This document shows positions 1 to 64,000 of a stretch of DNA of 64,000 nt, piece by piece. The position numbers and the translations under genes were made by a program. The notes beneath the pieces were generated by a model, which saw nothing but the letters and a program-made list of their open reading frames with translations, had not been told where the DNA came from and did no database searches. Within the stretch, counting starts at the first letter, position 1, and every line of letters starts with the position of its first letter. Source of the DNA: Tissierellales bacterium (GTDB lineage Bacteria; Bacillota; Clostridia; Tissierellales; VENL01); contig JANQLB010000127.1 in assembly GCA_028280805.1 (NCBI GenBank), positions 1 through 64,000 of the forward strand, written 5' to 3'.

Positions 1-169
1 TCAAACTAATATCTTGCAGAATTTGTAATATTATTTTAATATTACAGTCATACTATAGTAATAATTTTCTGATAGTATTTAAATTAATTAAAAAAATTCA
101 TATTACCCCCTTTTATAAGAACTTCTACCATATATGTAGAAGTTTCTTATGATGAAACTTATTGAAAAT

Positions 170-197
170 AGATTACTATGTATGTAATCTTTTTTTA
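170..197 (+). terminator. Intrinsic terminator of a gene upstream of the window
   Basis: AGATTAC-tatgtat-GTAATCT stem followed by TTTTTTT. Confidence 0.6.
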
Positions 198-278
198 TTG
201 TAAAATACTAAGTTGACAAAAGAATAATTTTTAGACTAATATGAGATATAATATAAATTTTAGAAAAGTGGTGGTATA

Positions 279-1193
279 ATGGATTTTAGACAGTTAGAAA
301 CTTTTGTGGAGGTTGTTAATTTAGAAAGCTTCTCTAAGGCTGCCGAAAAACTTTTTTTGACTCAACCTACAATAACAAGCCATATTCAAAACTTGGAACA
401 TGAATTGGAAACTTTACTAATAAATCGTTCGGGTAAAAATATATCTACTACAGAAGCAGGAAAGTTATTATATAAACATGCTCTTAATATTATTAATTTA
501 AGAGATACCGCAAAGTTTGATTTAGGGTTATATAAAGGAAAAATTGAAGGACATCTTGAAATAAGCTCAAGTTCAATTCCAAGACAGTATATACTTCCAT
601 ATATTATTAAGGAATTTACAAAAAAATATCCTGATATAACACTCTCAATAAAAGATAATGATTCAGAAAATGTTTTGGAAGATCTAATCACAGGTTATAA
701 TGACTTTGGAATAGTAGGAGCTAAACTTGAATCTACAAAACTGGAATATATTGACTTGTTAGAGGATGAGCTTGTTATAATAACACCAAATAGTAAAAAT
801 GTTTACTTAAATGAAGATATGAGTTTAAGCATAGAGTTCTTAACACAAGAAAAAATAATACTACGTGAGAAGGGTTCCGGAACAAGACTGCTGTTTGAAA
901 ATTCAATTAAATCGACAGGTCTTGATTTTAGTAATCTAAATATTACAGCATGTATTAATGATACAGAAACTATTAAGAAGTTTGTAGAATTAGGTTTAGG
1001 GATTAGTATAGTTTCAAAAAGAGCTGTGGAACATGAAGTAAAACTTGGTACTCTTAAATCATATAAAATTAAAAATTTAGACTTAAAAAGAAAATTCTAT
1101 TTTGTATATCATAAGAATAGACATTTGTCTCCATTAGGTCAAACCTTTAAATCATTTGTAATTGACTACATTAATAAAAATGTATCAATATAG
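279..1193 (+). CDS. LysR family transcriptional regulator (CysB/CysL-like; resembles selenium-metabolism-associated LysR group)
   Basis: N-terminal HTH MDFRQLETFVEVVNLESFSKAAEKLFLTQPTITSHIQNLE plus LysR substrate-binding domain; ORF track. Confidence 0.9.
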   Translation: MDFRQLETFVEVVNLESFSKAAEKLFLTQPTITSHIQNLEHELETLLINRSGKNISTTEAGKLLYKHALNIINLRDTAKFDLGLYKGKIEGHLEISSSSIPRQYILPYIIKEFTKKYPDITLSIKDNDSENVLEDLITGYNDFGIVGAKLESTKLEYIDLLEDELVIITPNSKNVYLNEDMSLSIEFLTQEKIILREKGSGTRLLFENSIKSTGLDFSNLNITACINDTETIKKFVELGLGISIVSKRAVEHEVKLGTLKSYKIKNLDLKRKFYFVYHKNRHLSPLGQTFKSFVIDYINKNVSI

Positions 1194-1209
1194 ATTTTTA
1201 ATATTTACA

Positions 1210-1238
1210 AACCGGACTAAAGTTTAGCCCGGTTTTTT
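1210..1238 (+). terminator. Intrinsic terminator after lysR
   Basis: AACCGGACTAAA/TTTAGCCCGGTT stem followed by T-run. Confidence 0.75.
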
Positions 1239-1259
1239 ATTTTTACTCAATTTAAATTT

Positions 1260-2681
1260 TTATACTTCATAGAAAGCTTTATAACCTTTATAGGTCATAA
1301 ATACATCTGCTTTACTAACTAATTCATATGGAGCGTGCATACTAAGAACCGGTACACCACAATCAACAACTTCCATCCCGTAATTTGCAAGGATATAAGC
1401 AATTGTACCTCCACCACCTTGATCTACTTTACCTAATTCACCCATCTGCCAAACAATATTGTTCTCGTTAAAAATTCTTCTAATATCACTAATATACTCA
1501 GAATTTGCATCATTACTTCCTGATTTTCCTCTAACACCTGTAAACTTAGCTATTGTTATACCCTTTCCTATGAAAGCAGCATTTCTTTTATCTAATACTT
1601 CAGGGTAATTGGGATCAAAACCAGCTGCAACATCAGCAGATAATACTCTTGAGTTTGCCATAGCTCTCTTAGTTATTAGTTCACAATAACTTTCTTCCTG
1701 TAGTGCTACTAACTCAGATACCGCGTATTCAAAGAACTTAGATTCCATACCGGTATTACCCATGCTTCCTACTTCTTCTTTGTCTACAAATAAACCTACC
1801 GCTGTTTTCTTTGGCTGTTTAATATCTAATATTGCTTTTAAGGAAGTAAATGCACAAACTCTGTCATCGTGTCCGTAAGCACCTACTAAGCTTCTGTCAA
1901 TTCCAACATCTCTTGCTTTACCAGCAGGTACAGCCTCTAGTTCAGCAGTTGTAAAATCTTCTTCAGTAATACCATATTTCTCATTTAAAATATTCAGTAC
2001 ATTTAATTTAACTTTATCTTTTATGTCGTCATTTTGATAAGGAATAGTTCCAATTATAATATTAAGTCCCTCACCAGTGATACCCTCTGCCAGCTTCTTT
2101 TGGTTCTGGTCTTTTGCAAGGTGTGGAAGTAAATCAGTTATCATAAATACCGGATCGCTTTCGTCCTCTCCTATAACTACATTTATCTTTTCTCCGTTTG
2201 ATTTAATAACAACTCCGTGTAGAGCTAGCGGCAAAGTAACCCACTGGTATTTTCTTATTCCTCCATAATAATGTGTTTTTAGTAACGCCATCTCAGAATC
2301 CTCATATAATGGGAACTGTTTTATATCAATTCTTGGTGAATCAATATGAGAACCTACGATATTCATACCTCTTGATATTTTCTCTTCACCAATAACAAAC
2401 ATTGCTACGTATTTTTCCTTATTATTAGCATAAATTTTCATTCCGGGTTTGATAGTAATGTTTTTATCAATTACTTCGTTTAATTCTATGTAACCATTTT
2501 CCTTAGCAATTTTTATTATTTCATTTGCAGACTCTCTTTCAGTCTTACCGTTATCAAGAAAGCTTTTGTATTCTTCGTTTAACCTAAATATTTGTTCTTT
2601 ATCCTCAATCTTATCCCAAACATTATTCCATGAATGAGTTAATTTTTCTTGTAGCTTTTTTGCCTCAGACTTTTCTACCAT
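1260..2681 (-). CDS. M18 family aminopeptidase (aminopeptidase I)
   Basis: GSHIDSPRID, KEEVGSMGNTG and VLSADVAAGFDPNYPE motifs of the M18 family. Confidence 0.92.
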   Translation of the reverse strand: MVEKSEAKKLQEKLTHSWNNVWDKIEDKEQIFRLNEEYKSFLDNGKTERESANEIIKIAKENGYIELNEVIDKNITIKPGMKIYANNKEKYVAMFVIGEEKISRGMNIVGSHIDSPRIDIKQFPLYEDSEMALLKTHYYGGIRKYQWVTLPLALHGVVIKSNGEKINVVIGEDESDPVFMITDLLPHLAKDQNQKKLAEGITGEGLNIIIGTIPYQNDDIKDKVKLNVLNILNEKYGITEEDFTTAELEAVPAGKARDVGIDRSLVGAYGHDDRVCAFTSLKAILDIKQPKKTAVGLFVDKEEVGSMGNTGMESKFFEYAVSELVALQEESYCELITKRAMANSRVLSADVAAGFDPNYPEVLDKRNAAFIGKGITIAKFTGVRGKSGSNDANSEYISDIRRIFNENNIVWQMGELGKVDQGGGGTIAYILANYGMEVVDCGVPVLSMHAPYELVSKADVFMTYKGYKAFYEV

Positions 2682-2775
2682 AATAATAATCCCTCCATTA
2701 CAAAATTTAGTATCACTAAATATTATGATACATTATTGTTCAAAAATTTGTCAAACAATATTTTATAAATTGTTC

Positions 2776-3444
2776 TTATAATTTCTTGATATTATTTTTA
2801 AATGAAAATATGGCAGCCTGAATTCTATCAGATACATCAATTTTTCTGAAAATATTTGAAACATGATTTTTTACGGTCTTTTCACTAATAAATAGTCTAG
2901 ATGCTATTTCTTTATTGTTAAGACCTTCTGCTATTAGAGTTAAAACCTCATATTCTCTTTTTGTCAAAGCTTCAATCTTTATTTCATCTTTACTTTTATT
3001 TTCCTTACTACGAATTTCTGAAACCAGCAAATTAGCAATACTAGGCTGAATATAAGATTTACCTTCTATCACATCGTTTATCGCTTTTATAAGACTGTCA
3101 GAATCTGCATCTTTTAATACATATCCATTTGCACCAATATTTAATGTTTCATAAAGGTATTCTTTATCGTCGTGGATAGTTAAGATTATAACTTTAGATT
3201 CAACTCCCATTGATTTTAATCTCCTTAAAGCTTCTATTCCATTAAGCTGAGGCATGTTTATATCTAACAGTATTACATCCGGATTATGCTTTTGTGTTTC
3301 TTCAATGGCTTCCTGACCATTGCACGCCTGAGCAATGATATGAATATTATCCTCAAGTTCTAATATTTGTTTTAACCCTTGTCTCATAAGAGAGTGGTCA
3401 TCTGCTATCAATACTCTTATCTGTTTTTTATTCATTCGTATCAT
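2776..3444 (-). CDS. NarL/LuxR family response regulator, DegU-like
   Basis: REC domain ([23 protein letters not shown]) and LuxR HTH ([43 protein letters not shown]). Confidence 0.93.
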
Positions 3445-4600
3445 CCTTTCTATTAATAGGTATAGTTACGATAACCTTAGTCCCTTTTCCTATTACTGAT
3501 GTAATTTGTAAACTTCCCCCAAGTAATTCAGCTCTTTCCTTCATACCTATAACTCCAAATCCTCCATTTAAAGAATCAGTATTTTTATATATCTCTTTAG
3601 TGTCAAAGCCTATACCATCATCATTAATTACAATATAAAGCTTTTTTTCATTGCACTCAATCTTAATCAAAGCGTGGTTGGCTTTAGAATGTTTTCTAAT
3701 ATTGCTTAAAGCTTCTTGTATTATCCTAAAAGCAGCAATTTCAACTATAGAATCTATATCTGAATAAGCATCAAATACCTTAACATCTGCTTGAATTAAT
3801 GTTTCTTCAGAAAAAACTGATGCATACCTTTCAACTGTAGGGATTAATCCTAAATCATCTAGTGACATAGGTCTTAAATCATATATAATCTTTCTTACAT
3901 CTTTTAAATTGTCCCTTACTAACTGCTTAAGGTTTTTTAATTCTGCTTTAGTCCTGTCTATATCTATTGATAAAAGCTTTTCGCAAAGCTCTACTTTTAA
4001 ACTTAAATTAGCAAATGATTGAGCTGGTCCATCGTGAATATCTCTGGCAACTCTTTGTCTTTCTTCTTCTTGAGCTTCGATAATTTTTATCCCAAAAAAC
4101 TGTTTTTTACTCATATCCTCAATTGTGTCAATTATAGTGTTTAAATTTCCACTTAGGTATCCCATTGCTACGCTAATTTGTGTAGCAAGTTTTTCTGCTC
4201 TATCAAGAACCTCAATAGCATCTTTTAGTCTTAATTCTAAATTTTTTCTTTTATCTATAAGAGCCTTTTCTTCTTCTCTTTTAAGAATTAATGCTATCCT
4301 TAAATTATTTGCTTTTTCATATGCGTCTTTAATTGCTTGTTCTGAATAACTGTTAAAATCCCTACTCACTATAAGAAGTTTCTGCCTGCTAATTTTCTCC
4401 TCCCTCTCTAAAAGATCTACTTGCCGTATAATTGCTTCACTTTTCTTTTTGAGAATCTCTAATTCACTTTTAGTTCTTTCAAATTCGTCCCTTGTCTTTT
4501 CAGTTATAGCAAATATTTCTTCTTTGCTTCCCTCAATTGTTTTAAGAACTTCATTAAGTATTTGATTTATTCTCTTGCCATCAAGCTTTATTCTTTCCAT
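3428..4600 (-). CDS. DegS-like sensor histidine kinase (HisKA_3)
   Basis: [23 protein letters not shown]-box and GHKL ATPase; overlaps the response regulator start by 17 nt. Confidence 0.92.
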
Positions 4601-4799
4601 AACAAACTCACCTATTATCTAAAGTAGTAATAATATTTATATCTATATCTAACTTCTATTAAAAAGTTAGCTTTCCTTCAATATTTATGTTCATTTTTAC
4701 TGTTAATTATATCTACATCTACCCAATAATTCTATAGTTCTATCTGCTTATTTGTTTAGAATAATTTAAAATACTTATATTTATCATTATGAAAAATAA

Positions 4800-4839
4800 A
4801 CCTCCTATACAAAAGTAACCAGTCTTTTGCATAAGAGGT
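4800..4839 (-). terminator. Intrinsic terminator downstream of cheW
   Basis: 16-bp stem ACCTCTTATGCAAAAG/CTTTTGTATAGGAGGT (minus strand) with two G-U pairs. Confidence 0.65.
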
Positions 4840-4855
4840 GTTTAAAACCAAGTGA

Positions 4856-5317
4856 TTAATTATCCATTTGATGGATTTCTTTTTTCTCTTCTTCAGTTAG
4901 AACTTTTTCTAAATCTATCAATATAATCAATCTACTATCTAACTTTCCAACTCCTGTTATGTATTTTCTATCTACTCCCGCAACAATATCTGGAGTCGGG
5001 TCAATCTCTTTATCCTGTAATCTTACAGTTTGAGAAGCTTCATCAACAATAAATCCAATCTGTTTCTCATCAAGGTTAATAACAATTATTCTAGTATTTC
5101 CATCTACTTGAGAGTCTGTAAGATTAAATCTTTTTTTGAGATCAATTATAGGTATGACAGTACCTCTATAATTTATTATGCCACTAATGAAGTTAGGTGC
5201 ATTGGGAATTTTTATACTATCTTGGTGAGGAACTATCTCTCTTACATTCATAATGTCTATACCATATTCCTCTTTACCAAGCATAAAAACAACATATTGC
5301 TTTTCTACCAAATTCAT
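4856..5317 (-). CDS. cheW: CheW-like chemotaxis coupling protein
   Basis: CheW signature: QYVVFMLGKEEYGIDIMNVREIV...ISGIINYRGTVIPIIDLKKRF. Confidence 0.92.
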   Translation of the reverse strand: MNLVEKQYVVFMLGKEEYGIDIMNVREIVPHQDSIKIPNAPNFISGIINYRGTVIPIIDLKKRFNLTDSQVDGNTRIIVINLDEKQIGFIVDEASQTVRLQDKEIDPTPDIVAGVDRKYITGVGKLDSRLIILIDLEKVLTEEEKKEIHQMDN

Positions 5318-5417
5318 AACCCCCTTTTATTAAGAACTATAATTACCCGGTTACTTTTAAAGTTCTACATTTTTTCTTTACTTCCTTCTATTTTCATATT
5401 ATTTTCGCAAAGTTAAC

Positions 5418-5591
5418 TTATTCGTCGACAAATTCAATGCTTTCTAGCTGTTTTTTAAATCCTTTTCTAAAGTTTTTCAGGTACTCTTGTCTAAGCTCTT
5501 TTTGTTCTATTTTTTCTTCTTTAGTTAATTCCTTGTTCTTAGCTTTTCTTGCTAGAACGTTTAACCTATCTAATTTTTCCTTTGAAAGCAT
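5418..5591 (-). CDS. DUF896 (YnzC-like) small protein
   Basis: MLSKEKLDRLNVLARKAKNKELTKEEKIEQKELRQEYLKNFRKGFKKQLESIEFVD; start moved to the internal Met (ORF track begins at 5633). Confidence 0.88.
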   Translation of the reverse strand: MLSKEKLDRLNVLARKAKNKELTKEEKIEQKELRQEYLKNFRKGFKKQLESIEFVDE

Positions 5592-5671
5592 ATTTTCACT
5601 CCTCATTATTATAAAAATAGATAGTAAATACAATTTGTACCTACTATCTATCTTCTTACATTCAATTATAA

Positions 5672-6940
5672 CTATATTCTTTTTCCATTGTCAACGACTA
5701 CCCTGCCATTTTTTATAACCTTATCTATATGGTTGATTCCAAAATGATATATTATGTAACTTAAGTTAGGTGCATTAAAAATTACAATATCTGCTTTCTT
5801 ACCTTTCACCAAGCTACCTATTTCATTTTGTCTGTCTATTGAAGATGCTGCATTAATAGTAACCGCAGTTATAACCTCCTGTGGTGTCATCTTCATTCTT
5901 AATGATGCTAATGTCATAATAAGCTGTATATTTTCTGTTGGACAGCTTCCAGGGTTATAGTCTGTAGATAATGCAACCGGTACTGACATTTCTATCATTT
6001 TTCTGGCATTTGCAAACTTACCCATGCTTAAGTTAAAGGATGTACCCGGTAGAAGGTTAGCAATAACAGAATTTTCCGCCATCCTTTTCATACCTTCTTC
6101 TGTAGCAGCAACCAAATGGTCTCCGGAAATTGCTTGAACCTCAGCTGCTAATTCTGCTCCTCCCAAAGGTTCTATCTCATCAGCATGGATTTTAGGCTTC
6201 ATACCATATTTTTTAGCTTCGTTAAGTATTTTTCTAGTTTGGTTTACCGTAAAAACTCCGTCTTCACAAAATACATCACAAAATTCAGCTAGTTTTTCCT
6301 CCTGTACCTTAGGCATCATATCATTTATAACTATATCAATAAACTCCTCAACATTTTCCTTATATTCCATAGGAATAGCATGAGCTCCTAAGAAAGTAGA
6401 AACTATATCCACAGGATGGTTTTTATGAAGCTCTTTAGCAACTCTAAGCTGTTTAAGTTCTGTTTCTGTATCAAGTCCATATCCACTCTTTGCTTCTATT
6501 GTGGTTAATCCAAACTCTAACATGGTATCTAAACTATTTTTAGCTTTACTATAAAGTTCCTGAAAGCTTGCATTTTTTGTAGCCCTAACAGTGCTGTGTA
6601 TTCCTCCTCCGGCTTTTAAAATATCAAGATATTTTGCTCCATTTAACTTCATTTCCAGCTCATTTTCTCTAGAACCGCCATGTACTAAATGAGTATGCGG
6701 GTCAACTAAACCCGGAGTAACAGTTTTTCCTGCACCATCTATAATTGAAGTATTGTCATCAACTTTAATTTCTTTAGGCAGTTCTCCTTGTCCTACATAG
6801 ATAATTTTATCATTAGATATGGCTATAACACCATTCTCTATAAGACCAATTTCTGACATCTCTTTTCCAATTCTGGGTCTATTTTCCCCAGCTATAGTTA
6901 TTAGCTGCGAAATATTTTTAATAACAATATCAGCGTTCAT
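5672..6940 (-). CDS. hutI: Imidazolonepropionase
   Basis: Amidohydrolase VDPHTHLVHGGSRENELEMKLNG, hut operon context. Confidence 0.95.
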   Translation of the reverse strand: MNADIVIKNISQLITIAGENRPRIGKEMSEIGLIENGVIAISNDKIIYVGQGELPKEIKVDDNTSIIDGAGKTVTPGLVDPHTHLVHGGSRENELEMKLNGAKYLDILKAGGGIHSTVRATKNASFQELYSKAKNSLDTMLEFGLTTIEAKSGYGLDTETELKQLRVAKELHKNHPVDIVSTFLGAHAIPMEYKENVEEFIDIVINDMMPKVQEEKLAEFCDVFCEDGVFTVNQTRKILNEAKKYGMKPKIHADEIEPLGGAELAAEVQAISGDHLVAATEEGMKRMAENSVIANLLPGTSFNLSMGKFANARKMIEMSVPVALSTDYNPGSCPTENIQLIMTLASLRMKMTPQEVITAVTINAASSIDRQNEIGSLVKGKKADIVIFNAPNLSYIIYHFGINHIDKVIKNGRVVVDNGKRI

Positions 6941-6949
6941 TTTTCCCTC

Positions 6950-7846
6950 CTATTCGTAAATCCTTTTCTCTAATAATTGATTTTCTGAAAAATCTTCAAG
7001 TTTAAGATAGTAGTCAGCACAATTTATTAAAGCCGCAGTTGGTATAAGACCTACTATTTCACTTCCTATTACATTTACGCCATATCTGTTAGCTTCTCTT
7101 TCTATCATGTCAAATACTCTAAATAATGGAGTCTTTGTATAGTCTACCATATTCATAGAAATTTGAACAATTCCTCTTTCTTTAATTTCCATACCTAAAG
7201 CTTTACAGTATCTTAGTCCTCCACTAATTCCTCTAATAGATTTAGCTATTTTATCAGCAATTTCAAGATTATCAGTATCTAAATTAACATTATATGCAAC
7301 TAAAGGCATCCTAGAGCCTACCGCAGTAGCTCCGGCTGTCATATTTAATGTATCTGGTCCAAAATCCGGCTTCCACTCATCCTCTTTCATTTTTTCATTC
7401 ATGCCTTCAAATTGACCCTTTCTGATTTTTGCTAAATTTGTTCTATGAGAAGCAGATGCTGATTTTTCATATAGGAAAACAGATATATTTAATTCTTCAC
7501 CTATTCTTTTTCCTAACTCTTTAGATTTTTCAATACACTCATCCATAGTAACTTCTGATATAGGGATAAGTGGAATTACATCAGTAGCACCCATCCTTGG
7601 ATGTTCACCTTCATGCTTTGAAAGATCTATTAACTCAGAGGCTCTTTTGCAAAGATTAAACGCAGCCTCTACAACTGATTCAGGAGAACCGATAAAAGTC
7701 ACTACGCATCTATTATGGTCTTTGTCAGGTGCATAATCTAAAAGCTTTGTACCTTCAACCTTTCTTACTTCATCTACAATTTTTTCAATTACTTCTTTAT
7801 TTCTTCCTTCACTAAAGTTAGGAACACATTGTACTATTCTTGCCAT
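6950..7846 (-). CDS. ftcD: Glutamate formimidoyltransferase
   Basis: MARIVQCVPNFSEGRNKEVIEKI; CDHNRCVVTFIGSP-like region; context. Confidence 0.95.
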   Translation of the reverse strand: MARIVQCVPNFSEGRNKEVIEKIVDEVRKVEGTKLLDYAPDKDHNRCVVTFIGSPESVVEAAFNLCKRASELIDLSKHEGEHPRMGATDVIPLIPISEVTMDECIEKSKELGKRIGEELNISVFLYEKSASASHRTNLAKIRKGQFEGMNEKMKEDEWKPDFGPDTLNMTAGATAVGSRMPLVAYNVNLDTDNLEIADKIAKSIRGISGGLRYCKALGMEIKERGIVQISMNMVDYTKTPLFRVFDMIEREANRYGVNVIGSEIVGLIPTAALINCADYYLKLEDFSENQLLEKRIYE

Positions 7847-7874
7847 TATAATATCCTCCTTACATTTTTGTTTT

Positions 7875-9905
7875 TTACTTCTGTGTAAAAGCTTTTTGAA
7901 CTAAATTCTCAACTAGACCATCCTTAGGTATGAATGGCAGAGTTATATGATCTTTGCCCTGATTAATTTTATTGTATTCTATTGAGGTTTGTATTGAATT
8001 TTCATTTCTGGCCCAAGCTCTCCTAGCAACTCCACCCATGGCATCCCAAGGTATGGATAGCTTAATTATTTCATCTATTTCTTTACTTCCATCTAAGACT
8101 AAACCAAAACCCCCATTAATAGATTTACCAATACCAACGCCACCACCGTTGTGAAGAGCTATTAAGCTCATTCCTCTAGCTGCATTACCTGCAAAGCATT
8201 GAGTTGCCATATCAGCCATAATATTGCTTCCATCTTTTATATTTGCAGTTTCTCTAAAAGGTGAGTCTGTTCCACCTGTGTCGTGATGGTCACGACCCAG
8301 CATTATAGGTCCAACTTCGCCATTTCTAACCATTTCATTAAACTTAAGTGCTATATCTCTTCTTCCAAGAGCATCTTGATAAAGTATTCTGGATTGAGTT
8401 CCTACAACTAATTTATTCTGTAAAGCATCTTTAATCCATACATAGTTATCTCTATCCTGACCTCTTCTATCTGGATCAATACAATCCATTGCTGCATTGT
8501 CAGTCTTTAATAAATCCTCATATTTACCACTTAAACAAACCCATCTAAATGGTCCGTACCCATAATCAAACAGCATAGGTCCCATAATGTCTTCTACATA
8601 GGACGGAAATATAAAGCCTTCACTTTCATCTATACCATTTTTAGATATTTCTTTAACTCCAGCATCATAAACTGCTTTCATAAAGCTGTTACCATAGTCA
8701 AAGAAATATGTTCCTCTATCGCTTAATGTTTTAATCAGACTATAATGCTTGCGTAATGATTTATCAACCATTTCCTTAAATTTAGCTTTATCATTTTTAA
8801 GCAGTTCGGTTCTTTCTTCAAATGTTAGATCCTGTGGACAGTACCCACCGTCATAGGGTACATGACAAGATGTTTGATCTGATAATAGTTCTATATGCTC
8901 ATTGTTGTCAACAGCATATTCTAACAAATCAATAATATTTCCATGATATGCTATTGATAGGGGTTCTCCTTTTTGCATATATTCTTTAGCTAGTGCAAAT
9001 GCCTCTTTAGCACTATCCGTAATTCTACTTACCCAGCCCTGCTCATGTCTTGTAACAATTCTAGAATAATCAACTTCAGCTACTATTGCTACTCCATTAG
9101 CTATTTCTACAGCTTTAGGCTGTGCTCCACTCATACCTCCAAGCCCGGAGCTGACAAACATATGACCTCTTAAATCTCCATCTTCAGCAATTCCCAGCTT
9201 CATTCTACCAGCATTCAAAACTGTGTTAAATGTACCATGAACTATACCCTGAGGTCCGATATACATCCATCCGCCTGCTGTCATCTGACCGTAGTTAGCT
9301 ACTCCCATAGCCTGAGCATTATGCCAGTACTCATGATTATCAAATGCTCCAATCATTAGGGCATTCGTTATTATTACTCTTGGTGACTCGGGTCTGGATT
9401 TAAACAAGCCAAGCGGATGACCTGACGCTATTACTAAGGTCTGCTCTTTTGTTAAAACCTCTAAATACTGCATAATTAATTTATACTGCATCCAATTTTG
9501 GCAAACCTGCCCTGTTTCTCCATACGTTACTAGCTCATAAGGATATAAAGCTATATCGAAGTCTAAATTATTGTCTATCATAACTTGAAAAGCTTTTCCC
9601 TCTATACAATTTCCTTTGTATTCATCAATTGATTTACCTTTAATATTACCTTTCGGTCTAAACCTGTAGCCATAAATCCTTCCTCTAGTTAATAGTTCAT
9701 TTAAAAACTCTGGAGCTAATTCTTCATGTAACTCTTCAGGAACATACCTTAAAGCATTCTTTAATGCTATTTCGGTCTGTGTCTTTGTTAATCTAAATTC
9801 TCTTTTAGGTGACCTTCTTATACCTTCTACAAACTCCGGCATCTCAGGAAGTTTATCACTGAGTTTAATAGTCATAGCACTAGAAATATCAATATTATTT
9901 ATCAC
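7875..9905 (-). CDS. hutU: Urocanate hydratase
   Basis: Full-length urocanase (HMFVSSGLGGMSGAQPKA, GRDHHDTGGTDSPFRETA). Confidence 0.96.
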   Translation of the reverse strand: MINNIDISSAMTIKLSDKLPEMPEFVEGIRRSPKREFRLTKTQTEIALKNALRYVPEELHEELAPEFLNELLTRGRIYGYRFRPKGNIKGKSIDEYKGNCIEGKAFQVMIDNNLDFDIALYPYELVTYGETGQVCQNWMQYKLIMQYLEVLTKEQTLVIASGHPLGLFKSRPESPRVIITNALMIGAFDNHEYWHNAQAMGVANYGQMTAGGWMYIGPQGIVHGTFNTVLNAGRMKLGIAEDGDLRGHMFVSSGLGGMSGAQPKAVEIANGVAIVAEVDYSRIVTRHEQGWVSRITDSAKEAFALAKEYMQKGEPLSIAYHGNIIDLLEYAVDNNEHIELLSDQTSCHVPYDGGYCPQDLTFEERTELLKNDKAKFKEMVDKSLRKHYSLIKTLSDRGTYFFDYGNSFMKAVYDAGVKEISKNGIDESEGFIFPSYVEDIMGPMLFDYGYGPFRWVCLSGKYEDLLKTDNAAMDCIDPDRRGQDRDNYVWIKDALQNKLVVGTQSRILYQDALGRRDIALKFNEMVRNGEVGPIMLGRDHHDTGGTDSPFRETANIKDGSNIMADMATQCFAGNAARGMSLIALHNGGGVGIGKSINGGFGLVLDGSKEIDEIIKLSIPWDAMGGVARRAWARNENSIQTSIEYNKINQGKDHITLPFIPKDGLVENLVQKAFTQK

Positions 9906-9978
9906 TTTTATTCTCCTCTCTTATAAAAAATTAATAAAATTGTTATGTGATTAAGGTTAAGTTCTTTTTATATAAGCA

Positions 9979-11505
9979 TTATTTTAATTTTCCTATCCGT
10001 TCTTCAACTTTATAAACTATTTTATTTGATTTAATTAAATCTTCACATTTGTTAATTTCATTATACATTATTTTATCATCAGTAATTTTATCAGTAACTT
10101 TTCTTACTAACTCATATGCTATATCACTTCCAGCACCAAGTCCTTTTTTTCCTCTTATATCTATTGCCTGACATGCCGCAAGAAGTTCCATAGCTAAAAC
10201 CTTTCTTGTATTCTCTAATATCTCCTTAGCCTTCCTAGCTCCTATAGTACCCATAGAAACATGATCTTCTTGATTAGCTGAAGATGGTATAGAATCTACG
10301 CTTGAAGGATGAGCCAACACTTTATTTTCAGATACAAGTGATGCAGCAGAATATTGAACTATCATAAAACCTGAATTTAAACCACCCTTCTCTACAAGGA
10401 ATGCAGGTAGCTGACTTAAAGCTGGATTAACTAATCTTTCAAGTCTTCTTTCAGATACATTTGCTAATTCAGCTAAAGCTATGCTTAAAAAGTCAAAGCT
10501 TAATGCCATAGGCTGACCATGAAAATTTCCTCCTGATATTACTTCTTCAGTCTCTTTAAAAATTAAAGGATTGTCTGTAGCAGAGTTAATTTCAATGTTG
10601 ATTTTATCTATAACGTATTCTATAGCATCCTTACTAGCTCCGTGAATTTGAGGAATACATCTTAAAGTATATGCATCTTGAACTCTTACCTGCCCTTGAG
10701 TTGTAGTCATTTGACTACCCTTTAGAAGGTTTAACATATTCTTAGCAGTATTTATTTGACCTCTATGTGGTCTGGCAATATGAACCTTCTCATCAAAAGG
10801 TGTAATTATGCCGCTTAAAGCTTCCATTGTTAATGATGCGGTTATATCAGCCATCTTAGATAAATTTATGGCATCATAAATAGTTATAGCACCGATAGCT
10901 GTCATAACTTGAGTTCCGTTTATGAGTGCAAGACCTTCTTTTGACGTTAATTCTATAGTACCTATACCTGCCTTTTTCATTGCTTCTTTACCAGCTAATC
11001 TTTGTCCTTTGTATATGGCTTCGCCTTCTCCAAGCAGAACTAAAACCATATGAGATAGAGGTGCTAAATCACCACTTGCTCCCAGTGAACCTTTTTCTGG
11101 GATTACCGGATGAACTCCATTGTTTAAAATTTGTATCAATTTTTCCAGTGTTGATAGTCTGATCCCTGAAAATCCTTTAGCTAAAGCATTAGCTCTTAGA
11201 AGCATGATTGCCCTGACTATCTCTTCATCAAGAGTATTTCCTACACCACAGGCATGACTAATTATTAGATTCCTCTGAAGAAGCATTGATTCTTCCTTTG
11301 TAATAACTACATCACTGAATTTACCAAACCCAGTTGTGATTCCATAAACAACCCTTTCCTCATCAACAAATTTATTAACAAGGTCTCTAGATTTGATTAC
11401 TCTTTCTGTAGCTTCTTGAGATAATTCTACAGTATAGTTATTTCTAGCAACATTTATTATGTCTATCAAAGTAAGACTATTGCCATCAATAATTACTTTA
11501 TCCAT
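9979..11505 (-). CDS. hutH: Histidine ammonia-lyase
   Basis: GSLGASGDLAPLSHM MIO-forming ASG motif; start chosen at MDKVIIDGN, which follows GAGGAGAGG; ORF track begins at 11529. Confidence 0.96.
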   Translation of the reverse strand: MDKVIIDGNSLTLIDIINVARNNYTVELSQEATERVIKSRDLVNKFVDEERVVYGITTGFGKFSDVVITKEESMLLQRNLIISHACGVGNTLDEEIVRAIMLLRANALAKGFSGIRLSTLEKLIQILNNGVHPVIPEKGSLGASGDLAPLSHMVLVLLGEGEAIYKGQRLAGKEAMKKAGIGTIELTSKEGLALINGTQVMTAIGAITIYDAINLSKMADITASLTMEALSGIITPFDEKVHIARPHRGQINTAKNMLNLLKGSQMTTTQGQVRVQDAYTLRCIPQIHGASKDAIEYVIDKINIEINSATDNPLIFKETEEVISGGNFHGQPMALSFDFLSIALAELANVSERRLERLVNPALSQLPAFLVEKGGLNSGFMIVQYSAASLVSENKVLAHPSSVDSIPSSANQEDHVSMGTIGARKAKEILENTRKVLAMELLAACQAIDIRGKKGLGAGSDIAYELVRKVTDKITDDKIMYNEINKCEDLIKSNKIVYKVEERIGKLK

Positions 11506-11706
11506 TAAATCCTCTCCTCTTATCATCATTAGTAATTTATAATTTCAAATTATTTTTTTATTGTTTATATTATATTATATACAATTTTCTCATAAAAGAA
11601 AATAAAAACAATGTGTATTTTTCAATCTTTATGAATGTATCACTTTAATGCAGTAAAGAATAATAAGCAAAAAAATAGAGCCTTTTTAGCTCTATATATT
11701 AAATAA

Positions 11707-11722
11707 AGCAGCCTAAGCTGCC
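11707..11722 (-). terminator. Possible terminator after the YkuS-like gene
   Basis: GCAGC/GCTGC hairpin immediately downstream; weak U-tract. Confidence 0.35.
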
Positions 11723-11980
11723 TTAAAATGTATTATTATTAATTTGATCATATACCTCTTGTGCTGTTTTTCCAGCAGCATCTACAACTATTGCTTTAGT
11801 TAAGGTATCATGAATACCCATAAAATTTTCATCTTCACCAGAGACTACTACTGCATCACATCTGTCCAAATCCTTTTCTTCAGTCAGGCTACAAACATCG
11901 CAGCCCTGATTTCTTAAATAATCAGATATATTTATTAAACTATCTTCAACTGCAATTCTTTTCACAACCTTCACCTCCAT
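11723..11980 (-). CDS. YkuS family (UPF0180) protein
   Basis: Short alpha/beta protein with VAVEDSL...L..GCDV...AVVVSGEDENFMGI pattern of the family. Confidence 0.85.
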   Translation of the reverse strand: MEVKVVKRIAVEDSLINISDYLRNQGCDVCSLTEEKDLDRCDAVVVSGEDENFMGIHDTLTKAIVVDAAGKTAQEVYDQINNNTF

Positions 11981-12033
11981 ATATCACATATTATTCGTTC
12001 TAATGGAGGTTTTTATACTAATAATACTTTAGT

Positions 12034-13044
12034 TTACTTAATCTCAACACAACTACTGCGTCTCTGAATTCTAAAAGGTAAGGTAATCTCATCAAAATCT
12101 ACTTTCTCACCCTTTAATTCTTTTATTATACGTCTAATAGCAACTGCACCTATATCATAAAAAGGTTCATCTATAGTAGTAAGCTTAGGGCGTAATATTG
12201 ATGCCGTACCTATGTCTCCATAACCTGCAACAGATATTTGATGTGGAACATTAATATTATTATCATATAGATAGTTTATAGCACCTATGGCTAAATCATC
12301 ACAACTTGTAAAAATCGCAGTTATATTGTCACGAGCTATTATTTCATTTGCAGCATTATATCCGCTTTTTATATTTTTTCCTTTAGAAAAATGTATTATT
12401 TCTTCGTAAAGTTCTTCACGAACTGCCTTTTTATAGCCTTCCAGTTTTTCAGTTTCTATTGTTGTTAATTCTTTTAACTGCTTTTCCTTAGCAGTTAAGT
12501 AAGCAATATTCATATGACCTAAGCTTATTAGATATTTAGTCATTTCGTATGCTGCATTATAATTGTCAATGGAAACTGTAGAATACTTTGTTTGATGATA
12601 TAACCTATTTAAATATACAAATGGATTATCATATTCTTTAATAAGTTCATCAATTCTATCATTAATAATGTCTGATATAAGTATTATTCCTTCAACCTGT
12701 TTTCTTTTCAGCAGTTGTATATTTTTACATTCGGTTTCTTTATCACTATAAGTACTGCATAAAATTATGTCATAATTATACATTTTTGCAATTTCTTCAA
12801 TTCCTCTAACCATTTCAGCAACATAAGAATTTCCGATATCAGTCACTATTATTCCTATCAAAGATGATTTTTTTGTTACAAGACTTCTTGCTATCTCATT
12901 AGGTTTATAGTTTATTTCTTCAATAACTTTCATAACTTTTTGTCTTATTTCAGGACTAACCGGCTTTGAATTATTTATAACTCTGGATACAGTTGATATA
13001 GATACTCCTGCTAATCTAGCCACATCTTTAATTGTTGAGGTCAT
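12034..13044 (-). CDS. LacI family transcriptional regulator
   Basis: STIKDVARLAGVSISTVSRVINNSKPVSPEIRQKV HTH; start moved to MTSTIK after a GGTGGTG RBS. Confidence 0.93.
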   Translation of the reverse strand: MTSTIKDVARLAGVSISTVSRVINNSKPVSPEIRQKVMKVIEEINYKPNEIARSLVTKKSSLIGIIVTDIGNSYVAEMVRGIEEIAKMYNYDIILCSTYSDKETECKNIQLLKRKQVEGIILISDIINDRIDELIKEYDNPFVYLNRLYHQTKYSTVSIDNYNAAYEMTKYLISLGHMNIAYLTAKEKQLKELTTIETEKLEGYKKAVREELYEEIIHFSKGKNIKSGYNAANEIIARDNITAIFTSCDDLAIGAINYLYDNNINVPHQISVAGYGDIGTASILRPKLTTIDEPFYDIGAVAIRRIIKELKGEKVDFDEITLPFRIQRRSSCVEIK

Positions 13045-13203
13045 GTTTTCACCACCTTTATATATTAAATATATATTAAAATAATTATATTCATCAAAAC
13101 GCATAGACTGCCTATCTAAATACTTATAGTTGTTTACTCTTAACTTTAAAAACAGAAATACCAGAATTGTAAGCTGTCAAATAAAAGGATAGCAGCTACT
13201 TAA

Positions 13204-16200
13204 TTATATAATAGCCGCTATAATATCTCCAGCAGTATTTACAAAGTTATAACTACTATAGTCAAATTCTTTTTCTTTTATAGGAACAGATATTTGTAAC
13301 ACACCTTTTACATAACCTTTACAAATTAATGGAACAATAATAAGAGATTGCCAGTTTGGAGTGCCTGTTAAAATGTCAATGTTTTCTACATATTCCCAAT
13401 CAATGAGATATTCGCCAACTTTATTCACAATTACTCTTTGAATAATTTTTTTGTTATAGTTAGTCTCATTTACCCAGTCTTCTACAAATATCTGCCTAGA
13501 ATAAATATCATCAATTTCTTTTTGATTGTTTAAAAGAAATAATGTAGCTTTTTTACCCTCAATAATTTCTATTAGTCTGCCTAAAATCCTGTATATTTTT
13601 TCTTTTCTGTTGAATTTTTCTTTTATTAAATCAATTATCTCTACAAGAGCTAAAACATTTCTAATATCCTGAACAGTATTACCTGATACAATACCTACAA
13701 GCTTATCTAATCTCTTGTTAGAATTCCCAATATCACTGCTCCACATTATTGATCTGTTTCTTCCTCTTTGTTTAGCTGCATAAAGTGCTTGGTCAGCCTT
13801 TTCAATTAATTCATCTTTTAATTGACCATGCTGAGGATAAACTGATATACCAAGGCTTATCGTTAAAGGATACTCATCACTTATCAATACAGCTTCTTCA
13901 ACTTTCTCTCTGATTTTTTCTGCTATCTTTTTGCTGTGTACTTCATTAGTATTAGCAAGCATAATTATGAACTCTTCTCCACCATATCGACCAACAACAT
14001 CGGTATTTCTGACATTTTCTAATATTATTTTTCCAACTTTACTTAATATCTCATCTCCCTTTCTATGTCCAAAGGTATCGTTAATTACTTTAAATTTATC
14101 AATATCAATCATTATCACTGATAGAAAAAATGTTTCTTTTTTAGCTTTATTTAAAATATCCTCTGAAATCATGTCAAAATATTTTCTAGTATATACTCCT
14201 GTAAGCTTATCTATAGATGATGAAATTTTCAGGTTATAGTTTTCAACATTCATAAACGCCAAATAAGACAAAATCTCAATTAGCTCATATCTTTTTTCAT
14301 CAAATCTGTTAAACAGTCTATCACAATCTAAGTATATATATCCTATAATTTCATCTTTATTAGGTTTCTTTGTTGTTTTTCTTCTTTCAGGCTCATCATT
14401 AACTTGTATATACTTATTTGCTCGATAAATAGGTACACAAATTAAAGCTTTTATATGATCAGTTAAATATATATATTCTTTAGAATTATTGTTTCCTAAA
14501 GAACTTTTTATTAACATCCCTTTATTTTTCTGTTTAACACGACTGACAATTTGATTTATAAACGAAAAATCATATATATTAGTGGTTGAAGCTAGTATTT
14601 TAGGCTTATCGATGTCATCGGGATATATCAAAACATAACCTTTATTGGCAAATGTTTCTTTTACTGCAAATTTTAAAATAAGGTCAAGATTGTCTTTATA
14701 ATCTTCTGTAAATCTTTTTATAAGTTCTTCAATAGTATTTATATCATGTATGGATGTTACCGTAAAATACTTTAATGCTGAACTGTAAAAATCCTTACTG
14801 TTAAAGAAATTTTTAAATTGGTTAATATCCAGATATTTTTCAATAGATGTATTTTCAGTAATATTTTCTTTATTTTTCTTTCCTGATATAATATCTCTTA
14901 TAGATTCAATTTTTTTCATTATACTTTTAGCATTATGTTTTTTTAGATAACTCTTTTCAATATTTGAATTTGGAATCTTTTTTGATGTTCTTTTTAAAAC
15001 ATCTAATGAAACTATAAAATAATATATTGCTTGATGGTATTCATGATTGTTATAAAATTCTTGTCCTAGTATCTTATTAATAAATATCTCTAACTCGACA
15101 TATTTATTCTTAACTTTATCCTCTAATTTTAGTATCTCATTAACATTATCTTTGTTTAATACTGCATTTAGTAAAAGATTCTTTAAAGAAAGATAATCTG
15201 CAATACTATCTTTTGACATTTCTTTACTTTCTATAAGAACTTCTTTAGCGTATTCTCTGTCACCAACTAGAACTGCAATCATTGCAATATCTAATAATGA
15301 ATTTATTCTTACACTATAAAAGTCATTTTCCCTATGCTCAAGTCGTATTTTATTTAAAGCTTTTTTATCTAAAACTCCAGTTTTATAGAACTTAATTAAT
15401 TCTATTCTTGTTACTGCTCTTAAATAAATTTTTTTCTTAGTAGTTATATCTCTTGCTTTTATACAAAATTCTAAAGATTTATCCCATTTACCAAATTTAA
15501 AATAGAACTCTCCCAGAAAATCTAAGTATTCATTTATATTTTCTCCTTGATTTGTGTATATTTCGTACTCTTGTATAACTAATTTATAATATTCAAAAGC
15601 TTTATCATATTCTCCCAATCCTAAATAAATTCTACCTAAATCGACATTGGCAAGAAAACTCATTCTTTTATCTTCTATTTCATTTGCTATTTTTTCTGTA
15701 TCTCTAATATATGAAATAGCTTTGTCGTATTGAGTAGTATAAATATAATTTTCGCCAATGTTTACCAAAGAAACTAATATTCCTTCTGATGAATTATATT
15801 TCTGGCAGATATTTAAACTCTTTTGGTAATATTCCATTGCCTTCTCTGCATTATAAAAATGGTCAGTATAGATTACTCCAATATTATTGATAGGTGCTGT
15901 TGATTGTATTAAGTTTCCTGACTTATTAAAATACTTTATACTATTTTCAAAGTATTTTTTACCTTTCTTTGCATCACCAGTAAACAGCTTTGTTACTCCA
16001 ATTTGATTATAATAATGAGCAACTTCGCTATAATATTTTTCCTTCTTGGCAATATCTATATATTTTTTAGTATGCTCTTCTACTTCATCAAATTTATTTT
16101 TCTGAATCATTATTCTATTTAAAATCCTTACAGAATTTAAATAACCTTCTATATAATTAAATTGCTCAGCGTTGTTTTTGGCATCTAATACATAATCTTT

Positions 16201-18564
16201 AGCAGTATCTAAATCGTTTCTTCTATAATAAATTTCACCTATAAAATTTTTTGAAATAACAACATAGGTTTGTTCATTAAGCATTTTTGCCCCTTCATGA
16301 ACTTCACTAAACACTTCTAAAGCATTTTCGTTTGCTCCTTGGGCTATATACAATCTTCCTAAATTAACCAAAACTTTAAGTTTATTAATATTCAATTGAT
16401 TTTTTAACAGCTCATTTGCCTTTTCCCATAATGAAATAGCTTGGGCATTTCCCATAAGATCTTCCATCCTCTTAGCCCAATCTATAGTATAGTCTATTGC
16501 TTTATCAAACTGATTTGACACAGTCAAATGATATATTAACTCGTCTTTATTATCTCTTTGCCGTTCATTATAAAGTTCCTCTAAAACTTTAGCTGCAAGC
16601 ATATGTAATACTTTTCTTTCTTCTTTATTTATACTATGATAAATATATTTTTTAGTCTGAATATTGTAATAGTCGTAAGTATATCCCCAGTCTTCTACCT
16701 TTTCATCTATTATTTTAATATCAATAAGTTTATTTATTAAATCATCCAGCTTGTCCTTATCCATATCTTTAATTCTTAATATTGTATTTTTTGAAACAGA
16801 AGTTCTAAATAAAGAAATTACTTTAGCAATTTCATAAAAATCATGTTCTAAAAAGTCAATTTGATTTTTTATAGCTTCATCTACATTTGACGGAATATGT
16901 ATATTTGAGTAGAGTTGGGTTTTTAAATCCCAATTTCCTACATGGTCAATAAATAATTCTCCTGAAGTATAAAGGTTTTTTATTACCTCTTCAATATGCC
17001 TCGGATTTCCTGATGTTTCAGTCATGATACGTGTTACAAATCTCATTGGTTTATATCTTATACCTAAAATATTCTTAATCATGAGAGCTGTTTGCTGCAA
17101 GTCAAATCTCAATAGTTCTAAAAACTTGACCTCCTTTAAATTTGACCATCCATCAGTAATTGTATTTAACTCTTTGTAACTTTCAGATAAGATATTGTTA
17201 TTAGAAATAATAAATAAAAGAGGGCAATTTTTCTTATTCCTAATAATATAGTTGATAAGTCTTAGAGTTTCCTTATCACTATTGTGTAAATCATCCAAAA
17301 TTATATATGTTGGATTATCTGCAATGAAATCAACTATAAAATTGGAAATTCTATCATAAAGCCTTAATATTTCTCTTTCACCACTTAAAACTGAAGAAGG
17401 TTTTATGTCATTGGCAATCCTAAGCTCAGGTATTATCTTTACAAGCTCACATCCATATTTATCAATCAATGTGTTATTGCAGTTCTTAATCATTTTTCTT
17501 AATATTTTTTTAATAGGCTCTAACTGTCTACTGCTTTTGTCTTTTATAGTAGTAAAGTAAACTGACCTTCCCCACATTCTCAATCTAAAATTAAATTCTT
17601 CTAATAGTCTTGTTTTACCAATACCACTTTCTCCTCTGATCAATAACAAATTTTTATTATAAACCCTATTTTTGAATTCATTATCAATTTTTAATAATTC
17701 ATCAATCTCCTTTTCCCGTGCAATGATTTCAGTAGAGAAATTCAATCTTTTCCGTTCATTACTAAAATCAACTTCATAGTTTATATCTTCTATTTGGTTT
17801 AAAATACTGATAAGAGATTTTATGTCTGCTTTTCTATTATGAGGGTCATTTTTAATCATGTTATTTACTAATTGATTAAGATTTCTTTTTATTGTATTGT
17901 AGGGCTTTCCTTTATATACACTATCATCATCAAGATAAGTTCCAAGCAAAAACTTAATTATCATACCGAGAGAATATATATCAGCACGATCTGTAATTTC
18001 ATCATTATTCATAATAACTTCAGGAGCCATAAAAGGTCTTGTACTTTCATCATAAGTATTCCTAATCTTCTGTTCATAAATTGAAGCTATATCTTTTAAT
18101 TTTATCTGTATTTCATTTTCATCTCTTTTTATATATATGTTTTTGGGACTTATATATTCATAAATTAATCCTCTAAAACTAAGGTAATCTACTACATTAC
18201 ATAACTGAGAAATAATGATAAGTTTCTCTTTAAAAGAAATCTGTAGATAACAATCTTTAAGCCTTGTACGACTAGTATACTCTTTAGTATAGAAATATTG
18301 ATTAGTTAAAGTTTTTTTATTGTCTATTACAGTAACAATGTCAAATTTTTCATTATTTAATAAGAATTTATGCTTAGTGTTAGAAAAGGTTAGAAAATTA
18401 TTACAAAAAAAATCATAAATTTTTTTATTTTGTCCACTATTTTCACATAACTTTAGAAGTCCCCGTTTATTACCATTCCAAAGATCAATTACCTCATATA
18501 TAACCCCATTATAATCCTCTTCAAATATGGTCTCAATTTTATACCTATTATTTAGAAGCTGCAT
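13204..18564 (-). CDS. Multidomain signalling protein: pseudokinase - AAA/STAND ATPase - TPR - GAF - GGDEF - GAF
   Basis: Kinase-like N-terminus (RYKIETIFEEDYNGVIYEV...FMAPEVI), Walker A GESGIGKT, Walker B IILDD, long TPR array, GGDEF (RNTDVVGRYGGEEF), C-terminal GAF-like region. Confidence 0.92.
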   Translation of the reverse strand: MQLLNNRYKIETIFEEDYNGVIYEVIDLWNGNKRGLLKLCENSGQNKKIYDFFCNNFLTFSNTKHKFLLNNEKFDIVTVIDNKKTLTNQYFYTKEYTSRTRLKDCYLQISFKEKLIIISQLCNVVDYLSFRGLIYEYISPKNIYIKRDENEIQIKLKDIASIYEQKIRNTYDESTRPFMAPEVIMNNDEITDRADIYSLGMIIKFLLGTYLDDDSVYKGKPYNTIKRNLNQLVNNMIKNDPHNRKADIKSLISILNQIEDINYEVDFSNERKRLNFSTEIIAREKEIDELLKIDNEFKNRVYNKNLLLIRGESGIGKTRLLEEFNFRLRMWGRSVYFTTIKDKSSRQLEPIKKILRKMIKNCNNTLIDKYGCELVKIIPELRIANDIKPSSVLSGEREILRLYDRISNFIVDFIADNPTYIILDDLHNSDKETLRLINYIIRNKKNCPLLFIISNNNILSESYKELNTITDGWSNLKEVKFLELLRFDLQQTALMIKNILGIRYKPMRFVTRIMTETSGNPRHIEEVIKNLYTSGELFIDHVGNWDLKTQLYSNIHIPSNVDEAIKNQIDFLEHDFYEIAKVISLFRTSVSKNTILRIKDMDKDKLDDLINKLIDIKIIDEKVEDWGYTYDYYNIQTKKYIYHSINKEERKVLHMLAAKVLEELYNERQRDNKDELIYHLTVSNQFDKAIDYTIDWAKRMEDLMGNAQAISLWEKANELLKNQLNINKLKVLVNLGRLYIAQGANENALEVFSEVHEGAKMLNEQTYVVISKNFIGEIYYRRNDLDTAKDYVLDAKNNAEQFNYIEGYLNSVRILNRIMIQKNKFDEVEEHTKKYIDIAKKEKYYSEVAHYYNQIGVTKLFTGDAKKGKKYFENSIKYFNKSGNLIQSTAPINNIGVIYTDHFYNAEKAMEYYQKSLNICQKYNSSEGILVSLVNIGENYIYTTQYDKAISYIRDTEKIANEIEDKRMSFLANVDLGRIYLGLGEYDKAFEYYKLVIQEYEIYTNQGENINEYLDFLGEFYFKFGKWDKSLEFCIKARDITTKKKIYLRAVTRIELIKFYKTGVLDKKALNKIRLEHRENDFYSVRINSLLDIAMIAVLVGDREYAKEVLIESKEMSKDSIADYLSLKNLLLNAVLNKDNVNEILKLEDKVKNKYVELEIFINKILGQEFYNNHEYHQAIYYFIVSLDVLKRTSKKIPNSNIEKSYLKKHNAKSIMKKIESIRDIISGKKNKENITENTSIEKYLDINQFKNFFNSKDFYSSALKYFTVTSIHDINTIEELIKRFTEDYKDNLDLILKFAVKETFANKGYVLIYPDDIDKPKILASTTNIYDFSFINQIVSRVKQKNKGMLIKSSLGNNNSKEYIYLTDHIKALICVPIYRANKYIQVNDEPERRKTTKKPNKDEIIGYIYLDCDRLFNRFDEKRYELIEILSYLAFMNVENYNLKISSSIDKLTGVYTRKYFDMISEDILNKAKKETFFLSVIMIDIDKFKVINDTFGHRKGDEILSKVGKIILENVRNTDVVGRYGGEEFIIMLANTNEVHSKKIAEKIREKVEEAVLISDEYPLTISLGISVYPQHGQLKDELIEKADQALYAAKQRGRNRSIMWSSDIGNSNKRLDKLVGIVSGNTVQDIRNVLALVEIIDLIKEKFNRKEKIYRILGRLIEIIEGKKATLFLLNNQKEIDDIYSRQIFVEDWVNETNYNKKIIQRVIVNKVGEYLIDWEYVENIDILTGTPNWQSLIIVPLICKGYVKGVLQISVPIKEKEFDYSSYNFVNTAGDIIAAII

Positions 18565-18618
18565 ATGTACCCACTTCCTTTTTGAAATATTCCCTCTATT
18601 ATATAAAACTCTTTTAAG

Positions 18619-19065
18619 TTAATTCTCATCTTTCATAGCTAAATATAATAATTCTAGATTTTTCACCAAATTATTTTTATCTTTTTCTTTAAAATTTTTC
18701 AATTTTTCATCTAGAAACAATCTTCTTTTTTCTAAAACTTTTTGAACTAAGTCAAGTCCCTTTTGTTCGACATGAATCCTCACTACTCTCTTATCTTTTG
18801 TATCCTTTTTACGTGTTACTAAATTGTTTTTTTCCATTCTATCTATTAAATCTGTAATAGTACTACAAGCCAGCTTCATACTTTGACTAAGTTCTCCAAT
18901 CGTTAAATCGCCGTCGTTAATCAACCATTGCAAAGCAGTAAACTGAGGTGCGGTTATATTAAAGTCCTTTAGAATTTCCCTTCCTTTTTTCCTAATAATA
19001 GAATCTGTTTTTCTTAAGTATCTTTCTATTTCTATTACACTCTCACTAACACTGTTCTTTTTCAA
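18619..19065 (-). CDS. MarR family transcriptional regulator
   Basis: wHTH LTIGELSQSMKLACSTITDLIDRMEKNNLVTRKKDTKDKRVVRI. Confidence 0.92.
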   Translation of the reverse strand: MKKNSVSESVIEIERYLRKTDSIIRKKGREILKDFNITAPQFTALQWLINDGDLTIGELSQSMKLACSTITDLIDRMEKNNLVTRKKDTKDKRVVRIHVEQKGLDLVQKVLEKRRLFLDEKLKNFKEKDKNNLVKNLELLYLAMKDEN

Positions 19066-19413
19066 TTTTTAAGCGCCTCCAATTTAATTATTTATATTAA
19101 AGATTTTATCACTTTTTTCTCTATTTAGTCAATACAATAAGTTCCTCTGATTTCAAGTTTTGCAAGACTTCTAAAATTTTAATTCCTGAAAAAAAATAGT
19201 TCTTATTACCTAATCATAATTATGGAATAGTTTATAGAAGAAAACATACTTAAACCCTGTAATTTAAATCTCCCCAAAAGTTTGCCAAAAAAAGAGAATT
19301 AACTCAAATTAAGAATTAATATTTTATATAAAAAAGGATTTTGTTGTTTTTTCTCGAATTAGTTTAAAAGTATAAAATTTATTAACAAATACGTTCAAAA
19401 GGTGGGAGCGAAT

Positions 19414-20424
19414 TTGAATTCAAAGCATATTAAATCTAAAAAATCCAAAGCATTTTCATTAATAATAGTTCCCCAATCTAGTGACGTAAAACAATTTAAT
19501 ATATCCTCATGGATACCCAAGCTTCTAATTTTCTTGATCATCATAACTATATCCTCATCAGGTTATTTTATCTGGGATTTGTATACTTCTTATAATTCAT
19601 TAGAATTTAATTACCTTTCAAAATCTAGAAGATTGGATTTATTATCTAATATTAATTTGGATCAAAAAGAAGAAATACATAATCTAGAAACCAGACTTAC
19701 TGAGTTTGATGAAATACTTAAAAACATAACAGAGCTAGAGGAAACAGTTATCACCCTAGTAGGATTAGAACAAAATACTAAAAAAAGTGACGTTAGTATT
19801 ACAGAAGAGAGTAATATGCAAGTGGAATCTTTAGATAATCCACTACAAACAAATATTCCTTCTGCATCTAGAGGTGATATTAATCTTCTTCAAAGAGATG
19901 CTTTAGCTTTAGGTAGTTTTATGGACAGAAATGAACAGATTGACGCTATTTCTCAAAAGCTTGAAGAAAGCCATAAAAATCTTGATACTCTCATAGAGGA
20001 TGTTGAGAAAAAACTGGCATATTTAGAGGCCAAGCCTAATTTAACACCTGCTCCGGGACGTGTAGCATCAACTTTTGGTTATAGACGTGATCCCTTTGGC
20101 AGAGGAAGAGAGTTCCACTCAGGGATAGATATAGCCAATAACTCTGGTGTTAAAATAAAGGCCGCCGGTGGAGGAATAGTAACTTACGCTGGATATAATG
20201 GAGGATATGGTAATTTTATTATTATTAAACATGGTTATGGCTATGAATCACTATACGCACATAATCGAAAACTTTTAGTAAAGCGTGGAGATCAAGTATC
20301 AAAAGGAGATATAATCGCTGAAATGGGTAGTACTGGTAGAAGTACTGGTCCGCATCTGCATTTTGAAGTTCACTTTCAGGGCAGAGCAGTAAACCCATAT
20401 ACTGTATTAAACAATAATGACTAG
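19414..20424 (+). CDS. M23 family metallopeptidase, membrane anchored
   Basis: LytM domain: GYRRDPFGRGREFHSGIDIA...GPHLHFEVHFQGRAVNP; TTG at 19414 lies after AAAGGTGGGAG (ORF track uses GTG at 19402). Confidence 0.9.
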   Translation: MNSKHIKSKKSKAFSLIIVPQSSDVKQFNISSWIPKLLIFLIIITISSSGYFIWDLYTSYNSLEFNYLSKSRRLDLLSNINLDQKEEIHNLETRLTEFDEILKNITELEETVITLVGLEQNTKKSDVSITEESNMQVESLDNPLQTNIPSASRGDINLLQRDALALGSFMDRNEQIDAISQKLEESHKNLDTLIEDVEKKLAYLEAKPNLTPAPGRVASTFGYRRDPFGRGREFHSGIDIANNSGVKIKAAGGGIVTYAGYNGGYGNFIIIKHGYGYESLYAHNRKLLVKRGDQVSKGDIIAEMGSTGRSTGPHLHFEVHFQGRAVNPYTVLNNND

Positions 20425-20445
20425 ATCTTACAAGGAGGAAAGGAA

Positions 20446-20865
20446 ATGTTTGGTAATGGTGATAAGAAATCAGGAAAAATAGATACGCTAATTGGTAGAA
20501 ATACAAAATTAGAAGGTAAGATTGAAGCTAAAGGTACCATAAGGCTAGATGGAGAACTATCTGGAGATTTATATGTTGAAGGTAGTGTTATTATAGGAAA
20601 AAAAGGAATAGTTAAAGGAAACATTTATTGTAATAGTATCTACGTTGCAGGTACTATAGAAGGTAATATTGATTGTAAAGAACAATTAAGACTTACTAAT
20701 ACTTCAAAATTATTAGGTGACATTAAAGTTAAAACTTTTATTGTTGATGAAAATGCAACTTTTGAAGGCAAGTGCCAAATGCAGGAAATGAATCAAAGTC
20801 CTAAAAATGAAAAAACTCAAGATAATAAATCTGAAAAATTAAAGGACAATATTAAAGGAGCTTAG
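20446..20865 (+). CDS. Bactofilin family cytoskeletal protein
   Basis: IDTLIGRNTKLEGKIEAKGTIRLDGELSGDLYVEGSVIIGKKGIVKGNIYCNSIYVAGTIEGNI beta-helix repeats. Confidence 0.92.
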   Translation: MFGNGDKKSGKIDTLIGRNTKLEGKIEAKGTIRLDGELSGDLYVEGSVIIGKKGIVKGNIYCNSIYVAGTIEGNIDCKEQLRLTNTSKLLGDIKVKTFIVDENATFEGKCQMQEMNQSPKNEKTQDNKSEKLKDNIKGA

Positions 20866-20872
20866 TGCTCCT

Positions 20873-21766
20873 TTACTCTTTTACTAAAATCCTAAAACTC
20901 TTTGGAATAACTTCAAAGGTGGCTGGTAATTTACCTCCATATTCACCATCTATATCTAAATCTAAATCTTGATGGCACTGTATTGATATTTTTTGAGTTC
21001 TAAAGTATTCAACGTTAGTATGATTTATATGCTCACTCTTTAAAGCACTAATTAATATTGATATTATCTCTTGTATTTCTGATTTCTTGATAATTAAAAC
21101 ATCAAGATACCCATCAGTAATATCCGCTTTAGGAGATAATCTTTTAAAACCTGCTACGTAAGAACTATTAGAAATTAAAAATAAGAATATTTCTTCATTT
21201 TTTATAGCCAATTCACTACTATTTATGTCAACAGTAAAGGAATTAAACATATGTTTAGGAATATCCTTAATGCCCTCTAAATAATAGGCAAGTCTACCTA
21301 AAACTGTCTTTAACTGCGAGGAAACATTGTGGGCAATATTAGTGAACAATCCACATCCTGCTACATTTACAAAGTATCTATCATTTACCTTTCCTATGTC
21401 TGCATCTACTGTTTTCTCATTCATAATCATCTGACAAAATTCATTAATATCTTTTGGTAAAGATAGAAAATTAGCAAAATCATTAACAGTTCCAGATGCT
21501 AGTATTGCCACAGGTACCTTTCTACCGCCTTTTATTATCCCTGTAGCTATCTCATTAACAGTTCCATCTCCTCCACTACCTATAATAATATCCCAGTCCG
21601 CTTTACATGTTTTTATAGTTTCATTCATAGCATCATATTTCTTCTTCGTCACAAATTTTCCAAGTGTATATCCATTATCTAGCAAGACATTACATATACT
21701 GTCTAGTCTTTTTTTTATAGTTTGGGTTCCTGATGAAGGGTTATATATTATTTTAACTTTTTTCAC
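20873..21766 (-). CDS. Diacylglycerol kinase family / YegS-like lipid kinase
   Basis: IIYNPSSGTQ, IIGSGGDGTVNEIATG motifs. Confidence 0.92.
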   Translation of the reverse strand: MKKVKIIYNPSSGTQTIKKRLDSICNVLLDNGYTLGKFVTKKKYDAMNETIKTCKADWDIIIGSGGDGTVNEIATGIIKGGRKVPVAILASGTVNDFANFLSLPKDINEFCQMIMNEKTVDADIGKVNDRYFVNVAGCGLFTNIAHNVSSQLKTVLGRLAYYLEGIKDIPKHMFNSFTVDINSSELAIKNEEIFLFLISNSSYVAGFKRLSPKADITDGYLDVLIIKKSEIQEIISILISALKSEHINHTNVEYFRTQKISIQCHQDLDLDIDGEYGGKLPATFEVIPKSFRILVKE

Positions 21767-21930
21767 ATCCTTAAACCACCTTTTATTATAAAGTAAATAA
21801 TAACTAAAACAATATTAGTAATTACTGTTATTAATTGTTGCCCAATTTTTGTTATTTCAACTAACTTTATGTAAAATAAAAACAAGACTAAATGATATAA
21901 TTTCATTTAATCTTATTAATATTAAATATA

Positions 21931-22794
21931 CTATTTAATTCCTAAATAATCAGCAATATTTGCACTTTTAGTAATCTTACCTTCTATCAGATTCTCTTTA
22001 CAAGTCATTATTGTAGTTATACCGGGACCATGCCCCATTTTTATACAATCGCTATGGATAACAACACCTATACTAACTGCACCTTTTAAGTATCCTCTAC
22101 CATATGAATTGTCACAATCTCTAAGTAATACCAAGTCTCCAAATCTTAGATTTTCAAGCCCCCACCTCTTTACTTCTTCCTTATCAGCCGTCATTATGTC
22201 ATAGTCTCCATTGTGAGCTGTAGATTCTCCTATTCCAGATCCCATAAGATATGGAGGTACTTCTGCAACTACTGGTATACTAATCTTACCGTTTCCTGTT
22301 TCTTTAATTTCCAGCTTGGAAAATAAGTCAGGGTCTATATTCATAACTCTTATATTTTTATAATCTTCAAGCTCTAAGCCCTGTCCCCAAGCCTTTACCA
22401 ATATCTTATCCTCAAGTGTCATCTGGTCTAAATCTTCTTCTTTAAAGTAAACTAATACGTGTTCAATTCCTCCGTGAGTACCTGTTATAAATCCTTTTGC
22501 TCCTTTTGCATCTCCTGATACAACTCTTGCCTCATTCCCAATACAAGATAGAAGATTTAAAGCACAATTTTCATGTTTATCTTTGTTTCTAATACTAACT
22601 CCCGGTTCAACATGGTCGCCAACCAAATTCATTGCACTGTCTCCTACTTTGACATTGTAGGTTATACCACCAGTCCCAGGTACTACATTTGATACTCCTT
22701 GATGATCTAATCTGTATGGATATGAGGACATAGGATGATGAATTTCACCCTGCACAGACTGCATAACCAATCTACTAATATTAGTTTTTAACAT
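21931..22794 (-). CDS. DUF4438 domain protein
   Basis: Conserved glycine-rich N-terminus (HPMSSYPYRLDHQGVSNVVPGTGGITYNVKVGD) recognised as the DUF4438 family. Confidence 0.75.
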   Translation of the reverse strand: MLKTNISRLVMQSVQGEIHHPMSSYPYRLDHQGVSNVVPGTGGITYNVKVGDSAMNLVGDHVEPGVSIRNKDKHENCALNLLSCIGNEARVVSGDAKGAKGFITGTHGGIEHVLVYFKEEDLDQMTLEDKILVKAWGQGLELEDYKNIRVMNIDPDLFSKLEIKETGNGKISIPVVAEVPPYLMGSGIGESTAHNGDYDIMTADKEEVKRWGLENLRFGDLVLLRDCDNSYGRGYLKGAVSIGVVIHSDCIKMGHGPGITTIMTCKENLIEGKITKSANIADYLGIK

Positions 22795-22882
22795 CTAATC
22801 ACTCCCCTTGCTACATTTCTAATTTAAAATTATTTTCTAGTATCTATTATACCACTTAAGGGTCAAAAGTTAAAACGAAAGA

Positions 22883-22900
22883 AGTGACACTGTTGTCACT
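22883..22900 (-). terminator. Hairpin downstream of 22922 gene
   Basis: AGTGACA/TGTCACT stem, weak U-tract. Confidence 0.4.
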
Positions 22901-22921
22901 CCTTTAGAATAAATCTTTTAA

Positions 22922-23116
22922 CTATTTCCTATCCTCTAGTTTATCTAATACAGCTTGTAATCTCCTAGCCTGCATACCGGTTTCTTCTGCAAACATCTTA
23001 AAAGTTTCAGCAATTTCCATATCATTGGTATGCTTTGAAAACATTTCATAATCTCTAACCATTTCTTGAGCATCAAGTAATTTTTTCTTAATCATATCTT
23101 TTTGATCCATATTCAT
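22922..23116 (-). CDS. Small helical protein, ferritin-like fragment architecture
   Basis: RBS (GGAGGTG) and ORF; MVRDYEMFSKHTNDMEIAETFKMFAEETGMQARRLQAVL helix pattern. Confidence 0.65.
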   Translation of the reverse strand: MNMDQKDMIKKKLLDAQEMVRDYEMFSKHTNDMEIAETFKMFAEETGMQARRLQAVLDKLEDRK

Positions 23117-23374
23117 AAAAACACCTCCTACAATAATTTAGTATTATTTTCTCTAAAAATTTGTTGAATATGTAATTTTTATTATATAAAAGTAAAAAAT
23201 ATAATTATTACATTTATAAGTTAATGTATAATATACTCTTTTCATCATTAATCTTTTTTTATATAATGTTTTTATAACTTTTTAAAGGTAATATGTTTTG
23301 AGTGTCGAAATACTTTTATAGTAACAATTGCACTTTTTAGTTTTGTTTTTTTTTTTGAAAAAAGGAGGCATAAA

Positions 23375-25126
23375 ATGGGAAGTTTTAGAACATTAAAGGA
23401 CTTTTTTATTAAACACAAATGGAGATATTTATTAGGAATATTTTGGCTCATTATTGTAGATATTGTTCAGCTAATTGTTCCTCAAATATTAAGAACTGTT
23501 ACTGATTTATTAGAAGTTGAACAACTTACTTCATCAAGTCTTATCAAGTATGCAGTTTACATTGTTTTGACAGGTCTAGTTATAGGACTTGGCAGGTATT
23601 ATTGGAGAATTTACATTATGGGAACATCTTATGAACTTGAATATTATATAAGAAACAAGCTTTTTAGACATCTTCAGACTTTATCAACAAACTATTTTAA
23701 CAAAAATAAAACCGGTGATCTTATGGCACACGGCACTGAAGATATAAACAGAATCCGTATGGCATTAGGTCCAGGGATTGTTATGATAACTGATGCAATT
23801 TTTATGACTATAGCAGCTTTAATAATGATGATATATACAACTAATATAAGATTAGCTGTTATGGCAATAATACCATTACCTTTTTTAGCACTTACCATTG
23901 GTAAATTTGGAAAGGTAATTTTTAAACGCTCTAAGCTTGTTCAAGAATCTTTCTCAGATTTATCGGATAATGCTCAGGAAAATTTCTCAGGTATAAGAGT
24001 TGTAAAATCTTTTGTGCAGGAAGAAAGAGAAATAAAAAAATTCACAAAATCTAATAAACAAAACTTCAAGGCTAATATGCACTTAATTAAAATTCACGGT
24101 CTGTTTGAACCGATAGTTAGATTTATTTCGTCTCTTAGCTATCTGATTGTAATATGGTATGGAGGTACTCTTGTAATAAGAGGAACTATATCATTAGGAG
24201 ATTTCGTAGCTTTTATCAGTTATTTAGGTCTTTTAGTATGGCCTATGATGGCCATAGGCTTTGTTATAAACATCTTACAAAGAGGTGCTGCATCAATGGA
24301 TCGTATTAATAAAATTATGGCTGAAAAGCCTGAAATATATGACCATGAAGATGTAATAAATAAAAAGTCAATTGAAGGAGAAATCGAATTTAGGAATGTG
24401 TCATTTAAGTATCCGGAAAGTATAGAATATGCTCTTAAAGATATAAGCTTTAAAGTTCCTAAAGGTTCTACTTTAGGTATAGTAGGCAGAACCGGAAGTG
24501 GTAAAACTACTATTATTACACTATTATTAAGACTATATGAGATAGAGGAAGGAGAAATCTTAGTAGATGGAGTAAATGTGTCTAAGATACCTTTAAAAAC
24601 TCTTAGAGAAAATATAGGATATGTATCTCAAGATAACTTTTTATTTTCTACTTCTATTAAAGATAATATTTCCTTTGCCTTTGAAGATGAGATTAAGAAT
24701 GAACAAATATATGAAGCAGCTAAAATATCACAAGTCTATGATAATATTATAGAATTTCCTCAAAAGTTTGACACATCTTTAGGAGAACGCGGAGTTACAC
24801 TATCAGGCGGACAAAGACAGAGAACTGCACTGGCTAGAGCAATAATCAAAAATCCTGATATTTTAATTTTAGATGATAGTCTATCAGCAGTAGATACTCA
24901 AACAGAGGAAAAAATATTGGATAATTTAGAGAAAGTTATGAAGAATAGAACAAATATGTTAATTGCTCATAGAATTTCTACTGTTAAAAATTCAGATCAA
25001 ATTATAGTATTTGATGAAGGAAAAATTGTTGAAAGAGGAATTCATGAAGAACTAATAGAAAAAAAAGGATTGTATAATGATATTTATAATAAGCAGTTAT
25101 TAGAAGAAAAAATCAGTAATAAATAA
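23375..25126 (+). CDS. ABC exporter subunit (TMD-NBD), BmrC/YheI-like half with non-canonical Walker B
   Basis: Walker A GRTGSGKT, LSGGQRQR signature, ILDDSLSAVD (Asp in place of catalytic Glu). Confidence 0.92.
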   Translation: MGSFRTLKDFFIKHKWRYLLGIFWLIIVDIVQLIVPQILRTVTDLLEVEQLTSSSLIKYAVYIVLTGLVIGLGRYYWRIYIMGTSYELEYYIRNKLFRHLQTLSTNYFNKNKTGDLMAHGTEDINRIRMALGPGIVMITDAIFMTIAALIMMIYTTNIRLAVMAIIPLPFLALTIGKFGKVIFKRSKLVQESFSDLSDNAQENFSGIRVVKSFVQEEREIKKFTKSNKQNFKANMHLIKIHGLFEPIVRFISSLSYLIVIWYGGTLVIRGTISLGDFVAFISYLGLLVWPMMAIGFVINILQRGAASMDRINKIMAEKPEIYDHEDVINKKSIEGEIEFRNVSFKYPESIEYALKDISFKVPKGSTLGIVGRTGSGKTTIITLLLRLYEIEEGEILVDGVNVSKIPLKTLRENIGYVSQDNFLFSTSIKDNISFAFEDEIKNEQIYEAAKISQVYDNIIEFPQKFDTSLGERGVTLSGGQRQRTALARAIIKNPDILILDDSLSAVDTQTEEKILDNLEKVMKNRTNMLIAHRISTVKNSDQIIVFDEGKIVERGIHEELIEKKGLYNDIYNKQLLEEKISNK

Positions 25127-25139
25127 AGGAGGGAATAAT

Positions 25140-27245
25140 ATGTCTAATATTCATGAAGAACAAACCCTCGGTAAAGTATATGATTCTAAATTAATGAAAA
25201 GACTTTTGTCATATGCTAAACCCTATTGGTTTTATATATTAATATCAATTATTCTTGTAGTTTTTGTAACAGGAACTCAATTAGCAAGACCTTATATCAT
25301 TAAAATTGTAATTGATGATCATATTGGAGCAGTTCAACAACCTATGTATGTTTTTGATAAAGATGATGCCCCTATAGAAGGGATTTTATTTGAAAACAAG
25401 ATATATGTTAGAGAAGGACAGCTAAGTGACACACAGAAGGAAAATTTTAAAGGTACTCAAAAACAAACAATAATAAAGAATAAAGGTAGTTACTATCTGA
25501 TAGATGGAGCTATTGACTTTAATGAAATAGAAAATCAAAAATCAGATATTGTAATTGAAAAAGCTGAAAATAACTATATTATAAAAAATAATCAACAAGA
25601 ATTTACAGGCAGACTATTAAGTAATAAAGAATATCAAGTATTTAGAGAAAAAGATATTATTGGTTTATCTCAGATTGGCATACTATTTCTTATACTTATT
25701 GTAGTAGCATTTGTTTTTCACTATTTACAAATATATATCTTAAATTATGCAAGCAAAAAAATAATATTTAATTTAAGGCAGGATGTCTTTTCTCACATTC
25801 AGAAAATGTCATTATCTTATTTTGATAAAAATCCTGTTGGAAGATTAGTTACTAGGACGGCTAATGACACGGAAAGACTTAATGAAATGTATGCAGATGT
25901 AATGGTTAACTTATTTAAAGACGTTTTTATGTTAATAGGCATAGTAATAATTATGATACAGTTAAACTTAAAGCTTGCTTTGTTAAGTCTTTCCGTAGTT
26001 CCATTTATTCTACTGGCATCAGGAGTTTTTAGGTATTTTATAAGAACAATCTATAGACTTGTTAGAATTAAACTTGCTCGTATCAATTCTACATTAAACG
26101 AAAATATTACAGGAATGAAAACAGTTCACATCTACAAAAAAGAAGACAAGAAATTTAGAGAATTTGATAAAATTAATACTGATTATTTAAAAACTACTAA
26201 AAGACAAGTTAGAGTCTTTGCACTTTTTAGACCAGCAATAGAAATTATTCGTTCTTTGGGAATTGCTGCGATCATTTGGTATGGTGGAGGTAGAGTTTTA
26301 ATAGGAGCTGTTGAATTTGGAGTATTATATGCTTTTGTAAACTATTTACAAGAATTTTTTAGACCTATTATGGAGTTAACTCAGAAATACAATATATTAC
26401 AGGCTGCCATGGCTTCATCTGAAAGAATTTTTGAAATTTTAGATACAGAACCTCAAATTGAATTAATTGATAATCCAAAATCTATATCATCTATAAAAGG
26501 TAAAATAGAGTTTAAAAACGTCTGGTTTGCATATGAAGATGAAAATTGGGTTCTTAGGGATGTAAGCTTCACAATTAATACAGGAGAATCTGTCGCTCTT
26601 GTAGGTGCAACAGGTGCAGGAAAATCATCAATAATTAATCTTATTAATAGATTTTATGATATACAAAAGGGTGAAATATTAATTGATGGTATAAACATTA
26701 AAGAAATAGATAAATATGAGCTTAGAAAACATATTGGAATTGTTCTTCAAGATGTATTCTTGTTTACTGGTAATATTCGTGATAATATTCGCCTTAATGA
26801 TGAAAGTATATCTCAACAAAAGGTTGAAGAAGTATCTAAGTATGTTAATGCTCATAAGTTTATCAAAAAGCTTCCAAATCAATATGACGAACCGGTTATG
26901 GAAAGAGGTGCAACCTTATCTGCCGGAGAAAAACAGCTTTTAGCATTTGCTAGAGCTTTAGCATTTGACCCGGATATACTGGTTCTTGATGAAGCTACTT
27001 CAAATATAGATACTGAAACCGAAGTTTTAATTCAAGATGCTTTACTTAAACTTATTAAAAATAGAACATCAATCGCAATAGCTCACAGACTTTCAACAAT
27101 ACAACATTCAGACAAAATCATTGTTCTGCATAAGGGTAAGGTAAGAGAAATGGGTAATCATCAAGAACTACTTGATAAGGGCGGAATATATTATGATTTA
27201 TACAGGCTTCAGTACAAAGAAGATTTTGGTTTAGAAAATTGTTAG
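25140..27245 (+). CDS. ABC exporter subunit (TMD-NBD), BmrD/YheH-like half with extracytoplasmic insertion
   Basis: Walker A GATGAGKS, degenerate signature LSAGEKQ, LDEATSNID; ~110-aa insertion after TM1. Confidence 0.92.
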   Translation: MSNIHEEQTLGKVYDSKLMKRLLSYAKPYWFYILISIILVVFVTGTQLARPYIIKIVIDDHIGAVQQPMYVFDKDDAPIEGILFENKIYVREGQLSDTQKENFKGTQKQTIIKNKGSYYLIDGAIDFNEIENQKSDIVIEKAENNYIIKNNQQEFTGRLLSNKEYQVFREKDIIGLSQIGILFLILIVVAFVFHYLQIYILNYASKKIIFNLRQDVFSHIQKMSLSYFDKNPVGRLVTRTANDTERLNEMYADVMVNLFKDVFMLIGIVIIMIQLNLKLALLSLSVVPFILLASGVFRYFIRTIYRLVRIKLARINSTLNENITGMKTVHIYKKEDKKFREFDKINTDYLKTTKRQVRVFALFRPAIEIIRSLGIAAIIWYGGGRVLIGAVEFGVLYAFVNYLQEFFRPIMELTQKYNILQAAMASSERIFEILDTEPQIELIDNPKSISSIKGKIEFKNVWFAYEDENWVLRDVSFTINTGESVALVGATGAGKSSIINLINRFYDIQKGEILIDGINIKEIDKYELRKHIGIVLQDVFLFTGNIRDNIRLNDESISQQKVEEVSKYVNAHKFIKKLPNQYDEPVMERGATLSAGEKQLLAFARALAFDPDILVLDEATSNIDTETEVLIQDALLKLIKNRTSIAIAHRLSTIQHSDKIIVLHKGKVREMGNHQELLDKGGIYYDLYRLQYKEDFGLENC

Positions 27246-27272
27246 TATTTACAGTAATTAAGCAATATTTAT

Positions 27273-27300
27273 AAGACCGATTAATTTTTAATCGGTTCTT
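27273..27300 (+). terminator. Intrinsic terminator after ABC operon
   Basis: AAGACCGATTAA/TTAATCGGTTCTT stem. Confidence 0.6.
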
Positions 27301-27377
27301 CTATTGTAATTATTTTGATTTTTATATAAAATGGTTATGTTATTGTTTTTTAAATTAATACTAGGAGTGAATTATTA

Positions 27378-28187
27378 ATGCACGACTTTCATGTTCACAG
27401 TAGCTATTCTGCAGATTGTAAATATTGTATGGAAACTATGATAAAAGGAGCAATAAAAGCTGATGCAAAATCTATAGTATTTACAGATCATATTGACTAT
27501 GAGTATGGTAGCCCTGATATAAATTTTGTATTTGAAATAAAGGACTACCTCAAAGATATTATGAGGCTTAGAAATAAATATAAAAATGATGTTCAAATCT
27601 TAAGCGGATTAGAAATTGGTATGCAGCCCTATCTAAATGAAAAAAATAATAAATTAGTCCAAAACCATGAATTTGATTTCATCATTATGTCAACTCATCT
27701 TGTTGAAGGAGTAGAACTTCATGGAGGAGATTTCTTTAAAAATAAGAAAAAGATTGATGCTTTTGAACAATACTATAACGAAGTCCTATTAAATCTTAAT
27801 TCCTTTAGTAATTTTGATGTTGTAGGACATCTTAACCTTATTGATAGATATATAAATTTTATGGACAAGTCTAATGACTCTTTAGATATTGGAGATTATC
27901 GTGATATTTTGAAAAAAGTTCTTGAAAAAATAATATCTATGGGTAAAGGTATTGAAATAAATACATCAGGTTATCGTTATGGAATTAGTTCATGTCTTCC
28001 AAATATAGAAATCATTAAACTCTATAAGGAGCTGGGAGGAGAAATATTTACCATTGGGTCTGATGCTCACACACCCAGTGACATAGGTCATAACTTTGAT
28101 GTTGCTAAAGCACTTTTAAAGGAATTGGGTTATACACATATGAGTATGTTTAAAAATAGAAGAAATAATTTTATAAAAATTGACTAA
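27378..28187 (+). CDS. PHP-domain histidinol-phosphatase-like protein
   Basis: DFHVHSSYSADC, FTDHIDYEYG, IGSDAHTPSDIG PHP motifs. Confidence 0.88.
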   Translation: MHDFHVHSSYSADCKYCMETMIKGAIKADAKSIVFTDHIDYEYGSPDINFVFEIKDYLKDIMRLRNKYKNDVQILSGLEIGMQPYLNEKNNKLVQNHEFDFIIMSTHLVEGVELHGGDFFKNKKKIDAFEQYYNEVLLNLNSFSNFDVVGHLNLIDRYINFMDKSNDSLDIGDYRDILKKVLEKIISMGKGIEINTSGYRYGISSCLPNIEIIKLYKELGGEIFTIGSDAHTPSDIGHNFDVAKALLKELGYTHMSMFKNRRNNFIKID

Positions 28188-28199
28188 TATATAAAAAGT

Positions 28200-28233
28200 G
28201 ACTCAGTTTATTAAAACTTATATAAACTGAGTC
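28200..28233. terminator. Bidirectional terminator between convergent genes
   Basis: GACTCAGTTTAT/ATAAACTGAGTC stem. Confidence 0.65.
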
Positions 28234-28238
28234 TTATC

Positions 28239-28481
28239 TTATTTTTCTAATCTTTTTATTTCTATTCTTTCATCATGACCGCATATTTCACATAGGTACA
28301 AATGCACACATTTATCATAGGAAGCTCCATCTACCATTTGTGTTATGTCATTTGATAAATAAGGACTGTAATCATCTAGGTAATCAACTAAAGGACCTTG
28401 ATCTACCATCAATCCGCTACAATTAATACATTCTATAAAATACTGTTCTAAACCATTACATACAGGACATATTAACTCCAT
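28239..28481 (-). CDS. Small putative zinc-ribbon protein
   Basis: CPVCNG...CINCSG...CEICG Cys pairs; RBS AGAGGTG before ATG at 28481. Confidence 0.7.
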   Translation of the reverse strand: MELICPVCNGLEQYFIECINCSGLMVDQGPLVDYLDDYSPYLSNDITQMVDGASYDKCVHLYLCEICGHDERIEIKRLEK

Positions 28482-28605
28482 TGTAAACACCTCTTTTGTT
28501 AATAAACTAATTACCTGATTTTTTATTATGTAATATAGTTATTTTAACCAATGTAATTAATTTTACCCAAAAACAGTATATATGTTTTTTTAATTAACTG
28601 ATTTT

Positions 28606-29355
28606 TTATTTTAGGATAGTTATCTCAATTCTTCTGTTTTTACTTTTTCCTTCTTCTGTATCATTTGATGCAATAGGCTTGTATTCTCCCCATCCTGTGA
28701 AAGAAAACCTGCTTTCCTCTATATTTTCTTTTTCTATAAAGTAACGCATGACACTTATTGCTCTTGCGGCTGACAACTCCCAATTAGATGGAAATTTCTC
28801 AGTATTAATGGGTTGATTGTCAGTAAATCCTTCTACTCTTATTTTGTTATCTATATCTTTAATTTTATCGGCAATCTTGTCTAATATAATATTACCTTCA
28901 TCAGTTAGAATTGCTTGTCCACTGCCAAATAAAATACTATCTTTAAATCTAATTAAAAGTCCATCTTCATTTTGTATAACATATACATCGTTTATAAGCT
29001 GATTATCTCTTAGATATTGAATAAATTCTTCATTTGAAGTATTCATATCTTCTTCTATATTTTTAAGCTGAAACAGCTCTTGAGCTAAGTTTATGTTTTG
29101 TTCTTCTAACATTTGATTTTCTTCAGTTAAGCTTTGATAATCATCTTCAATCTTTAATTTCTCAGATTGTAATTGATCAACTCTACTTCCTAGTTCTTGT
29201 TTAACTTGATATAATACACTATTCTCACTTGCAGACGTGACAAAAAATATTATAAAGAAAATTAATATGATAGTTACCATATCACTATAAGTTAAAATCC
29301 AAGTGCTTGAAATATCAAAATCTTCATGGGCTTTACTTTTATTTTGAAATCTCAT
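28606..29355 (-). CDS. MotB-like / OmpA-domain flagellar motor protein
   Basis: TM with conserved Asp (WILTYSDMVTIILIFFIIFF) and OmpA domain (IRVEGFTDNQPI...NWELSAARAISVMRYFI...NRRIEI). Confidence 0.88.
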   Translation of the reverse strand: MRFQNKSKAHEDFDISSTWILTYSDMVTIILIFFIIFFVTSASENSVLYQVKQELGSRVDQLQSEKLKIEDDYQSLTEENQMLEEQNINLAQELFQLKNIEEDMNTSNEEFIQYLRDNQLINDVYVIQNEDGLLIRFKDSILFGSGQAILTDEGNIILDKIADKIKDIDNKIRVEGFTDNQPINTEKFPSNWELSAARAISVMRYFIEKENIEESRFSFTGWGEYKPIASNDTEEGKSKNRRIEITILK

Positions 29356-30142
29356 ATAATCTCTTCATTCCTTCCATAGCTGTAGAATTAGGATAGGTCA
29401 TTTTTTCATCATCCATAAGCATAGAATTCATCTTGTCAAAGACATTTCTAGTAGAATCACTTTTTGCTATAAGGATTATTCCCTCTGTAATAATCTTATA
29501 AAGAAGCATCTTCTTATCAATAAAATCTTTTACTCTTCCCATTAAAGGTACAGCTATAAAATTAGCAATTAAAGCTCCGTATAATGTACTAACTAATGCT
29601 GTAGCCATATTAGATGCAATTAAGTCCGGCTGATTGATATGAGATAAGAGTCCTACCATTCCAATTAATGTCCCCACCAATCCAAAGGCAGGAGCTACTT
29701 GTGCTATCATTTTTAATACGTTATAAGTTCTGTATAGATTTACTTCCTTAGCATATATTTCTTTATTAAGTACAGTTTCTATGTCTTCAGATTTTTCATA
29801 GTCACACACTAAAGTCATTCCATTTTTTATAAAAGAATCTTCTTCCACTTCGATACTTGACTGCAATTTTATTAATCCATCTTTTTTAACTTTTACAGCA
29901 TATCTATATATTTTATATACAGCCACCTCATAATCAATATTATCTTTAAAGCTTTCTCTTATTAACTTTATAGAAGAAGTTAAAGTTTTAAAAGGATAAC
30001 TAATAATTAAAGATAGCAGTATACCTGCTAGAATAAGCTGTAAAGCATTAATATTGATAAAGTCTACCCAAGATATGCTTCCCAAAATAGAATGTATTAA
30101 GACTAATATTAAAATAGTAATAATTATAATTCTAAATTTCAT
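29339..30142 (-). CDS. MotA/TolQ/ExbB proton channel family protein
   Basis: APAFGLVGTLIGMVGLL...MATALVSTLYGALIANFIAVPL. Confidence 0.9.
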   Translation of the reverse strand: MKFRIIIITILILVLIHSILGSISWVDFININALQLILAGILLSLIISYPFKTLTSSIKLIRESFKDNIDYEVAVYKIYRYAVKVKKDGLIKLQSSIEVEEDSFIKNGMTLVCDYEKSEDIETVLNKEIYAKEVNLYRTYNVLKMIAQVAPAFGLVGTLIGMVGLLSHINQPDLIASNMATALVSTLYGALIANFIAVPLMGRVKDFIDKKMLLYKIITEGIILIAKSDSTRNVFDKMNSMLMDDEKMTYPNSTAMEGMKRLYEISK

Positions 30143-30263
30143 TACATTTTCCTCCGATGTATGTATTATGATTAAATTTTATCATATTTCTACAATGAGT
30201 TACATATAAACTTAGATTTTGTTTTCTAAATTAAAAAATATAACTTTATTAAATGCTATATTG

Positions 30264-30944
30264 TTATTTTTTAAATAAGGTTTTTATAGACTTAATTAAT
30301 AAAGTAATTATGGTTATAACTAATACAATAATAAGGAAGGTTTGAAATTTATTGTACCAAAGCCTTACCCTAATCCAAGTTAAAGGAAAAAGTAATATAT
30401 CTTTTATTTTAAATTCTTCTTTTCTTCCTACAGTAAGAGTATACTTCCCTTCTTCTTTAACATTGTCATATACGACAATGTAATAGGGAGCATCATTTTC
30501 AAGCTTAATAGTTTCTTCTTGTCTCATCAAGTACCTTGTCTGGGTAAAAGGCTCGAAAAACTCCTCCTTTACTTCAACTGGTTCAATAATCTTAACTCCA
30601 TAACCCTCTGGTACTTCAAATGGCACTTCAATTTCAGGTTTTTCAAACTCTTTACCAAGAATAGCTATACTTGGAGTAAAGTCTTCATTGTCTTTAATTT
30701 TAGGAATTGTCATTTGGACATATAAGTCCATTCCTCTTTTTCCATCTATTTTATAATAATGCACATTACTATCATGTGTTAATTCTCCATATACTGCCCA
30801 TGATATTTCCGGATTATCAATTTTTATTGATTCATTTATAGAAATATTTGTTCCATCATTAAAAATTGGCTTATGAGCATAAATTAATGAAGTAAAAGTT
30901 AATAGAAAAATAACTACTATTACAAATACTCTTTTTATTTTCAT
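30264..30944 (-). CDS. Secreted/membrane-anchored protein of unknown function
   Basis: N-terminal signal peptide, C-terminal TM; intact ORF. Confidence 0.6.
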   Translation of the reverse strand: MKIKRVFVIVVIFLLTFTSLIYAHKPIFNDGTNISINESIKIDNPEISWAVYGELTHDSNVHYYKIDGKRGMDLYVQMTIPKIKDNEDFTPSIAILGKEFEKPEIEVPFEVPEGYGVKIIEPVEVKEEFFEPFTQTRYLMRQEETIKLENDAPYYIVVYDNVKEEGKYTLTVGRKEEFKIKDILLFPLTWIRVRLWYNKFQTFLIIVLVITIITLLIKSIKTLFKK

Positions 30945-31274
30945 TTAACCATTCCTTTCTTATAAATATACTAAATCAATTCAAATTGCTAATTCTCCAA
31001 TAAAAAACAGTATTTTAAAATTTAAATTTATTTTAATACTATTCATAAATGTTGTTAATAATAATTTTTAAAAAAAGTAAACATAGAAGCTATTGAAGTT
31101 GTCACCAAACTATTAAATTAATTATAAAATATATAGTTAATATCGTTCCTTTTAAAATGTAACCAAATCATGAAATATTATTAGTCGTTAAAATGCATAA
31201 GTATATTTTATTTACTTTTTGCATATTTCTTATAGTATTTATCATCATGAAAATATTACACTTCTCTGGACAAT

Positions 31275-31330
31275 AAAATAGTGTTAATATCATTCATTTG
31301 TAAAAAACGAGCGGAATTTAACACTATTTT
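31275..31330. other. 13-bp inverted repeat in a large intergenic gap
   Basis: AAAATAGTGTTAA (31275-31287) / TTAACACTATTTT (31318-31330). Confidence 0.55.
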
Positions 31331-31529
31331 TTAAATATAAAATGTACTCTCTTATAGGTTATACTATTTAATTGAATTTTATAGCTAATTAGTTTAATTT
31401 GTAAGTTTAAAAGATTGCTTAATTTCAGAAGCCTAAGGAGTAGAAAATTTGTCCATTTTACAAGCAATTCTATTTTCACCCTTAAAAGTCATGTGAAATT
31501 TTTTACAAATGTCCCTTCTTTCATATTCT

Positions 31530-31634
31530 CTAAATAGGTATTAATGTTTTTTCATATACTTTATATCCAATTCCTATAGCTGCTAAAATTAATATAGAAA
31601 CAACCGTAATTTTTATCATTCTATTGTTTTTCAC
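31530..31634 (-). CDS. Possible 34-aa single-TM small protein
   Basis: GTG-start ORF VKNNRMIKITVVSILILAAIGIGYKVYEKTLIPI*; lies 3' of the CuAO-N gene; below the ORF-track length cut-off. Confidence 0.4.
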   Translation of the reverse strand: MKNNRMIKITVVSILILAAIGIGYKVYEKTLIPI

Positions 31635-31709
31635 TCTATCTCACCCATTTATCTATACTGGAAATTCAAATTCATACCAACATTGTAATACATATTTTTC
31701 ACAGTGAAT

Positions 31710-32585
31710 TTATTCAAAAAACCATTGGTCATCAATTTTTTCAAACTTAATCTCACTTGCTTGATACATATTATCCTTTAATATATAGGTAATTTTTACA
31801 TCTCCAATAAAGTCTGTTGGAGATATTCGTACACCTAAACTTACCTTTAATTTATCATCAATCACTTGAAATGTACAATGATGTTTAAAGGATACGTCAG
31901 AAAAAAAGTATTCAGAATCGGTTTCATTATCTATCTTTTCTCTATCTATATCTATCACCGTTTTTTCATTACCTATATCAATTTCCACTTTATTTTCTGA
32001 TATCTTTGTTTTAACATTTTTTAAAATTATAGCCCTAGGATCATCTATGTATGTTTCTGTAAATGTTTCAGGATTTATTACGTGAACATTGGTACAATAT
32101 ACTCCTGTACCATAACCAGTAGTAAGAATAATTATTAACTCTTTTTCACCATCATCGTTGATATCACTTAATAAAAGTTTTGGAGCATATGTAGGATTAA
32201 TTACATTTTCCCAATCAAAATATCTTTTAGACTCATTAATTTCTAATGTAAAATCTTCATACATTCCATTATCATTTTCAACAGCAGATAAAGTTATTCC
32301 ATTTTCAGGAACGTTTGCCACAACACGTCTAATTTTATCATTTGTAGTAATGATAATAGAGTGTGCTTCCTCATTCCACTTTACATCGGCATCTAAGCTT
32401 TCAGCAATTGCTTTTATTGAAGGAATTACTTTTTCATCAATAACGACTGATTCAGTATCAAATTTTACTTCTTCTCCATTAACTATTATTTTAATTTTGT
32501 TATCTCCCGTTGCAAAAACTACACCTCCAATAAATATAAATATAGCTAAAGTAACTCCTATAAACCTTAATAATTTTTTATTCAT
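31710..32585 (-). CDS. Copper amine oxidase N-terminal (CuAO_N1)-like domain secreted protein
   Basis: Signal peptide; IKIIVNGEEVKFDTESVVIDEKVIPSIKAIAESLDADVKWNEEAHSIIITTND. Confidence 0.8.
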   Translation of the reverse strand: MNKKLLRFIGVTLAIFIFIGGVVFATGDNKIKIIVNGEEVKFDTESVVIDEKVIPSIKAIAESLDADVKWNEEAHSIIITTNDKIRRVVANVPENGITLSAVENDNGMYEDFTLEINESKRYFDWENVINPTYAPKLLLSDINDDGEKELIIILTTGYGTGVYCTNVHVINPETFTETYIDDPRAIILKNVKTKISENKVEIDIGNEKTVIDIDREKIDNETDSEYFFSDVSFKHHCTFQVIDDKLKVSLGVRISPTDFIGDVKITYILKDNMYQASEIKFEKIDDQWFFE

Positions 32586-32599
32586 CAATATTCATCTCC

Positions 32600-32894
32600 T
32601 TAAATTTTATAGATATTTAAATTCTCAATTTCTTTCATATCATCTAATAATGCTTGAGTTCCTTTCTCTGTTATTTTGTAAGTAGTCTTTTGTCTTCTTG
32701 TCAGTATTTCTTCAGCAATTTCTATGTATTCTAGTTCCTTCCACAGCTTTAGCTTTGGATATAATGAACCTGTTAAGAGAGTTATTTCTCCTTCTGATAT
32801 GGCTTTAACTTCTCCTATTAGGTCATATCTAGAAAGCTCTTTATTTAACTTGGATTCGATAAATAAAAATATACAATCACTTAATGACTTTCAT
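32600..32894 (-). pseudogene. PadR-like regulator, frameshifted at the second codon
   Basis: Open frame SLSDCIFLFIESKLNKELSRYDLIGEVKAISEGEITLLTGSLYPKLKLWKELEYIEIAEEILTRRQKTTYKITEKGTQALLDDMKEIENLNIYKI*; no in-frame ATG/GTG/TTG start; ATG at 32894 is out of frame by one A. Confidence 0.75.
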
Positions 32895-32935
32895 TATGCA
32901 TAAAAATCAGTTCAAATTTTTCTGAAAATAAAATA

Positions 32936-32998
32936 AGAGAACTTCCTGTATTTCTGGGAAAATATTTTTGTATAAAAAATACATAAAGGAAGTTCTCT
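32936..32998. repeat. Imperfect inverted repeat
   Basis: AGAGAACTTCCTgTATTT...AAATACataAAGGAAGTTCTCT. Confidence 0.65.
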
Positions 32999-33012
32999 AT
33001 ATAACCATACCA

Positions 33013-33317
33013 CATTATACCACAAAACTATAATAAAATTAATACTTTTTCAGATTTAAATGTTTCAGCATCTTGCAATAACCAAACCATATCAAATAAT
33101 GTTTCCTATACTTATGTTGAGGCTTTTAAAAGGTCTATAGGTCTAAGTACTTTAATAGCCAATATTATAGCCACCAAATTCTAAAGATTATCAGTGGATA
33201 GAAATTAACAAAACCTTTCTTAAAAAGTCATATAAACTATGGCTTGAGGTGTCCCTAAAAACTCGTTTTACTAACGCATTCATGCTTGAACTAGAATTTT
33301 TTATAACTAAAAAATAG
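33013..33317 (+). pseudogene. Decayed coding remnant, possibly transposase-derived
   Basis: Two broken open segments in different frames: IIPQNYNKINTFSDLNVSASCNNQTISNNVSYTYVEAFKRSIGLSTLIANIIATKF* and WIEINKTFLKKSYKLWLEVSLKTRFTNAFMLELEFFITKK*. Confidence 0.3.
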
Positions 33318-33499
33318 TTGTTTTTTATGATTTTATTGATTTTTTTAGCTTTGGGTTATTGATAATTTTTAACATTGTAGCTTTATTCCTTTGTTCTGAT
33401 GTGCTGATGCTTCAAAATATTTATAGCATTATTATGTATATTTAAGAATAACAATATTAATATATTTATTTAAAACTAGCTTAATAATGAGGTGATAGG

Positions 33500-35038
33500 T
33501 TGAATAAATCCGGTTTTTTATATGGAGCAATGATTCTTTCAGTAGTTAACTTTATAGTTAGGTCTATTGGCTTTATCTATAAGATAATATTATCAAAACT
33601 TATTGGACCTGAAGGTATTGGACTTTTTCAAATGGTTTTTCCTGTTTTGATGTTTTTTGTTACTTTTACTACAGCAGGTATACCTATAGCAGTTTCAAAG
33701 CTTGTAGCAAAAAGAAATTCAATAAACGATCACCATGGAGTTAAAAAGATTTTTAGGACAGCAGTTTTTATAACTGCTGTTATGGCTTTAATTTTAAGCA
33801 TTTGTGTATTAATATTTGGAGAATACATAAGTTATAATGTACTAGAAAATAAAGACGTTTATCCTTCTATAATTTTACTTGCTCCTGCTATATTTTTTAT
33901 CTCAATGGCATCAGTGATGAGAGGTTATTTTTATGGTCTAAAAAAAATCAATCCGGCAGGTATAGCTCAAATATTAGAACAAATAACTAGAATATCCTTT
34001 GTTTTAATAATTATTAGCTATTTTTATCCTGTAAAATCAGAATGGGGAGCATTTATTGCAGTATGTGGTATTACTGTAGGTGAAGTTTTCGGACTCTTGT
34101 GGCTAATTATAAAGTATAAAATGATAAATAGAAAAAACTCTGTTTCTAACGGAAGAGGAATTACAACAAATGAAATTTTATCACAAATGTCATATATATC
34201 TATTCCTATGATAATATCTAAAACTATTAATGTTGTTCTACAAGTGATTACTGCAATAATAATTCCTCAGCGTTTAATTATTGCCGGATTTACTCAATCT
34301 GAAGCAGTAGCAACATTCGGTAGAGTAACAGGTATGACTTTACCAATTATATTTTTGCCGTTTATAGTAACCTCCGCTTTAGTAATTAATATTATTCCAA
34401 GTTTATCAGAAAAATTGGAGCTAAAAAGATATGAACTAATTAGAAGAAATATATCTCATTGTTTAAGAATTACTATGTTTATATCAATCCCTTTAACTCT
34501 TTTTTATGTATTCTTTTCAGATACAATTGGCATGTTCTTTTACAGTGATAAAATTGTAGGTAATTATATTGGAATAATGGGATATGCAACTATATTCCTC
34601 TCACTACAGCATACTTTATCAGGTATTCTACATGGACTGGGTAAGCAGGTAACTACTACTATTAACTATGTAATAGGTATGACTTTACAGCTAATAACGA
34701 CTTATTTTTTAGTTAGCAGACCAGCATTTGGTATAAACGGCTTTTTCATAGGCTTTCTGTCTGCTACTACATTAATTTGTATACTTAATTTCTTAGCATT
34801 AAATAGATTCATTAACATTAAGATAAAGTTTAATAATTATATTTTAAAGCCTCTTGCAGCTAGTTTTATGGCTATTATAGTATCAATGGTAATCAATAAC
34901 TATTTGATTAATCAAGGATTTAAAGACTATATTACATTTATATCCACATTTGCGACAGGCGGTATAATTTATTTATTAGTTCTATTTACTATAAAAGGCA
35001 TACCAACGAATTTGATAAAGAAAATAATTTCAAAATAA
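33500..35038 (+). CDS. spoVB: Stage V sporulation protein B-like / MurJ-MATE superfamily flippase
   Basis: GPEGIGLFQMVFPVLMFFVTFTTAGIPIAVSKLVA; ~14 TM; SpoVB-type length. Confidence 0.85.
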   Translation: MNKSGFLYGAMILSVVNFIVRSIGFIYKIILSKLIGPEGIGLFQMVFPVLMFFVTFTTAGIPIAVSKLVAKRNSINDHHGVKKIFRTAVFITAVMALILSICVLIFGEYISYNVLENKDVYPSIILLAPAIFFISMASVMRGYFYGLKKINPAGIAQILEQITRISFVLIIISYFYPVKSEWGAFIAVCGITVGEVFGLLWLIIKYKMINRKNSVSNGRGITTNEILSQMSYISIPMIISKTINVVLQVITAIIIPQRLIIAGFTQSEAVATFGRVTGMTLPIIFLPFIVTSALVINIIPSLSEKLELKRYELIRRNISHCLRITMFISIPLTLFYVFFSDTIGMFFYSDKIVGNYIGIMGYATIFLSLQHTLSGILHGLGKQVTTTINYVIGMTLQLITTYFLVSRPAFGINGFFIGFLSATTLICILNFLALNRFINIKIKFNNYILKPLAASFMAIIVSMVINNYLINQGFKDYITFISTFATGGIIYLLVLFTIKGIPTNLIKKIISK

Positions 35039-35062
35039 AAAAAACAGCTGTTAACCAGCTGT
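35034..35062 (-). terminator. Intrinsic terminator of EAL-CBS gene
   Basis: ACAGCTGGTTAACAGCTGT followed by TTTTTTTT on the minus strand. Confidence 0.7.
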
Positions 35063-35119
35063 GGGAACTATAAATTAAATAAATCAGCAGACTAATTTAT
35101 TAATTTATAATTAGTACAC

Positions 35120-36388
35120 TTATTCAACGTATGAAAGAGATTCTATTATTGTCAATACGGGAACTACTCCATAGTACTCATTGTTTTTTGTTACTATAAC
35201 ATAATCATACGTTTTTTCTTCTCTTCTTGATACTGCCATTCTTGCTACTTTTCTTATTGGTGCATTGTAATCTACTATTAAAGGCAGCTTTGTCATCACC
35301 TTTGAGATTTCAATATCTTCAATTCCTTTTAAGTCTTTTGTCATTAACTTGTAATAAAATTTATTTCTCATAACCAGACCTACAGGTCTGTTATTACTTA
35401 TAACAGGTATCCCTTGCAGGTTATGTTTGTCCAAAAATATCTGGTTAACATAGTTTATAGTCTTATTACTTGGAATTGCATTATCTTTTCTTGCTAAAAA
35501 TCCAATGTAAAAATTATTTAACATTCCTCTTCTTAGAATTTGTGAACGCTTACTTAAGTCATTAATTAGCTGTAATTTTGATCGTTCTATTTTGCTGCTT
35601 ATTTTACCGGAAGGTCTTTCTAAGAAATAACCTTGACCATAATCAATACCTAAATCAATAAGAGTCTTTAGCTCACTCTCCGTCTCAATTCCTTCTGCTA
35701 TTAGTTTAATATTAGTATTCTTTGAAAAATCACAAAATGTTTTAATCAAATCCTGCTTTATTTTACTTATATCAATATTTCTTACTAAATCCATGTCAAT
35801 TTTTAAGTAATTTGGATGAGTCTCAGCTAGAAGCACTAGACCAGAATACCCTGACCCTGCATCATCTAAAGCTATATTATATCCTTGCTCAGAATAATTG
35901 TCTAATACATCTCTTAGTTCTTTATAGTCACTTACAGCTGTATTCTCCGTAATCTCAAATATTATGTCGCTAGGATCTACATTAAACTGTTCTAAAAGTC
36001 CTTTAGTAAATCCTTTTTTAAATTTACTATCTTGAATTATATTCGGGTCTATATTAATGAATAGTTTTTTTTTATTTAATTTACCATAAGAATTTTCTAA
36101 TGCCTTATGTCTGCACACCAACTCCAAATCCCACAGCATATTATATTTTTTAGCGGCATCAAATAAAGCAAGTGGACTAAAAAATTCCGAATCCTTAGGT
36201 CCTCTGCTTAATGCTTCATATCCCAATATTTCACCATCGGATAAAGATATTATTGGTTGAAACAAAGTATTAATTCTACCTTCTGATATGATTGATTTAA
36301 AGTCTAAATATGAATTGTGAAATATCAAACTTTGCATATTAAAACCTACCTTTTTATATGGTTTATATATAGAATATATAATAATCAC
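35120..36388 (-). CDS. EAL-domain c-di-GMP phosphodiesterase with C-terminal CBS-like domains
   Basis: GYEALSRG, FINIDPN, FEITENT, LDDAGSGYSG, LKIDMDLVR, AEGIETESE, GQGYFLERP all retained; likely start MQSLIFHNS at ~36337. Confidence 0.93.
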   Translation of the reverse strand: MIIIYSIYKPYKKVGFNMQSLIFHNSYLDFKSIISEGRINTLFQPIISLSDGEILGYEALSRGPKDSEFFSPLALFDAAKKYNMLWDLELVCRHKALENSYGKLNKKKLFINIDPNIIQDSKFKKGFTKGLLEQFNVDPSDIIFEITENTAVSDYKELRDVLDNYSEQGYNIALDDAGSGYSGLVLLAETHPNYLKIDMDLVRNIDISKIKQDLIKTFCDFSKNTNIKLIAEGIETESELKTLIDLGIDYGQGYFLERPSGKISSKIERSKLQLINDLSKRSQILRRGMLNNFYIGFLARKDNAIPSNKTINYVNQIFLDKHNLQGIPVISNNRPVGLVMRNKFYYKLMTKDLKGIEDIEISKVMTKLPLIVDYNAPIRKVARMAVSRREEKTYDYVIVTKNNEYYGVVPVLTIIESLSYVE

Positions 36389-36444
36389 ACTTAGTTAATA
36401 TTAAATGCTCGTTAATATTTTATTAAGTAATTTAAAATTATGTA

Positions 36445-36480
36445 GAAAAAAATAAATCCCCAATCTTAAATAGATTAGGG
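36445..36480 (-). terminator. Intrinsic terminator of 6S RNA
   Basis: CCCTAATCTATTTAAGATTGGGG followed by ATTTATTTTTTT on the minus strand. Confidence 0.75.
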
Positions 36481-36482
36481 TA

Positions 36483-36667
36483 AACATCCCGGGGTGCCGT
36501 TGCTCTTATAATTCACGCCCGCTTCTTAAGCAGGTGGGTACTCTGTCATAGGCTTCTGACGTCCTTTTATAGTTAAGGCATGTCATTAGTACATGAACTC
36601 AAGTTCCCGTATAATCTATGTCGGTTGAATTATCAAGTGCTGACGAACATCTCAGGAATGTTTCTTG
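36483..36667 (-). ncRNA. ssrS: 6S RNA
   Basis: Minus strand 5' CATTCCTGAGATGTTCG... and 3' ...ACGGCACCCCGGGATG closing arms, central GAAGCCT and CCCACCTGCTTAAGAAGCGGG element, own TATAAT box just upstream and terminator downstream. Confidence 0.82.
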
Positions 36668-36672
36668 TTTTT

Positions 36673-36678
36673 ATTATA
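36673..36678 (-). promoter_or_regulatory. -10 element of 6S RNA promoter
   Basis: TATAAT on minus strand a few nt before the 6S 5' end. Confidence 0.5.
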
Positions 36679-36806
36679 CTACAGAATCTGTAATTTTAAA
36701 AACACTTTAACATATTATAAACTTAAATATCTATGATTTACTAATGTTATGTAAACATTAATCCGTTTTTCTAATTATTTTGATACTTGACAACTTCCAA
36801 AAATGA

Positions 36807-37037
36807 AGAACATGACGGCTGAATGAGTATAGGCCTCCTCCCATTGGAAGCCATTCCATACAATCATATAATTTATCCGATAGCTTACAATTCTAATACT
36901 CCCGCTTCAAAGCTATGAGTAAAGAATTGCATAGTATTCGGATAAGACGACCATGCGTTCAGATGGAGTTAAAACTCCACCTGAACTGAGTCTTACTTTA
37001 TATAAACTATAATATTGTATTTCAACCGTCATGCTCT
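36807..37037 (-). ncRNA. Candidate structured ncRNA, unassigned (raiA-like size and context is one hypothesis)
   Basis: 17-bp closing stem 36807-36823/37021-37037 with two G-U pairs only on minus strand; 14-bp hairpin 36957-36986; stem 36832-36838/36846-36852; crossing helices in 36873-36945. Confidence 0.7.
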
Positions 37038-37056
37038 CGAGATTATTATTTTCAGA

Positions 37057-38853
37057 TTAATTAATTTTATTCAAACTTTGCGTAATTCCTAAATTTACTA
37101 TCTCGTTAAGCTCAAGTTCATTAATGGTTTCTTTTTTTAATAGTCTTTCTGTTAATTTATCTAATAATTGTTTATTGTCTTTTATAATTCTTTTAGTGTC
37201 ATCATAAAGTTCTTTTAGTAATGACTTAACTCTTTGTACTATTTCTATGTTTGATGTTATATTATAGCTTGTTAATACATCATAACTGACTAATCCGGTT
37301 TCATCATCCATTCCAAATCTGCTTATCATAGCTAAAGCCATATCTGTAGCTTTCTGTAAATCATTTGATGCCCCTGTTGTAATTTTATCTTTTCCAAAAA
37401 CAATTTCTTCAGCTGCCCTGCCACCTAATGCTGTCATAATAGTATTCTTAATTTCTTCTTTAGTTCTATACATTTTATCAGGTGGAATATTCATACTAAA
37501 TCCCCCTGCTCCCTTTGTACTAGGAATTATGGTTATCTTTGTAACTCTATTTTGAGGTGAAACTAATTTTGTAACAAGTGCATGTCCCGCCTCATGGTAA
37601 GCAGTAATATTCTTTTCATCTATAGATACAACACTTCTATCCTTCTTTTCTTCTCCTGCTATAACAGTATAAAACGCCTTATCTATATGCTTCATAGTAA
37701 TATTTTTTTCATTTTCTTTAGCTGCAAGCATGGCAGATTCATTCATAAGGCTTTCAAGTTTAGCTCCGCTAAAGTATACTGTCTGATAGGCTACTTGGTA
37801 TAAATCAACATCTCTTGCTACAGGCTTATTCTTACTATAAAGTTTTAATATCTTATATCTTGCATTTACATCAGGAAGTCCTACTTCAATTTGTCTATCA
37901 AATCTACCCGGTCTTAATAATGCATCGTCAAGAGTATCTATTCTATTTGTAGCAGCAATTACAATTATTCCCTCATTGCCCTTAAATCCTGACATTTCAG
38001 TTAATAAAGCATTTAAAGTTCTATCGCTTTCATCGCTACCACCACTTGCTAATGCTCCTTTTCTTTTTTTTCCTAAGGCATCAATTTCATCGATAAATAT
38101 CACACATTTACCTGCTTCTCTAGCTCTTTTAAAAAGGTCTCTAATTCTACTAGCTCCAAGACCAGCATAGACTTGAATGAAATCTGAGCCTGTTACAGCA
38201 AAGTAGGGAACATTAGCTTCACCGGCTAAAGCCTTAGCAAGCAGAGTTTTACCTGTCCCTGGCGGACCATATAACATAACCCCTCTAGGCATTCTCGCTC
38301 CGTATCTTTCATATTTTTCTGGATTTTTAATAAAATCCACTAACTCTTTAAGACTTTCCTTTGCTTCTTGATTACCAGCTATTTCTCCAAAGGCAATTTT
38401 TGATGAGTCATTTCCTTCACTTTCTATACTTGACATTTTCGTCATCTCTTTTTCAGCAGATTTAGCCGAATTTTTATTCATAAAAAAAGCTATCCCTACA
38501 AATGCCCCAATTATGAGCACAAATGTTAATATATCTTTAACAGTAGTGTTTCCGCTACTTTCCTTTACAATAATATCTGCCATAAGAAGTTTTTCTTTAA
38601 AACCCTCAGTCCTAGGATTATCAGTGATGAAGTATTGTCCATCTTTAAGTATGCCGTTTATTTCTTCATTATCACTTAAAAAAACCTTCTGTACATCATT
38701 AGTTTCAACTTTATTTAAAAAATCAGTATATGAAATGTCAACATAGTCTTCACTGCCGTTAAGGAAATAATATGATCCTAAGCCTATTAATACTATAGCT
38801 ATAAAAACTATGATAGCAATTTTCTTTTTCCTGCTTAGATTCATAAAACTCAC
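37057..38853 (-). CDS. ftsH: ATP-dependent zinc metalloprotease, FtsH-like
   Basis: Walker A GPPGTGKT, SRH, HEAGH zinc site, N-terminal TMs. Confidence 0.93.
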   Translation of the reverse strand: MSFMNLSRKKKIAIIVFIAIVLIGLGSYYFLNGSEDYVDISYTDFLNKVETNDVQKVFLSDNEEINGILKDGQYFITDNPRTEGFKEKLLMADIIVKESSGNTTVKDILTFVLIIGAFVGIAFFMNKNSAKSAEKEMTKMSSIESEGNDSSKIAFGEIAGNQEAKESLKELVDFIKNPEKYERYGARMPRGVMLYGPPGTGKTLLAKALAGEANVPYFAVTGSDFIQVYAGLGASRIRDLFKRAREAGKCVIFIDEIDALGKKRKGALASGGSDESDRTLNALLTEMSGFKGNEGIIVIAATNRIDTLDDALLRPGRFDRQIEVGLPDVNARYKILKLYSKNKPVARDVDLYQVAYQTVYFSGAKLESLMNESAMLAAKENEKNITMKHIDKAFYTVIAGEEKKDRSVVSIDEKNITAYHEAGHALVTKLVSPQNRVTKITIIPSTKGAGGFSMNIPPDKMYRTKEEIKNTIMTALGGRAAEEIVFGKDKITTGASNDLQKATDMALAMISRFGMDDETGLVSYDVLTSYNITSNIEIVQRVKSLLKELYDDTKRIIKDNKQLLDKLTERLLKKETINELELNEIVNLGITQSLNKIN

Positions 38854-39066
38854 CCCTTTCCAGTTTACATAATATCAGGATTTTATTTTAACATATTCTT
38901 CAGTTGTTGTCAATTGGCTAAATTCATCCATTTTCATCTTCATAAAATAAGTTTATTTTTTAAAACTAACCCCTTTTATTTTTAATAGTTTCTTTTTTTT
39001 GACATAATAAAACTAATAAATATTGTAAAAAATACTCATGTGAATAAAGAAAGGAGAGAAAAGTTT

Positions 39067-39270
39067 ATGGCATGGAAAAGAGGAAAAGTTAGATTTGATG
39101 ATGGATCTGAATATGACGCTGAATTATTAATGCACAATGGAGAAGTTTGGAATATGAAAATTCATAAGGATGGTAAGGTTATTCAACAGATTGATGCTGA
39201 AAAATTTGCTTCAGAGTTAGGTACAACACCTGAAAAAATTTATCCTTTTACCTATGATATTTCTGATTAA
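39067..39270 (+). CDS. Small conserved-looking protein of unknown function
   Basis: MAWKRGKVRFDDGSEYDAELLMHNGEVWNMKIHKDG...; ATG at 39067 preceded by purine-rich GAAAGGAGAG; hairpin with T-run follows. Confidence 0.65.
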   Translation: MAWKRGKVRFDDGSEYDAELLMHNGEVWNMKIHKDGKVIQQIDAEKFASELGTTPEKIYPFTYDISD

Positions 39271-39331
39271 AAAAATGGCGGCAATCATTATGCCGTCATT
39301 CTTTTATTTTATAAAACTTACTGTTTATTTG

Positions 39332-39535
39332 TTAATAATAGAAAAACCCTCTTCTACCAAAACGCGGTCTAAATCCAAAGCCCGGTCCATATCCAAAACC
39401 CGGCCTAAATCCAAAACCCGGTCCATATCCGAAGCCTGGCCTAAATCCAAAACCCGGTCCATATCCAAAGCCCGGTCTAAATCCAAAACCCGGTCCAAAT
39501 CTAGGTTGTTGAGCATATACACCTGTATTATACAT
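39332..39535 (-). CDS. Gly/Phe/Pro-rich tandem-repeat protein
   Basis: [42 protein letters not shown]...; strong RBS GGAGGTGA before ATG at 39535. Confidence 0.75.
39365..39505. repeat. ~36-bp tandem repeat encoding [12 protein letters not shown]
   Basis: Direct visual periodicity of ccggtCtaaatccaaaacccggtccatatcc units. Confidence 0.85.
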
Positions 39536-39834
39536 TAAAGTCACCTCCATTTTTATCAAGTGCTTTCTTATATAATAAAATATGTATTTCTATACAATCT
39601 GCTACAGTTTTTGTTTAAGTACAATATGAATTAGTTTTAAATATTAGTTTATTAGAATTATTTTAAAATTATCGTGCAGTTTGATATTATAAATAAAACA
39701 GCTAATATATTAATAAAATATCTTATTCTTATCTCAAATCCAGAAAGCTTAACATAACAATACATTCAATTCAATAAAATGAAGTAGAAAAATTAAATAA
39801 GTATATTAACAAAAATGAAGCTAAGTAACATAAC

Positions 39835-39895
39835 ATAATCCTGCGATCGAAAAATACGATAAATAACAATTATATTTTTCTAATCGCAGGATTAT
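39835..39895. repeat. 61-bp palindromic hairpin
   Basis: ATAATCCTGCGAT/ATCGCAGGATTAT (13 bp) plus inner GAAAAATA/TATTTTTC (8 bp). Confidence 0.75.
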
Positions 39896-39944
39896 AAGTT
39901 TGTTTACACGTTTTTCATTTGTTGTTTTATAAAATTATTTGATG

Positions 39945-40295
39945 CTATTTAGCTTCTTTAATACTTTGTATAAAAGTAATCTTTTCAAGTAATTTTTCTT
40001 TTCCTAATCTTTTAACTTGGTTAGTTGTAATAGCAGAATCTATAACAATAGAATATCTTTTAGCAAAAGGAGTACTTACATAGACATTAATTGCTTTCTC
40101 TTGTAATGGTACAACATCTTGTGCAGAAGGTTTTTGATCTTTTGCATCAATAATCAAAGTATACTCTTTAGGATTAATAGTTTTTATTTTTTCCTCTAAT
40201 TCATCTAAAAACGCAATTGCTTCTTCCTTCTTAAACATACCTGAAGCATTAACTTCAAACCTTTTTTGTAATGAATTAACATTAATTTTATACAT
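39945..40295 (-). CDS. STAS/SpoIIAA-like small protein of unknown function
   Basis: ORF with RBS; similar by eye to 52099..52464 product. Confidence 0.6.
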   Translation of the reverse strand: MYKINVNSLQKRFEVNASGMFKKEEAIAFLDELEEKIKTINPKEYTLIIDAKDQKPSAQDVVPLQEKAINVYVSTPFAKRYSIVIDSAITTNQVKRLGKEKLLEKITFIQSIKEAK

Positions 40296-40469
40296 TTTTA
40301 TTCCTCCAATTTTTATATTTTAAAAACTATACTTATCCTATGAATATTTGTAAAGCATAAAAGTAAAATCTTAATTTTGAAATATTGCTGTATTCTTAAA
40401 TATTATGTATTATAATTTATTTTATTATAGGGTAAAAGCTTTATTAAATACACATAGTAAAATAAAATA

Positions 40470-41252
40470 CTATATATCATACTCGGGTTTTAATGCCTTA
40501 TATAAAATTCTACAATCTGTTGCTACTTCTTTTGGTATTTTACTAAAGATTTCAACACTTGAATATTCTTTAAGTATAGGCATGTCATGCTTGTCTATAA
40601 CTAAATGAAAATCGTGATAATCTGTAAGTACTTTTGATGATTTTATATTTGTAGCTTCAGCAAAAACTCCCTTATAACCATTTTCTTTTCCCTTTTTCAT
40701 AATCAATTCCACTAGCTTAGCAATAACATAACTTTTGAATTTTCCAAGTCTTGAACCAGCCATAAAAGCATGTACATATTCATTTTTCTCAACCTTTTTA
40801 CCTGTTTTATACTCTATAGTGCTAATAAACCTCTCGTTTATCTCTCCCAAAAATTCCATTACTTTATTCATAGGAGATAAACTGCCTTCAAAGATAGGAG
40901 CTTCTTCATCTGGATTGAAATTTTCACATGCAACAACAGCAACAACTCTGTCAATTGTTTTATCTTTTGCTACAAAAGATAAACCGTCATTAACAGATGC
41001 TTTAAGATATTCTAAAACGAATTGAAACATATCATCTTTAGATAATCCACAAGCTTTGACCATCGGTTCATAAATTTCCTTCCCAGATATATCCATTCCA
41101 GTAAATGTTTCAGCGAGGCATTTTACAGAATCTAAAATTAGTTCTTCGTCGTTTTCTTCTAAAACTTCATACTTTAAATTTAATTGTGATGGTGATTCTA
41201 AATGTAGAGTAATATCAGGAAAAGGTTTTTCTTTTATTAATACAGTATCCAA
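40470..41252 (-). CDS. GNAT-like N-acetyltransferase family protein downstream of c-di-GMP riboswitch
   Basis: ORF with strong RBS AAAGGAGGTG before TTG start; YVIAKLVELIMKKGKENGYKGVFAEATNIKSSKVLTDYHDF pattern. Confidence 0.7.
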   Translation of the reverse strand: MDTVLIKEKPFPDITLHLESPSQLNLKYEVLEENDEELILDSVKCLAETFTGMDISGKEIYEPMVKACGLSKDDMFQFVLEYLKASVNDGLSFVAKDKTIDRVVAVVACENFNPDEEAPIFEGSLSPMNKVMEFLGEINERFISTIEYKTGKKVEKNEYVHAFMAGSRLGKFKSYVIAKLVELIMKKGKENGYKGVFAEATNIKSSKVLTDYHDFHLVIDKHDMPILKEYSSVEIFSKIPKEVATDCRILYKALKPEYDI

Positions 41253-41351
41253 CGTATATCACCTCCTTTGTAATTTTTTATGGATATGTTGTCTAATGTT
41301 TTGGAATATGTTAGATTAGATGTGCTGGTATAAATTGGATTTTGTGAGAGA

Positions 41352-41380
41352 TAAAAATAACAACTACATTAATGCAGTTG
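41352..41380 (-). terminator. Riboswitch-associated terminator
   Basis: CAACTGCATTAATGTAGTTG hairpin followed by TTATTTTTAT on minus strand. Confidence 0.7.
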
Positions 41381-41403
41381 CCTTTATAAATATAATAATA
41401 TCT

Positions 41404-41485
41404 AGGCAACCTGGCAATCATAGGAACTGCTTTCCCTTAGACCCATAGCTTTGCGACCCTGTTTTTCAACAGGTGTGCCATTTTC
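41404..41485 (-). promoter_or_regulatory. c-di-GMP-I (GEMM-I) riboswitch aptamer
   Basis: Minus strand GGCACACCTGTTGAAAAACAGGGTCGCAAAGCTATGGGTCTAAGG...CTATGATTGCCAGGTTGCC matches consensus (GAAA tetraloop, CGCAAAG, GGGTCTAA, TATG, GGTTGCC). Confidence 0.94.
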
Positions 41486-41490
41486 TAAGT

Positions 41491-41496
41491 ATTATA
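41491..41496 (-). promoter_or_regulatory. -10 element upstream of riboswitch
   Basis: TATAAT on minus strand immediately 5' of the leader. Confidence 0.5.
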
Positions 41497-41610
41497 TGAT
41501 ATTTCGTTACATTATATCATTTTTAGTAATAATTATCAACTAATTAAACAAAATTAATTACAATAAAAAAATATTCTATTATTTTTTTTATTTATATTGT
41601 CTAAGTATAA

Positions 41611-41648
41611 AAAAAAGAGTAGCAGATTAAAACTTGCTACTCTTTTTT
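41611..41648. terminator. Strong terminator hairpin
   Basis: AAAAAAGAGTAGCA/TGCTACTCTTTTTT. Confidence 0.8.
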
Positions 41649-41769
41649 AACTATTTTATAGACATTTGAGTTCCAATTTTACTTTATTCAAAAAAAATAT
41701 ATAAAGATTGACTTTAAGTATTTAAATTTGTTAAGCAATTTGTATATATTTTGTTTTGAACTTAGATGT

Positions 41770-43770
41770 CTATAGATACAGATTAAACCAATCTGTAATT
41801 TCTCTTAGTCTTCTAATACGCTGCTTTGGTTTTCCACCTCTACTTAATTCATGGTTTTCTCCTCTAAACATTACTAGCTTTGACTCTACGCCATAATATT
41901 TCAACGCAGTAAACATCTGTAGACCTTCTACTACCCAGCAACGATAATCTTCCTCTGAATGAATAAATAAAGTAGGTGTTTTAACTTTGTCCGCATACTT
42001 AAGTGGTGAATGATACCAAAGTTTTTCTTGGTTATCCCAAGGTGTGCCTGCATTTTGATCTTCTACAAAATAGTATCCAATATCTGTCGTACAGAATTTA
42101 GAAATCCAATTTGATATACTACGTTGAGATGCTGCTGCCTTAAATCGGTCAGTATGACCAATAATCCAATTTGTCATAAATCCACCATAAGAACCTCCAG
42201 TAACACCAATTCTCCCTTTATCAATAAAAGGATATTTTTCTAAAACAGCATCTGTAAATTTCATAATATCATCATAATCTATTGTTCCATACTTTCCTCG
42301 AATATCTGCAAACTCATTTCCTTTTCCGTCACTTCCTCTTGGATTACAGAAAAATACAACATACCCCTGACTTGCCCAATACTGCATCTCATGAAAGAAG
42401 ATTTCTCCGTATACAGTCTTTGGTCCACCATGAATATCTAAAATACCAGGATATTTTTTTCCTTCTTCAAAATCTACAGGCTTCATTACCCATCCATCAA
42501 TTTGAACTCCGGAATCCGTTTTAACACTAATATTTTCTAAAGCTGCAACCTTTCTTTCTTGTATTAACCGCTCATTAAACTTGGTTAGCTGTATTTCTTT
42601 ATTATCTTCCAGCTTATAAATCTCTTGAAGTTTCATACCTCTAAAGGCAATGAATAACACATCTCCATCTATAACAGCAAAATCATCTACAGAACCTTTT
42701 TGGGAAATTACTTTCTCAATAGTTCCATTTATATCAATCTTATTTAAAAATGCACTGTTCTTTTCGGTTGTTAAGAAGTACAAATATTCCCCGTCTATTT
42801 TCATTTGACCTCCAGAACCAAGTCGTGAATCAGTACCTACAGAATTTCTTGCGGCATAATCAAAATCAGGAGTAATACATTTTCTTTCTTTTGAATTAAT
42901 ATTAATTAAATAGAACTTACCATTCTGGTTTATACCATATTTTTTCATGTTATTACCTATACAAATCAACTGACTTTCTGTAAGAAAATATACATTGTTA
43001 TACCTAAATTTTTCAATGGGAGTTACCTGTTCTATTTTTGCAGTTGCCAAATCAGATATATAGATTGTATTTTGTATCTCCATCTTATCAGTAAAGCTGT
43101 TTCCAATGAATACAACTTTTGTTTTTTCTTTATTTAATTCAAATCCTTCTACATTTAACTCTTTGTCTGTTAATACTTGAACATTACCAGTATCTAAAGA
43201 ATATATACAGAGTGTATGTCTATTTTTATTAGTAAATCCTAAACCATTTCCCCAAAATGGAATCTCTTCTAATATCTCATAATCTTTTTCTTCTTTTCTT
43301 CTCTTTAATTCTTCTTTTTTATCAGTTTCACTTAGTTTAGTTATATCTTTATTAAATGGATTAAATAAACACTTAAAGATATACTTATTGTCATCAAGCT
43401 GTTTAATCTCTTTTACGTTGTATGGAATTTTAAATGCTTTCTGAGCCTCTCCTCCATTAACAGAAATCTTATAGAACTGTGTAAATTCCTCACCTTTTTC
43501 TTTTTTATCTTTATTCTTAGAGTCTCTTAAACCTGTGAAAAGAATATGCTGACTATCCTCCATCCATATGAAGTTGGACTCTTTGTTAGAAGCTGTTAGT
43601 TGAAAATAACTATTATCATGTATGTTATACAGCCATAAATTTGATGAATAATTATTATCCTCTACATTTGCTTGAGAAACTACAAAACAAGCATATTTAC
43701 CATCTGGTGAATACTTAATTGCAGATAAAAACTTAAAATTAATAAACTCGTCTAACTGAATCTTTTTCAT
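41770..43770 (-). CDS. S9 family peptidase (prolyl oligopeptidase/acylaminoacyl-peptidase type)
   Basis: Beta-propeller plus hydrolase with GVTGGSYGGFMTNW and HSEEDYRC, ENHELSRGG. Confidence 0.94.
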   Translation of the reverse strand: MKKIQLDEFINFKFLSAIKYSPDGKYACFVVSQANVEDNNYSSNLWLYNIHDNSYFQLTASNKESNFIWMEDSQHILFTGLRDSKNKDKKEKGEEFTQFYKISVNGGEAQKAFKIPYNVKEIKQLDDNKYIFKCLFNPFNKDITKLSETDKKEELKRRKEEKDYEILEEIPFWGNGLGFTNKNRHTLCIYSLDTGNVQVLTDKELNVEGFELNKEKTKVVFIGNSFTDKMEIQNTIYISDLATAKIEQVTPIEKFRYNNVYFLTESQLICIGNNMKKYGINQNGKFYLININSKERKCITPDFDYAARNSVGTDSRLGSGGQMKIDGEYLYFLTTEKNSAFLNKIDINGTIEKVISQKGSVDDFAVIDGDVLFIAFRGMKLQEIYKLEDNKEIQLTKFNERLIQERKVAALENISVKTDSGVQIDGWVMKPVDFEEGKKYPGILDIHGGPKTVYGEIFFHEMQYWASQGYVVFFCNPRGSDGKGNEFADIRGKYGTIDYDDIMKFTDAVLEKYPFIDKGRIGVTGGSYGGFMTNWIIGHTDRFKAAASQRSISNWISKFCTTDIGYYFVEDQNAGTPWDNQEKLWYHSPLKYADKVKTPTLFIHSEEDYRCWVVEGLQMFTALKYYGVESKLVMFRGENHELSRGGKPKQRIRRLREITDWFNLYL

Positions 43771-44576
43771 TATATAAAACCTCCTTTTATAATTTTATAA
43801 AACTAAATTAAACTTTATTATATTATTAAACCATATCTTTTTAAAAAAATTTCTTTTTGTACTCCCAGTAATACTATCAATATCTGAATAATAAGGTCTG
43901 AATATTTTAGTAATAACAATAATAAATTTTAATATTGTAAATACTCACAGTGATATGAACATTATTTTAATAAGTAATTTAAACATACCTTTCAAAATAT
44001 TGTCACTTATCCTCTAATATTTAGCTGTCTCGAATTATTATTATAATATTTTGAATTCTTTGTAAATATTTAAATTCCTGCTAAAATCAGCTTTTTTACT
44101 TCGAATTTTTGTAACACATACTTTGGAATGTTGAGTTTTACTAGCATTTTAGCTTTTTTAAATAAATTTATTGAAATTAATAGAATTTAAATATTTGATT
44201 TTGATAAGTTTATTATAAGAAATGATAGTAGTATAAGATAAATATTTTTAAGATTTTATTTAAAACAGTAGCTTAACAATATTTAAAATTGATATTGGAG
44301 AAATTTATCAATACTATTTGGAGTAGGCAGTATAGAAAAATCATAATTATCTAAGTTATCATATGTAACTACGAAAATATAATTATTGATAATATGGTAA
44401 TCAAGCTTATTATATGACTGTAAATCTAAAGATTTAAACGGATGTTTCTTAAATTTCTTATAATATATATTAAAATCTACATCAGTCAAGAATAATTTAT
44501 ACTTGACTTTTTCTAATGATAGAACTAATTACCCATTTTTATCTCAATTAACCATTCAGCGTTTAAATTATTTAAT

Positions 44577-46280
44577 CTATCCTTCTATAGTATAAAGCTC
44601 CTTACTATCAGGAATTGTTACTATAAAATTATTACCTTCTTCATTTACTATCAAATCAACAGTTCCTTCATATTTACTGAGAATTTTTTTAATAATATAT
44701 AGCCCCAATCCATTTCCTCTAGTACCTTTAGTACTAAATCCCTTATTAAAAATCTTCTGTCGAATTGACTCAGGTATAATAGGGGTATTGTTAAATACTT
44801 CAAAAATATAATTTCCTAGATAATAATTAATTTTAATCTTTAATAGTTTATTTTCTTCTTCTGAATTGATTAATGCAAACATTGCATTATTAGTTAAATT
44901 AATTACTATCTTTATTAATTCATTAATTGTAACAGGCAACTCATCTGTAAGCTTTGTAGTTTCAACTTCTACTTTAATATTTTCTTTCCTTGCTTCAGTA
45001 ATTATCATGTTTAAAATTACCTCTAACTCCGGTACACCAATTTCAAATTCCTTAGTAATATTCGTTCCTTCTTTAACAACGTTCCTTAAATATTGTACGG
45101 CACGTTCTTGATAATTCATCTCCAACAACCCTTGAATAATTTGTAAATGATTCATAAAATCATGCTTATAAATCCTAAGCTTATCGTTAACCTTTTCACT
45201 AAGAGTTAATCTATAATCTATTATTTCCTTTTGAACTATAGTCTTAGAAAATGCCAGGGTTTGCAAAATGATAACGATTGATACTATAGTACTTACGAAA
45301 CCTAATACCAAAAGAATTCCTCTTAACCCGTTTTGAGTTGACCCAATCAAACTATTTAAAGGCACTAAACTTACTAAATACCATTTAATGGATTCGATCA
45401 TACTAACTCCCATAACCATTTTTTTATCGTCAATTACTACTTCCTTCATTTTTAGATTTGTGTCATTTTTATAAAAAGATGTAATTAAATCTTTATTAAT
45501 ATCTATTGATGATGAACCTATTATTGGGGTAAAATTTTGATTATAGATAGAGATTTTATTATCCTTAACTAAAGCTGTACTTCCATCACTATCTAAATCT
45601 ATCAGTTTTTCTTGATTGATATATGCAAAAAAATACCCAACCGTATTATCCTCATTTTCGTTATCTAATTCATTATCAGAATCGCTTCTCATATCATAAG
45701 GAATGATATGAGAAATATCCCTAAAAAGAATAAGTTTTTTTTCTTTAACTCCTTTTTCACATTCAACATAAGTATTAAATAATACTTCTTCTATTTCACT
45801 TGATATAGAGTCTTTATGCTTTAAGCCTTCCATTAGCATATTCTGATTAAATTTTAACAACCCTTTAGCTGAATAAATTCTTCCATCGTTAATATAACAA
45901 AATGCATCATCAATATAAAAATTATTTTCTACAACCTCACGAAGCTTTTGTGTTATATGATTGTCAATCTTATCCTGATAATTAGGAGCAACTGTTTTAT
46001 ATTTAGAAATTGAAGCTCCTACTGCTAGGTCGTCCGTAAACTCTTTTACAGAATTTATAATTCCTGTGAGTTTTAACTCTACAGTCTCTGTTGTTTTTTT
46101 AAGAACATTCTTTAATACTATAATTTTTTCTTGTTTCACAACTTCTATAGTACGTGAATGAATAAAATAGATATTTAAAATGATAGGTAAAAAAATCAGA
46201 AGAATAAATAAAGCTATCCATTTTTTCCTTTCTGTAGTATCTACAATTATTCTTTTAAAAAGGCTGTTCAATATTAACAC
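44577..46280 (-). CDS. Membrane sensor histidine kinase with Spo0B/CitA-like dimerisation domain
   Basis: Two TMs, extracytoplasmic sensor region, YKHDFMNHLQIIQGLLEM, GHKL ATPase (INLTNNAMFALI, GTRGNGLGLYIIKKI). Confidence 0.9.
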   Translation of the reverse strand: MLILNSLFKRIIVDTTERKKWIALFILLIFLPIILNIYFIHSRTIEVVKQEKIIVLKNVLKKTTETVELKLTGIINSVKEFTDDLAVGASISKYKTVAPNYQDKIDNHITQKLREVVENNFYIDDAFCYINDGRIYSAKGLLKFNQNMLMEGLKHKDSISSEIEEVLFNTYVECEKGVKEKKLILFRDISHIIPYDMRSDSDNELDNENEDNTVGYFFAYINQEKLIDLDSDGSTALVKDNKISIYNQNFTPIIGSSSIDINKDLITSFYKNDTNLKMKEVVIDDKKMVMGVSMIESIKWYLVSLVPLNSLIGSTQNGLRGILLVLGFVSTIVSIVIILQTLAFSKTIVQKEIIDYRLTLSEKVNDKLRIYKHDFMNHLQIIQGLLEMNYQERAVQYLRNVVKEGTNITKEFEIGVPELEVILNMIITEARKENIKVEVETTKLTDELPVTINELIKIVINLTNNAMFALINSEEENKLLKIKINYYLGNYIFEVFNNTPIIPESIRQKIFNKGFSTKGTRGNGLGLYIIKKILSKYEGTVDLIVNEEGNNFIVTIPDSKELYTIEG

Positions 46281-46559
46281 CTCAATTTCACCTATACAAA
46301 ACCTAGCCTTAATTATCTCCTATTTATTAAGATATAAGTTAAATAAGAAAATTTCTGTTACATTATATCATATTTCTACATACCTTGGTATATATATAAT
46401 TTTATTAAATTACGAGAACTATTATAAAAAATTATAATAAAAATTTTAAAAAATTTAGTAAGTAAAATTAAGGTTTAATATTGTGTACACATTGTAGAGA
46501 GAATTCATATAATATATTAGCCTATGTGATAGGCAATATAATTCAAGGGGGAATTGTTA

Positions 46560-46691
46560 ATGTCAGATGCTAAAGGCTTATGCGGTGGATTCTTCGGATG
46601 CAATAGCGAATTGCTATTTTTCTTCCTATTGCTAGTTGTTCTATTCTGTTATCCTTGTTTAGGATTTGGTGGTTATGGCTGCAGTAAATAA
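46560..46691 (+). CDS. 43-aa Gly/Cys-rich single-TM protein resembling small spore-associated YjcZ-type proteins
   Basis: RBS AAGGGGGA then ATG: MSDAKGLCGGFFGCNSELLFFFLLLVVLFCYPCLGFGGYGCSK*; not in ORF track. Confidence 0.75.
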   Translation: MSDAKGLCGGFFGCNSELLFFFLLLVVLFCYPCLGFGGYGCSK

Positions 46692-46738
46692 ATTAGCGAG
46701 CCTCGGAATAAACATACAACAACATTAAAAAGGAGCCT

Positions 46739-47755
46739 TTAATTGGCTCCTTCTTTATTATTTATTATAATTAAGGGTTCAATTATAATATCCTTAATCG
46801 CCATTATTTCGTCATTATTTATTTTTCTCCTGTTTTTTAATCTTGCAAATATCTTCACAGTAATAGTATATTTACCTTGTGAAACCTTATTCCCCTCATT
46901 GTCTTTGTAGTCCCAGACCTCATTGAATAATAGTCTTTCATCCTTTTTTAATGTAATGTCAACTATAGCTTGTGTAAAAGATTTGTCATGCGACCATCTA
47001 TAGACTTCTTGATTATTTTGATCTGTAATAAAAATATCAAATTTTTGACCTGAACCAAAATAAATCTCTAAATCTTCGTCTGAATCATTTTGCAGTGAAA
47101 AGTCAAGTTTAACTTCTCTGTTTTCCTGTTTAACATCCATCTCTGTAATAAACAGTCCCGTCAAAGGCTTTTTTAATTCTTCTTCTCTCTGTTTTGCCCA
47201 TTCAATAAATTCAGGACTTAATAATTTTTCTGCTTTTTCTTCTATAGGTTCAATAATTTTAACTTCTTCTGGTAAAACTCTTACTTCATATTCAAATGAA
47301 GGTTTTGGATTTTTTGTTTCTTCTATTTTATCTTTAAATGAATTCATCATCTGAATAAGATTTTCCTCATTTAAGTCAAGGGCTACATTGAGATTTTCAT
47401 TACTCAGTTTAACTGCCATGGGATGTTCTGTCATACCTCCAGAAAACCAAATCTTTAAAAAATATGAATCTGTGTACTCTATGGGAAAACTTATAATATA
47501 AAAACCTGAGCCAATATTCTGATGATAATATGTATCATAAAGCTCCTGATAGGTTAATCTGCCTTCAACTAGTGCTTTTAATGCTTCCCAGCTGAGAAGT
47601 TGTTTTTGCTGTGAATCACTTTGTTGTACTGGTGGTGTTTTTACTGCCATAGAATCACTGTAAAGTATAACCGTACAGCATAGAACTGTTACTAATATAA
47701 CAGCAAAAGTAATGGTCTTACTATGCTTCTTTAGTTTGGTAATAATGGTACTCAC
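46739..47755 (-). CDS. Membrane-anchored protein with BsuPI-like (intracellular proteinase inhibitor) domain
   Basis: LDFSLQNDSDEDLEIYFGSGQKFDIFITDQNNQEVYRWSHDKSFTQAIVDITLKKDERLLFNEVWDYKDNEGNKVSQGKYTI. Confidence 0.8.
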   Translation of the reverse strand: MSTIITKLKKHSKTITFAVILVTVLCCTVILYSDSMAVKTPPVQQSDSQQKQLLSWEALKALVEGRLTYQELYDTYYHQNIGSGFYIISFPIEYTDSYFLKIWFSGGMTEHPMAVKLSNENLNVALDLNEENLIQMMNSFKDKIEETKNPKPSFEYEVRVLPEEVKIIEPIEEKAEKLLSPEFIEWAKQREEELKKPLTGLFITEMDVKQENREVKLDFSLQNDSDEDLEIYFGSGQKFDIFITDQNNQEVYRWSHDKSFTQAIVDITLKKDERLLFNEVWDYKDNEGNKVSQGKYTITVKIFARLKNRRKINNDEIMAIKDIIIEPLIIINNKEGAN

Positions 47756-48197
47756 CCTTTCTTAAAACTTATTATTCTTATCTGATAACTTATAATTCTA
47801 ACAGCCTTGTTTCTAAATCTGTAAGTGCTGAACTTAAACCAAATTCAGTATTTGGGTAATTATGTAAAGATTAAGTCTTATTTTATTTTAGACGTAAAAT
47901 ATCTATTATTTGTTCTGCACAAGTTCAATTTTTATGTTATTTTTTCCATATATACTCTCAATTTTTTTATTCTTTTACTTAACTTTGTATAATATTTAGT
48001 CTTTTCTTTTATTCTTACTTCATACCCATTCATAAAAATACAGGGAGAAAACCTAATAATGATTTTTCAAAAAAAAGAAGGAAACTATACTTAAAATTCA
48101 CTCTCTACCTGAGTTTCAATCAGTTAATTTCCTTCATTTTGCAGTATATAATTATTATTTTATCTAATCAACTTATTTGTCTTATTAATTTTTTAAA

Positions 48198-48989
48198 TTA
48201 ATCTTCATTAATAAGCTCATTTATCTTAATAAAAGGATTAATATATCTACCTCGCTTCTTAGTTTTTTCACCAAACTGTACGGATTTCTTAGGGCATAAA
48301 TGCAGACATGCAAGACATAGTTGACAAGTTAAACTCATCCATTTAGGTTTTTCATCCACCATTTCAATATTCTTTACCGAACACACCTTAGCACATAAAC
48401 CGCAAGAATTACAATCTTCTGTTACGTAGAATTTTTTATCTTCAGTATTGACCTTTCTTAAAAAGCCCTTATAATTGAATATAACAGGACCTATATACTC
48501 CATTAAACTCTTATCAATTTTACTTTCTCTTTCAGATACTATATTAGCAATTTTTTGAGCTTTAATTTCAGCATTTTTATGTAAGGATTTTTGTTTTTTC
48601 TCACTAGTGACATCCCATGTCCACAATATAAAATTATCTACCATTCTCACGTAAAATCCTGAATCAATACTCTTTCTTTTTAAATATAGTGCTTTTTTCA
48701 TCTGGGAAAGTGCACCACCGGGAAGACCCTTAGCAAAAGTAACAACTACAAATATATACTTTGTTTTGTCTAAATTAACTTTATCAATGAATTCTAGAAC
48801 AATTTGAGGAACTCCAAAATAATACTTCGGGAATATAATTCCAATAACTTCTGTTGCTTCAATTTTATGATTTTGCTTTAATACTTTTGGTATTGAAACA
48901 CACTCACTATTATCTAAATTTTGAGAAATATCCTTTGCCATCTTTAGTGAATTTCCTGTTCCGGTAAAATAATAAAGAGTTGTTTTCAT
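48198..48989 (-). CDS. EFR1 family ferrodoxin (flavodoxin-like plus 4Fe-4S)
   Basis: MKTTLYYFTGTGNSLKMA and CNSCGLCAKVC, CQLCLACLHLCP motifs. Confidence 0.92.
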   Translation of the reverse strand: MKTTLYYFTGTGNSLKMAKDISQNLDNSECVSIPKVLKQNHKIEATEVIGIIFPKYYFGVPQIVLEFIDKVNLDKTKYIFVVVTFAKGLPGGALSQMKKALYLKRKSIDSGFYVRMVDNFILWTWDVTSEKKQKSLHKNAEIKAQKIANIVSERESKIDKSLMEYIGPVIFNYKGFLRKVNTEDKKFYVTEDCNSCGLCAKVCSVKNIEMVDEKPKWMSLTCQLCLACLHLCPKKSVQFGEKTKKRGRYINPFIKINELINED

Positions 48990-49081
48990 GTTAAAACCTC
49001 CTAATTTTATTGATAGTTTTATATTTATCTCATACTTTGATTCAGTGCATATGTTAGAGTTTATTAAATTCATAATCTTTA

Positions 49082-50311
49082 TTAATACCTTCTTATGGAA
49101 GCCAAAACAAAATTAATTAAGAATAAAATTATACCTATTGCAGATAGAATAACTAGATTATAAGTTATTTCACTAAAGGGCAAGTTAAAAATTAAACTGT
49201 CCACTAAAGCATCCACTCCCCAATAGGTAGGAGTTAATCTAGCTAAAGATTGAAGATTTTCAGGATAAAGCTCAATACTCCAAAAAGATCCACCTAAGAG
49301 TCCTAATAGAATTACAAATAATGGTGCAAAACTTTGAAGTACAACTTGATTGTTAAAAATATTAGTGAAAAATAAAACTAAACTAGATATTGCTAAAGTA
49401 AAAAACAAATAAATTATAATGACTTGAAATATAAGACTAATATCGGTTATATTGAAAAAATTAATTAAAGAAATAAACTGAACTAAAAGAAGTATCATTC
49501 CAACTCCAATTATTCCTACCATATTTCCCATAGATAACTGAAAAGTATTATATCCACTTACCTTTAATCTTTTATATACATTTGAATTCTTTTCTTTAAC
49601 AATAGAAGTAGAACAGAAAATAAGATAAATAGTTGTAAAAACAAGACTCATACCTAGTGCTGACTGCTTAGGCAGTATACTTTCATCAATAGTTAATCTA
49701 ACTTGTTTTTCTGTTTCAGGTACAGTAATTTCAATATTTATAGGAAGATCAAATCTTTCGCTTTTCCATAGATTGTCCGAATATTTTAAAGACTGTTCAA
49801 AAGGGTTCTGATATTTTGTTATATTATATATCTTGCAGATATTTTCAAACTTATTTGCTGTCTTAATATCGCCTATCTCTGGTAATACCTCAGATGCAAC
49901 AATGTCTCCTAAAGCAGCACCTGCAATACTTTCTTCAAGATAATATATGTCTATAATATTGTGAATATCTTCTTTAAGTATATTCTCTTTAAGATTATCC
50001 TTTAAAACATATATAGCTTCTATTCTATTATCATAAAGAAGCTTAAAAGCATCTTCTTTACTTACATGAATAATTTTTAGCAGTTCATTTTTACTGATAT
50101 TTTCTACAATTCTTCCAGAAACATCTGTATTATCCTCATCAATGATAGTTATGGGTATCTTTGTGAATTCACCACTGTTCCTAAAAACAAGACCAACAGC
50201 ATTAAAAAAAATAAAAGGGACAATTAAGCTGATTATGAAAAGTGTTCTGTTTTGAAATAAAATCTTTATTCTTAATAAACTAAAATAAATAATTCTCATG
50301 CCATCACCCAT
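49082..50311 (-). CDS. ABC-2 type transporter permease
   Basis: N-terminal TM, extracytoplasmic region, five C-terminal TMs, GLLGGSFWSIELYPENLQSLARLTPTYWGVDAL. Confidence 0.9.
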   Translation of the reverse strand: MGDGMRIIYFSLLRIKILFQNRTLFIISLIVPFIFFNAVGLVFRNSGEFTKIPITIIDEDNTDVSGRIVENISKNELLKIIHVSKEDAFKLLYDNRIEAIYVLKDNLKENILKEDIHNIIDIYYLEESIAGAALGDIVASEVLPEIGDIKTANKFENICKIYNITKYQNPFEQSLKYSDNLWKSERFDLPINIEITVPETEKQVRLTIDESILPKQSALGMSLVFTTIYLIFCSTSIVKEKNSNVYKRLKVSGYNTFQLSMGNMVGIIGVGMILLLVQFISLINFFNITDISLIFQVIIIYLFFTLAISSLVLFFTNIFNNQVVLQSFAPLFVILLGLLGGSFWSIELYPENLQSLARLTPTYWGVDALVDSLIFNLPFSEITYNLVILSAIGIILFLINFVLASIRRY

Positions 50312-51509
50312 TTCTCTGCTTTAATTTTATAGCTGAAAATAAAACCAAGAATACTGATGATATTAACAATACAGCTATGCTGGTATAAACATTTTCCATT
50401 CTAAATCCTTTAATCAGAAACAAAAACCCTTTAATTATCCAATAGTTAGGAGTTAACTGAGCTATGCTGTGTATAAACGAAGGCATAAGCTTTAACGGAA
50501 AAAAGCTTCCTCCTATTAAACCAAATAATAATATTCCTATATTTCCAATAAGTGTTGCCAGTTCTTCTGTTCTTATTATACTACCTATAAACACAGCTAA
50601 GCTTGAAATATGCAACAAGCTGATAACTAAAAATATTATAATATTAGAAAAAGAATACCTTATGTTAGTTCCCATAATTAAAAATAAAGGAAATAAAAAC
50701 AGAAAAACTTGTAATAATCCTAGAAATACAAGTGAAGCTATTTTACTAAGAATAAACTTTAGAATACTTCCTGAAGATACTCTGTATCTATCTAAGCACA
50801 TGGTGTCCTTTTCATAAATTATAAGATTAGCACCTATTAATCCCATATACATTACTAATAGTACTCCTGAAGCTATTATAAAATATTCCATGGATGTAGA
50901 TGATGGTATAGTAGTTATGGGCTTGTACTCAAATAGTCTATCTCTGCCTAAGGAAGTTAAGATCATATCTAAGGAAAAAGCATTATTTATTTTCCTTACA
51001 TCTTCATTAGGAATACCTATCTTTTTTATCTGATTATAAAGAGAATATACAGCTACATCAGCAGTTTGAACATACTTTGAATAGCTTTCCATAATATTTT
51101 TAAGTATTAAACTTTTAAGTGGTTCTTGAGGGTTTATAGTTAAATTAATAGGTTTGTTCTGAAAATGCAATAAACTTTCAGAAAATCCTTCAGGAATTTG
51201 AATTATAGCATTTATTTCTCCCGTACTAAATTTCTCAATAGCTTCATTTTCATCATGTTCAATGATTCTAAATAACTTAGAAAACTGCTCATTACTCTTA
51301 AAATCATTAATAAGCATTAGACTAGCTTCACTTTTATCTTTGTTAACCAGACCAATATCAATTTGATCTACAATGCTTTTATGTTCCACAAAATCTTTAA
51401 ATGCAAAGCCTAGTAATCCTAGTATTAGTAAAGGAAATATAATTGAAATTACTAATAACTGTTTAAAATGAAATATCATTTTTATATCTTTTATCATAAG
51501 TCTAAGCAT
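50304..51509 (-). CDS. ABC-2 type transporter permease
   Basis: Same architecture, GLIGGSFFPLKLMPSFIHSIAQLTPNYWIIKGF; start chosen at MLRLMIKD after AAGAAGTGAT. Confidence 0.9.
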   Translation of the reverse strand: MLRLMIKDIKMIFHFKQLLVISIIFPLLILGLLGFAFKDFVEHKSIVDQIDIGLVNKDKSEASLMLINDFKSNEQFSKLFRIIEHDENEAIEKFSTGEINAIIQIPEGFSESLLHFQNKPINLTINPQEPLKSLILKNIMESYSKYVQTADVAVYSLYNQIKKIGIPNEDVRKINNAFSLDMILTSLGRDRLFEYKPITTIPSSTSMEYFIIASGVLLVMYMGLIGANLIIYEKDTMCLDRYRVSSGSILKFILSKIASLVFLGLLQVFLFLFPLFLIMGTNIRYSFSNIIIFLVISLLHISSLAVFIGSIIRTEELATLIGNIGILLFGLIGGSFFPLKLMPSFIHSIAQLTPNYWIIKGFLFLIKGFRMENVYTSIAVLLISSVFLVLFSAIKLKQRNG

Positions 51510-51643
51510 AATATCACTTCTTTTTAAGTATTTAAATAAAAGTAGCATGGGTTTTTAATTATATAATCCATACTCTATTTTAAATTATATAAGAATTTAA
51601 AATCCTATTCAATTTAAATATTAAAATTTATCTTATAAATATT

Positions 51644-51675
51644 AAAAAGCAGTAGCGTTTTAACTACTGCTTTTT
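51644..51675. terminator. Terminator hairpin
   Basis: AAAAAGCAGTAG/CTACTGCTTTTT. Confidence 0.75.
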
Positions 51676-51790
51676 AATACTTATGTATTTAATTTTATTA
51701 AATACAGATGGCATTATATATCTAAAACACTTACAAATTAAATAAATGAAATAATAGCCATTGAATATTTTTATTGTGTTTTTGATATAT

Positions 51791-51997
51791 TTACTTAATT
51801 TCTTTTAAAACCTTTTTAACATTTTCCCATTCATGCCTAGAAATGTGTTTAATCTCGTTTTCTCTTGACTCTAAATCATCTTTCAATTCCTTCTTAAAGT
51901 CATAAAGCTTACCCTCTTTTTTTGCATCTAATGCTTTTTTGAATTTAGCTTGAATTGCCATGTTTAAAATTTCGCTAGAACTGCTCATATTATTCAC
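51791..51997 (-). CDS. Small charged helical protein of unknown function
   Basis: ORF with RBS (GGAGTG). Confidence 0.6.
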   Translation of the reverse strand: MNNMSSSSEILNMAIQAKFKKALDAKKEGKLYDFKKELKDDLESRENEIKHISRHEWENVKKVLKEIK

Positions 51998-52098
51998 TCC
52001 TTTTATTTTTTCTTTAGTTATTTATTCTATCTATCCTCTTATATTCCTTTTGGTACATATTACATCTTAAGTACTATAGTCCCATGTTAAATACATGA

Positions 52099-52464
52099 TT
52101 AAAGTTGTCTTAGATTCTTTATAACTTCATCTATACTATTTACTTGAATAATATCCTTACCTACATATTTTTTTAATATTTCTGCTTGCTTTATTGATTT
52201 TAAATCATCATTAACTATAGCAAAAATATTTTTAAAATCAGTTTTTTTGTATATGCTCATAATTTGACTCAGGGAAATCATAGTATTAATTGATCTAATT
52301 TCAACATCCTTAATTTCTACAACTAAGCTGTAATTTTCAGTATTAATACCGTTTATAGTACATTTGAGTTGTTCTATAAACTTTTTTATGTAATTTTGCT
52401 CTATATTACCTCTAATTAAAACAGAAAATATCTTTTCTTTTTCCATTACGTTTATATTAAACAT
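52099..52464 (-). CDS. STAS-like small protein, paralog-like to 39945..40295
   Basis: MFNINVMEKEKIFSVLIRGNIEQ...INTENYSLVVEIKDVE... Confidence 0.6.
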   Translation of the reverse strand: MFNINVMEKEKIFSVLIRGNIEQNYIKKFIEQLKCTINGINTENYSLVVEIKDVEIRSINTMISLSQIMSIYKKTDFKNIFAIVNDDLKSIKQAEILKKYVGKDIIQVNSIDEVIKNLRQL

Positions 52465-52633
52465 AGTTTCACCCTCCATAATTTATAATAAGATACTTTC
52501 TATAATATGCAGGTTTATAAAAAAAGTTCCAAGCACATAAATTTTAAAAATCAAATTTTAAGATTATAGAACTATTTATCATTCTTATGAATATAATGTA
52601 ATATATTATTTTCATAAAAAGGGATGATTGTTA

Positions 52634-53215
52634 ATGAATGAAAAGTATAAACGTTCTAATGATTCAGAATGTTACATAGTTCAACAAGGTGATTCACTTT
52701 ATAAAATAGCTGAAAATTTTAATGTTTCACTTGATACTTTACTAAGATCTAATCCTTATATTGATCCATATATGTTGTTTGTAGGTCAAGCAATTTGTAT
52801 TCCACGAATATGGAATCCATATTCCAACGATGATTTAAACGTAAGCTTTATGTACCCTGATTCATGGAAAGAAGCTGGTAAGGATAGATATACAGGAAAT
52901 GACGGCTTTTTTCAGTTAGCTGCAATCAATTCTAAAAGACCTATTGATAGTGTATGTAGACATGAGGCCTTCAGTAGAAAAAGAAATTATGGCAGCAATC
53001 CTAAATTTATAAAACTTTCAATAGAAGCACAAGATAGTTACTTAATTTATCCTTCATTTGATCAATATAAAGACATGGATAATATTTCAGCTCTTATAGT
53101 GAGATACCCTAAACCTATAAGCTTACAAAATAAATCGTATAATTTTTTCATACTATGGGGTAACAAGGGTCACATAAGGCATCTAGGCAATACCTTAAGA
53201 TTTAACAGATATTAA
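52634..53215 (+). CDS. LysM-domain protein
   Basis: YIVQQGDSLYKIAENFNVSLDTLLRSNPYIDPYMLFVGQAICIP. Confidence 0.9.
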   Translation: MNEKYKRSNDSECYIVQQGDSLYKIAENFNVSLDTLLRSNPYIDPYMLFVGQAICIPRIWNPYSNDDLNVSFMYPDSWKEAGKDRYTGNDGFFQLAAINSKRPIDSVCRHEAFSRKRNYGSNPKFIKLSIEAQDSYLIYPSFDQYKDMDNISALIVRYPKPISLQNKSYNFFILWGNKGHIRHLGNTLRFNRY

Positions 53216-53254
53216 AAAAAATCGAGCAAGCTCGATTTTTTTTTAATATCTGTT
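53204..53254. terminator. Very long bidirectional terminator between convergent genes
   Basis: AACAGATATTAAAAAAAATCGAG / CTCGATTTTTTTTTAATATCTGTT, near-perfect 23-bp stem overlapping the lysM stop codon. Confidence 0.85.
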
Positions 53255-53267
53255 GTTCTATATACAT

Positions 53268-54104
53268 TTAAAAGCATATAACTATACCGCCTTCATTAGC
53301 ATAAACACTTGAAATACCTGCCATATCTACTATTATAATATCTTTTAAATTATATCTTTCTAAAATTTCGCTTTTAATTTTTTTTGCCCTTTCTATACAA
53401 TTACAGTGACCTATGCCTAAAATTTTCTCTTCTAACTTTTCTCCCTGCTCACCAATAATTTCAACTAATCTTCTAAATGCTTTTTTAGTTCCTCTAACTG
53501 TTTCAAATTTTTGAATAGTTCCCTCATCAGACCCTCTCATTATAGGCTTTATAGATAGTAATGAAGCTACCTTGCCCGTTAATGCACTCATTCTGCCTGA
53601 TTTAACTAAATTATCTAAAGATTCTAATACAAAGAAAGTTTTCATTTCTTTTATATATTGATTAACTTTTTGAACTATCTGAATCCTATCATAATTTCTT
53701 TTAGCTATATCAAAAATTTTCAAACTAACCAAAGTTTCTCCTACAGAAGCACTTAAAGAATCAAAAACATGTATGAATTTATTTCCGATTTCATTCATAA
53801 CCATGTCTTTTGCAATCATTGCACTATTGTAAGTTCCACTCAATTTAGAAGAAAGAGTCACTGCAAATATATCTCCTTCAGTTTTAAAAGCTTTTATAAA
53901 GTCATTAGGCGAAGGACATGACGTTTTTGGAGCGTTTATACTCTTTTTCATTTCTTGAAGCATTTGATTTATATCTAAATTTTTATCATCACTATATCTT
54001 TTACTATCAATTTCTATTGTTAATGGAACTATATTAATATTTAGTGTTTGTTCTAGTTCTTTGTTTAAATCACATCCGCTATCAGCAACTATCTTGTAGT
54101 TCAT
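53268..54104 (-). CDS. DegV family fatty-acid-binding protein
   Basis: IVADSGCDLNKEL, KTSCPSPNDFIKAF, VTLSSKLSGTYNSA, DSLSAS. Confidence 0.94.
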   Translation of the reverse strand: MNYKIVADSGCDLNKELEQTLNINIVPLTIEIDSKRYSDDKNLDINQMLQEMKKSINAPKTSCPSPNDFIKAFKTEGDIFAVTLSSKLSGTYNSAMIAKDMVMNEIGNKFIHVFDSLSASVGETLVSLKIFDIAKRNYDRIQIVQKVNQYIKEMKTFFVLESLDNLVKSGRMSALTGKVASLLSIKPIMRGSDEGTIQKFETVRGTKKAFRRLVEIIGEQGEKLEEKILGIGHCNCIERAKKIKSEILERYNLKDIIIVDMAGISSVYANEGGIVICF

Positions 54105-54341
54105 TAGAATCTCTCCCTTTAAAATTTAATTAGTTTTTTTATATGAATGTTAAATCAAAGCTATAATTCCTAATTTCAAAACATACTAAACATATTGTTT
54201 TTACTTTATATATATTTATATTTTAATAATATATACTTATGTTAAATATGTTTTATCTAGGTATAATACTTACAATAGTTATTAGTTGAAAAATATGATA
54301 ATAATTTTATCAAGTAGTTTTAACAAATTTACACAAATTTT

Positions 54342-54791
54342 TTATCTCTTTGTTTTGTTTAGAAGCTTGTTATACACTTCTACCAGCTCTATCATTTTAT
54401 CTTTATCTCCACCTTGATCTGGATGATATTGTTTTGCTAACTTCCTAAATTGAATTCTTATATCTTCCTTTGAAGCTTCCGGACCTAATTCTAATAATGC
54501 TAAGAGGTTTGGATCATATAAATTATCAATTTTAAAGCTTATAAGACTAAATATCTCATAAAACATGTGATAAAAGAATTCATTAAAAACTTCTCTTCTA
54601 GCATTATCCCCAAAAACTACTAATATATGAATAGGATATCTCACATTAGACGAAATATTGTTTTTTGTACAAAAAAATTTACTCCATACTAAATGTTTAT
54701 TGTCAGTAGATAAAAAATGCTGTTCTCTCATTGTTTTTTCTATCTTTTTTAATTCCCTTAACTTATGTTTTAATTGTTCAATATTCAACAT
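54342..54791 (-). CDS. C-terminal J-domain protein
   Basis: ELGPEASKEDIRIQFRKLAKQYHPDQGGDKDKMIELVEVYNKL with intact HPD. Confidence 0.85.
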   Translation of the reverse strand: MLNIEQLKHKLRELKKIEKTMREQHFLSTDNKHLVWSKFFCTKNNISSNVRYPIHILVVFGDNARREVFNEFFYHMFYEIFSLISFKIDNLYDPNLLALLELGPEASKEDIRIQFRKLAKQYHPDQGGDKDKMIELVEVYNKLLNKTKR

Positions 54792-54998
54792 CTACACCCT
54801 CATTCATATTCTAAGCTATTTAAATAATACTTTAATTTAAATCATATTATATTTTATCAATTCAACCTTTGTATACTCAACTCCTTTATTTTTATTATTT
54901 AAAGTGTTAATTTTTTTCTGCATACATCTCTAAAAAAGCTGTTAAAATTGTGTATAAAATGTTTTAAAAAATCTATATATTTTTTACAAAAAAATAAA

Positions 54999-55017
54999 GG
55001 GACTCTTTAAGAGTCCC
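54999..55017 (-). terminator. Terminator of coat gene pair
   Basis: GGGACTC/GAGTCCC stem followed by TTTATTTTTTT on minus strand. Confidence 0.75.
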
Positions 55018-55030
55018 AAAAAAACATTTC

Positions 55031-55309
55031 TTATCCCATTCCTCCACCATTATTACCGTTTTGTCCTTGACTTAGCTGAGATCTTAGTTGTTGTCTATCT
55101 TTTTGAGTCGCGTCTTGAGAAGGTGGATAATATCCTAATTGTTCTGCTTTTTTATAAAGATCATATTGGAACTTTTCTGCACTGTCTCTTAACTGCTGGA
55201 AAGCTCCTCTTAATTGTTCATTGCAACATTCTCCTATAGCCTTCTCATATTCATTCATACTTGCTTTTGTCATCATTAATACATCATTAACTATATCTTT
55301 TTCTTGCAT
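55031..55309 (-). CDS. Spore coat protein, CotF-like
   Basis: KDIVNDVLMMTKASMNEYEKAIGECCNEQLRGAFQQLRDSAEKFQYDLYKKAEQLGYYPP. Confidence 0.85.
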   Translation of the reverse strand: MQEKDIVNDVLMMTKASMNEYEKAIGECCNEQLRGAFQQLRDSAEKFQYDLYKKAEQLGYYPPSQDATQKDRQQLRSQLSQGQNGNNGGGMG

Positions 55310-55322
55310 TTTTCTTCCCTCC

Positions 55323-55529
55323 CTATAATGAGTTTATTAAGTTCTGCACTGTAGTTCCCGCGGATTGAGAACCCTGCTGGAACATTTGTTTAATTTGCGG
55401 GTCGTTACATTCATTGGCATATTCCCAAAGTTTATTTGCCATTACCTGATGTCCGCTAACAATATGTCTTATGTTTTGTAATTCCATCTGAGTAAGAGTG
55501 TTAAGGTTAATAGTGTTCTTTAAAGTCAT
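55323..55529 (-). CDS. CotF-like small coat protein partner
   Basis: LTQMELQNIRHIVSGHQVMANKLWEYANECNDPQIKQMFQQ; adjacent to the CotF-like gene. Confidence 0.75.
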   Translation of the reverse strand: MTLKNTINLNTLTQMELQNIRHIVSGHQVMANKLWEYANECNDPQIKQMFQQGSQSAGTTVQNLINSL

Positions 55530-55693
55530 CAGAACTCTCCTTTCTGGTTTTCTTTTTACGTTTATTCATATATTATTTTGTACCTATACTAGTCCATATA
55601 TTACATGAAAAAAAAACCTTTTATTCTAATAATTTCTTTATTGTTAGATTTTTTTCATATACTTCTGATAAATTAAATTTATAAAACACTCCA

Positions 55694-56131
55694 TTAATTA
55701 AGATATTTTTTAAACGCTAAATTATCATCACTCTTATATCCCATTTTCTTATAAAACTCATGAGAAGTCTGCCTTTTTCTATTTGATAAAAGCATAATGT
55801 AGTAACAGTTATTCTCTTTGGCGATTTTGTCAATTTCATTAAACAATAAGCTTCCGTATCCTTTTCTTTGATATTCTTTATCTATTATGACATTTTCGAT
55901 AACAATAAAAGGCTGGCAATTAAAGAATAAATCTCTACAAACAATAGTCATAGCCGTACCAACCAGCACTCCATCAGTTTTTACTCCTAAAAGATAATAG
56001 TCTGAATTATTATTTATCATTTTAAATACAGTTTTCATTTTATATATATCACTTTCTTTATTTCCTAATTGATAATATAGTTTTGCAAGCTTTTCAAGCT
56101 CACTTTCTTTAATTTTTTCAACCTTGACCAT
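55694..56131 (-). CDS. GNAT family N-acetyltransferase
   Basis: VIIDKEYQRKGYGSLLFNEIDKIAKENNCYYIMLLSNRKRQTSHEFYKKMGY. Confidence 0.92.
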   Translation of the reverse strand: MVKVEKIKESELEKLAKLYYQLGNKESDIYKMKTVFKMINNNSDYYLLGVKTDGVLVGTAMTIVCRDLFFNCQPFIVIENVIIDKEYQRKGYGSLLFNEIDKIAKENNCYYIMLLSNRKRQTSHEFYKKMGYKSDDNLAFKKYLN

Positions 56132-56282
56132 AAAAAATCATCTCCCAAATTGACCTATACTTTAAAATATGCAAAAAAACAAAAATTGGTTAAGGTGATT
56201 TGAATTTGATAAATTATATGTAATTATTTAGACATTATAATTATAAGATAGTATTAAGGATATAGTAAAGTGAGGTGTTTTT

Positions 56283-57554
56283 TTGAGAACATTAAGACTA
56301 GGTTCTAGAGGTACAGATGTAATGGAAATTCAATCATTACTTGTAAGAATTGGCTATGATTCAAGACCTATAGATGGAATCTTTGGTCCAAAAACTCAAC
56401 AGGCTGTTATTCAATTTCAAAGAAATAACGGCTTAATTGCAGATGGTATTATCGGACCTAACACATATAGGATTTTAGAACGGTTATTGCTTGGATATGA
56501 CAACTACACAATCCAGCGAAACGATACTCTTTATAATATAGCCATAAAATATTATACTACAGTCAGTAGGATAATTACCGCAAATCCTAACCTGAATCCT
56601 TTAAACCTTACAATAGGTCAACAGATAATAGTTCCTTATGGTATAGATATAGTAGATACAAGAATTGATTATACATATGAAATAATGCAAAGAGATATAG
56701 CAGGTTTAAGTGTAAGGTATCCATTTCTAGAAGTAGGTTCTGCCGGTCAAAGTGTTTTAGGTAAAGATTTAACTTTTATTAAGCTCGGTAATGGTCCTAA
56801 TCAAGTTTTTTACAATGCTGCACATCACTCTTTGGAATGGATAACTTCACCGCTCTTAATGAAATTTATAGAGAATTTCTCAAAGGCTTACTCCGAAGGA
56901 CAAAATATAAGGGGATATAATGTTAGAGATATATGGAATCAAAGCACTATATATATAATGCCTATGGTCAATCCTGATGGTGTAGATATAGTACTAAAAG
57001 GTCCAAGTGAAGAAAATCCTTACTATGAAGATTTGCTTAGGTGGAATAATACAGGACGCCCATTTTCAGAAGTCTGGAATTCTAATACTAGAGGAGTAGA
57101 CCTTAATCATAACTATGATGCTCTGTGGTATGAATACCAAGAGTTAGCACAGGAATTAGGATATGGTGAACCGGGTCCAACAAAATATCCCGGACCATCT
57201 CCAGAATCAGAACCTGAAACAAAAGCTGTTGCTGACTTTACTAGAAATAATAATTTTAGATTAGTATTAGCATACCACTCACAAGGTCAAGTTATCTTTT
57301 GGAGTTTTGAGGACATAGTACCGCCGGATTCACTTAGTATTGGAGAGTTATTTTCTCAAGTAAGTGGATATGAATTGGCAGAAGCTGTTGGTACAGCATC
57401 GTATTCAGGTTATAAGGATTGGTTTATACAAGAATACTTAAGACCGGGATACACTATAGAAGTAGGAAGAGGTCGAAACCCTCTCCCAATATCACAATTT
57501 GATATGATCTATAATAATAACGAAGAACTATTACTTCTCGCAGCAATAGTATAA
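56283..57554 (+). CDS. M14 zinc carboxypeptidase with N-terminal PG-binding and LysM domains (gamma-D-glutamyl-diamino acid endopeptidase type)
   Basis: PG_binding_1 (LGSRGTDVMEIQSLLVRIGY...GPKTQQAVIQFQ), LysM (YTIQRNDTLYNIAIKYYTTVSRIITANP), M14 AAHHSLEWITSP; TTG start. Confidence 0.92.
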   Translation: MRTLRLGSRGTDVMEIQSLLVRIGYDSRPIDGIFGPKTQQAVIQFQRNNGLIADGIIGPNTYRILERLLLGYDNYTIQRNDTLYNIAIKYYTTVSRIITANPNLNPLNLTIGQQIIVPYGIDIVDTRIDYTYEIMQRDIAGLSVRYPFLEVGSAGQSVLGKDLTFIKLGNGPNQVFYNAAHHSLEWITSPLLMKFIENFSKAYSEGQNIRGYNVRDIWNQSTIYIMPMVNPDGVDIVLKGPSEENPYYEDLLRWNNTGRPFSEVWNSNTRGVDLNHNYDALWYEYQELAQELGYGEPGPTKYPGPSPESEPETKAVADFTRNNNFRLVLAYHSQGQVIFWSFEDIVPPDSLSIGELFSQVSGYELAEAVGTASYSGYKDWFIQEYLRPGYTIEVGRGRNPLPISQFDMIYNNNEELLLLAAIV

Positions 57555-57578
57555 ACCTTAAATTGCTGTCTTGTTATA

Positions 57579-57797
57579 ATATAGGGATCCAACCTAATAA
57601 TAAAAAATACTAAGAGAAGCATTTGCAGAACATGACTATAACTCCCAACGAATGGAAATATAAAAATCGGTGAAGAAATTTACTTGTTTGACCGTAGAAA
57701 ATTTGCAAATTTTAGGATTTTATATTAGAACGATTTATATGAGCTATTCATGTTCTAAACAGTTAAACGTGTATTTTTTATTATGTTTTGAGGTTGG
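57579..57797. mobile_element. MITE-like inverted-repeat element
   Basis: Outer inverted repeat ATATAGGgATCCAACCT/AGGTTGGATgCCTATAT, continued by AATAATAAAAAATAC/GTATTTTTTATTAT and AGAACATGA.TATA.CTC/GAG.TAT.CATGTTCT; no ORF. Confidence 0.5.
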
Positions 57798-57823
57798 ATG
57801 CCTATATATTAATTATTTTTGTT

Positions 57824-60202
57824 TTAATCTATCTCAAGATTTCTAATTCCTCCTAGAAGGATTTTCTGTTCCACATGTGCTACTAACCTCCTGGTATATG
57901 CAACTGTATCAGGATTTACGCTTATGCTGTCAATTCCTTCTTTAACTAGAAATTCTGTAAATTCCGGATAAAGTGATGGTCCTTGACCGCATATTGAAAT
58001 TGTTTTGCCATATTTATGAGCAGCTTTGATCAATATACTTATAGCTCTTTTTACTGCTATATTTCTTTCATCAAAGTATCCCATGCTGTTTAGTATTCCC
58101 GAATCTCTGTCAGACCCTAATATAAGCTGAGTTAAGTCATTACTGCCTATACTAAAGCCATCAACTAATTGTGCAAATTCTTCTGCGGCAAGAACTACCG
58201 AAGGCACTTCTGCCATAATCCATATTTTAAAACTGTTGTCTTGAACTAATCCCTCTGATGCCATTATCTCTTTTACTTTTTCCAGTTCCCATACAGTTCT
58301 TACAAAAGGAAGCATAGTCCAGACATTGTTTAATCCAAATTCCTCTCTTACTTTTTTAATTGCCCTGCACTCTAATCTAAAACCTTCTTCATATTGAGGA
58401 GAAATGTATCTTGAAACTCCTCTCCATCCAATCATAGGATTGTTTTCAACAGGTTCTACTTCTTCTCCGCCTTTCAATCCTCTAAACTCATTAGTTCTAA
58501 AGTCACTTAATCTAACTATGACCTGCTTTGGGTATATTTCCTGGGCAACCTTAGTTATTCCCTCAGACATTTTGTCAATAAACAACTTCTCATTACCAGT
58601 CTTAAGAAGATACATCGGATGCTGTCCAATAAGATTACTAAAAATGAATTCTGTTCTCAACAATCCTATTCCATCCATAGGCAGTGTTTTATATCTATCT
58701 ATAATAGATGGTTCTCCAAGGTTCATATATATTTTAGTTCCCGTTATGGGTGCTGTCTGATGAATAAACTCTTTTATTAGTTCAATATTTGTAGTATTTT
58801 CAGTAATGCCGCTATCTTTCTTTGTTTTATCTTGTAGAACTTTTCCTTTATAGATAATTCCTCTAGTTGCATCTACTGTTACAATATCTCCTTCTTTTAA
58901 TTGTGCGGTAGCATTTTGGCATCCTACTATGCATGGTATTCCCAGTTCTCTAGATACTATAGCAGCATGACATGTTCTACCTCCCTCATCAGTAACTACG
59001 GCACAGGCTTTCCTCATGGCAGGAACCATATCAGGATTTGTCATTACAGTTACAAGAATATCTCCTTCTTCTACTCTTTCAATCTCTTTTATATTTTCAA
59101 TCTTCTTAACTTTACCGGTACTTACTCCAGGGGATGCCGCTAAACCCTTTGCTAAAGCAATTAGTTTTTGTTCTTCTTTGTTTTGATCTTTCATTTTATT
59201 ACTATCCTCCTTTAAGGTTGTAATTGGTCTGGTCTGCAGAATATACAACTCTTTTGTATCACTATCCATAGCCCATTCAATATCCTGTGGATGATGATAC
59301 ATGTATTCAATCTTTAAAGCAGATTCCCCTAATTTTATTATCTCTTGTCTTTCTAAGGATGAGGTCTGTACTTTTTCACATCCTAAGTATTCACTGACCT
59401 TAACTTCTTGAGTTCCTATTTTATCTTGGTTTTTAATTATCATAACATTCTTCTTAGCTATGTTTTTACTAAGTATAGATAAATCCTTTTTATTTAATAT
59501 ATATTCATCTGGAGTTACAATTCCTGATACTACAGCCTCTCCTAAACCCCAGCTTGAATTTATCATTATTTCATTTAAATCATTTGTAATTGGATTTGCT
59601 GTAAATACTACACCTGATTTTTCACAATTAACCATTTTTTGAACTACAATGCATAATGATACATTAAAATGATTAAAGCTCTGTTTTTCTCTATAGTATA
59701 TAGCTCTTGATGTCCATAAGGATGCCCAGCATTTTTTTACGTGAATTAACAGCTCATCTGAATTTTGTATGTGTAAATAAGTATCCTGCTGTCCTGCGAA
59801 AGATGCTTCGGGTAAATCCTCTGCTGTTGCAGAACTTCTGACTGCTACGCTTATATCTATCGTTTTTAGCTGATTATTAAGCTCCAAGTATGCTGCTTTA
59901 ATTTCATTTTCAATTTCCTTAGGAATATGCGAATTGATTAAGAGCTCTCTAATCTGCTGACTTTTTATATTAAGTTCGGTGCAGCTATCTACATCTAAAT
60001 TACTTATAATATTTTTAATTTCAACTTCTATATTAGAGTATTTTAAAAATTTGTTATACCCAAAGCACGTTATACAGAATCCAGGCGGAACTTTAACTCC
60101 TCTTTGAGTTAATTCTCCAAGATTAGCACCTTTTCCGCCAACTAAGGGTATATCATCTTTATTTACTTCATCAAACCATTTAATATAATTATGATTTATC
60201 AA
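57824..60202 (-). CDS. ppsA: Phosphoenolpyruvate synthase
   Basis: VGGKGANLGEL, AVRSSATAEDLPEASFAGQQDTYL, TDEGGRTCHAAIVSRELGIPCIVG, GLLRTEF, SICGQGPS. Confidence 0.95.
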   Translation of the reverse strand: MINHNYIKWFDEVNKDDIPLVGGKGANLGELTQRGVKVPPGFCITCFGYNKFLKYSNIEVEIKNIISNLDVDSCTELNIKSQQIRELLINSHIPKEIENEIKAAYLELNNQLKTIDISVAVRSSATAEDLPEASFAGQQDTYLHIQNSDELLIHVKKCWASLWTSRAIYYREKQSFNHFNVSLCIVVQKMVNCEKSGVVFTANPITNDLNEIMINSSWGLGEAVVSGIVTPDEYILNKKDLSILSKNIAKKNVMIIKNQDKIGTQEVKVSEYLGCEKVQTSSLERQEIIKLGESALKIEYMYHHPQDIEWAMDSDTKELYILQTRPITTLKEDSNKMKDQNKEEQKLIALAKGLAASPGVSTGKVKKIENIKEIERVEEGDILVTVMTNPDMVPAMRKACAVVTDEGGRTCHAAIVSRELGIPCIVGCQNATAQLKEGDIVTVDATRGIIYKGKVLQDKTKKDSGITENTTNIELIKEFIHQTAPITGTKIYMNLGEPSIIDRYKTLPMDGIGLLRTEFIFSNLIGQHPMYLLKTGNEKLFIDKMSEGITKVAQEIYPKQVIVRLSDFRTNEFRGLKGGEEVEPVENNPMIGWRGVSRYISPQYEEGFRLECRAIKKVREEFGLNNVWTMLPFVRTVWELEKVKEIMASEGLVQDNSFKIWIMAEVPSVVLAAEEFAQLVDGFSIGSNDLTQLILGSDRDSGILNSMGYFDERNIAVKRAISILIKAAHKYGKTISICGQGPSLYPEFTEFLVKEGIDSISVNPDTVAYTRRLVAHVEQKILLGGIRNLEID

Positions 60203-60335
60203 TACAATTCCCCCTTACTTTTTTATTTAATTACAATATATATTATAGCACATTTATTTAAATGTGTTATTCTTTTTTTATTGATTTTGATATTTATTGC
60301 GTGTAATATTTGGATAATTGTATTAATAGTACATA

Positions 60336-60370
60336 AAAAACCTATTGAAGTTACACTTCAATAGGTTTTT
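60336..60370. terminator. Strong terminator
   Basis: AAAAACCTATTGAAGT/ACTTCAATAGGTTTTT. Confidence 0.8.
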
Positions 60371-60376
60371 ATAATT

Positions 60377-60859
60377 TCATTTACCTGTATTTCTTTTTCC
60401 TGTTATTCTATCAATTTTAATCTTTACTATTTCTGTCTTATCCTTAATGAAATTCATTTTATAATGCTTAGTTACATCTACTTCCCTGCCTAAGTATTTC
60501 ATCATACCATTAAGAATTTGTATTTTCTCTTGTAAATCTGTTACTATTTCTGCTTTACCAAAGACTATAACACTTTCATAAGTAGTAGTAAATTTGTCCA
60601 AAATAATTTCATGATTACCAACCACACAAAAACAAACCATAGGATTATTCTTAATATTATCAACTTTATGACCCTCTGTTGCACTATGAAAATAAATACT
60701 TTCTCCGTCATAGAAATAGTTTAAGGGTACAACATAAGGTGTATTATCTATTCCTGTTGTAGATAAAAATCCTAAATTATTGTTTTTAAGTATTGATTTA
60801 CACTCATGTATATCTGTTATTTCTCTGTCTTTTCTTCTCATCTCTTTATTCAAGCTCAA
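60377..60859 (-). CDS. Pyridoxamine 5'-phosphate oxidase family (NimA-like) protein
   Basis: FLSTTGIDNTPYVVPLNYFYDGESIYFHSATEGHKVDNIKNNPMVCFCVVG. Confidence 0.92.
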   Translation of the reverse strand: MSLNKEMRRKDREITDIHECKSILKNNNLGFLSTTGIDNTPYVVPLNYFYDGESIYFHSATEGHKVDNIKNNPMVCFCVVGNHEIILDKFTTTYESVIVFGKAEIVTDLQEKIQILNGMMKYLGREVDVTKHYKMNFIKDKTEIVKIKIDRITGKRNTGK

Positions 60860-60898
60860 TTTCTCCTCTCGTGTATATCTTTTTATATAATATTACAT

Positions 60899-60932
60899 AA
60901 AACAAGTGAGATACTTATGTATCTCTTGTTTT
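60899..60932 (-). terminator. Terminator at the murF 3' end
   Basis: AAAACAAG.GAGATAC/GTATCTCTTGTTTT. Confidence 0.7.
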
Positions 60933-62328
60933 AAGAAGGTATTTTAGGCACAAAATCCTTTAAGTTATCTACAACCTCTTCTAAATAAAGTCCTCTAGAC
61001 CCTTTTACTAATACAATAGTATCTTTACTTATGACTTCTTTTAGCTTTTTTAATAAATCTTTCTTATTATTAAATGAAAAAACTTTTCTATCTCCAAGCT
61101 TAACTTTAGATTTTATACCAATATATTGAGCTAATTCTCCTATTGTAAAAACATAATCTATTTCATCCGGTTTAATATCTTCACCTATCTGTTCGTGTAT
61201 CGTCACTTCATTTTCGCCTGTACCTATCATATCTCCCAAGACAACAATTTTTTTCTTATAATCCTTAAAGGAATATATAGTTTCTAATGCAGCCCTTAAA
61301 CTTATTGCATTTGACTTGTACGCATCATTTAAAATATCAAATCCTAAACCATGAATCAGTTCATTTCTCATTCCTGTACTATCTATCATAGAAAATCCCT
61401 GTTCAATTAATTCATAAGGTACATTAAGGTATCTAGCTACTGCAATAGCAGCAGCTCCATTATAGATCTGATGTTTACCAAACATGGATAAAAAAAAGTT
61501 TTTATAAACAGGCTTTTTCAATTCAAAGCAAATTCCATCTTTCTTAACTGACGTAAATTTAACGACATAATCATTATTTAACTTAGTTCCGAAGGTCTCT
61601 TTTCTCTGTGTCAGTTTAAGACTTTCTACACCCTTATACACAGATAAACTATCACCTAAGTACACCAATAAACCATCATCCTTTAAACCTGCTGTTATTT
61701 CCAGCTTAGCTTTAAGGATGTTTTCTACAGAACCCAGCGTATCAATATGCACATCAGTTGAATTAGTTATAACTGCAATATCGGGCAAGGCAACATTAGA
61801 TAAGGTTTCTATTTCCCCTAAAGCTGACATACCCATTTCTATTACTGCCATCTCTGTATCCTCTTCCATTTGTAATAATGTTAGAGGTACTCCTAAATGA
61901 TTATTCAAATTTCCAAGAGTTTTATGGGTTTTATACTTTGTCTTTAAAATGCTAGCCAAAATATCCTTAGTTGAAGTTTTGCCATTACTCCCTGTAATAC
62001 CAATTATCTTTACAGGAAGTTCTTTTCGATATTCCATTGCCAGTTCTTGAATGGCTAATAATGTATCATCCACAAAAACAAAGGGAAAATCTCTCCTTTT
62101 AACTGGTTCATCTTTATTGCATAAAACAGCTCCTGCTCCTTTTTTTATTGCTTCTTCAATAAAATCATGACCATTAAATCGCTCTCCTTTTATAGGTATA
62201 TAAAGCTGATTAGCTTTAATAGTTCTTGTATCTATTGAAACTCCTTCTATAAAGAGATTTTGATTTTTTTCATCTAACCCATGTCCCTTGACCATTCTCT
62301 CAATATCTTTTAAACTTCGTTTAATCAT
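60931..62328 (-). CDS. murF: UDP-N-acetylmuramoyl-tripeptide--D-alanyl-D-alanine ligase
   Basis: GITGSNGKTSTKDI, GNLNNHLGVPLTLL, NDAYKSNAIS. Confidence 0.95.
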   Translation of the reverse strand: MIKRSLKDIERMVKGHGLDEKNQNLFIEGVSIDTRTIKANQLYIPIKGERFNGHDFIEEAIKKGAGAVLCNKDEPVKRRDFPFVFVDDTLLAIQELAMEYRKELPVKIIGITGSNGKTSTKDILASILKTKYKTHKTLGNLNNHLGVPLTLLQMEEDTEMAVIEMGMSALGEIETLSNVALPDIAVITNSTDVHIDTLGSVENILKAKLEITAGLKDDGLLVYLGDSLSVYKGVESLKLTQRKETFGTKLNNDYVVKFTSVKKDGICFELKKPVYKNFFLSMFGKHQIYNGAAAIAVARYLNVPYELIEQGFSMIDSTGMRNELIHGLGFDILNDAYKSNAISLRAALETIYSFKDYKKKIVVLGDMIGTGENEVTIHEQIGEDIKPDEIDYVFTIGELAQYIGIKSKVKLGDRKVFSFNNKKDLLKKLKEVISKDTIVLVKGSRGLYLEEVVDNLKDFVPKIPS

Positions 62329-63407
62329 ATTATCCTCCTATCATATAGCAATGTTCTTTTTTTCTCATAACTTTCAAAAGCATATTCTATGAGTTTCTCT
62401 ATAAGTTCTGCATAGGAGGTTCCATCTGTCTTTTCCCAGAGAGCCGGTGTCATACTGGCATTTGTAAATCCCGGCATAGTGTTAATTTCATTAACAAAAA
62501 ACTTATCCTTATCTTCTACAAAATAATCTATCCTAGCTAAGCCCGTACAATTTAAAAGTTTAAAGACTTTAACAGCTGTTTTCTGCATTTCAGATGTGAC
62601 TTTCTCTGATAGTCTTGCCGGTATAACAGAAATGAGCTTTCCATCAAGGTATTTAGCTGAGTAGTCCATAAAGGGTCTTTCCTGTATAAACTCTCCTACT
62701 ACAGAACTTTTAGGATTTTCATTGCCAATAACTGATATTTGCATCTCTCTTCCAACAATTTCTTCTTCAATAACTAGTTTCATATCATAAAGAAATGCTT
62801 CATTAATTGCTTTTTTTAATTGTTCTATATTTTTACAGCGATTAATGCCGACACTTGACCCTAATCGTGCAGGTTTTACAAAACAGGGATAACCAATAAC
62901 CTCTTGTAATTTAACATAGCTGTCTTCTTCATTTTTTACCCATTCTTGATAATTTAAAATTTCATATTTAGCTTGAGGTACATTAGCCTTTGAAAATAAT
63001 TTCTTCATCATTCCTTTATCAAATCCTACTGCTGATGACATAATTCCATTACCTACATAAGGCACATCTAAAAGCTCTAAAAGTCCTTGAATTGTTCCAT
63101 CTTCACCATTTGTTCCATGTAAAGCAGGAAAAATAACAGTTCTGGTATTAGTACCTATTTTCTCCAAAAAATTTTCAGCGATAGACATTAAAATAGATTT
63201 TGAAGAAAAATCCTTTAATTCTCCAACATCTTCTATTTTCTCACTTACAAGCCCTTTATTACACCAAATACCTTCCTTCGTAATGTAAATAGGATAAATA
63301 TTGTATTTTTCTTTATTTAAAGCATTAATAATAGAGTAAGCAGTCAGTAAAGATACTTCATGCTCCACAGATTTTCCTCCATAAAGTACATAAACATCAA
63401 CTTTCAT
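62325..63407 (-). CDS. ddl: D-alanine--D-alanine ligase
   Basis: LYGGKSVEHEVSLLTA, PALHGTNGEDGTIQGLLEL, VKPARLGSSVGI, NEINTMPGFT; overlaps murF by 4 nt. Confidence 0.96.
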   Translation of the reverse strand: MKVDVYVLYGGKSVEHEVSLLTAYSIINALNKEKYNIYPIYITKEGIWCNKGLVSEKIEDVGELKDFSSKSILMSIAENFLEKIGTNTRTVIFPALHGTNGEDGTIQGLLELLDVPYVGNGIMSSAVGFDKGMMKKLFSKANVPQAKYEILNYQEWVKNEEDSYVKLQEVIGYPCFVKPARLGSSVGINRCKNIEQLKKAINEAFLYDMKLVIEEEIVGREMQISVIGNENPKSSVVGEFIQERPFMDYSAKYLDGKLISVIPARLSEKVTSEMQKTAVKVFKLLNCTGLARIDYFVEDKDKFFVNEINTMPGFTNASMTPALWEKTDGTSYAELIEKLIEYAFESYEKKRTLLYDRRII

Positions 63408-64000
63408 TCTTTTGTTATCCTCCTTCGTAAGTAATTGACCATATATTTATTATAAAATATTAAAATACTGAAATTCTTATAAAAAGCTTTAAGATTTTCT
63501 TAAGATGAGACGAAATAAAGTAAAGAAAGACTTTGATATACTTACTTTTCAAAAGAAATTCCAGGTATTTCAAAGTGTTTATAGTATTTTAAAACAATAT
63601 TTCATTTCTAATATTCAGTATTATTATATCCTTAAATGCTGAATTTTTCAAACTATTTAATATACTTATCTGTATTTTCATTTTTTTATTTTTTCTGTAT
63701 CTTTTTTCATTTCTTGGTTTAATTTTAAACTCTATTTAAATTATTTTCTCAGGCAAATCTTTTAAATATGAGTGTAAAGAAATGCTGTTTTTAAATTTGT
63801 ATATGTTATCATTTATCTCAATAATTCTTCTGAATCAAAATAATAAAAATTTCCCTTCTGGTTTTTGTTGTTTCTAATTATTGCCAAAAAAGAGATTAAA
63901 TTTTCACTAAAATACAGATTTTTTTAATTATTACTGAAATACCTTGTCTCATAATTGATTTACCTATAAATACATAATAAACAATTATTATTTTATAATT

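Follow-up and report, generated by a model that had tools for sequence, protein, structure and literature searches.

A bcr1-like dispersed repeat nested between ftsH and 6S RNA in a Tissierellales genome and its structured relatives across Clostridia

Introduction

The repeat bcr1 is reportedly specific to the Bacillus cereus group. It carries a TTTAT motif, and its copies number 11 to 130 in each genome (PMC6542083); bcr repeats are MITE-like and often lie within untranslated regions (UTRs) (PMC3446304). A comparable layout is known from the pneumococcal BOX element, in which fixed ends enclose variable internal modules; BOX copies are intergenic and foldable and are sometimes located beside or between structured RNAs (PMC3049150). 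Among mobile elements, the Y1 (HUH) transposases of the IS200/IS605 family read subterminal hairpins, with a guide 5' of the hairpin foot (PMC6006769).

We analyzed a 64,000-nt stretch of DNA from a Tissierellales bacterium (contig JANQLB010000127.1; here, the window), in which a strongly folded interval of approximately 230 nt lies between ftsH and 6S RNA. An earlier note had described this interval as a single ornate, pseudoknotted non-coding RNA reminiscent of the raiA class. On the sequence comparisons reported here, its core very probably represents a bcr1-type mobile DNA repeat that is non-autonomous, and not a gene for a dedicated RNA. Strong folding of an intergenic sequence can thus stem from a nested mobile repeat and need not signal a new RNA gene.

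Results

Composition of the folded interval

The 230-nt unit is a composite, in which a mobile repeat (36872-37001) is nested within a separate outer stem. ftsH and 6S RNA flank the folded interval, and all three are on the same strand. The features of the window are as follows, where R1 is a covariance model built from 20 copies aligned with MAFFT and A3 is an alignment, fitted to R1, of 59 copies obtained from searches of the order and the class.

13093..13185, plus strand: degenerate second repeat copy (R1, 23.9 bits, E 0.013; right end with 3 mismatches)
36483..36661, minus strand: 6S RNA, the downstream neighbor (Rfam RF00013, 81.4 bits)
36807..36871, minus strand: 3' arm of the outer structure with a small hairpin at 36832-36852, from joined-arm folding
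36872..37001, minus strand: bcr1-like dispersed repeat of 130 nt, including both terminal pentamers (R1, 134.3 bits)
36872..36876, minus strand: right terminal pentamer ATAAA, from pentamer counts in 59 copies
36873..36945, minus strand: long hairpin of the right domain, with a TTATCCG/CGGATAA foot, CAATTCT/AGAATTG and an apical stem (helices 3-6 of A3)
36957..36986, minus strand: left-domain hairpin GTTCAGGTGGAGT/ACTCCATCTGAAC (helix 2 of A3)
36997..37001, minus strand: left terminal pentamer ATAAA, from pentamer counts; the target according to the yifB insertions
37002..37037, minus strand: 5' arm of the outer stem, split off by the repeat (the joined arms fold without it)
37057..38853, minus strand: ftsH, the upstream neighbor, an ORF of 598 aa

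Positions 36800-37045 fold at -100.7 kcal/mol on the minus strand and at -74.1 kcal/mol on the plus strand (z scores of -11.4 and -7.2, respectively, relative to shuffled sequence). Every helix that the earlier note listed is present, as are the G-U pairs that it ascribed to the minus strand (two, one and one in the closing stem, the 14-bp hairpin and the 7-bp stem, respectively). The start of the element about 20 nt past the ftsH stop agrees as well, and its non-coding character is borne out by the lack of any listed ORF of at least 60 aa within it. The proposed membership in the raiA class is not supported: a cmscan search of the interval with all 4,227 families of Rfam 15, at gathering thresholds and at E ≤ 10, returned obvious chance matches only, none of them a covariance-model match to raiA or to another Rfam family.

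When the outer arms are joined without the repeat, they fold with z scores of -8.2 (minus strand) and -4.7 (plus strand), and when one ATAAA is kept between them, the site is located in the AT-rich loop of a hairpin (DNA parameters). A second repeat was considered for the outer stem and dismissed, as the stem is single-copy, with no other copy in the window's own genome (G000) or in 60 relatives. The stem could be either an old insertion or a lineage-specific, terminator-like structure of ftsH. The two further family members searched (G001 and G002, with 6S confirmed) retain the ftsH-6S order, and their ftsH orthologs are 76% and 72% identical, respectively. Neither the repeat nor the outer stem was found in the ftsH-6S gap of these two genomes. 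A TTGTCAAGTAT motif at approximately 36775-36805 (minus strand) of the window, between ftsH and 6S, is common to G001 (L185, after ftsH), and the sequence preceding it differs between the two. Elsewhere in the window, a c-di-GMP-I riboswitch was identified at 41402-41489 (minus strand; 81.6 bits), and the degenerate repeat copy (13093-13185, plus strand) is in the upstream region adjoining the start of a LacI-type regulator.

Occurrence of the repeat in Clostridia

A search of G000 and 59 relatives revealed that the inner part recurs and not the whole 230-nt unit. By pattern search, right ends are present at about 46 sites in G000 (22 forward and 24 reverse; 0 for a control pattern), so the core is a dispersed repeat and the description of the unit as one ornate non-coding RNA is not upheld. 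Screening with R1 identified the repeat both in the order (19 of 250 genomes) and in the class (30 of 394 genomes, from 23 of 224 genera), the latter amounting to approximately 8% of the Clostridia sampled. Copies were counted up to a ceiling of 13 per genome in the order search and of 8 in the class search; most genomes are drafts, and the copy numbers outside G000 are lower bounds. Two query sequences yielded no phage match, and the sequence of the element was not found in the literature searched. Several contigs of G000 (i.e., C18, C19, C24, C96 at both ends, and C125) end in or near repeat copies, several of which contain modules (see below), suggesting that the assembly breaks at these copies.

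A two-domain fold supported by covariation

The 20 MAFFT-aligned copies revealed a two-domain fold, consisting of a short hairpin followed by a long one. In this model-free alignment, 21 of 43 pairs have two-sided changes. The 43-pair structure was drawn after these copies had been viewed, and the strongest test of the fold is therefore provided by the copies found later. Across the 59 copies of A3, two-sided changes are present in 35 of the 43 pairs, 89.8% of cells are paired, and the covariation score is 0.393, compared with 0.168 for shuffled alignments and at most 0.095 with the partners slid. The left-domain hairpin (helix 2) has two-sided changes in 11 of 12 pairs and is paired in 92.7% of cells, and the helices of the right-domain hairpin (helices 3-6) are paired in 86 to 94% of cells. 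The structure that had been proposed from the letters of a single locus is thus real, being kept and covarying in relatives, and it represents a family with a covariation-supported fold and no Rfam entry.

The earlier note had also listed three mutually crossing pairings. Their complementarities are real, and the conserved fold includes one of them (CAATTCT/AGAATTG). The other two are possible in few copies, all of them from G000 (ATAGCTT/AAGCTAT in 5 of 59 copies, allowing G-T pairs; AATACT/AGTATT in 4 of 59). The pseudoknot is thus not conserved in the 59-copy comparison, and these two pairings are local alternatives.

Ends, insertion sites and evidence for mobility

Comparison of 54 copies showed sharp ends (AT[AC]AA ... 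GGATAAA in most) between unrelated flanks. Among 59 copies, the left pentamer reads ATAAA in 35 and ATCAA in 16, and the right pentamer reads ATAAA in 45. The ends (ATAAAGTAAG and CGGATAAA) are direct pentamers; terminal inverted repeats are absent, and a classical MITE, which is defined by them, was therefore rejected. Of the 54 copies, 48 are intergenic in a simple ORF test, and the orientations of the neighboring genes (17, 16, 9 and 7 cases) reveal no orientation bias.

Two loci point to insertion events. For one copy in G034, the sister species G004 has the corresponding empty site, with 88% identity over both flanks; this alignment crosses species, and the bases of the empty target have therefore diverged. 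A yifB-like frame in G556 is broken up by two copies and has stops when filled. Deleting both copies while leaving one ATAAA at each site yields 250 continuous residues, so a single insertion corresponds to the element plus one ATAAA. This yifB-like gene is also fused in frame to a Y1 transposase fragment (L223, 1435-2930). A self-splicing intron was rejected, because the only clear gene interruption among 75 copies is that by the two yifB copies, in a gene already fused to Y1. At three loci of G034 and G004 (L148, L150 and L162), the last 33-34 nt of the element are tandemly duplicated just past its right end.

Comparison with bcr1 and BOX

With a G556 sequence as the query, matches were obtained on plasmids of Clostridium beijerinckii, C. 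estertheticum and B. cereus-group bacilli. The copies of the Bacillus type were located on 39 plasmid records, 37 of which are from Bacillus, and a related copy is present on a Pseudalkalibacillus plasmid. The Bacillus copies are about 156 nt long, have ATAAA at both ends, and are matched end to end by R1 (E 7.8e-7 for L300). Conversely, a model built from nine Bacillaceae copies only (R2) recovers the window copy with identical coordinates (36872-37001; E 1.5e-4) and further clostridial copies with E values as low as 7e-15; the E values of both models are approximate. Given their ends, length and hosts, we take the TTTAT-ended repeats of the B. cereus-group plasmids to be bcr1 almost certainly.

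With bcr1, as represented by these plasmid repeats, the clostridial repeat shares what characterizes that type, namely, terminal ATAAA (TTTAT on the other strand), many dispersed intergenic copies, and homologous sequence and two-domain fold; the left end ATAAAGTGAAACTT is even identical in some clostridial copies. It differs in its core length (130 versus about 156 nt), in its diverged hairpin arms, in the ATCAA left pentamer of one clostridial genus, in the internal hairpin modules of some hosts, and in the hosts themselves, which are Clostridia rather than the B. cereus group reported for bcr1. The clostridial repeat thus appears to be a relative of bcr1, its closest known element, and not bcr1 itself. 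The restriction of bcr1 to the B. cereus group, a claim about distribution and not about structure, is contradicted by related copies on the Pseudalkalibacillus plasmid and in Clostridia (30 of 394 genomes). Reciprocal models now link this supposedly group-specific repeat to a family present in about 8% of the sampled Clostridia genomes.

Several copies in G000, G001 and G052 contain internal hairpin modules of 39-40 nt (AAGTGA...TACTT). Among 15 distinct modules, 6 of 17 pairs have two-sided changes, and the covariation score is 0.275 versus 0.079. In these three genomes, the number of modules between the fixed ends varies in the manner of the BOX element of Streptococcus pneumoniae, which is likewise intergenic; the window copy has zero modules and does not show this feature. 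The likeness is one of layout alone: BOX has terminal inverted repeats, and no sequence kinship was seen.

Discussion

Possible routes of movement

The ~230-nt interval separating ftsH from 6S had been read as a gene for a dedicated non-coding RNA, pseudoknotted and raiA-like. The strong minus-strand fold and the G-U pairs, which are present as described, would suit such a gene, but its core is repeated about 46 times across the genome, the unit is absent from the ftsH-6S gap of two family members, no Rfam match exists even at E 10, and the crossing pairs occur in G000 copies only. This reading is largely refuted and now highly improbable, and a dedicated RNA function is not needed for the explanation. 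The repeat could still act as RNA, either by moving through an RNA intermediate or as a UTR element that alters the decay of neighboring mRNAs. bcr repeats are often in UTRs (PMC3446304), the internal modules covary as hairpins, and G-U pairs outnumber A-C pairs by 133 to 82 overall. Only helices 1, 2 and 5 show a clear excess, however, and helices 3, 4 and 6 have none. Single-stranded DNA also tolerates G-T pairs and could equally explain the minus-strand G-U bias. Furthermore, copies are about equally sense and antisense to their neighbors and thus have no consistent transcript, and we consider an RNA role unlikely.

Movement as DNA may follow either of two routes. Action at TTTAT by a site-specific recombinase or a DDE transposase, as proposed for bcr repeats, would fit the pentamers at either end and the inconsistent presence of a Y1 partner; copies without terminal inverted repeats and a conserved single-strand fold that would have no obvious role make this route rather doubtful, if less so than an RNA role. 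Transposition by a Y1 (HUH) enzyme is a guess from analogy, to which we give tentative preference. The repeat resembles IS200/IS605 and REP elements in its subterminal hairpins, its short terminal target motif and its lack of terminal inverted repeats, and its complementarity to the terminal motif may be guide-like (PMC6006769). It differs from them in having no consistently linked Y1 gene and in being longer than REPs, and its likeness to the IS605 left end is limited to one apical hairpin. TTAT pairs with the terminal ATAA in most copies (helix 3); this may be merely the hairpin foot, and a left-end guide was not identified. No autonomous partner of the repeat was found. Among the Y1 loci scanned, a Y1 gene adjoins a copy in three cases. 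A linked Y1/RAYT gene was rejected, as the closest homologs of one such Y1 (L240, L241, L243 and L255) are without adjacent copies. No Y1 or TnpB gene was found in the draft genome G034, which has at least 13 copies. TnpB with an omega RNA was likewise rejected, because the copy-rich G034 and G004 are without a TnpB match.

The copy between ftsH and 6S probably inserted at an ATAAA of a stem-loop that already stood there, within its AT-rich loop. Such an insertion would have left the outer stem closed, which would be why the helices looked nested. The fold would be maintained because the mobilizing enzyme recognizes it, in all likelihood in single-stranded DNA, as Y1 transposases do with subterminal hairpins, and TTAT 5' of the long hairpin complements the terminal ATAA as a guide of that kind would. 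Upon read-through from ftsH, the copy would form a hairpin-rich 3' extension.

A broader and more speculative view, which is improbable as it stands, would make bcr1 one branch of a structured mobile-repeat family spanning Bacilli and Clostridia that gains covarying modules and moves by an undescribed, possibly RNA-dependent route. The many natural variants among the clostridial copies provide material for finding the mobilizer of such repeats. In L217 (G508), a different GC-rich repeat (at approximately 910-1100 and 2380-2600) flanks a Y1 gene that has a bcr1-like copy at its 3' end.

Follow-up and report, generated by a model that had tools for sequence, protein, structure and literature searches.

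Does the class-I c-di-GMP aptamer on the minus strand of this clostridial DNA control the genes downstream from it, in which direction, and what do these genes encode? The window, meaning the whole stretch of 64,000 nucleotides analysed here, had been described beforehand as carrying a c-di-GMP-I aptamer of near-complete consensus on that strand, and all coordinates of this preliminary description agreed with the sequence. The covariance-model check identified RF01051 with 81.6 bits (E 1.7e-14; Rfam gathering score 35 bits) over the full length of the model (1-87 of 87). When the aptamer helices were enforced, the fold also contained a P1 helix, AUAAUA-C-UUAG / CUAG-A-UAUUAU (41495-41485 / 41405-41395). 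RF01051 was found once in this genome of 3.41 Mb; since the assembly consists of 137 contigs and is about 89% complete, another copy could be absent from the data. The feature is a class-I switch of a well-known kind, and the regulated genes are its unusual part (Table 1). We give a probability of roughly 85% to the reading that it is a c-di-GMP-I OFF switch with an antiterminator/terminator platform, governing an operon of a GNAT-like and a STAS-like gene, of which we infer the ligand, the direction of switching, the co-transcription and the protein activities.

Table 1. Features of the candidate riboswitch and of the two genes downstream from it, in window coordinates.
Feature	Position	Strand	Basis
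Sigma-70-type promoter (predicted), TTGATA-17-TATAAT, TG before -10	41511-41539	(-)	11/12 consensus matches
P1 5' strand, AUAAUA-C-UUAG	41485-41495	(-)	Aptamer-forced fold
c-di-GMP-I (RF01051) aptamer	41402-41489	(-)	Rfam covariance-model match, G at Vc2 G20 equivalent
Antiterminator strand A, GGTTGCCT (GGUUGCCU)	41404-41411	(-)	P3 base 3' side, J1/3, first P1 bases
Antiterminator strand T, AGGCAACT (AGGCAACU)	41376-41383	(-)	Overlaps terminator 5' arm
Intrinsic terminator hairpin and T-rich tract	41351-41382	(-)	Terminator scan and folding
260-aa AANAT-type GNAT-fold protein (predicted), TTG start	40470-41252	(-)	ORF, AlphaFold/Foldseek, L002 orthologue
116-aa STAS/SpoIIAA-like protein (putative), second gene of module	39945-40295	(-)	ORF, profile family, gene-pair conservation

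The ligand was addressed through the position matching G20 of Vc2, an equivalence taken from published numbering (PMC6274999, PMC9262584) and from our own alignment. This position is a G in the window (UGGCAC), as in the c-di-GMP type rather than GEMM-Ib. Seven GGDEF domains are encoded in the genome, together with an EAL protein (35120-36388), so c-di-GMP is the expected ligand. It is improbable that the physiological ligand of the same RNA is instead 3',3'-cGAMP, or both dinucleotides. That reading draws on the orthologous switch at L002, which together with L025 is one of two loci from one other Clostridia MAG: L002 has an A at the G20 position, and a G20A substitution has served to turn a class-I aptamer into a cGAMP binder (PMC6274999). 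The G of the window speaks against it, as does another pair of orthologous aptamers, L045 with G and L044 with A, which differ although the downstream gene is the same; moreover, the base at position 20 has been described as a selectivity factor, not a filter (PMC9262584). Because both orthologous pairs differ, an A may not signal a cGAMP switch in this group, a point that bears on how such an A is read in Clostridia generally. An A at this position is common among these Clostridia aptamers (L002:3733-3820, L022, L015, L016, L044, L048, L051, L054 and L064).

Control of the downstream genes by c-di-GMP requires that transcription begin ahead of the aptamer. The predicted promoter would place the transcript start near 41504, some 15 nt before the modelled aptamer begins, and equivalent promoters occupy the same position just upstream of the aptamers of L002 (TTGCTA-17-TATTAT) and L025 (TTGCTA-17-TATAAT). 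At L002, the RF01051 aptamer (78.6 bits) precedes an orthologue of the 260-aa protein (68-69% identity, also with a TTG start), and the riboswitch-GNAT-STAS order is the same as in the window, with about 69% and 66% identity for the two proteins. At L025, the aptamer precedes a STAS-like gene. A promoter-like site within the end of the window aptamer (41417-41389, 10/12 matches) could bypass the riboswitch. This site, and several others between the genes, would fit a real aptamer that does not control the operon: transcription would enter at its 3' end or further down, and the aptamer-terminator unit would be only a short RNA or a relic; several class-I aptamers of C. difficile have no detectable downstream coding sequence (PMC6200980). 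We leave this explanation a slim chance, since the upstream promoter, the aptamer, strands A and T and the gene order are jointly kept in L002, whereas the -10 element of the internal site is not. Given the promoter-like sites ahead of it (40436-40409 and 40354-40326), the STAS-like gene may have its own transcription too.

For the switch itself, it had been proposed that the 3' strand of P1 plus the next base pairs with a segment overlapping the 5' arm of a terminator. The 8-bp complementarity was confirmed: among 300 dinucleotide shuffles of the 110 nt that follow, 2 equalled or exceeded it (9/300 at L002, 0/300 at L025), and the partner at 41383-41376 does overlap the arm at 41380-41372. 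The identity of the first strand had to be revised, because P1, as placed by the aptamer-forced fold, contributes just two bases to strand A, which consists mostly of the 3' strand at the base of P3 (GGUU) and of J1/3 with its ligand-contacting C. Strands A and T are two of the three matches to AGGCAACY in the window, against 1.86 expected. Strand A and the GGCAACU of strand T do not vary among the window, L002 and L025, in contrast to the diverged linker between them; the terminator is conserved in L002 and L025 as well. In the window its 3' arm lies at 41369-41361, followed by a T-rich tract (41360-41351) that is weak (TTATTTTTAT). Two terminator-like hairpins, this one included, were found in 2 kb, versus 0.4 expected.

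Folding of the leader pointed to competition between the two structures. The unconstrained minimum-free-energy fold was the antiterminator (-37.0 kcal/mol), and in folds of the growing transcript it first appeared with the 3' end at 41378, ahead of the terminator 3' arm. With the aptamer helices enforced, the terminator had a probability of 0.94 and the antiterminator one of 0.05. At equilibrium without ligand, the terminator reached P 0.61 for the full leader of the window, 0.83 for L002 and 0.87 for L025; the antiterminator was weaker in the latter two (P 0.14 and 0.09), and enforcing the L025 aptamer did not raise the terminator (0.87 to 0.85). As the terminator is well populated at equilibrium without ligand, switching must be kinetic, i.e., co-transcriptional, as has been modelled for Cd1 of C. 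difficile (PMC9262584). The OFF-type logic of the preliminary description is backed by the free versus aptamer-forced folds, by the conservation of the strands and by precedent, the class-I switches of C. difficile being OFF (PMC6200980, PMC3649979, PMC9262584) with the exception of Cdi-1-1, whose net positive regulation acts through its promoter (PMC6200980). Without ligand, 41411-41404 would pair with 41383-41376 on emergence and keep 41380-41372 from the terminator, and the GNAT-like and STAS-like genes would be transcribed. With c-di-GMP bound, P3, the J1/3 junction and P1 would hold 41411-41395, the hairpin 41380-41361 would form and RNA polymerase would stop. Since ligand binding would free the terminator, the operon is expected to be on at low c-di-GMP. 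An ON switch, in which the ligand favours read-through as in ON-type platforms of the wider family (pilM of Geobacter, PMC9262584), is hardly credible, given that aptamer and antiterminator vie for one strand, that the forced-aptamer fold contains the terminator and that the C. difficile switches of this class are OFF (PMC6200980).

The proposed OFF switch shares its layout with Cd1 (Cdi1_3) from the C. difficile flgB leader, where the 3' strand of a class-I aptamer likewise forms an antiterminator with the 5' arm of an intrinsic terminator and the ligand favours termination (PMC9262584, PMC3649979). The targets differ, with flagellar genes there and a GNAT-like/STAS-like operon here, and P1 can form in the window aptamer whereas none was detected in Cd1. 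Vc2 of Vibrio cholerae belongs to the same aptamer class and has the same G at the ligand-contact position, but it was described as a translational OFF switch (PMC9262584), while the switch of the window has a terminator.

The first gene has a strong Shine-Dalgarno sequence (AAAGGAGG) ahead of its start codon. For its 260-aa product, nothing significant came out of searches against Pfam, NCBIfam and PDB sequences. The product had been called GNAT-like, and structure prediction bore this out. AlphaFold run on six family sequences reached a pLDDT of 84.6 (35.7 with two sequences). This model was matched by Foldseek to the C-terminal condensation domain of Ebony (6dym), to insect arylalkylamine (dopamine) N-acetyltransferases and to the polyamine acetyltransferase A654L of PBCV-1, with E-values of 1e-11 to 1e-9 and TM-scores by target of up to 0.84, at 13-17% identity. 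A distant relative (L027, E 4e-10) scores as a GNAT and passes PF00583. The acetyl-CoA loop Q/RxxGxG/A of these enzymes is absent from the family: K-S/R-Y/F-V-I/V aligns to RRGIA of L027, and the loop Gly/Ala are replaced by Tyr/Phe and Ile/Val in 6/6 members. Model and alignment together support a predicted AANAT-like GNAT fold in which the CoA loop is altered. Matches to PipA, 'bacteriophage virulence determinant' (6ggo) and the de novo ABLE were weak, at chance level. A reading as a LuxI-like acyl-homoserine-lactone synthase, prompted by an 'SRL' motif, was also dropped, as the family members do not share the Arg. The distant GNAT gene (L027:1492-2160) adjoins an ORF resembling an NRPS condensation domain.

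The one relative of the 260-aa protein found in the genome collection was that at L002 (68% identity). In profile searches covering about 1,100 genomes, clear relatives outside the window's own genome were confined to G273 (two tandem copies), G306 and G640. L007 was a weak match (E 4e-4), and another (G396/L006) was discarded as it sits in a RecF-looking ORF. No relatives were found in phages and plasmids. Each relative in G273, G306 and G640 adjoins a divergent STAS-like gene; no Rfam match lies beside these pairs, which limits the association of pair and riboswitch to the window and L002.

The preliminary description correctly named the GNAT-like gene as a target but missed the STAS-like gene that is conserved as a pair with it. 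No terminator-like site separates the two, and the regulated unit is probably an operon of both. The assignment of the second product as STAS-like is borderline. Pfam gave no significant match to the 116-aa protein itself, and the name comes from the look of the sequence and from a family member of 129 aa (L022), which scored 23.5 bits against SpoIIAA-like/STAS (PF11964; cut-off 25). Of 248 genomes of the order, 14 encode the family (profile A8). An RF01051 aptamer precedes members of it in the window, G002 (L013), G241 and G244. In G241 and G244, the aptamer is followed by a GAF-like gene, then by a gene that at its start looks by eye like a TPP-dependent enzyme, and then by the STAS-like gene. 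In the genome that contains L002, 3/3 STAS-like members and 3/4 aptamers are paired in the aptamer-then-STAS arrangement. Other members (L034-L037, L039 and L040) have no aptamer nearby, so that the association recurs without being universal. The loci are not independent of each other. Because it recurs under the same riboswitch class, the STAS-like family is a better functional clue than the GNAT-like gene. Across the loci inspected, STAS/SpoIIAA-like genes lie downstream of c-di-GMP-I aptamers at L022, L041, L013, L025, L097 and L098, accompanied at L022, L097 and L098 by a GAF-like and a TPP-dependent-enzyme-like gene. The window also carries a second STAS-like paralogue, without aptamer, at 52099-52479 (-).

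As the switch mechanism is textbook, the interest lies in the regulon. A literature search for STAS-domain or acetyltransferase genes under c-di-GMP riboswitches retrieved nothing relevant. Through this locus, c-di-GMP would be connected with two uncharacterised protein families whose genes occur side by side, one of them the STAS-like family seen repeatedly under switches of class I. The first protein would have an arylalkylamine N-acyltransferase-like GNAT fold, and the second, small and STAS-like, could act as a regulator or bind a ligand. For the Ebony domain, a carrier-protein-bound acyl donor is the probable one. One may speculate, though we consider it unlikely, that the STAS-like family under class-I switches represents an unrecognised c-di-GMP output of Clostridia, joined here by an AANAT-fold enzyme that has lost the standard acetyl-CoA loop and may take another acyl donor (e.g., carrier-protein-bound). 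At low c-di-GMP, cells would then produce or alter a small molecule derived from an amine, which the STAS-like partner would sense or handle.

Other features were noted in the window. A 6S RNA (36483-36661 (-), 81.4 bits) lies just upstream of the gene of the EAL protein, which is an EAL-CBS protein. A 1786-aa protein with a GGDEF domain is encoded at 13204-18564 (-), with parts that by eye resemble kinase, AAA, TPR and GAF. An ORF of 75 aa (39332-39559 (-)) is built of repeats, encoded by an 18/36-bp tandem array at 39357-39501.
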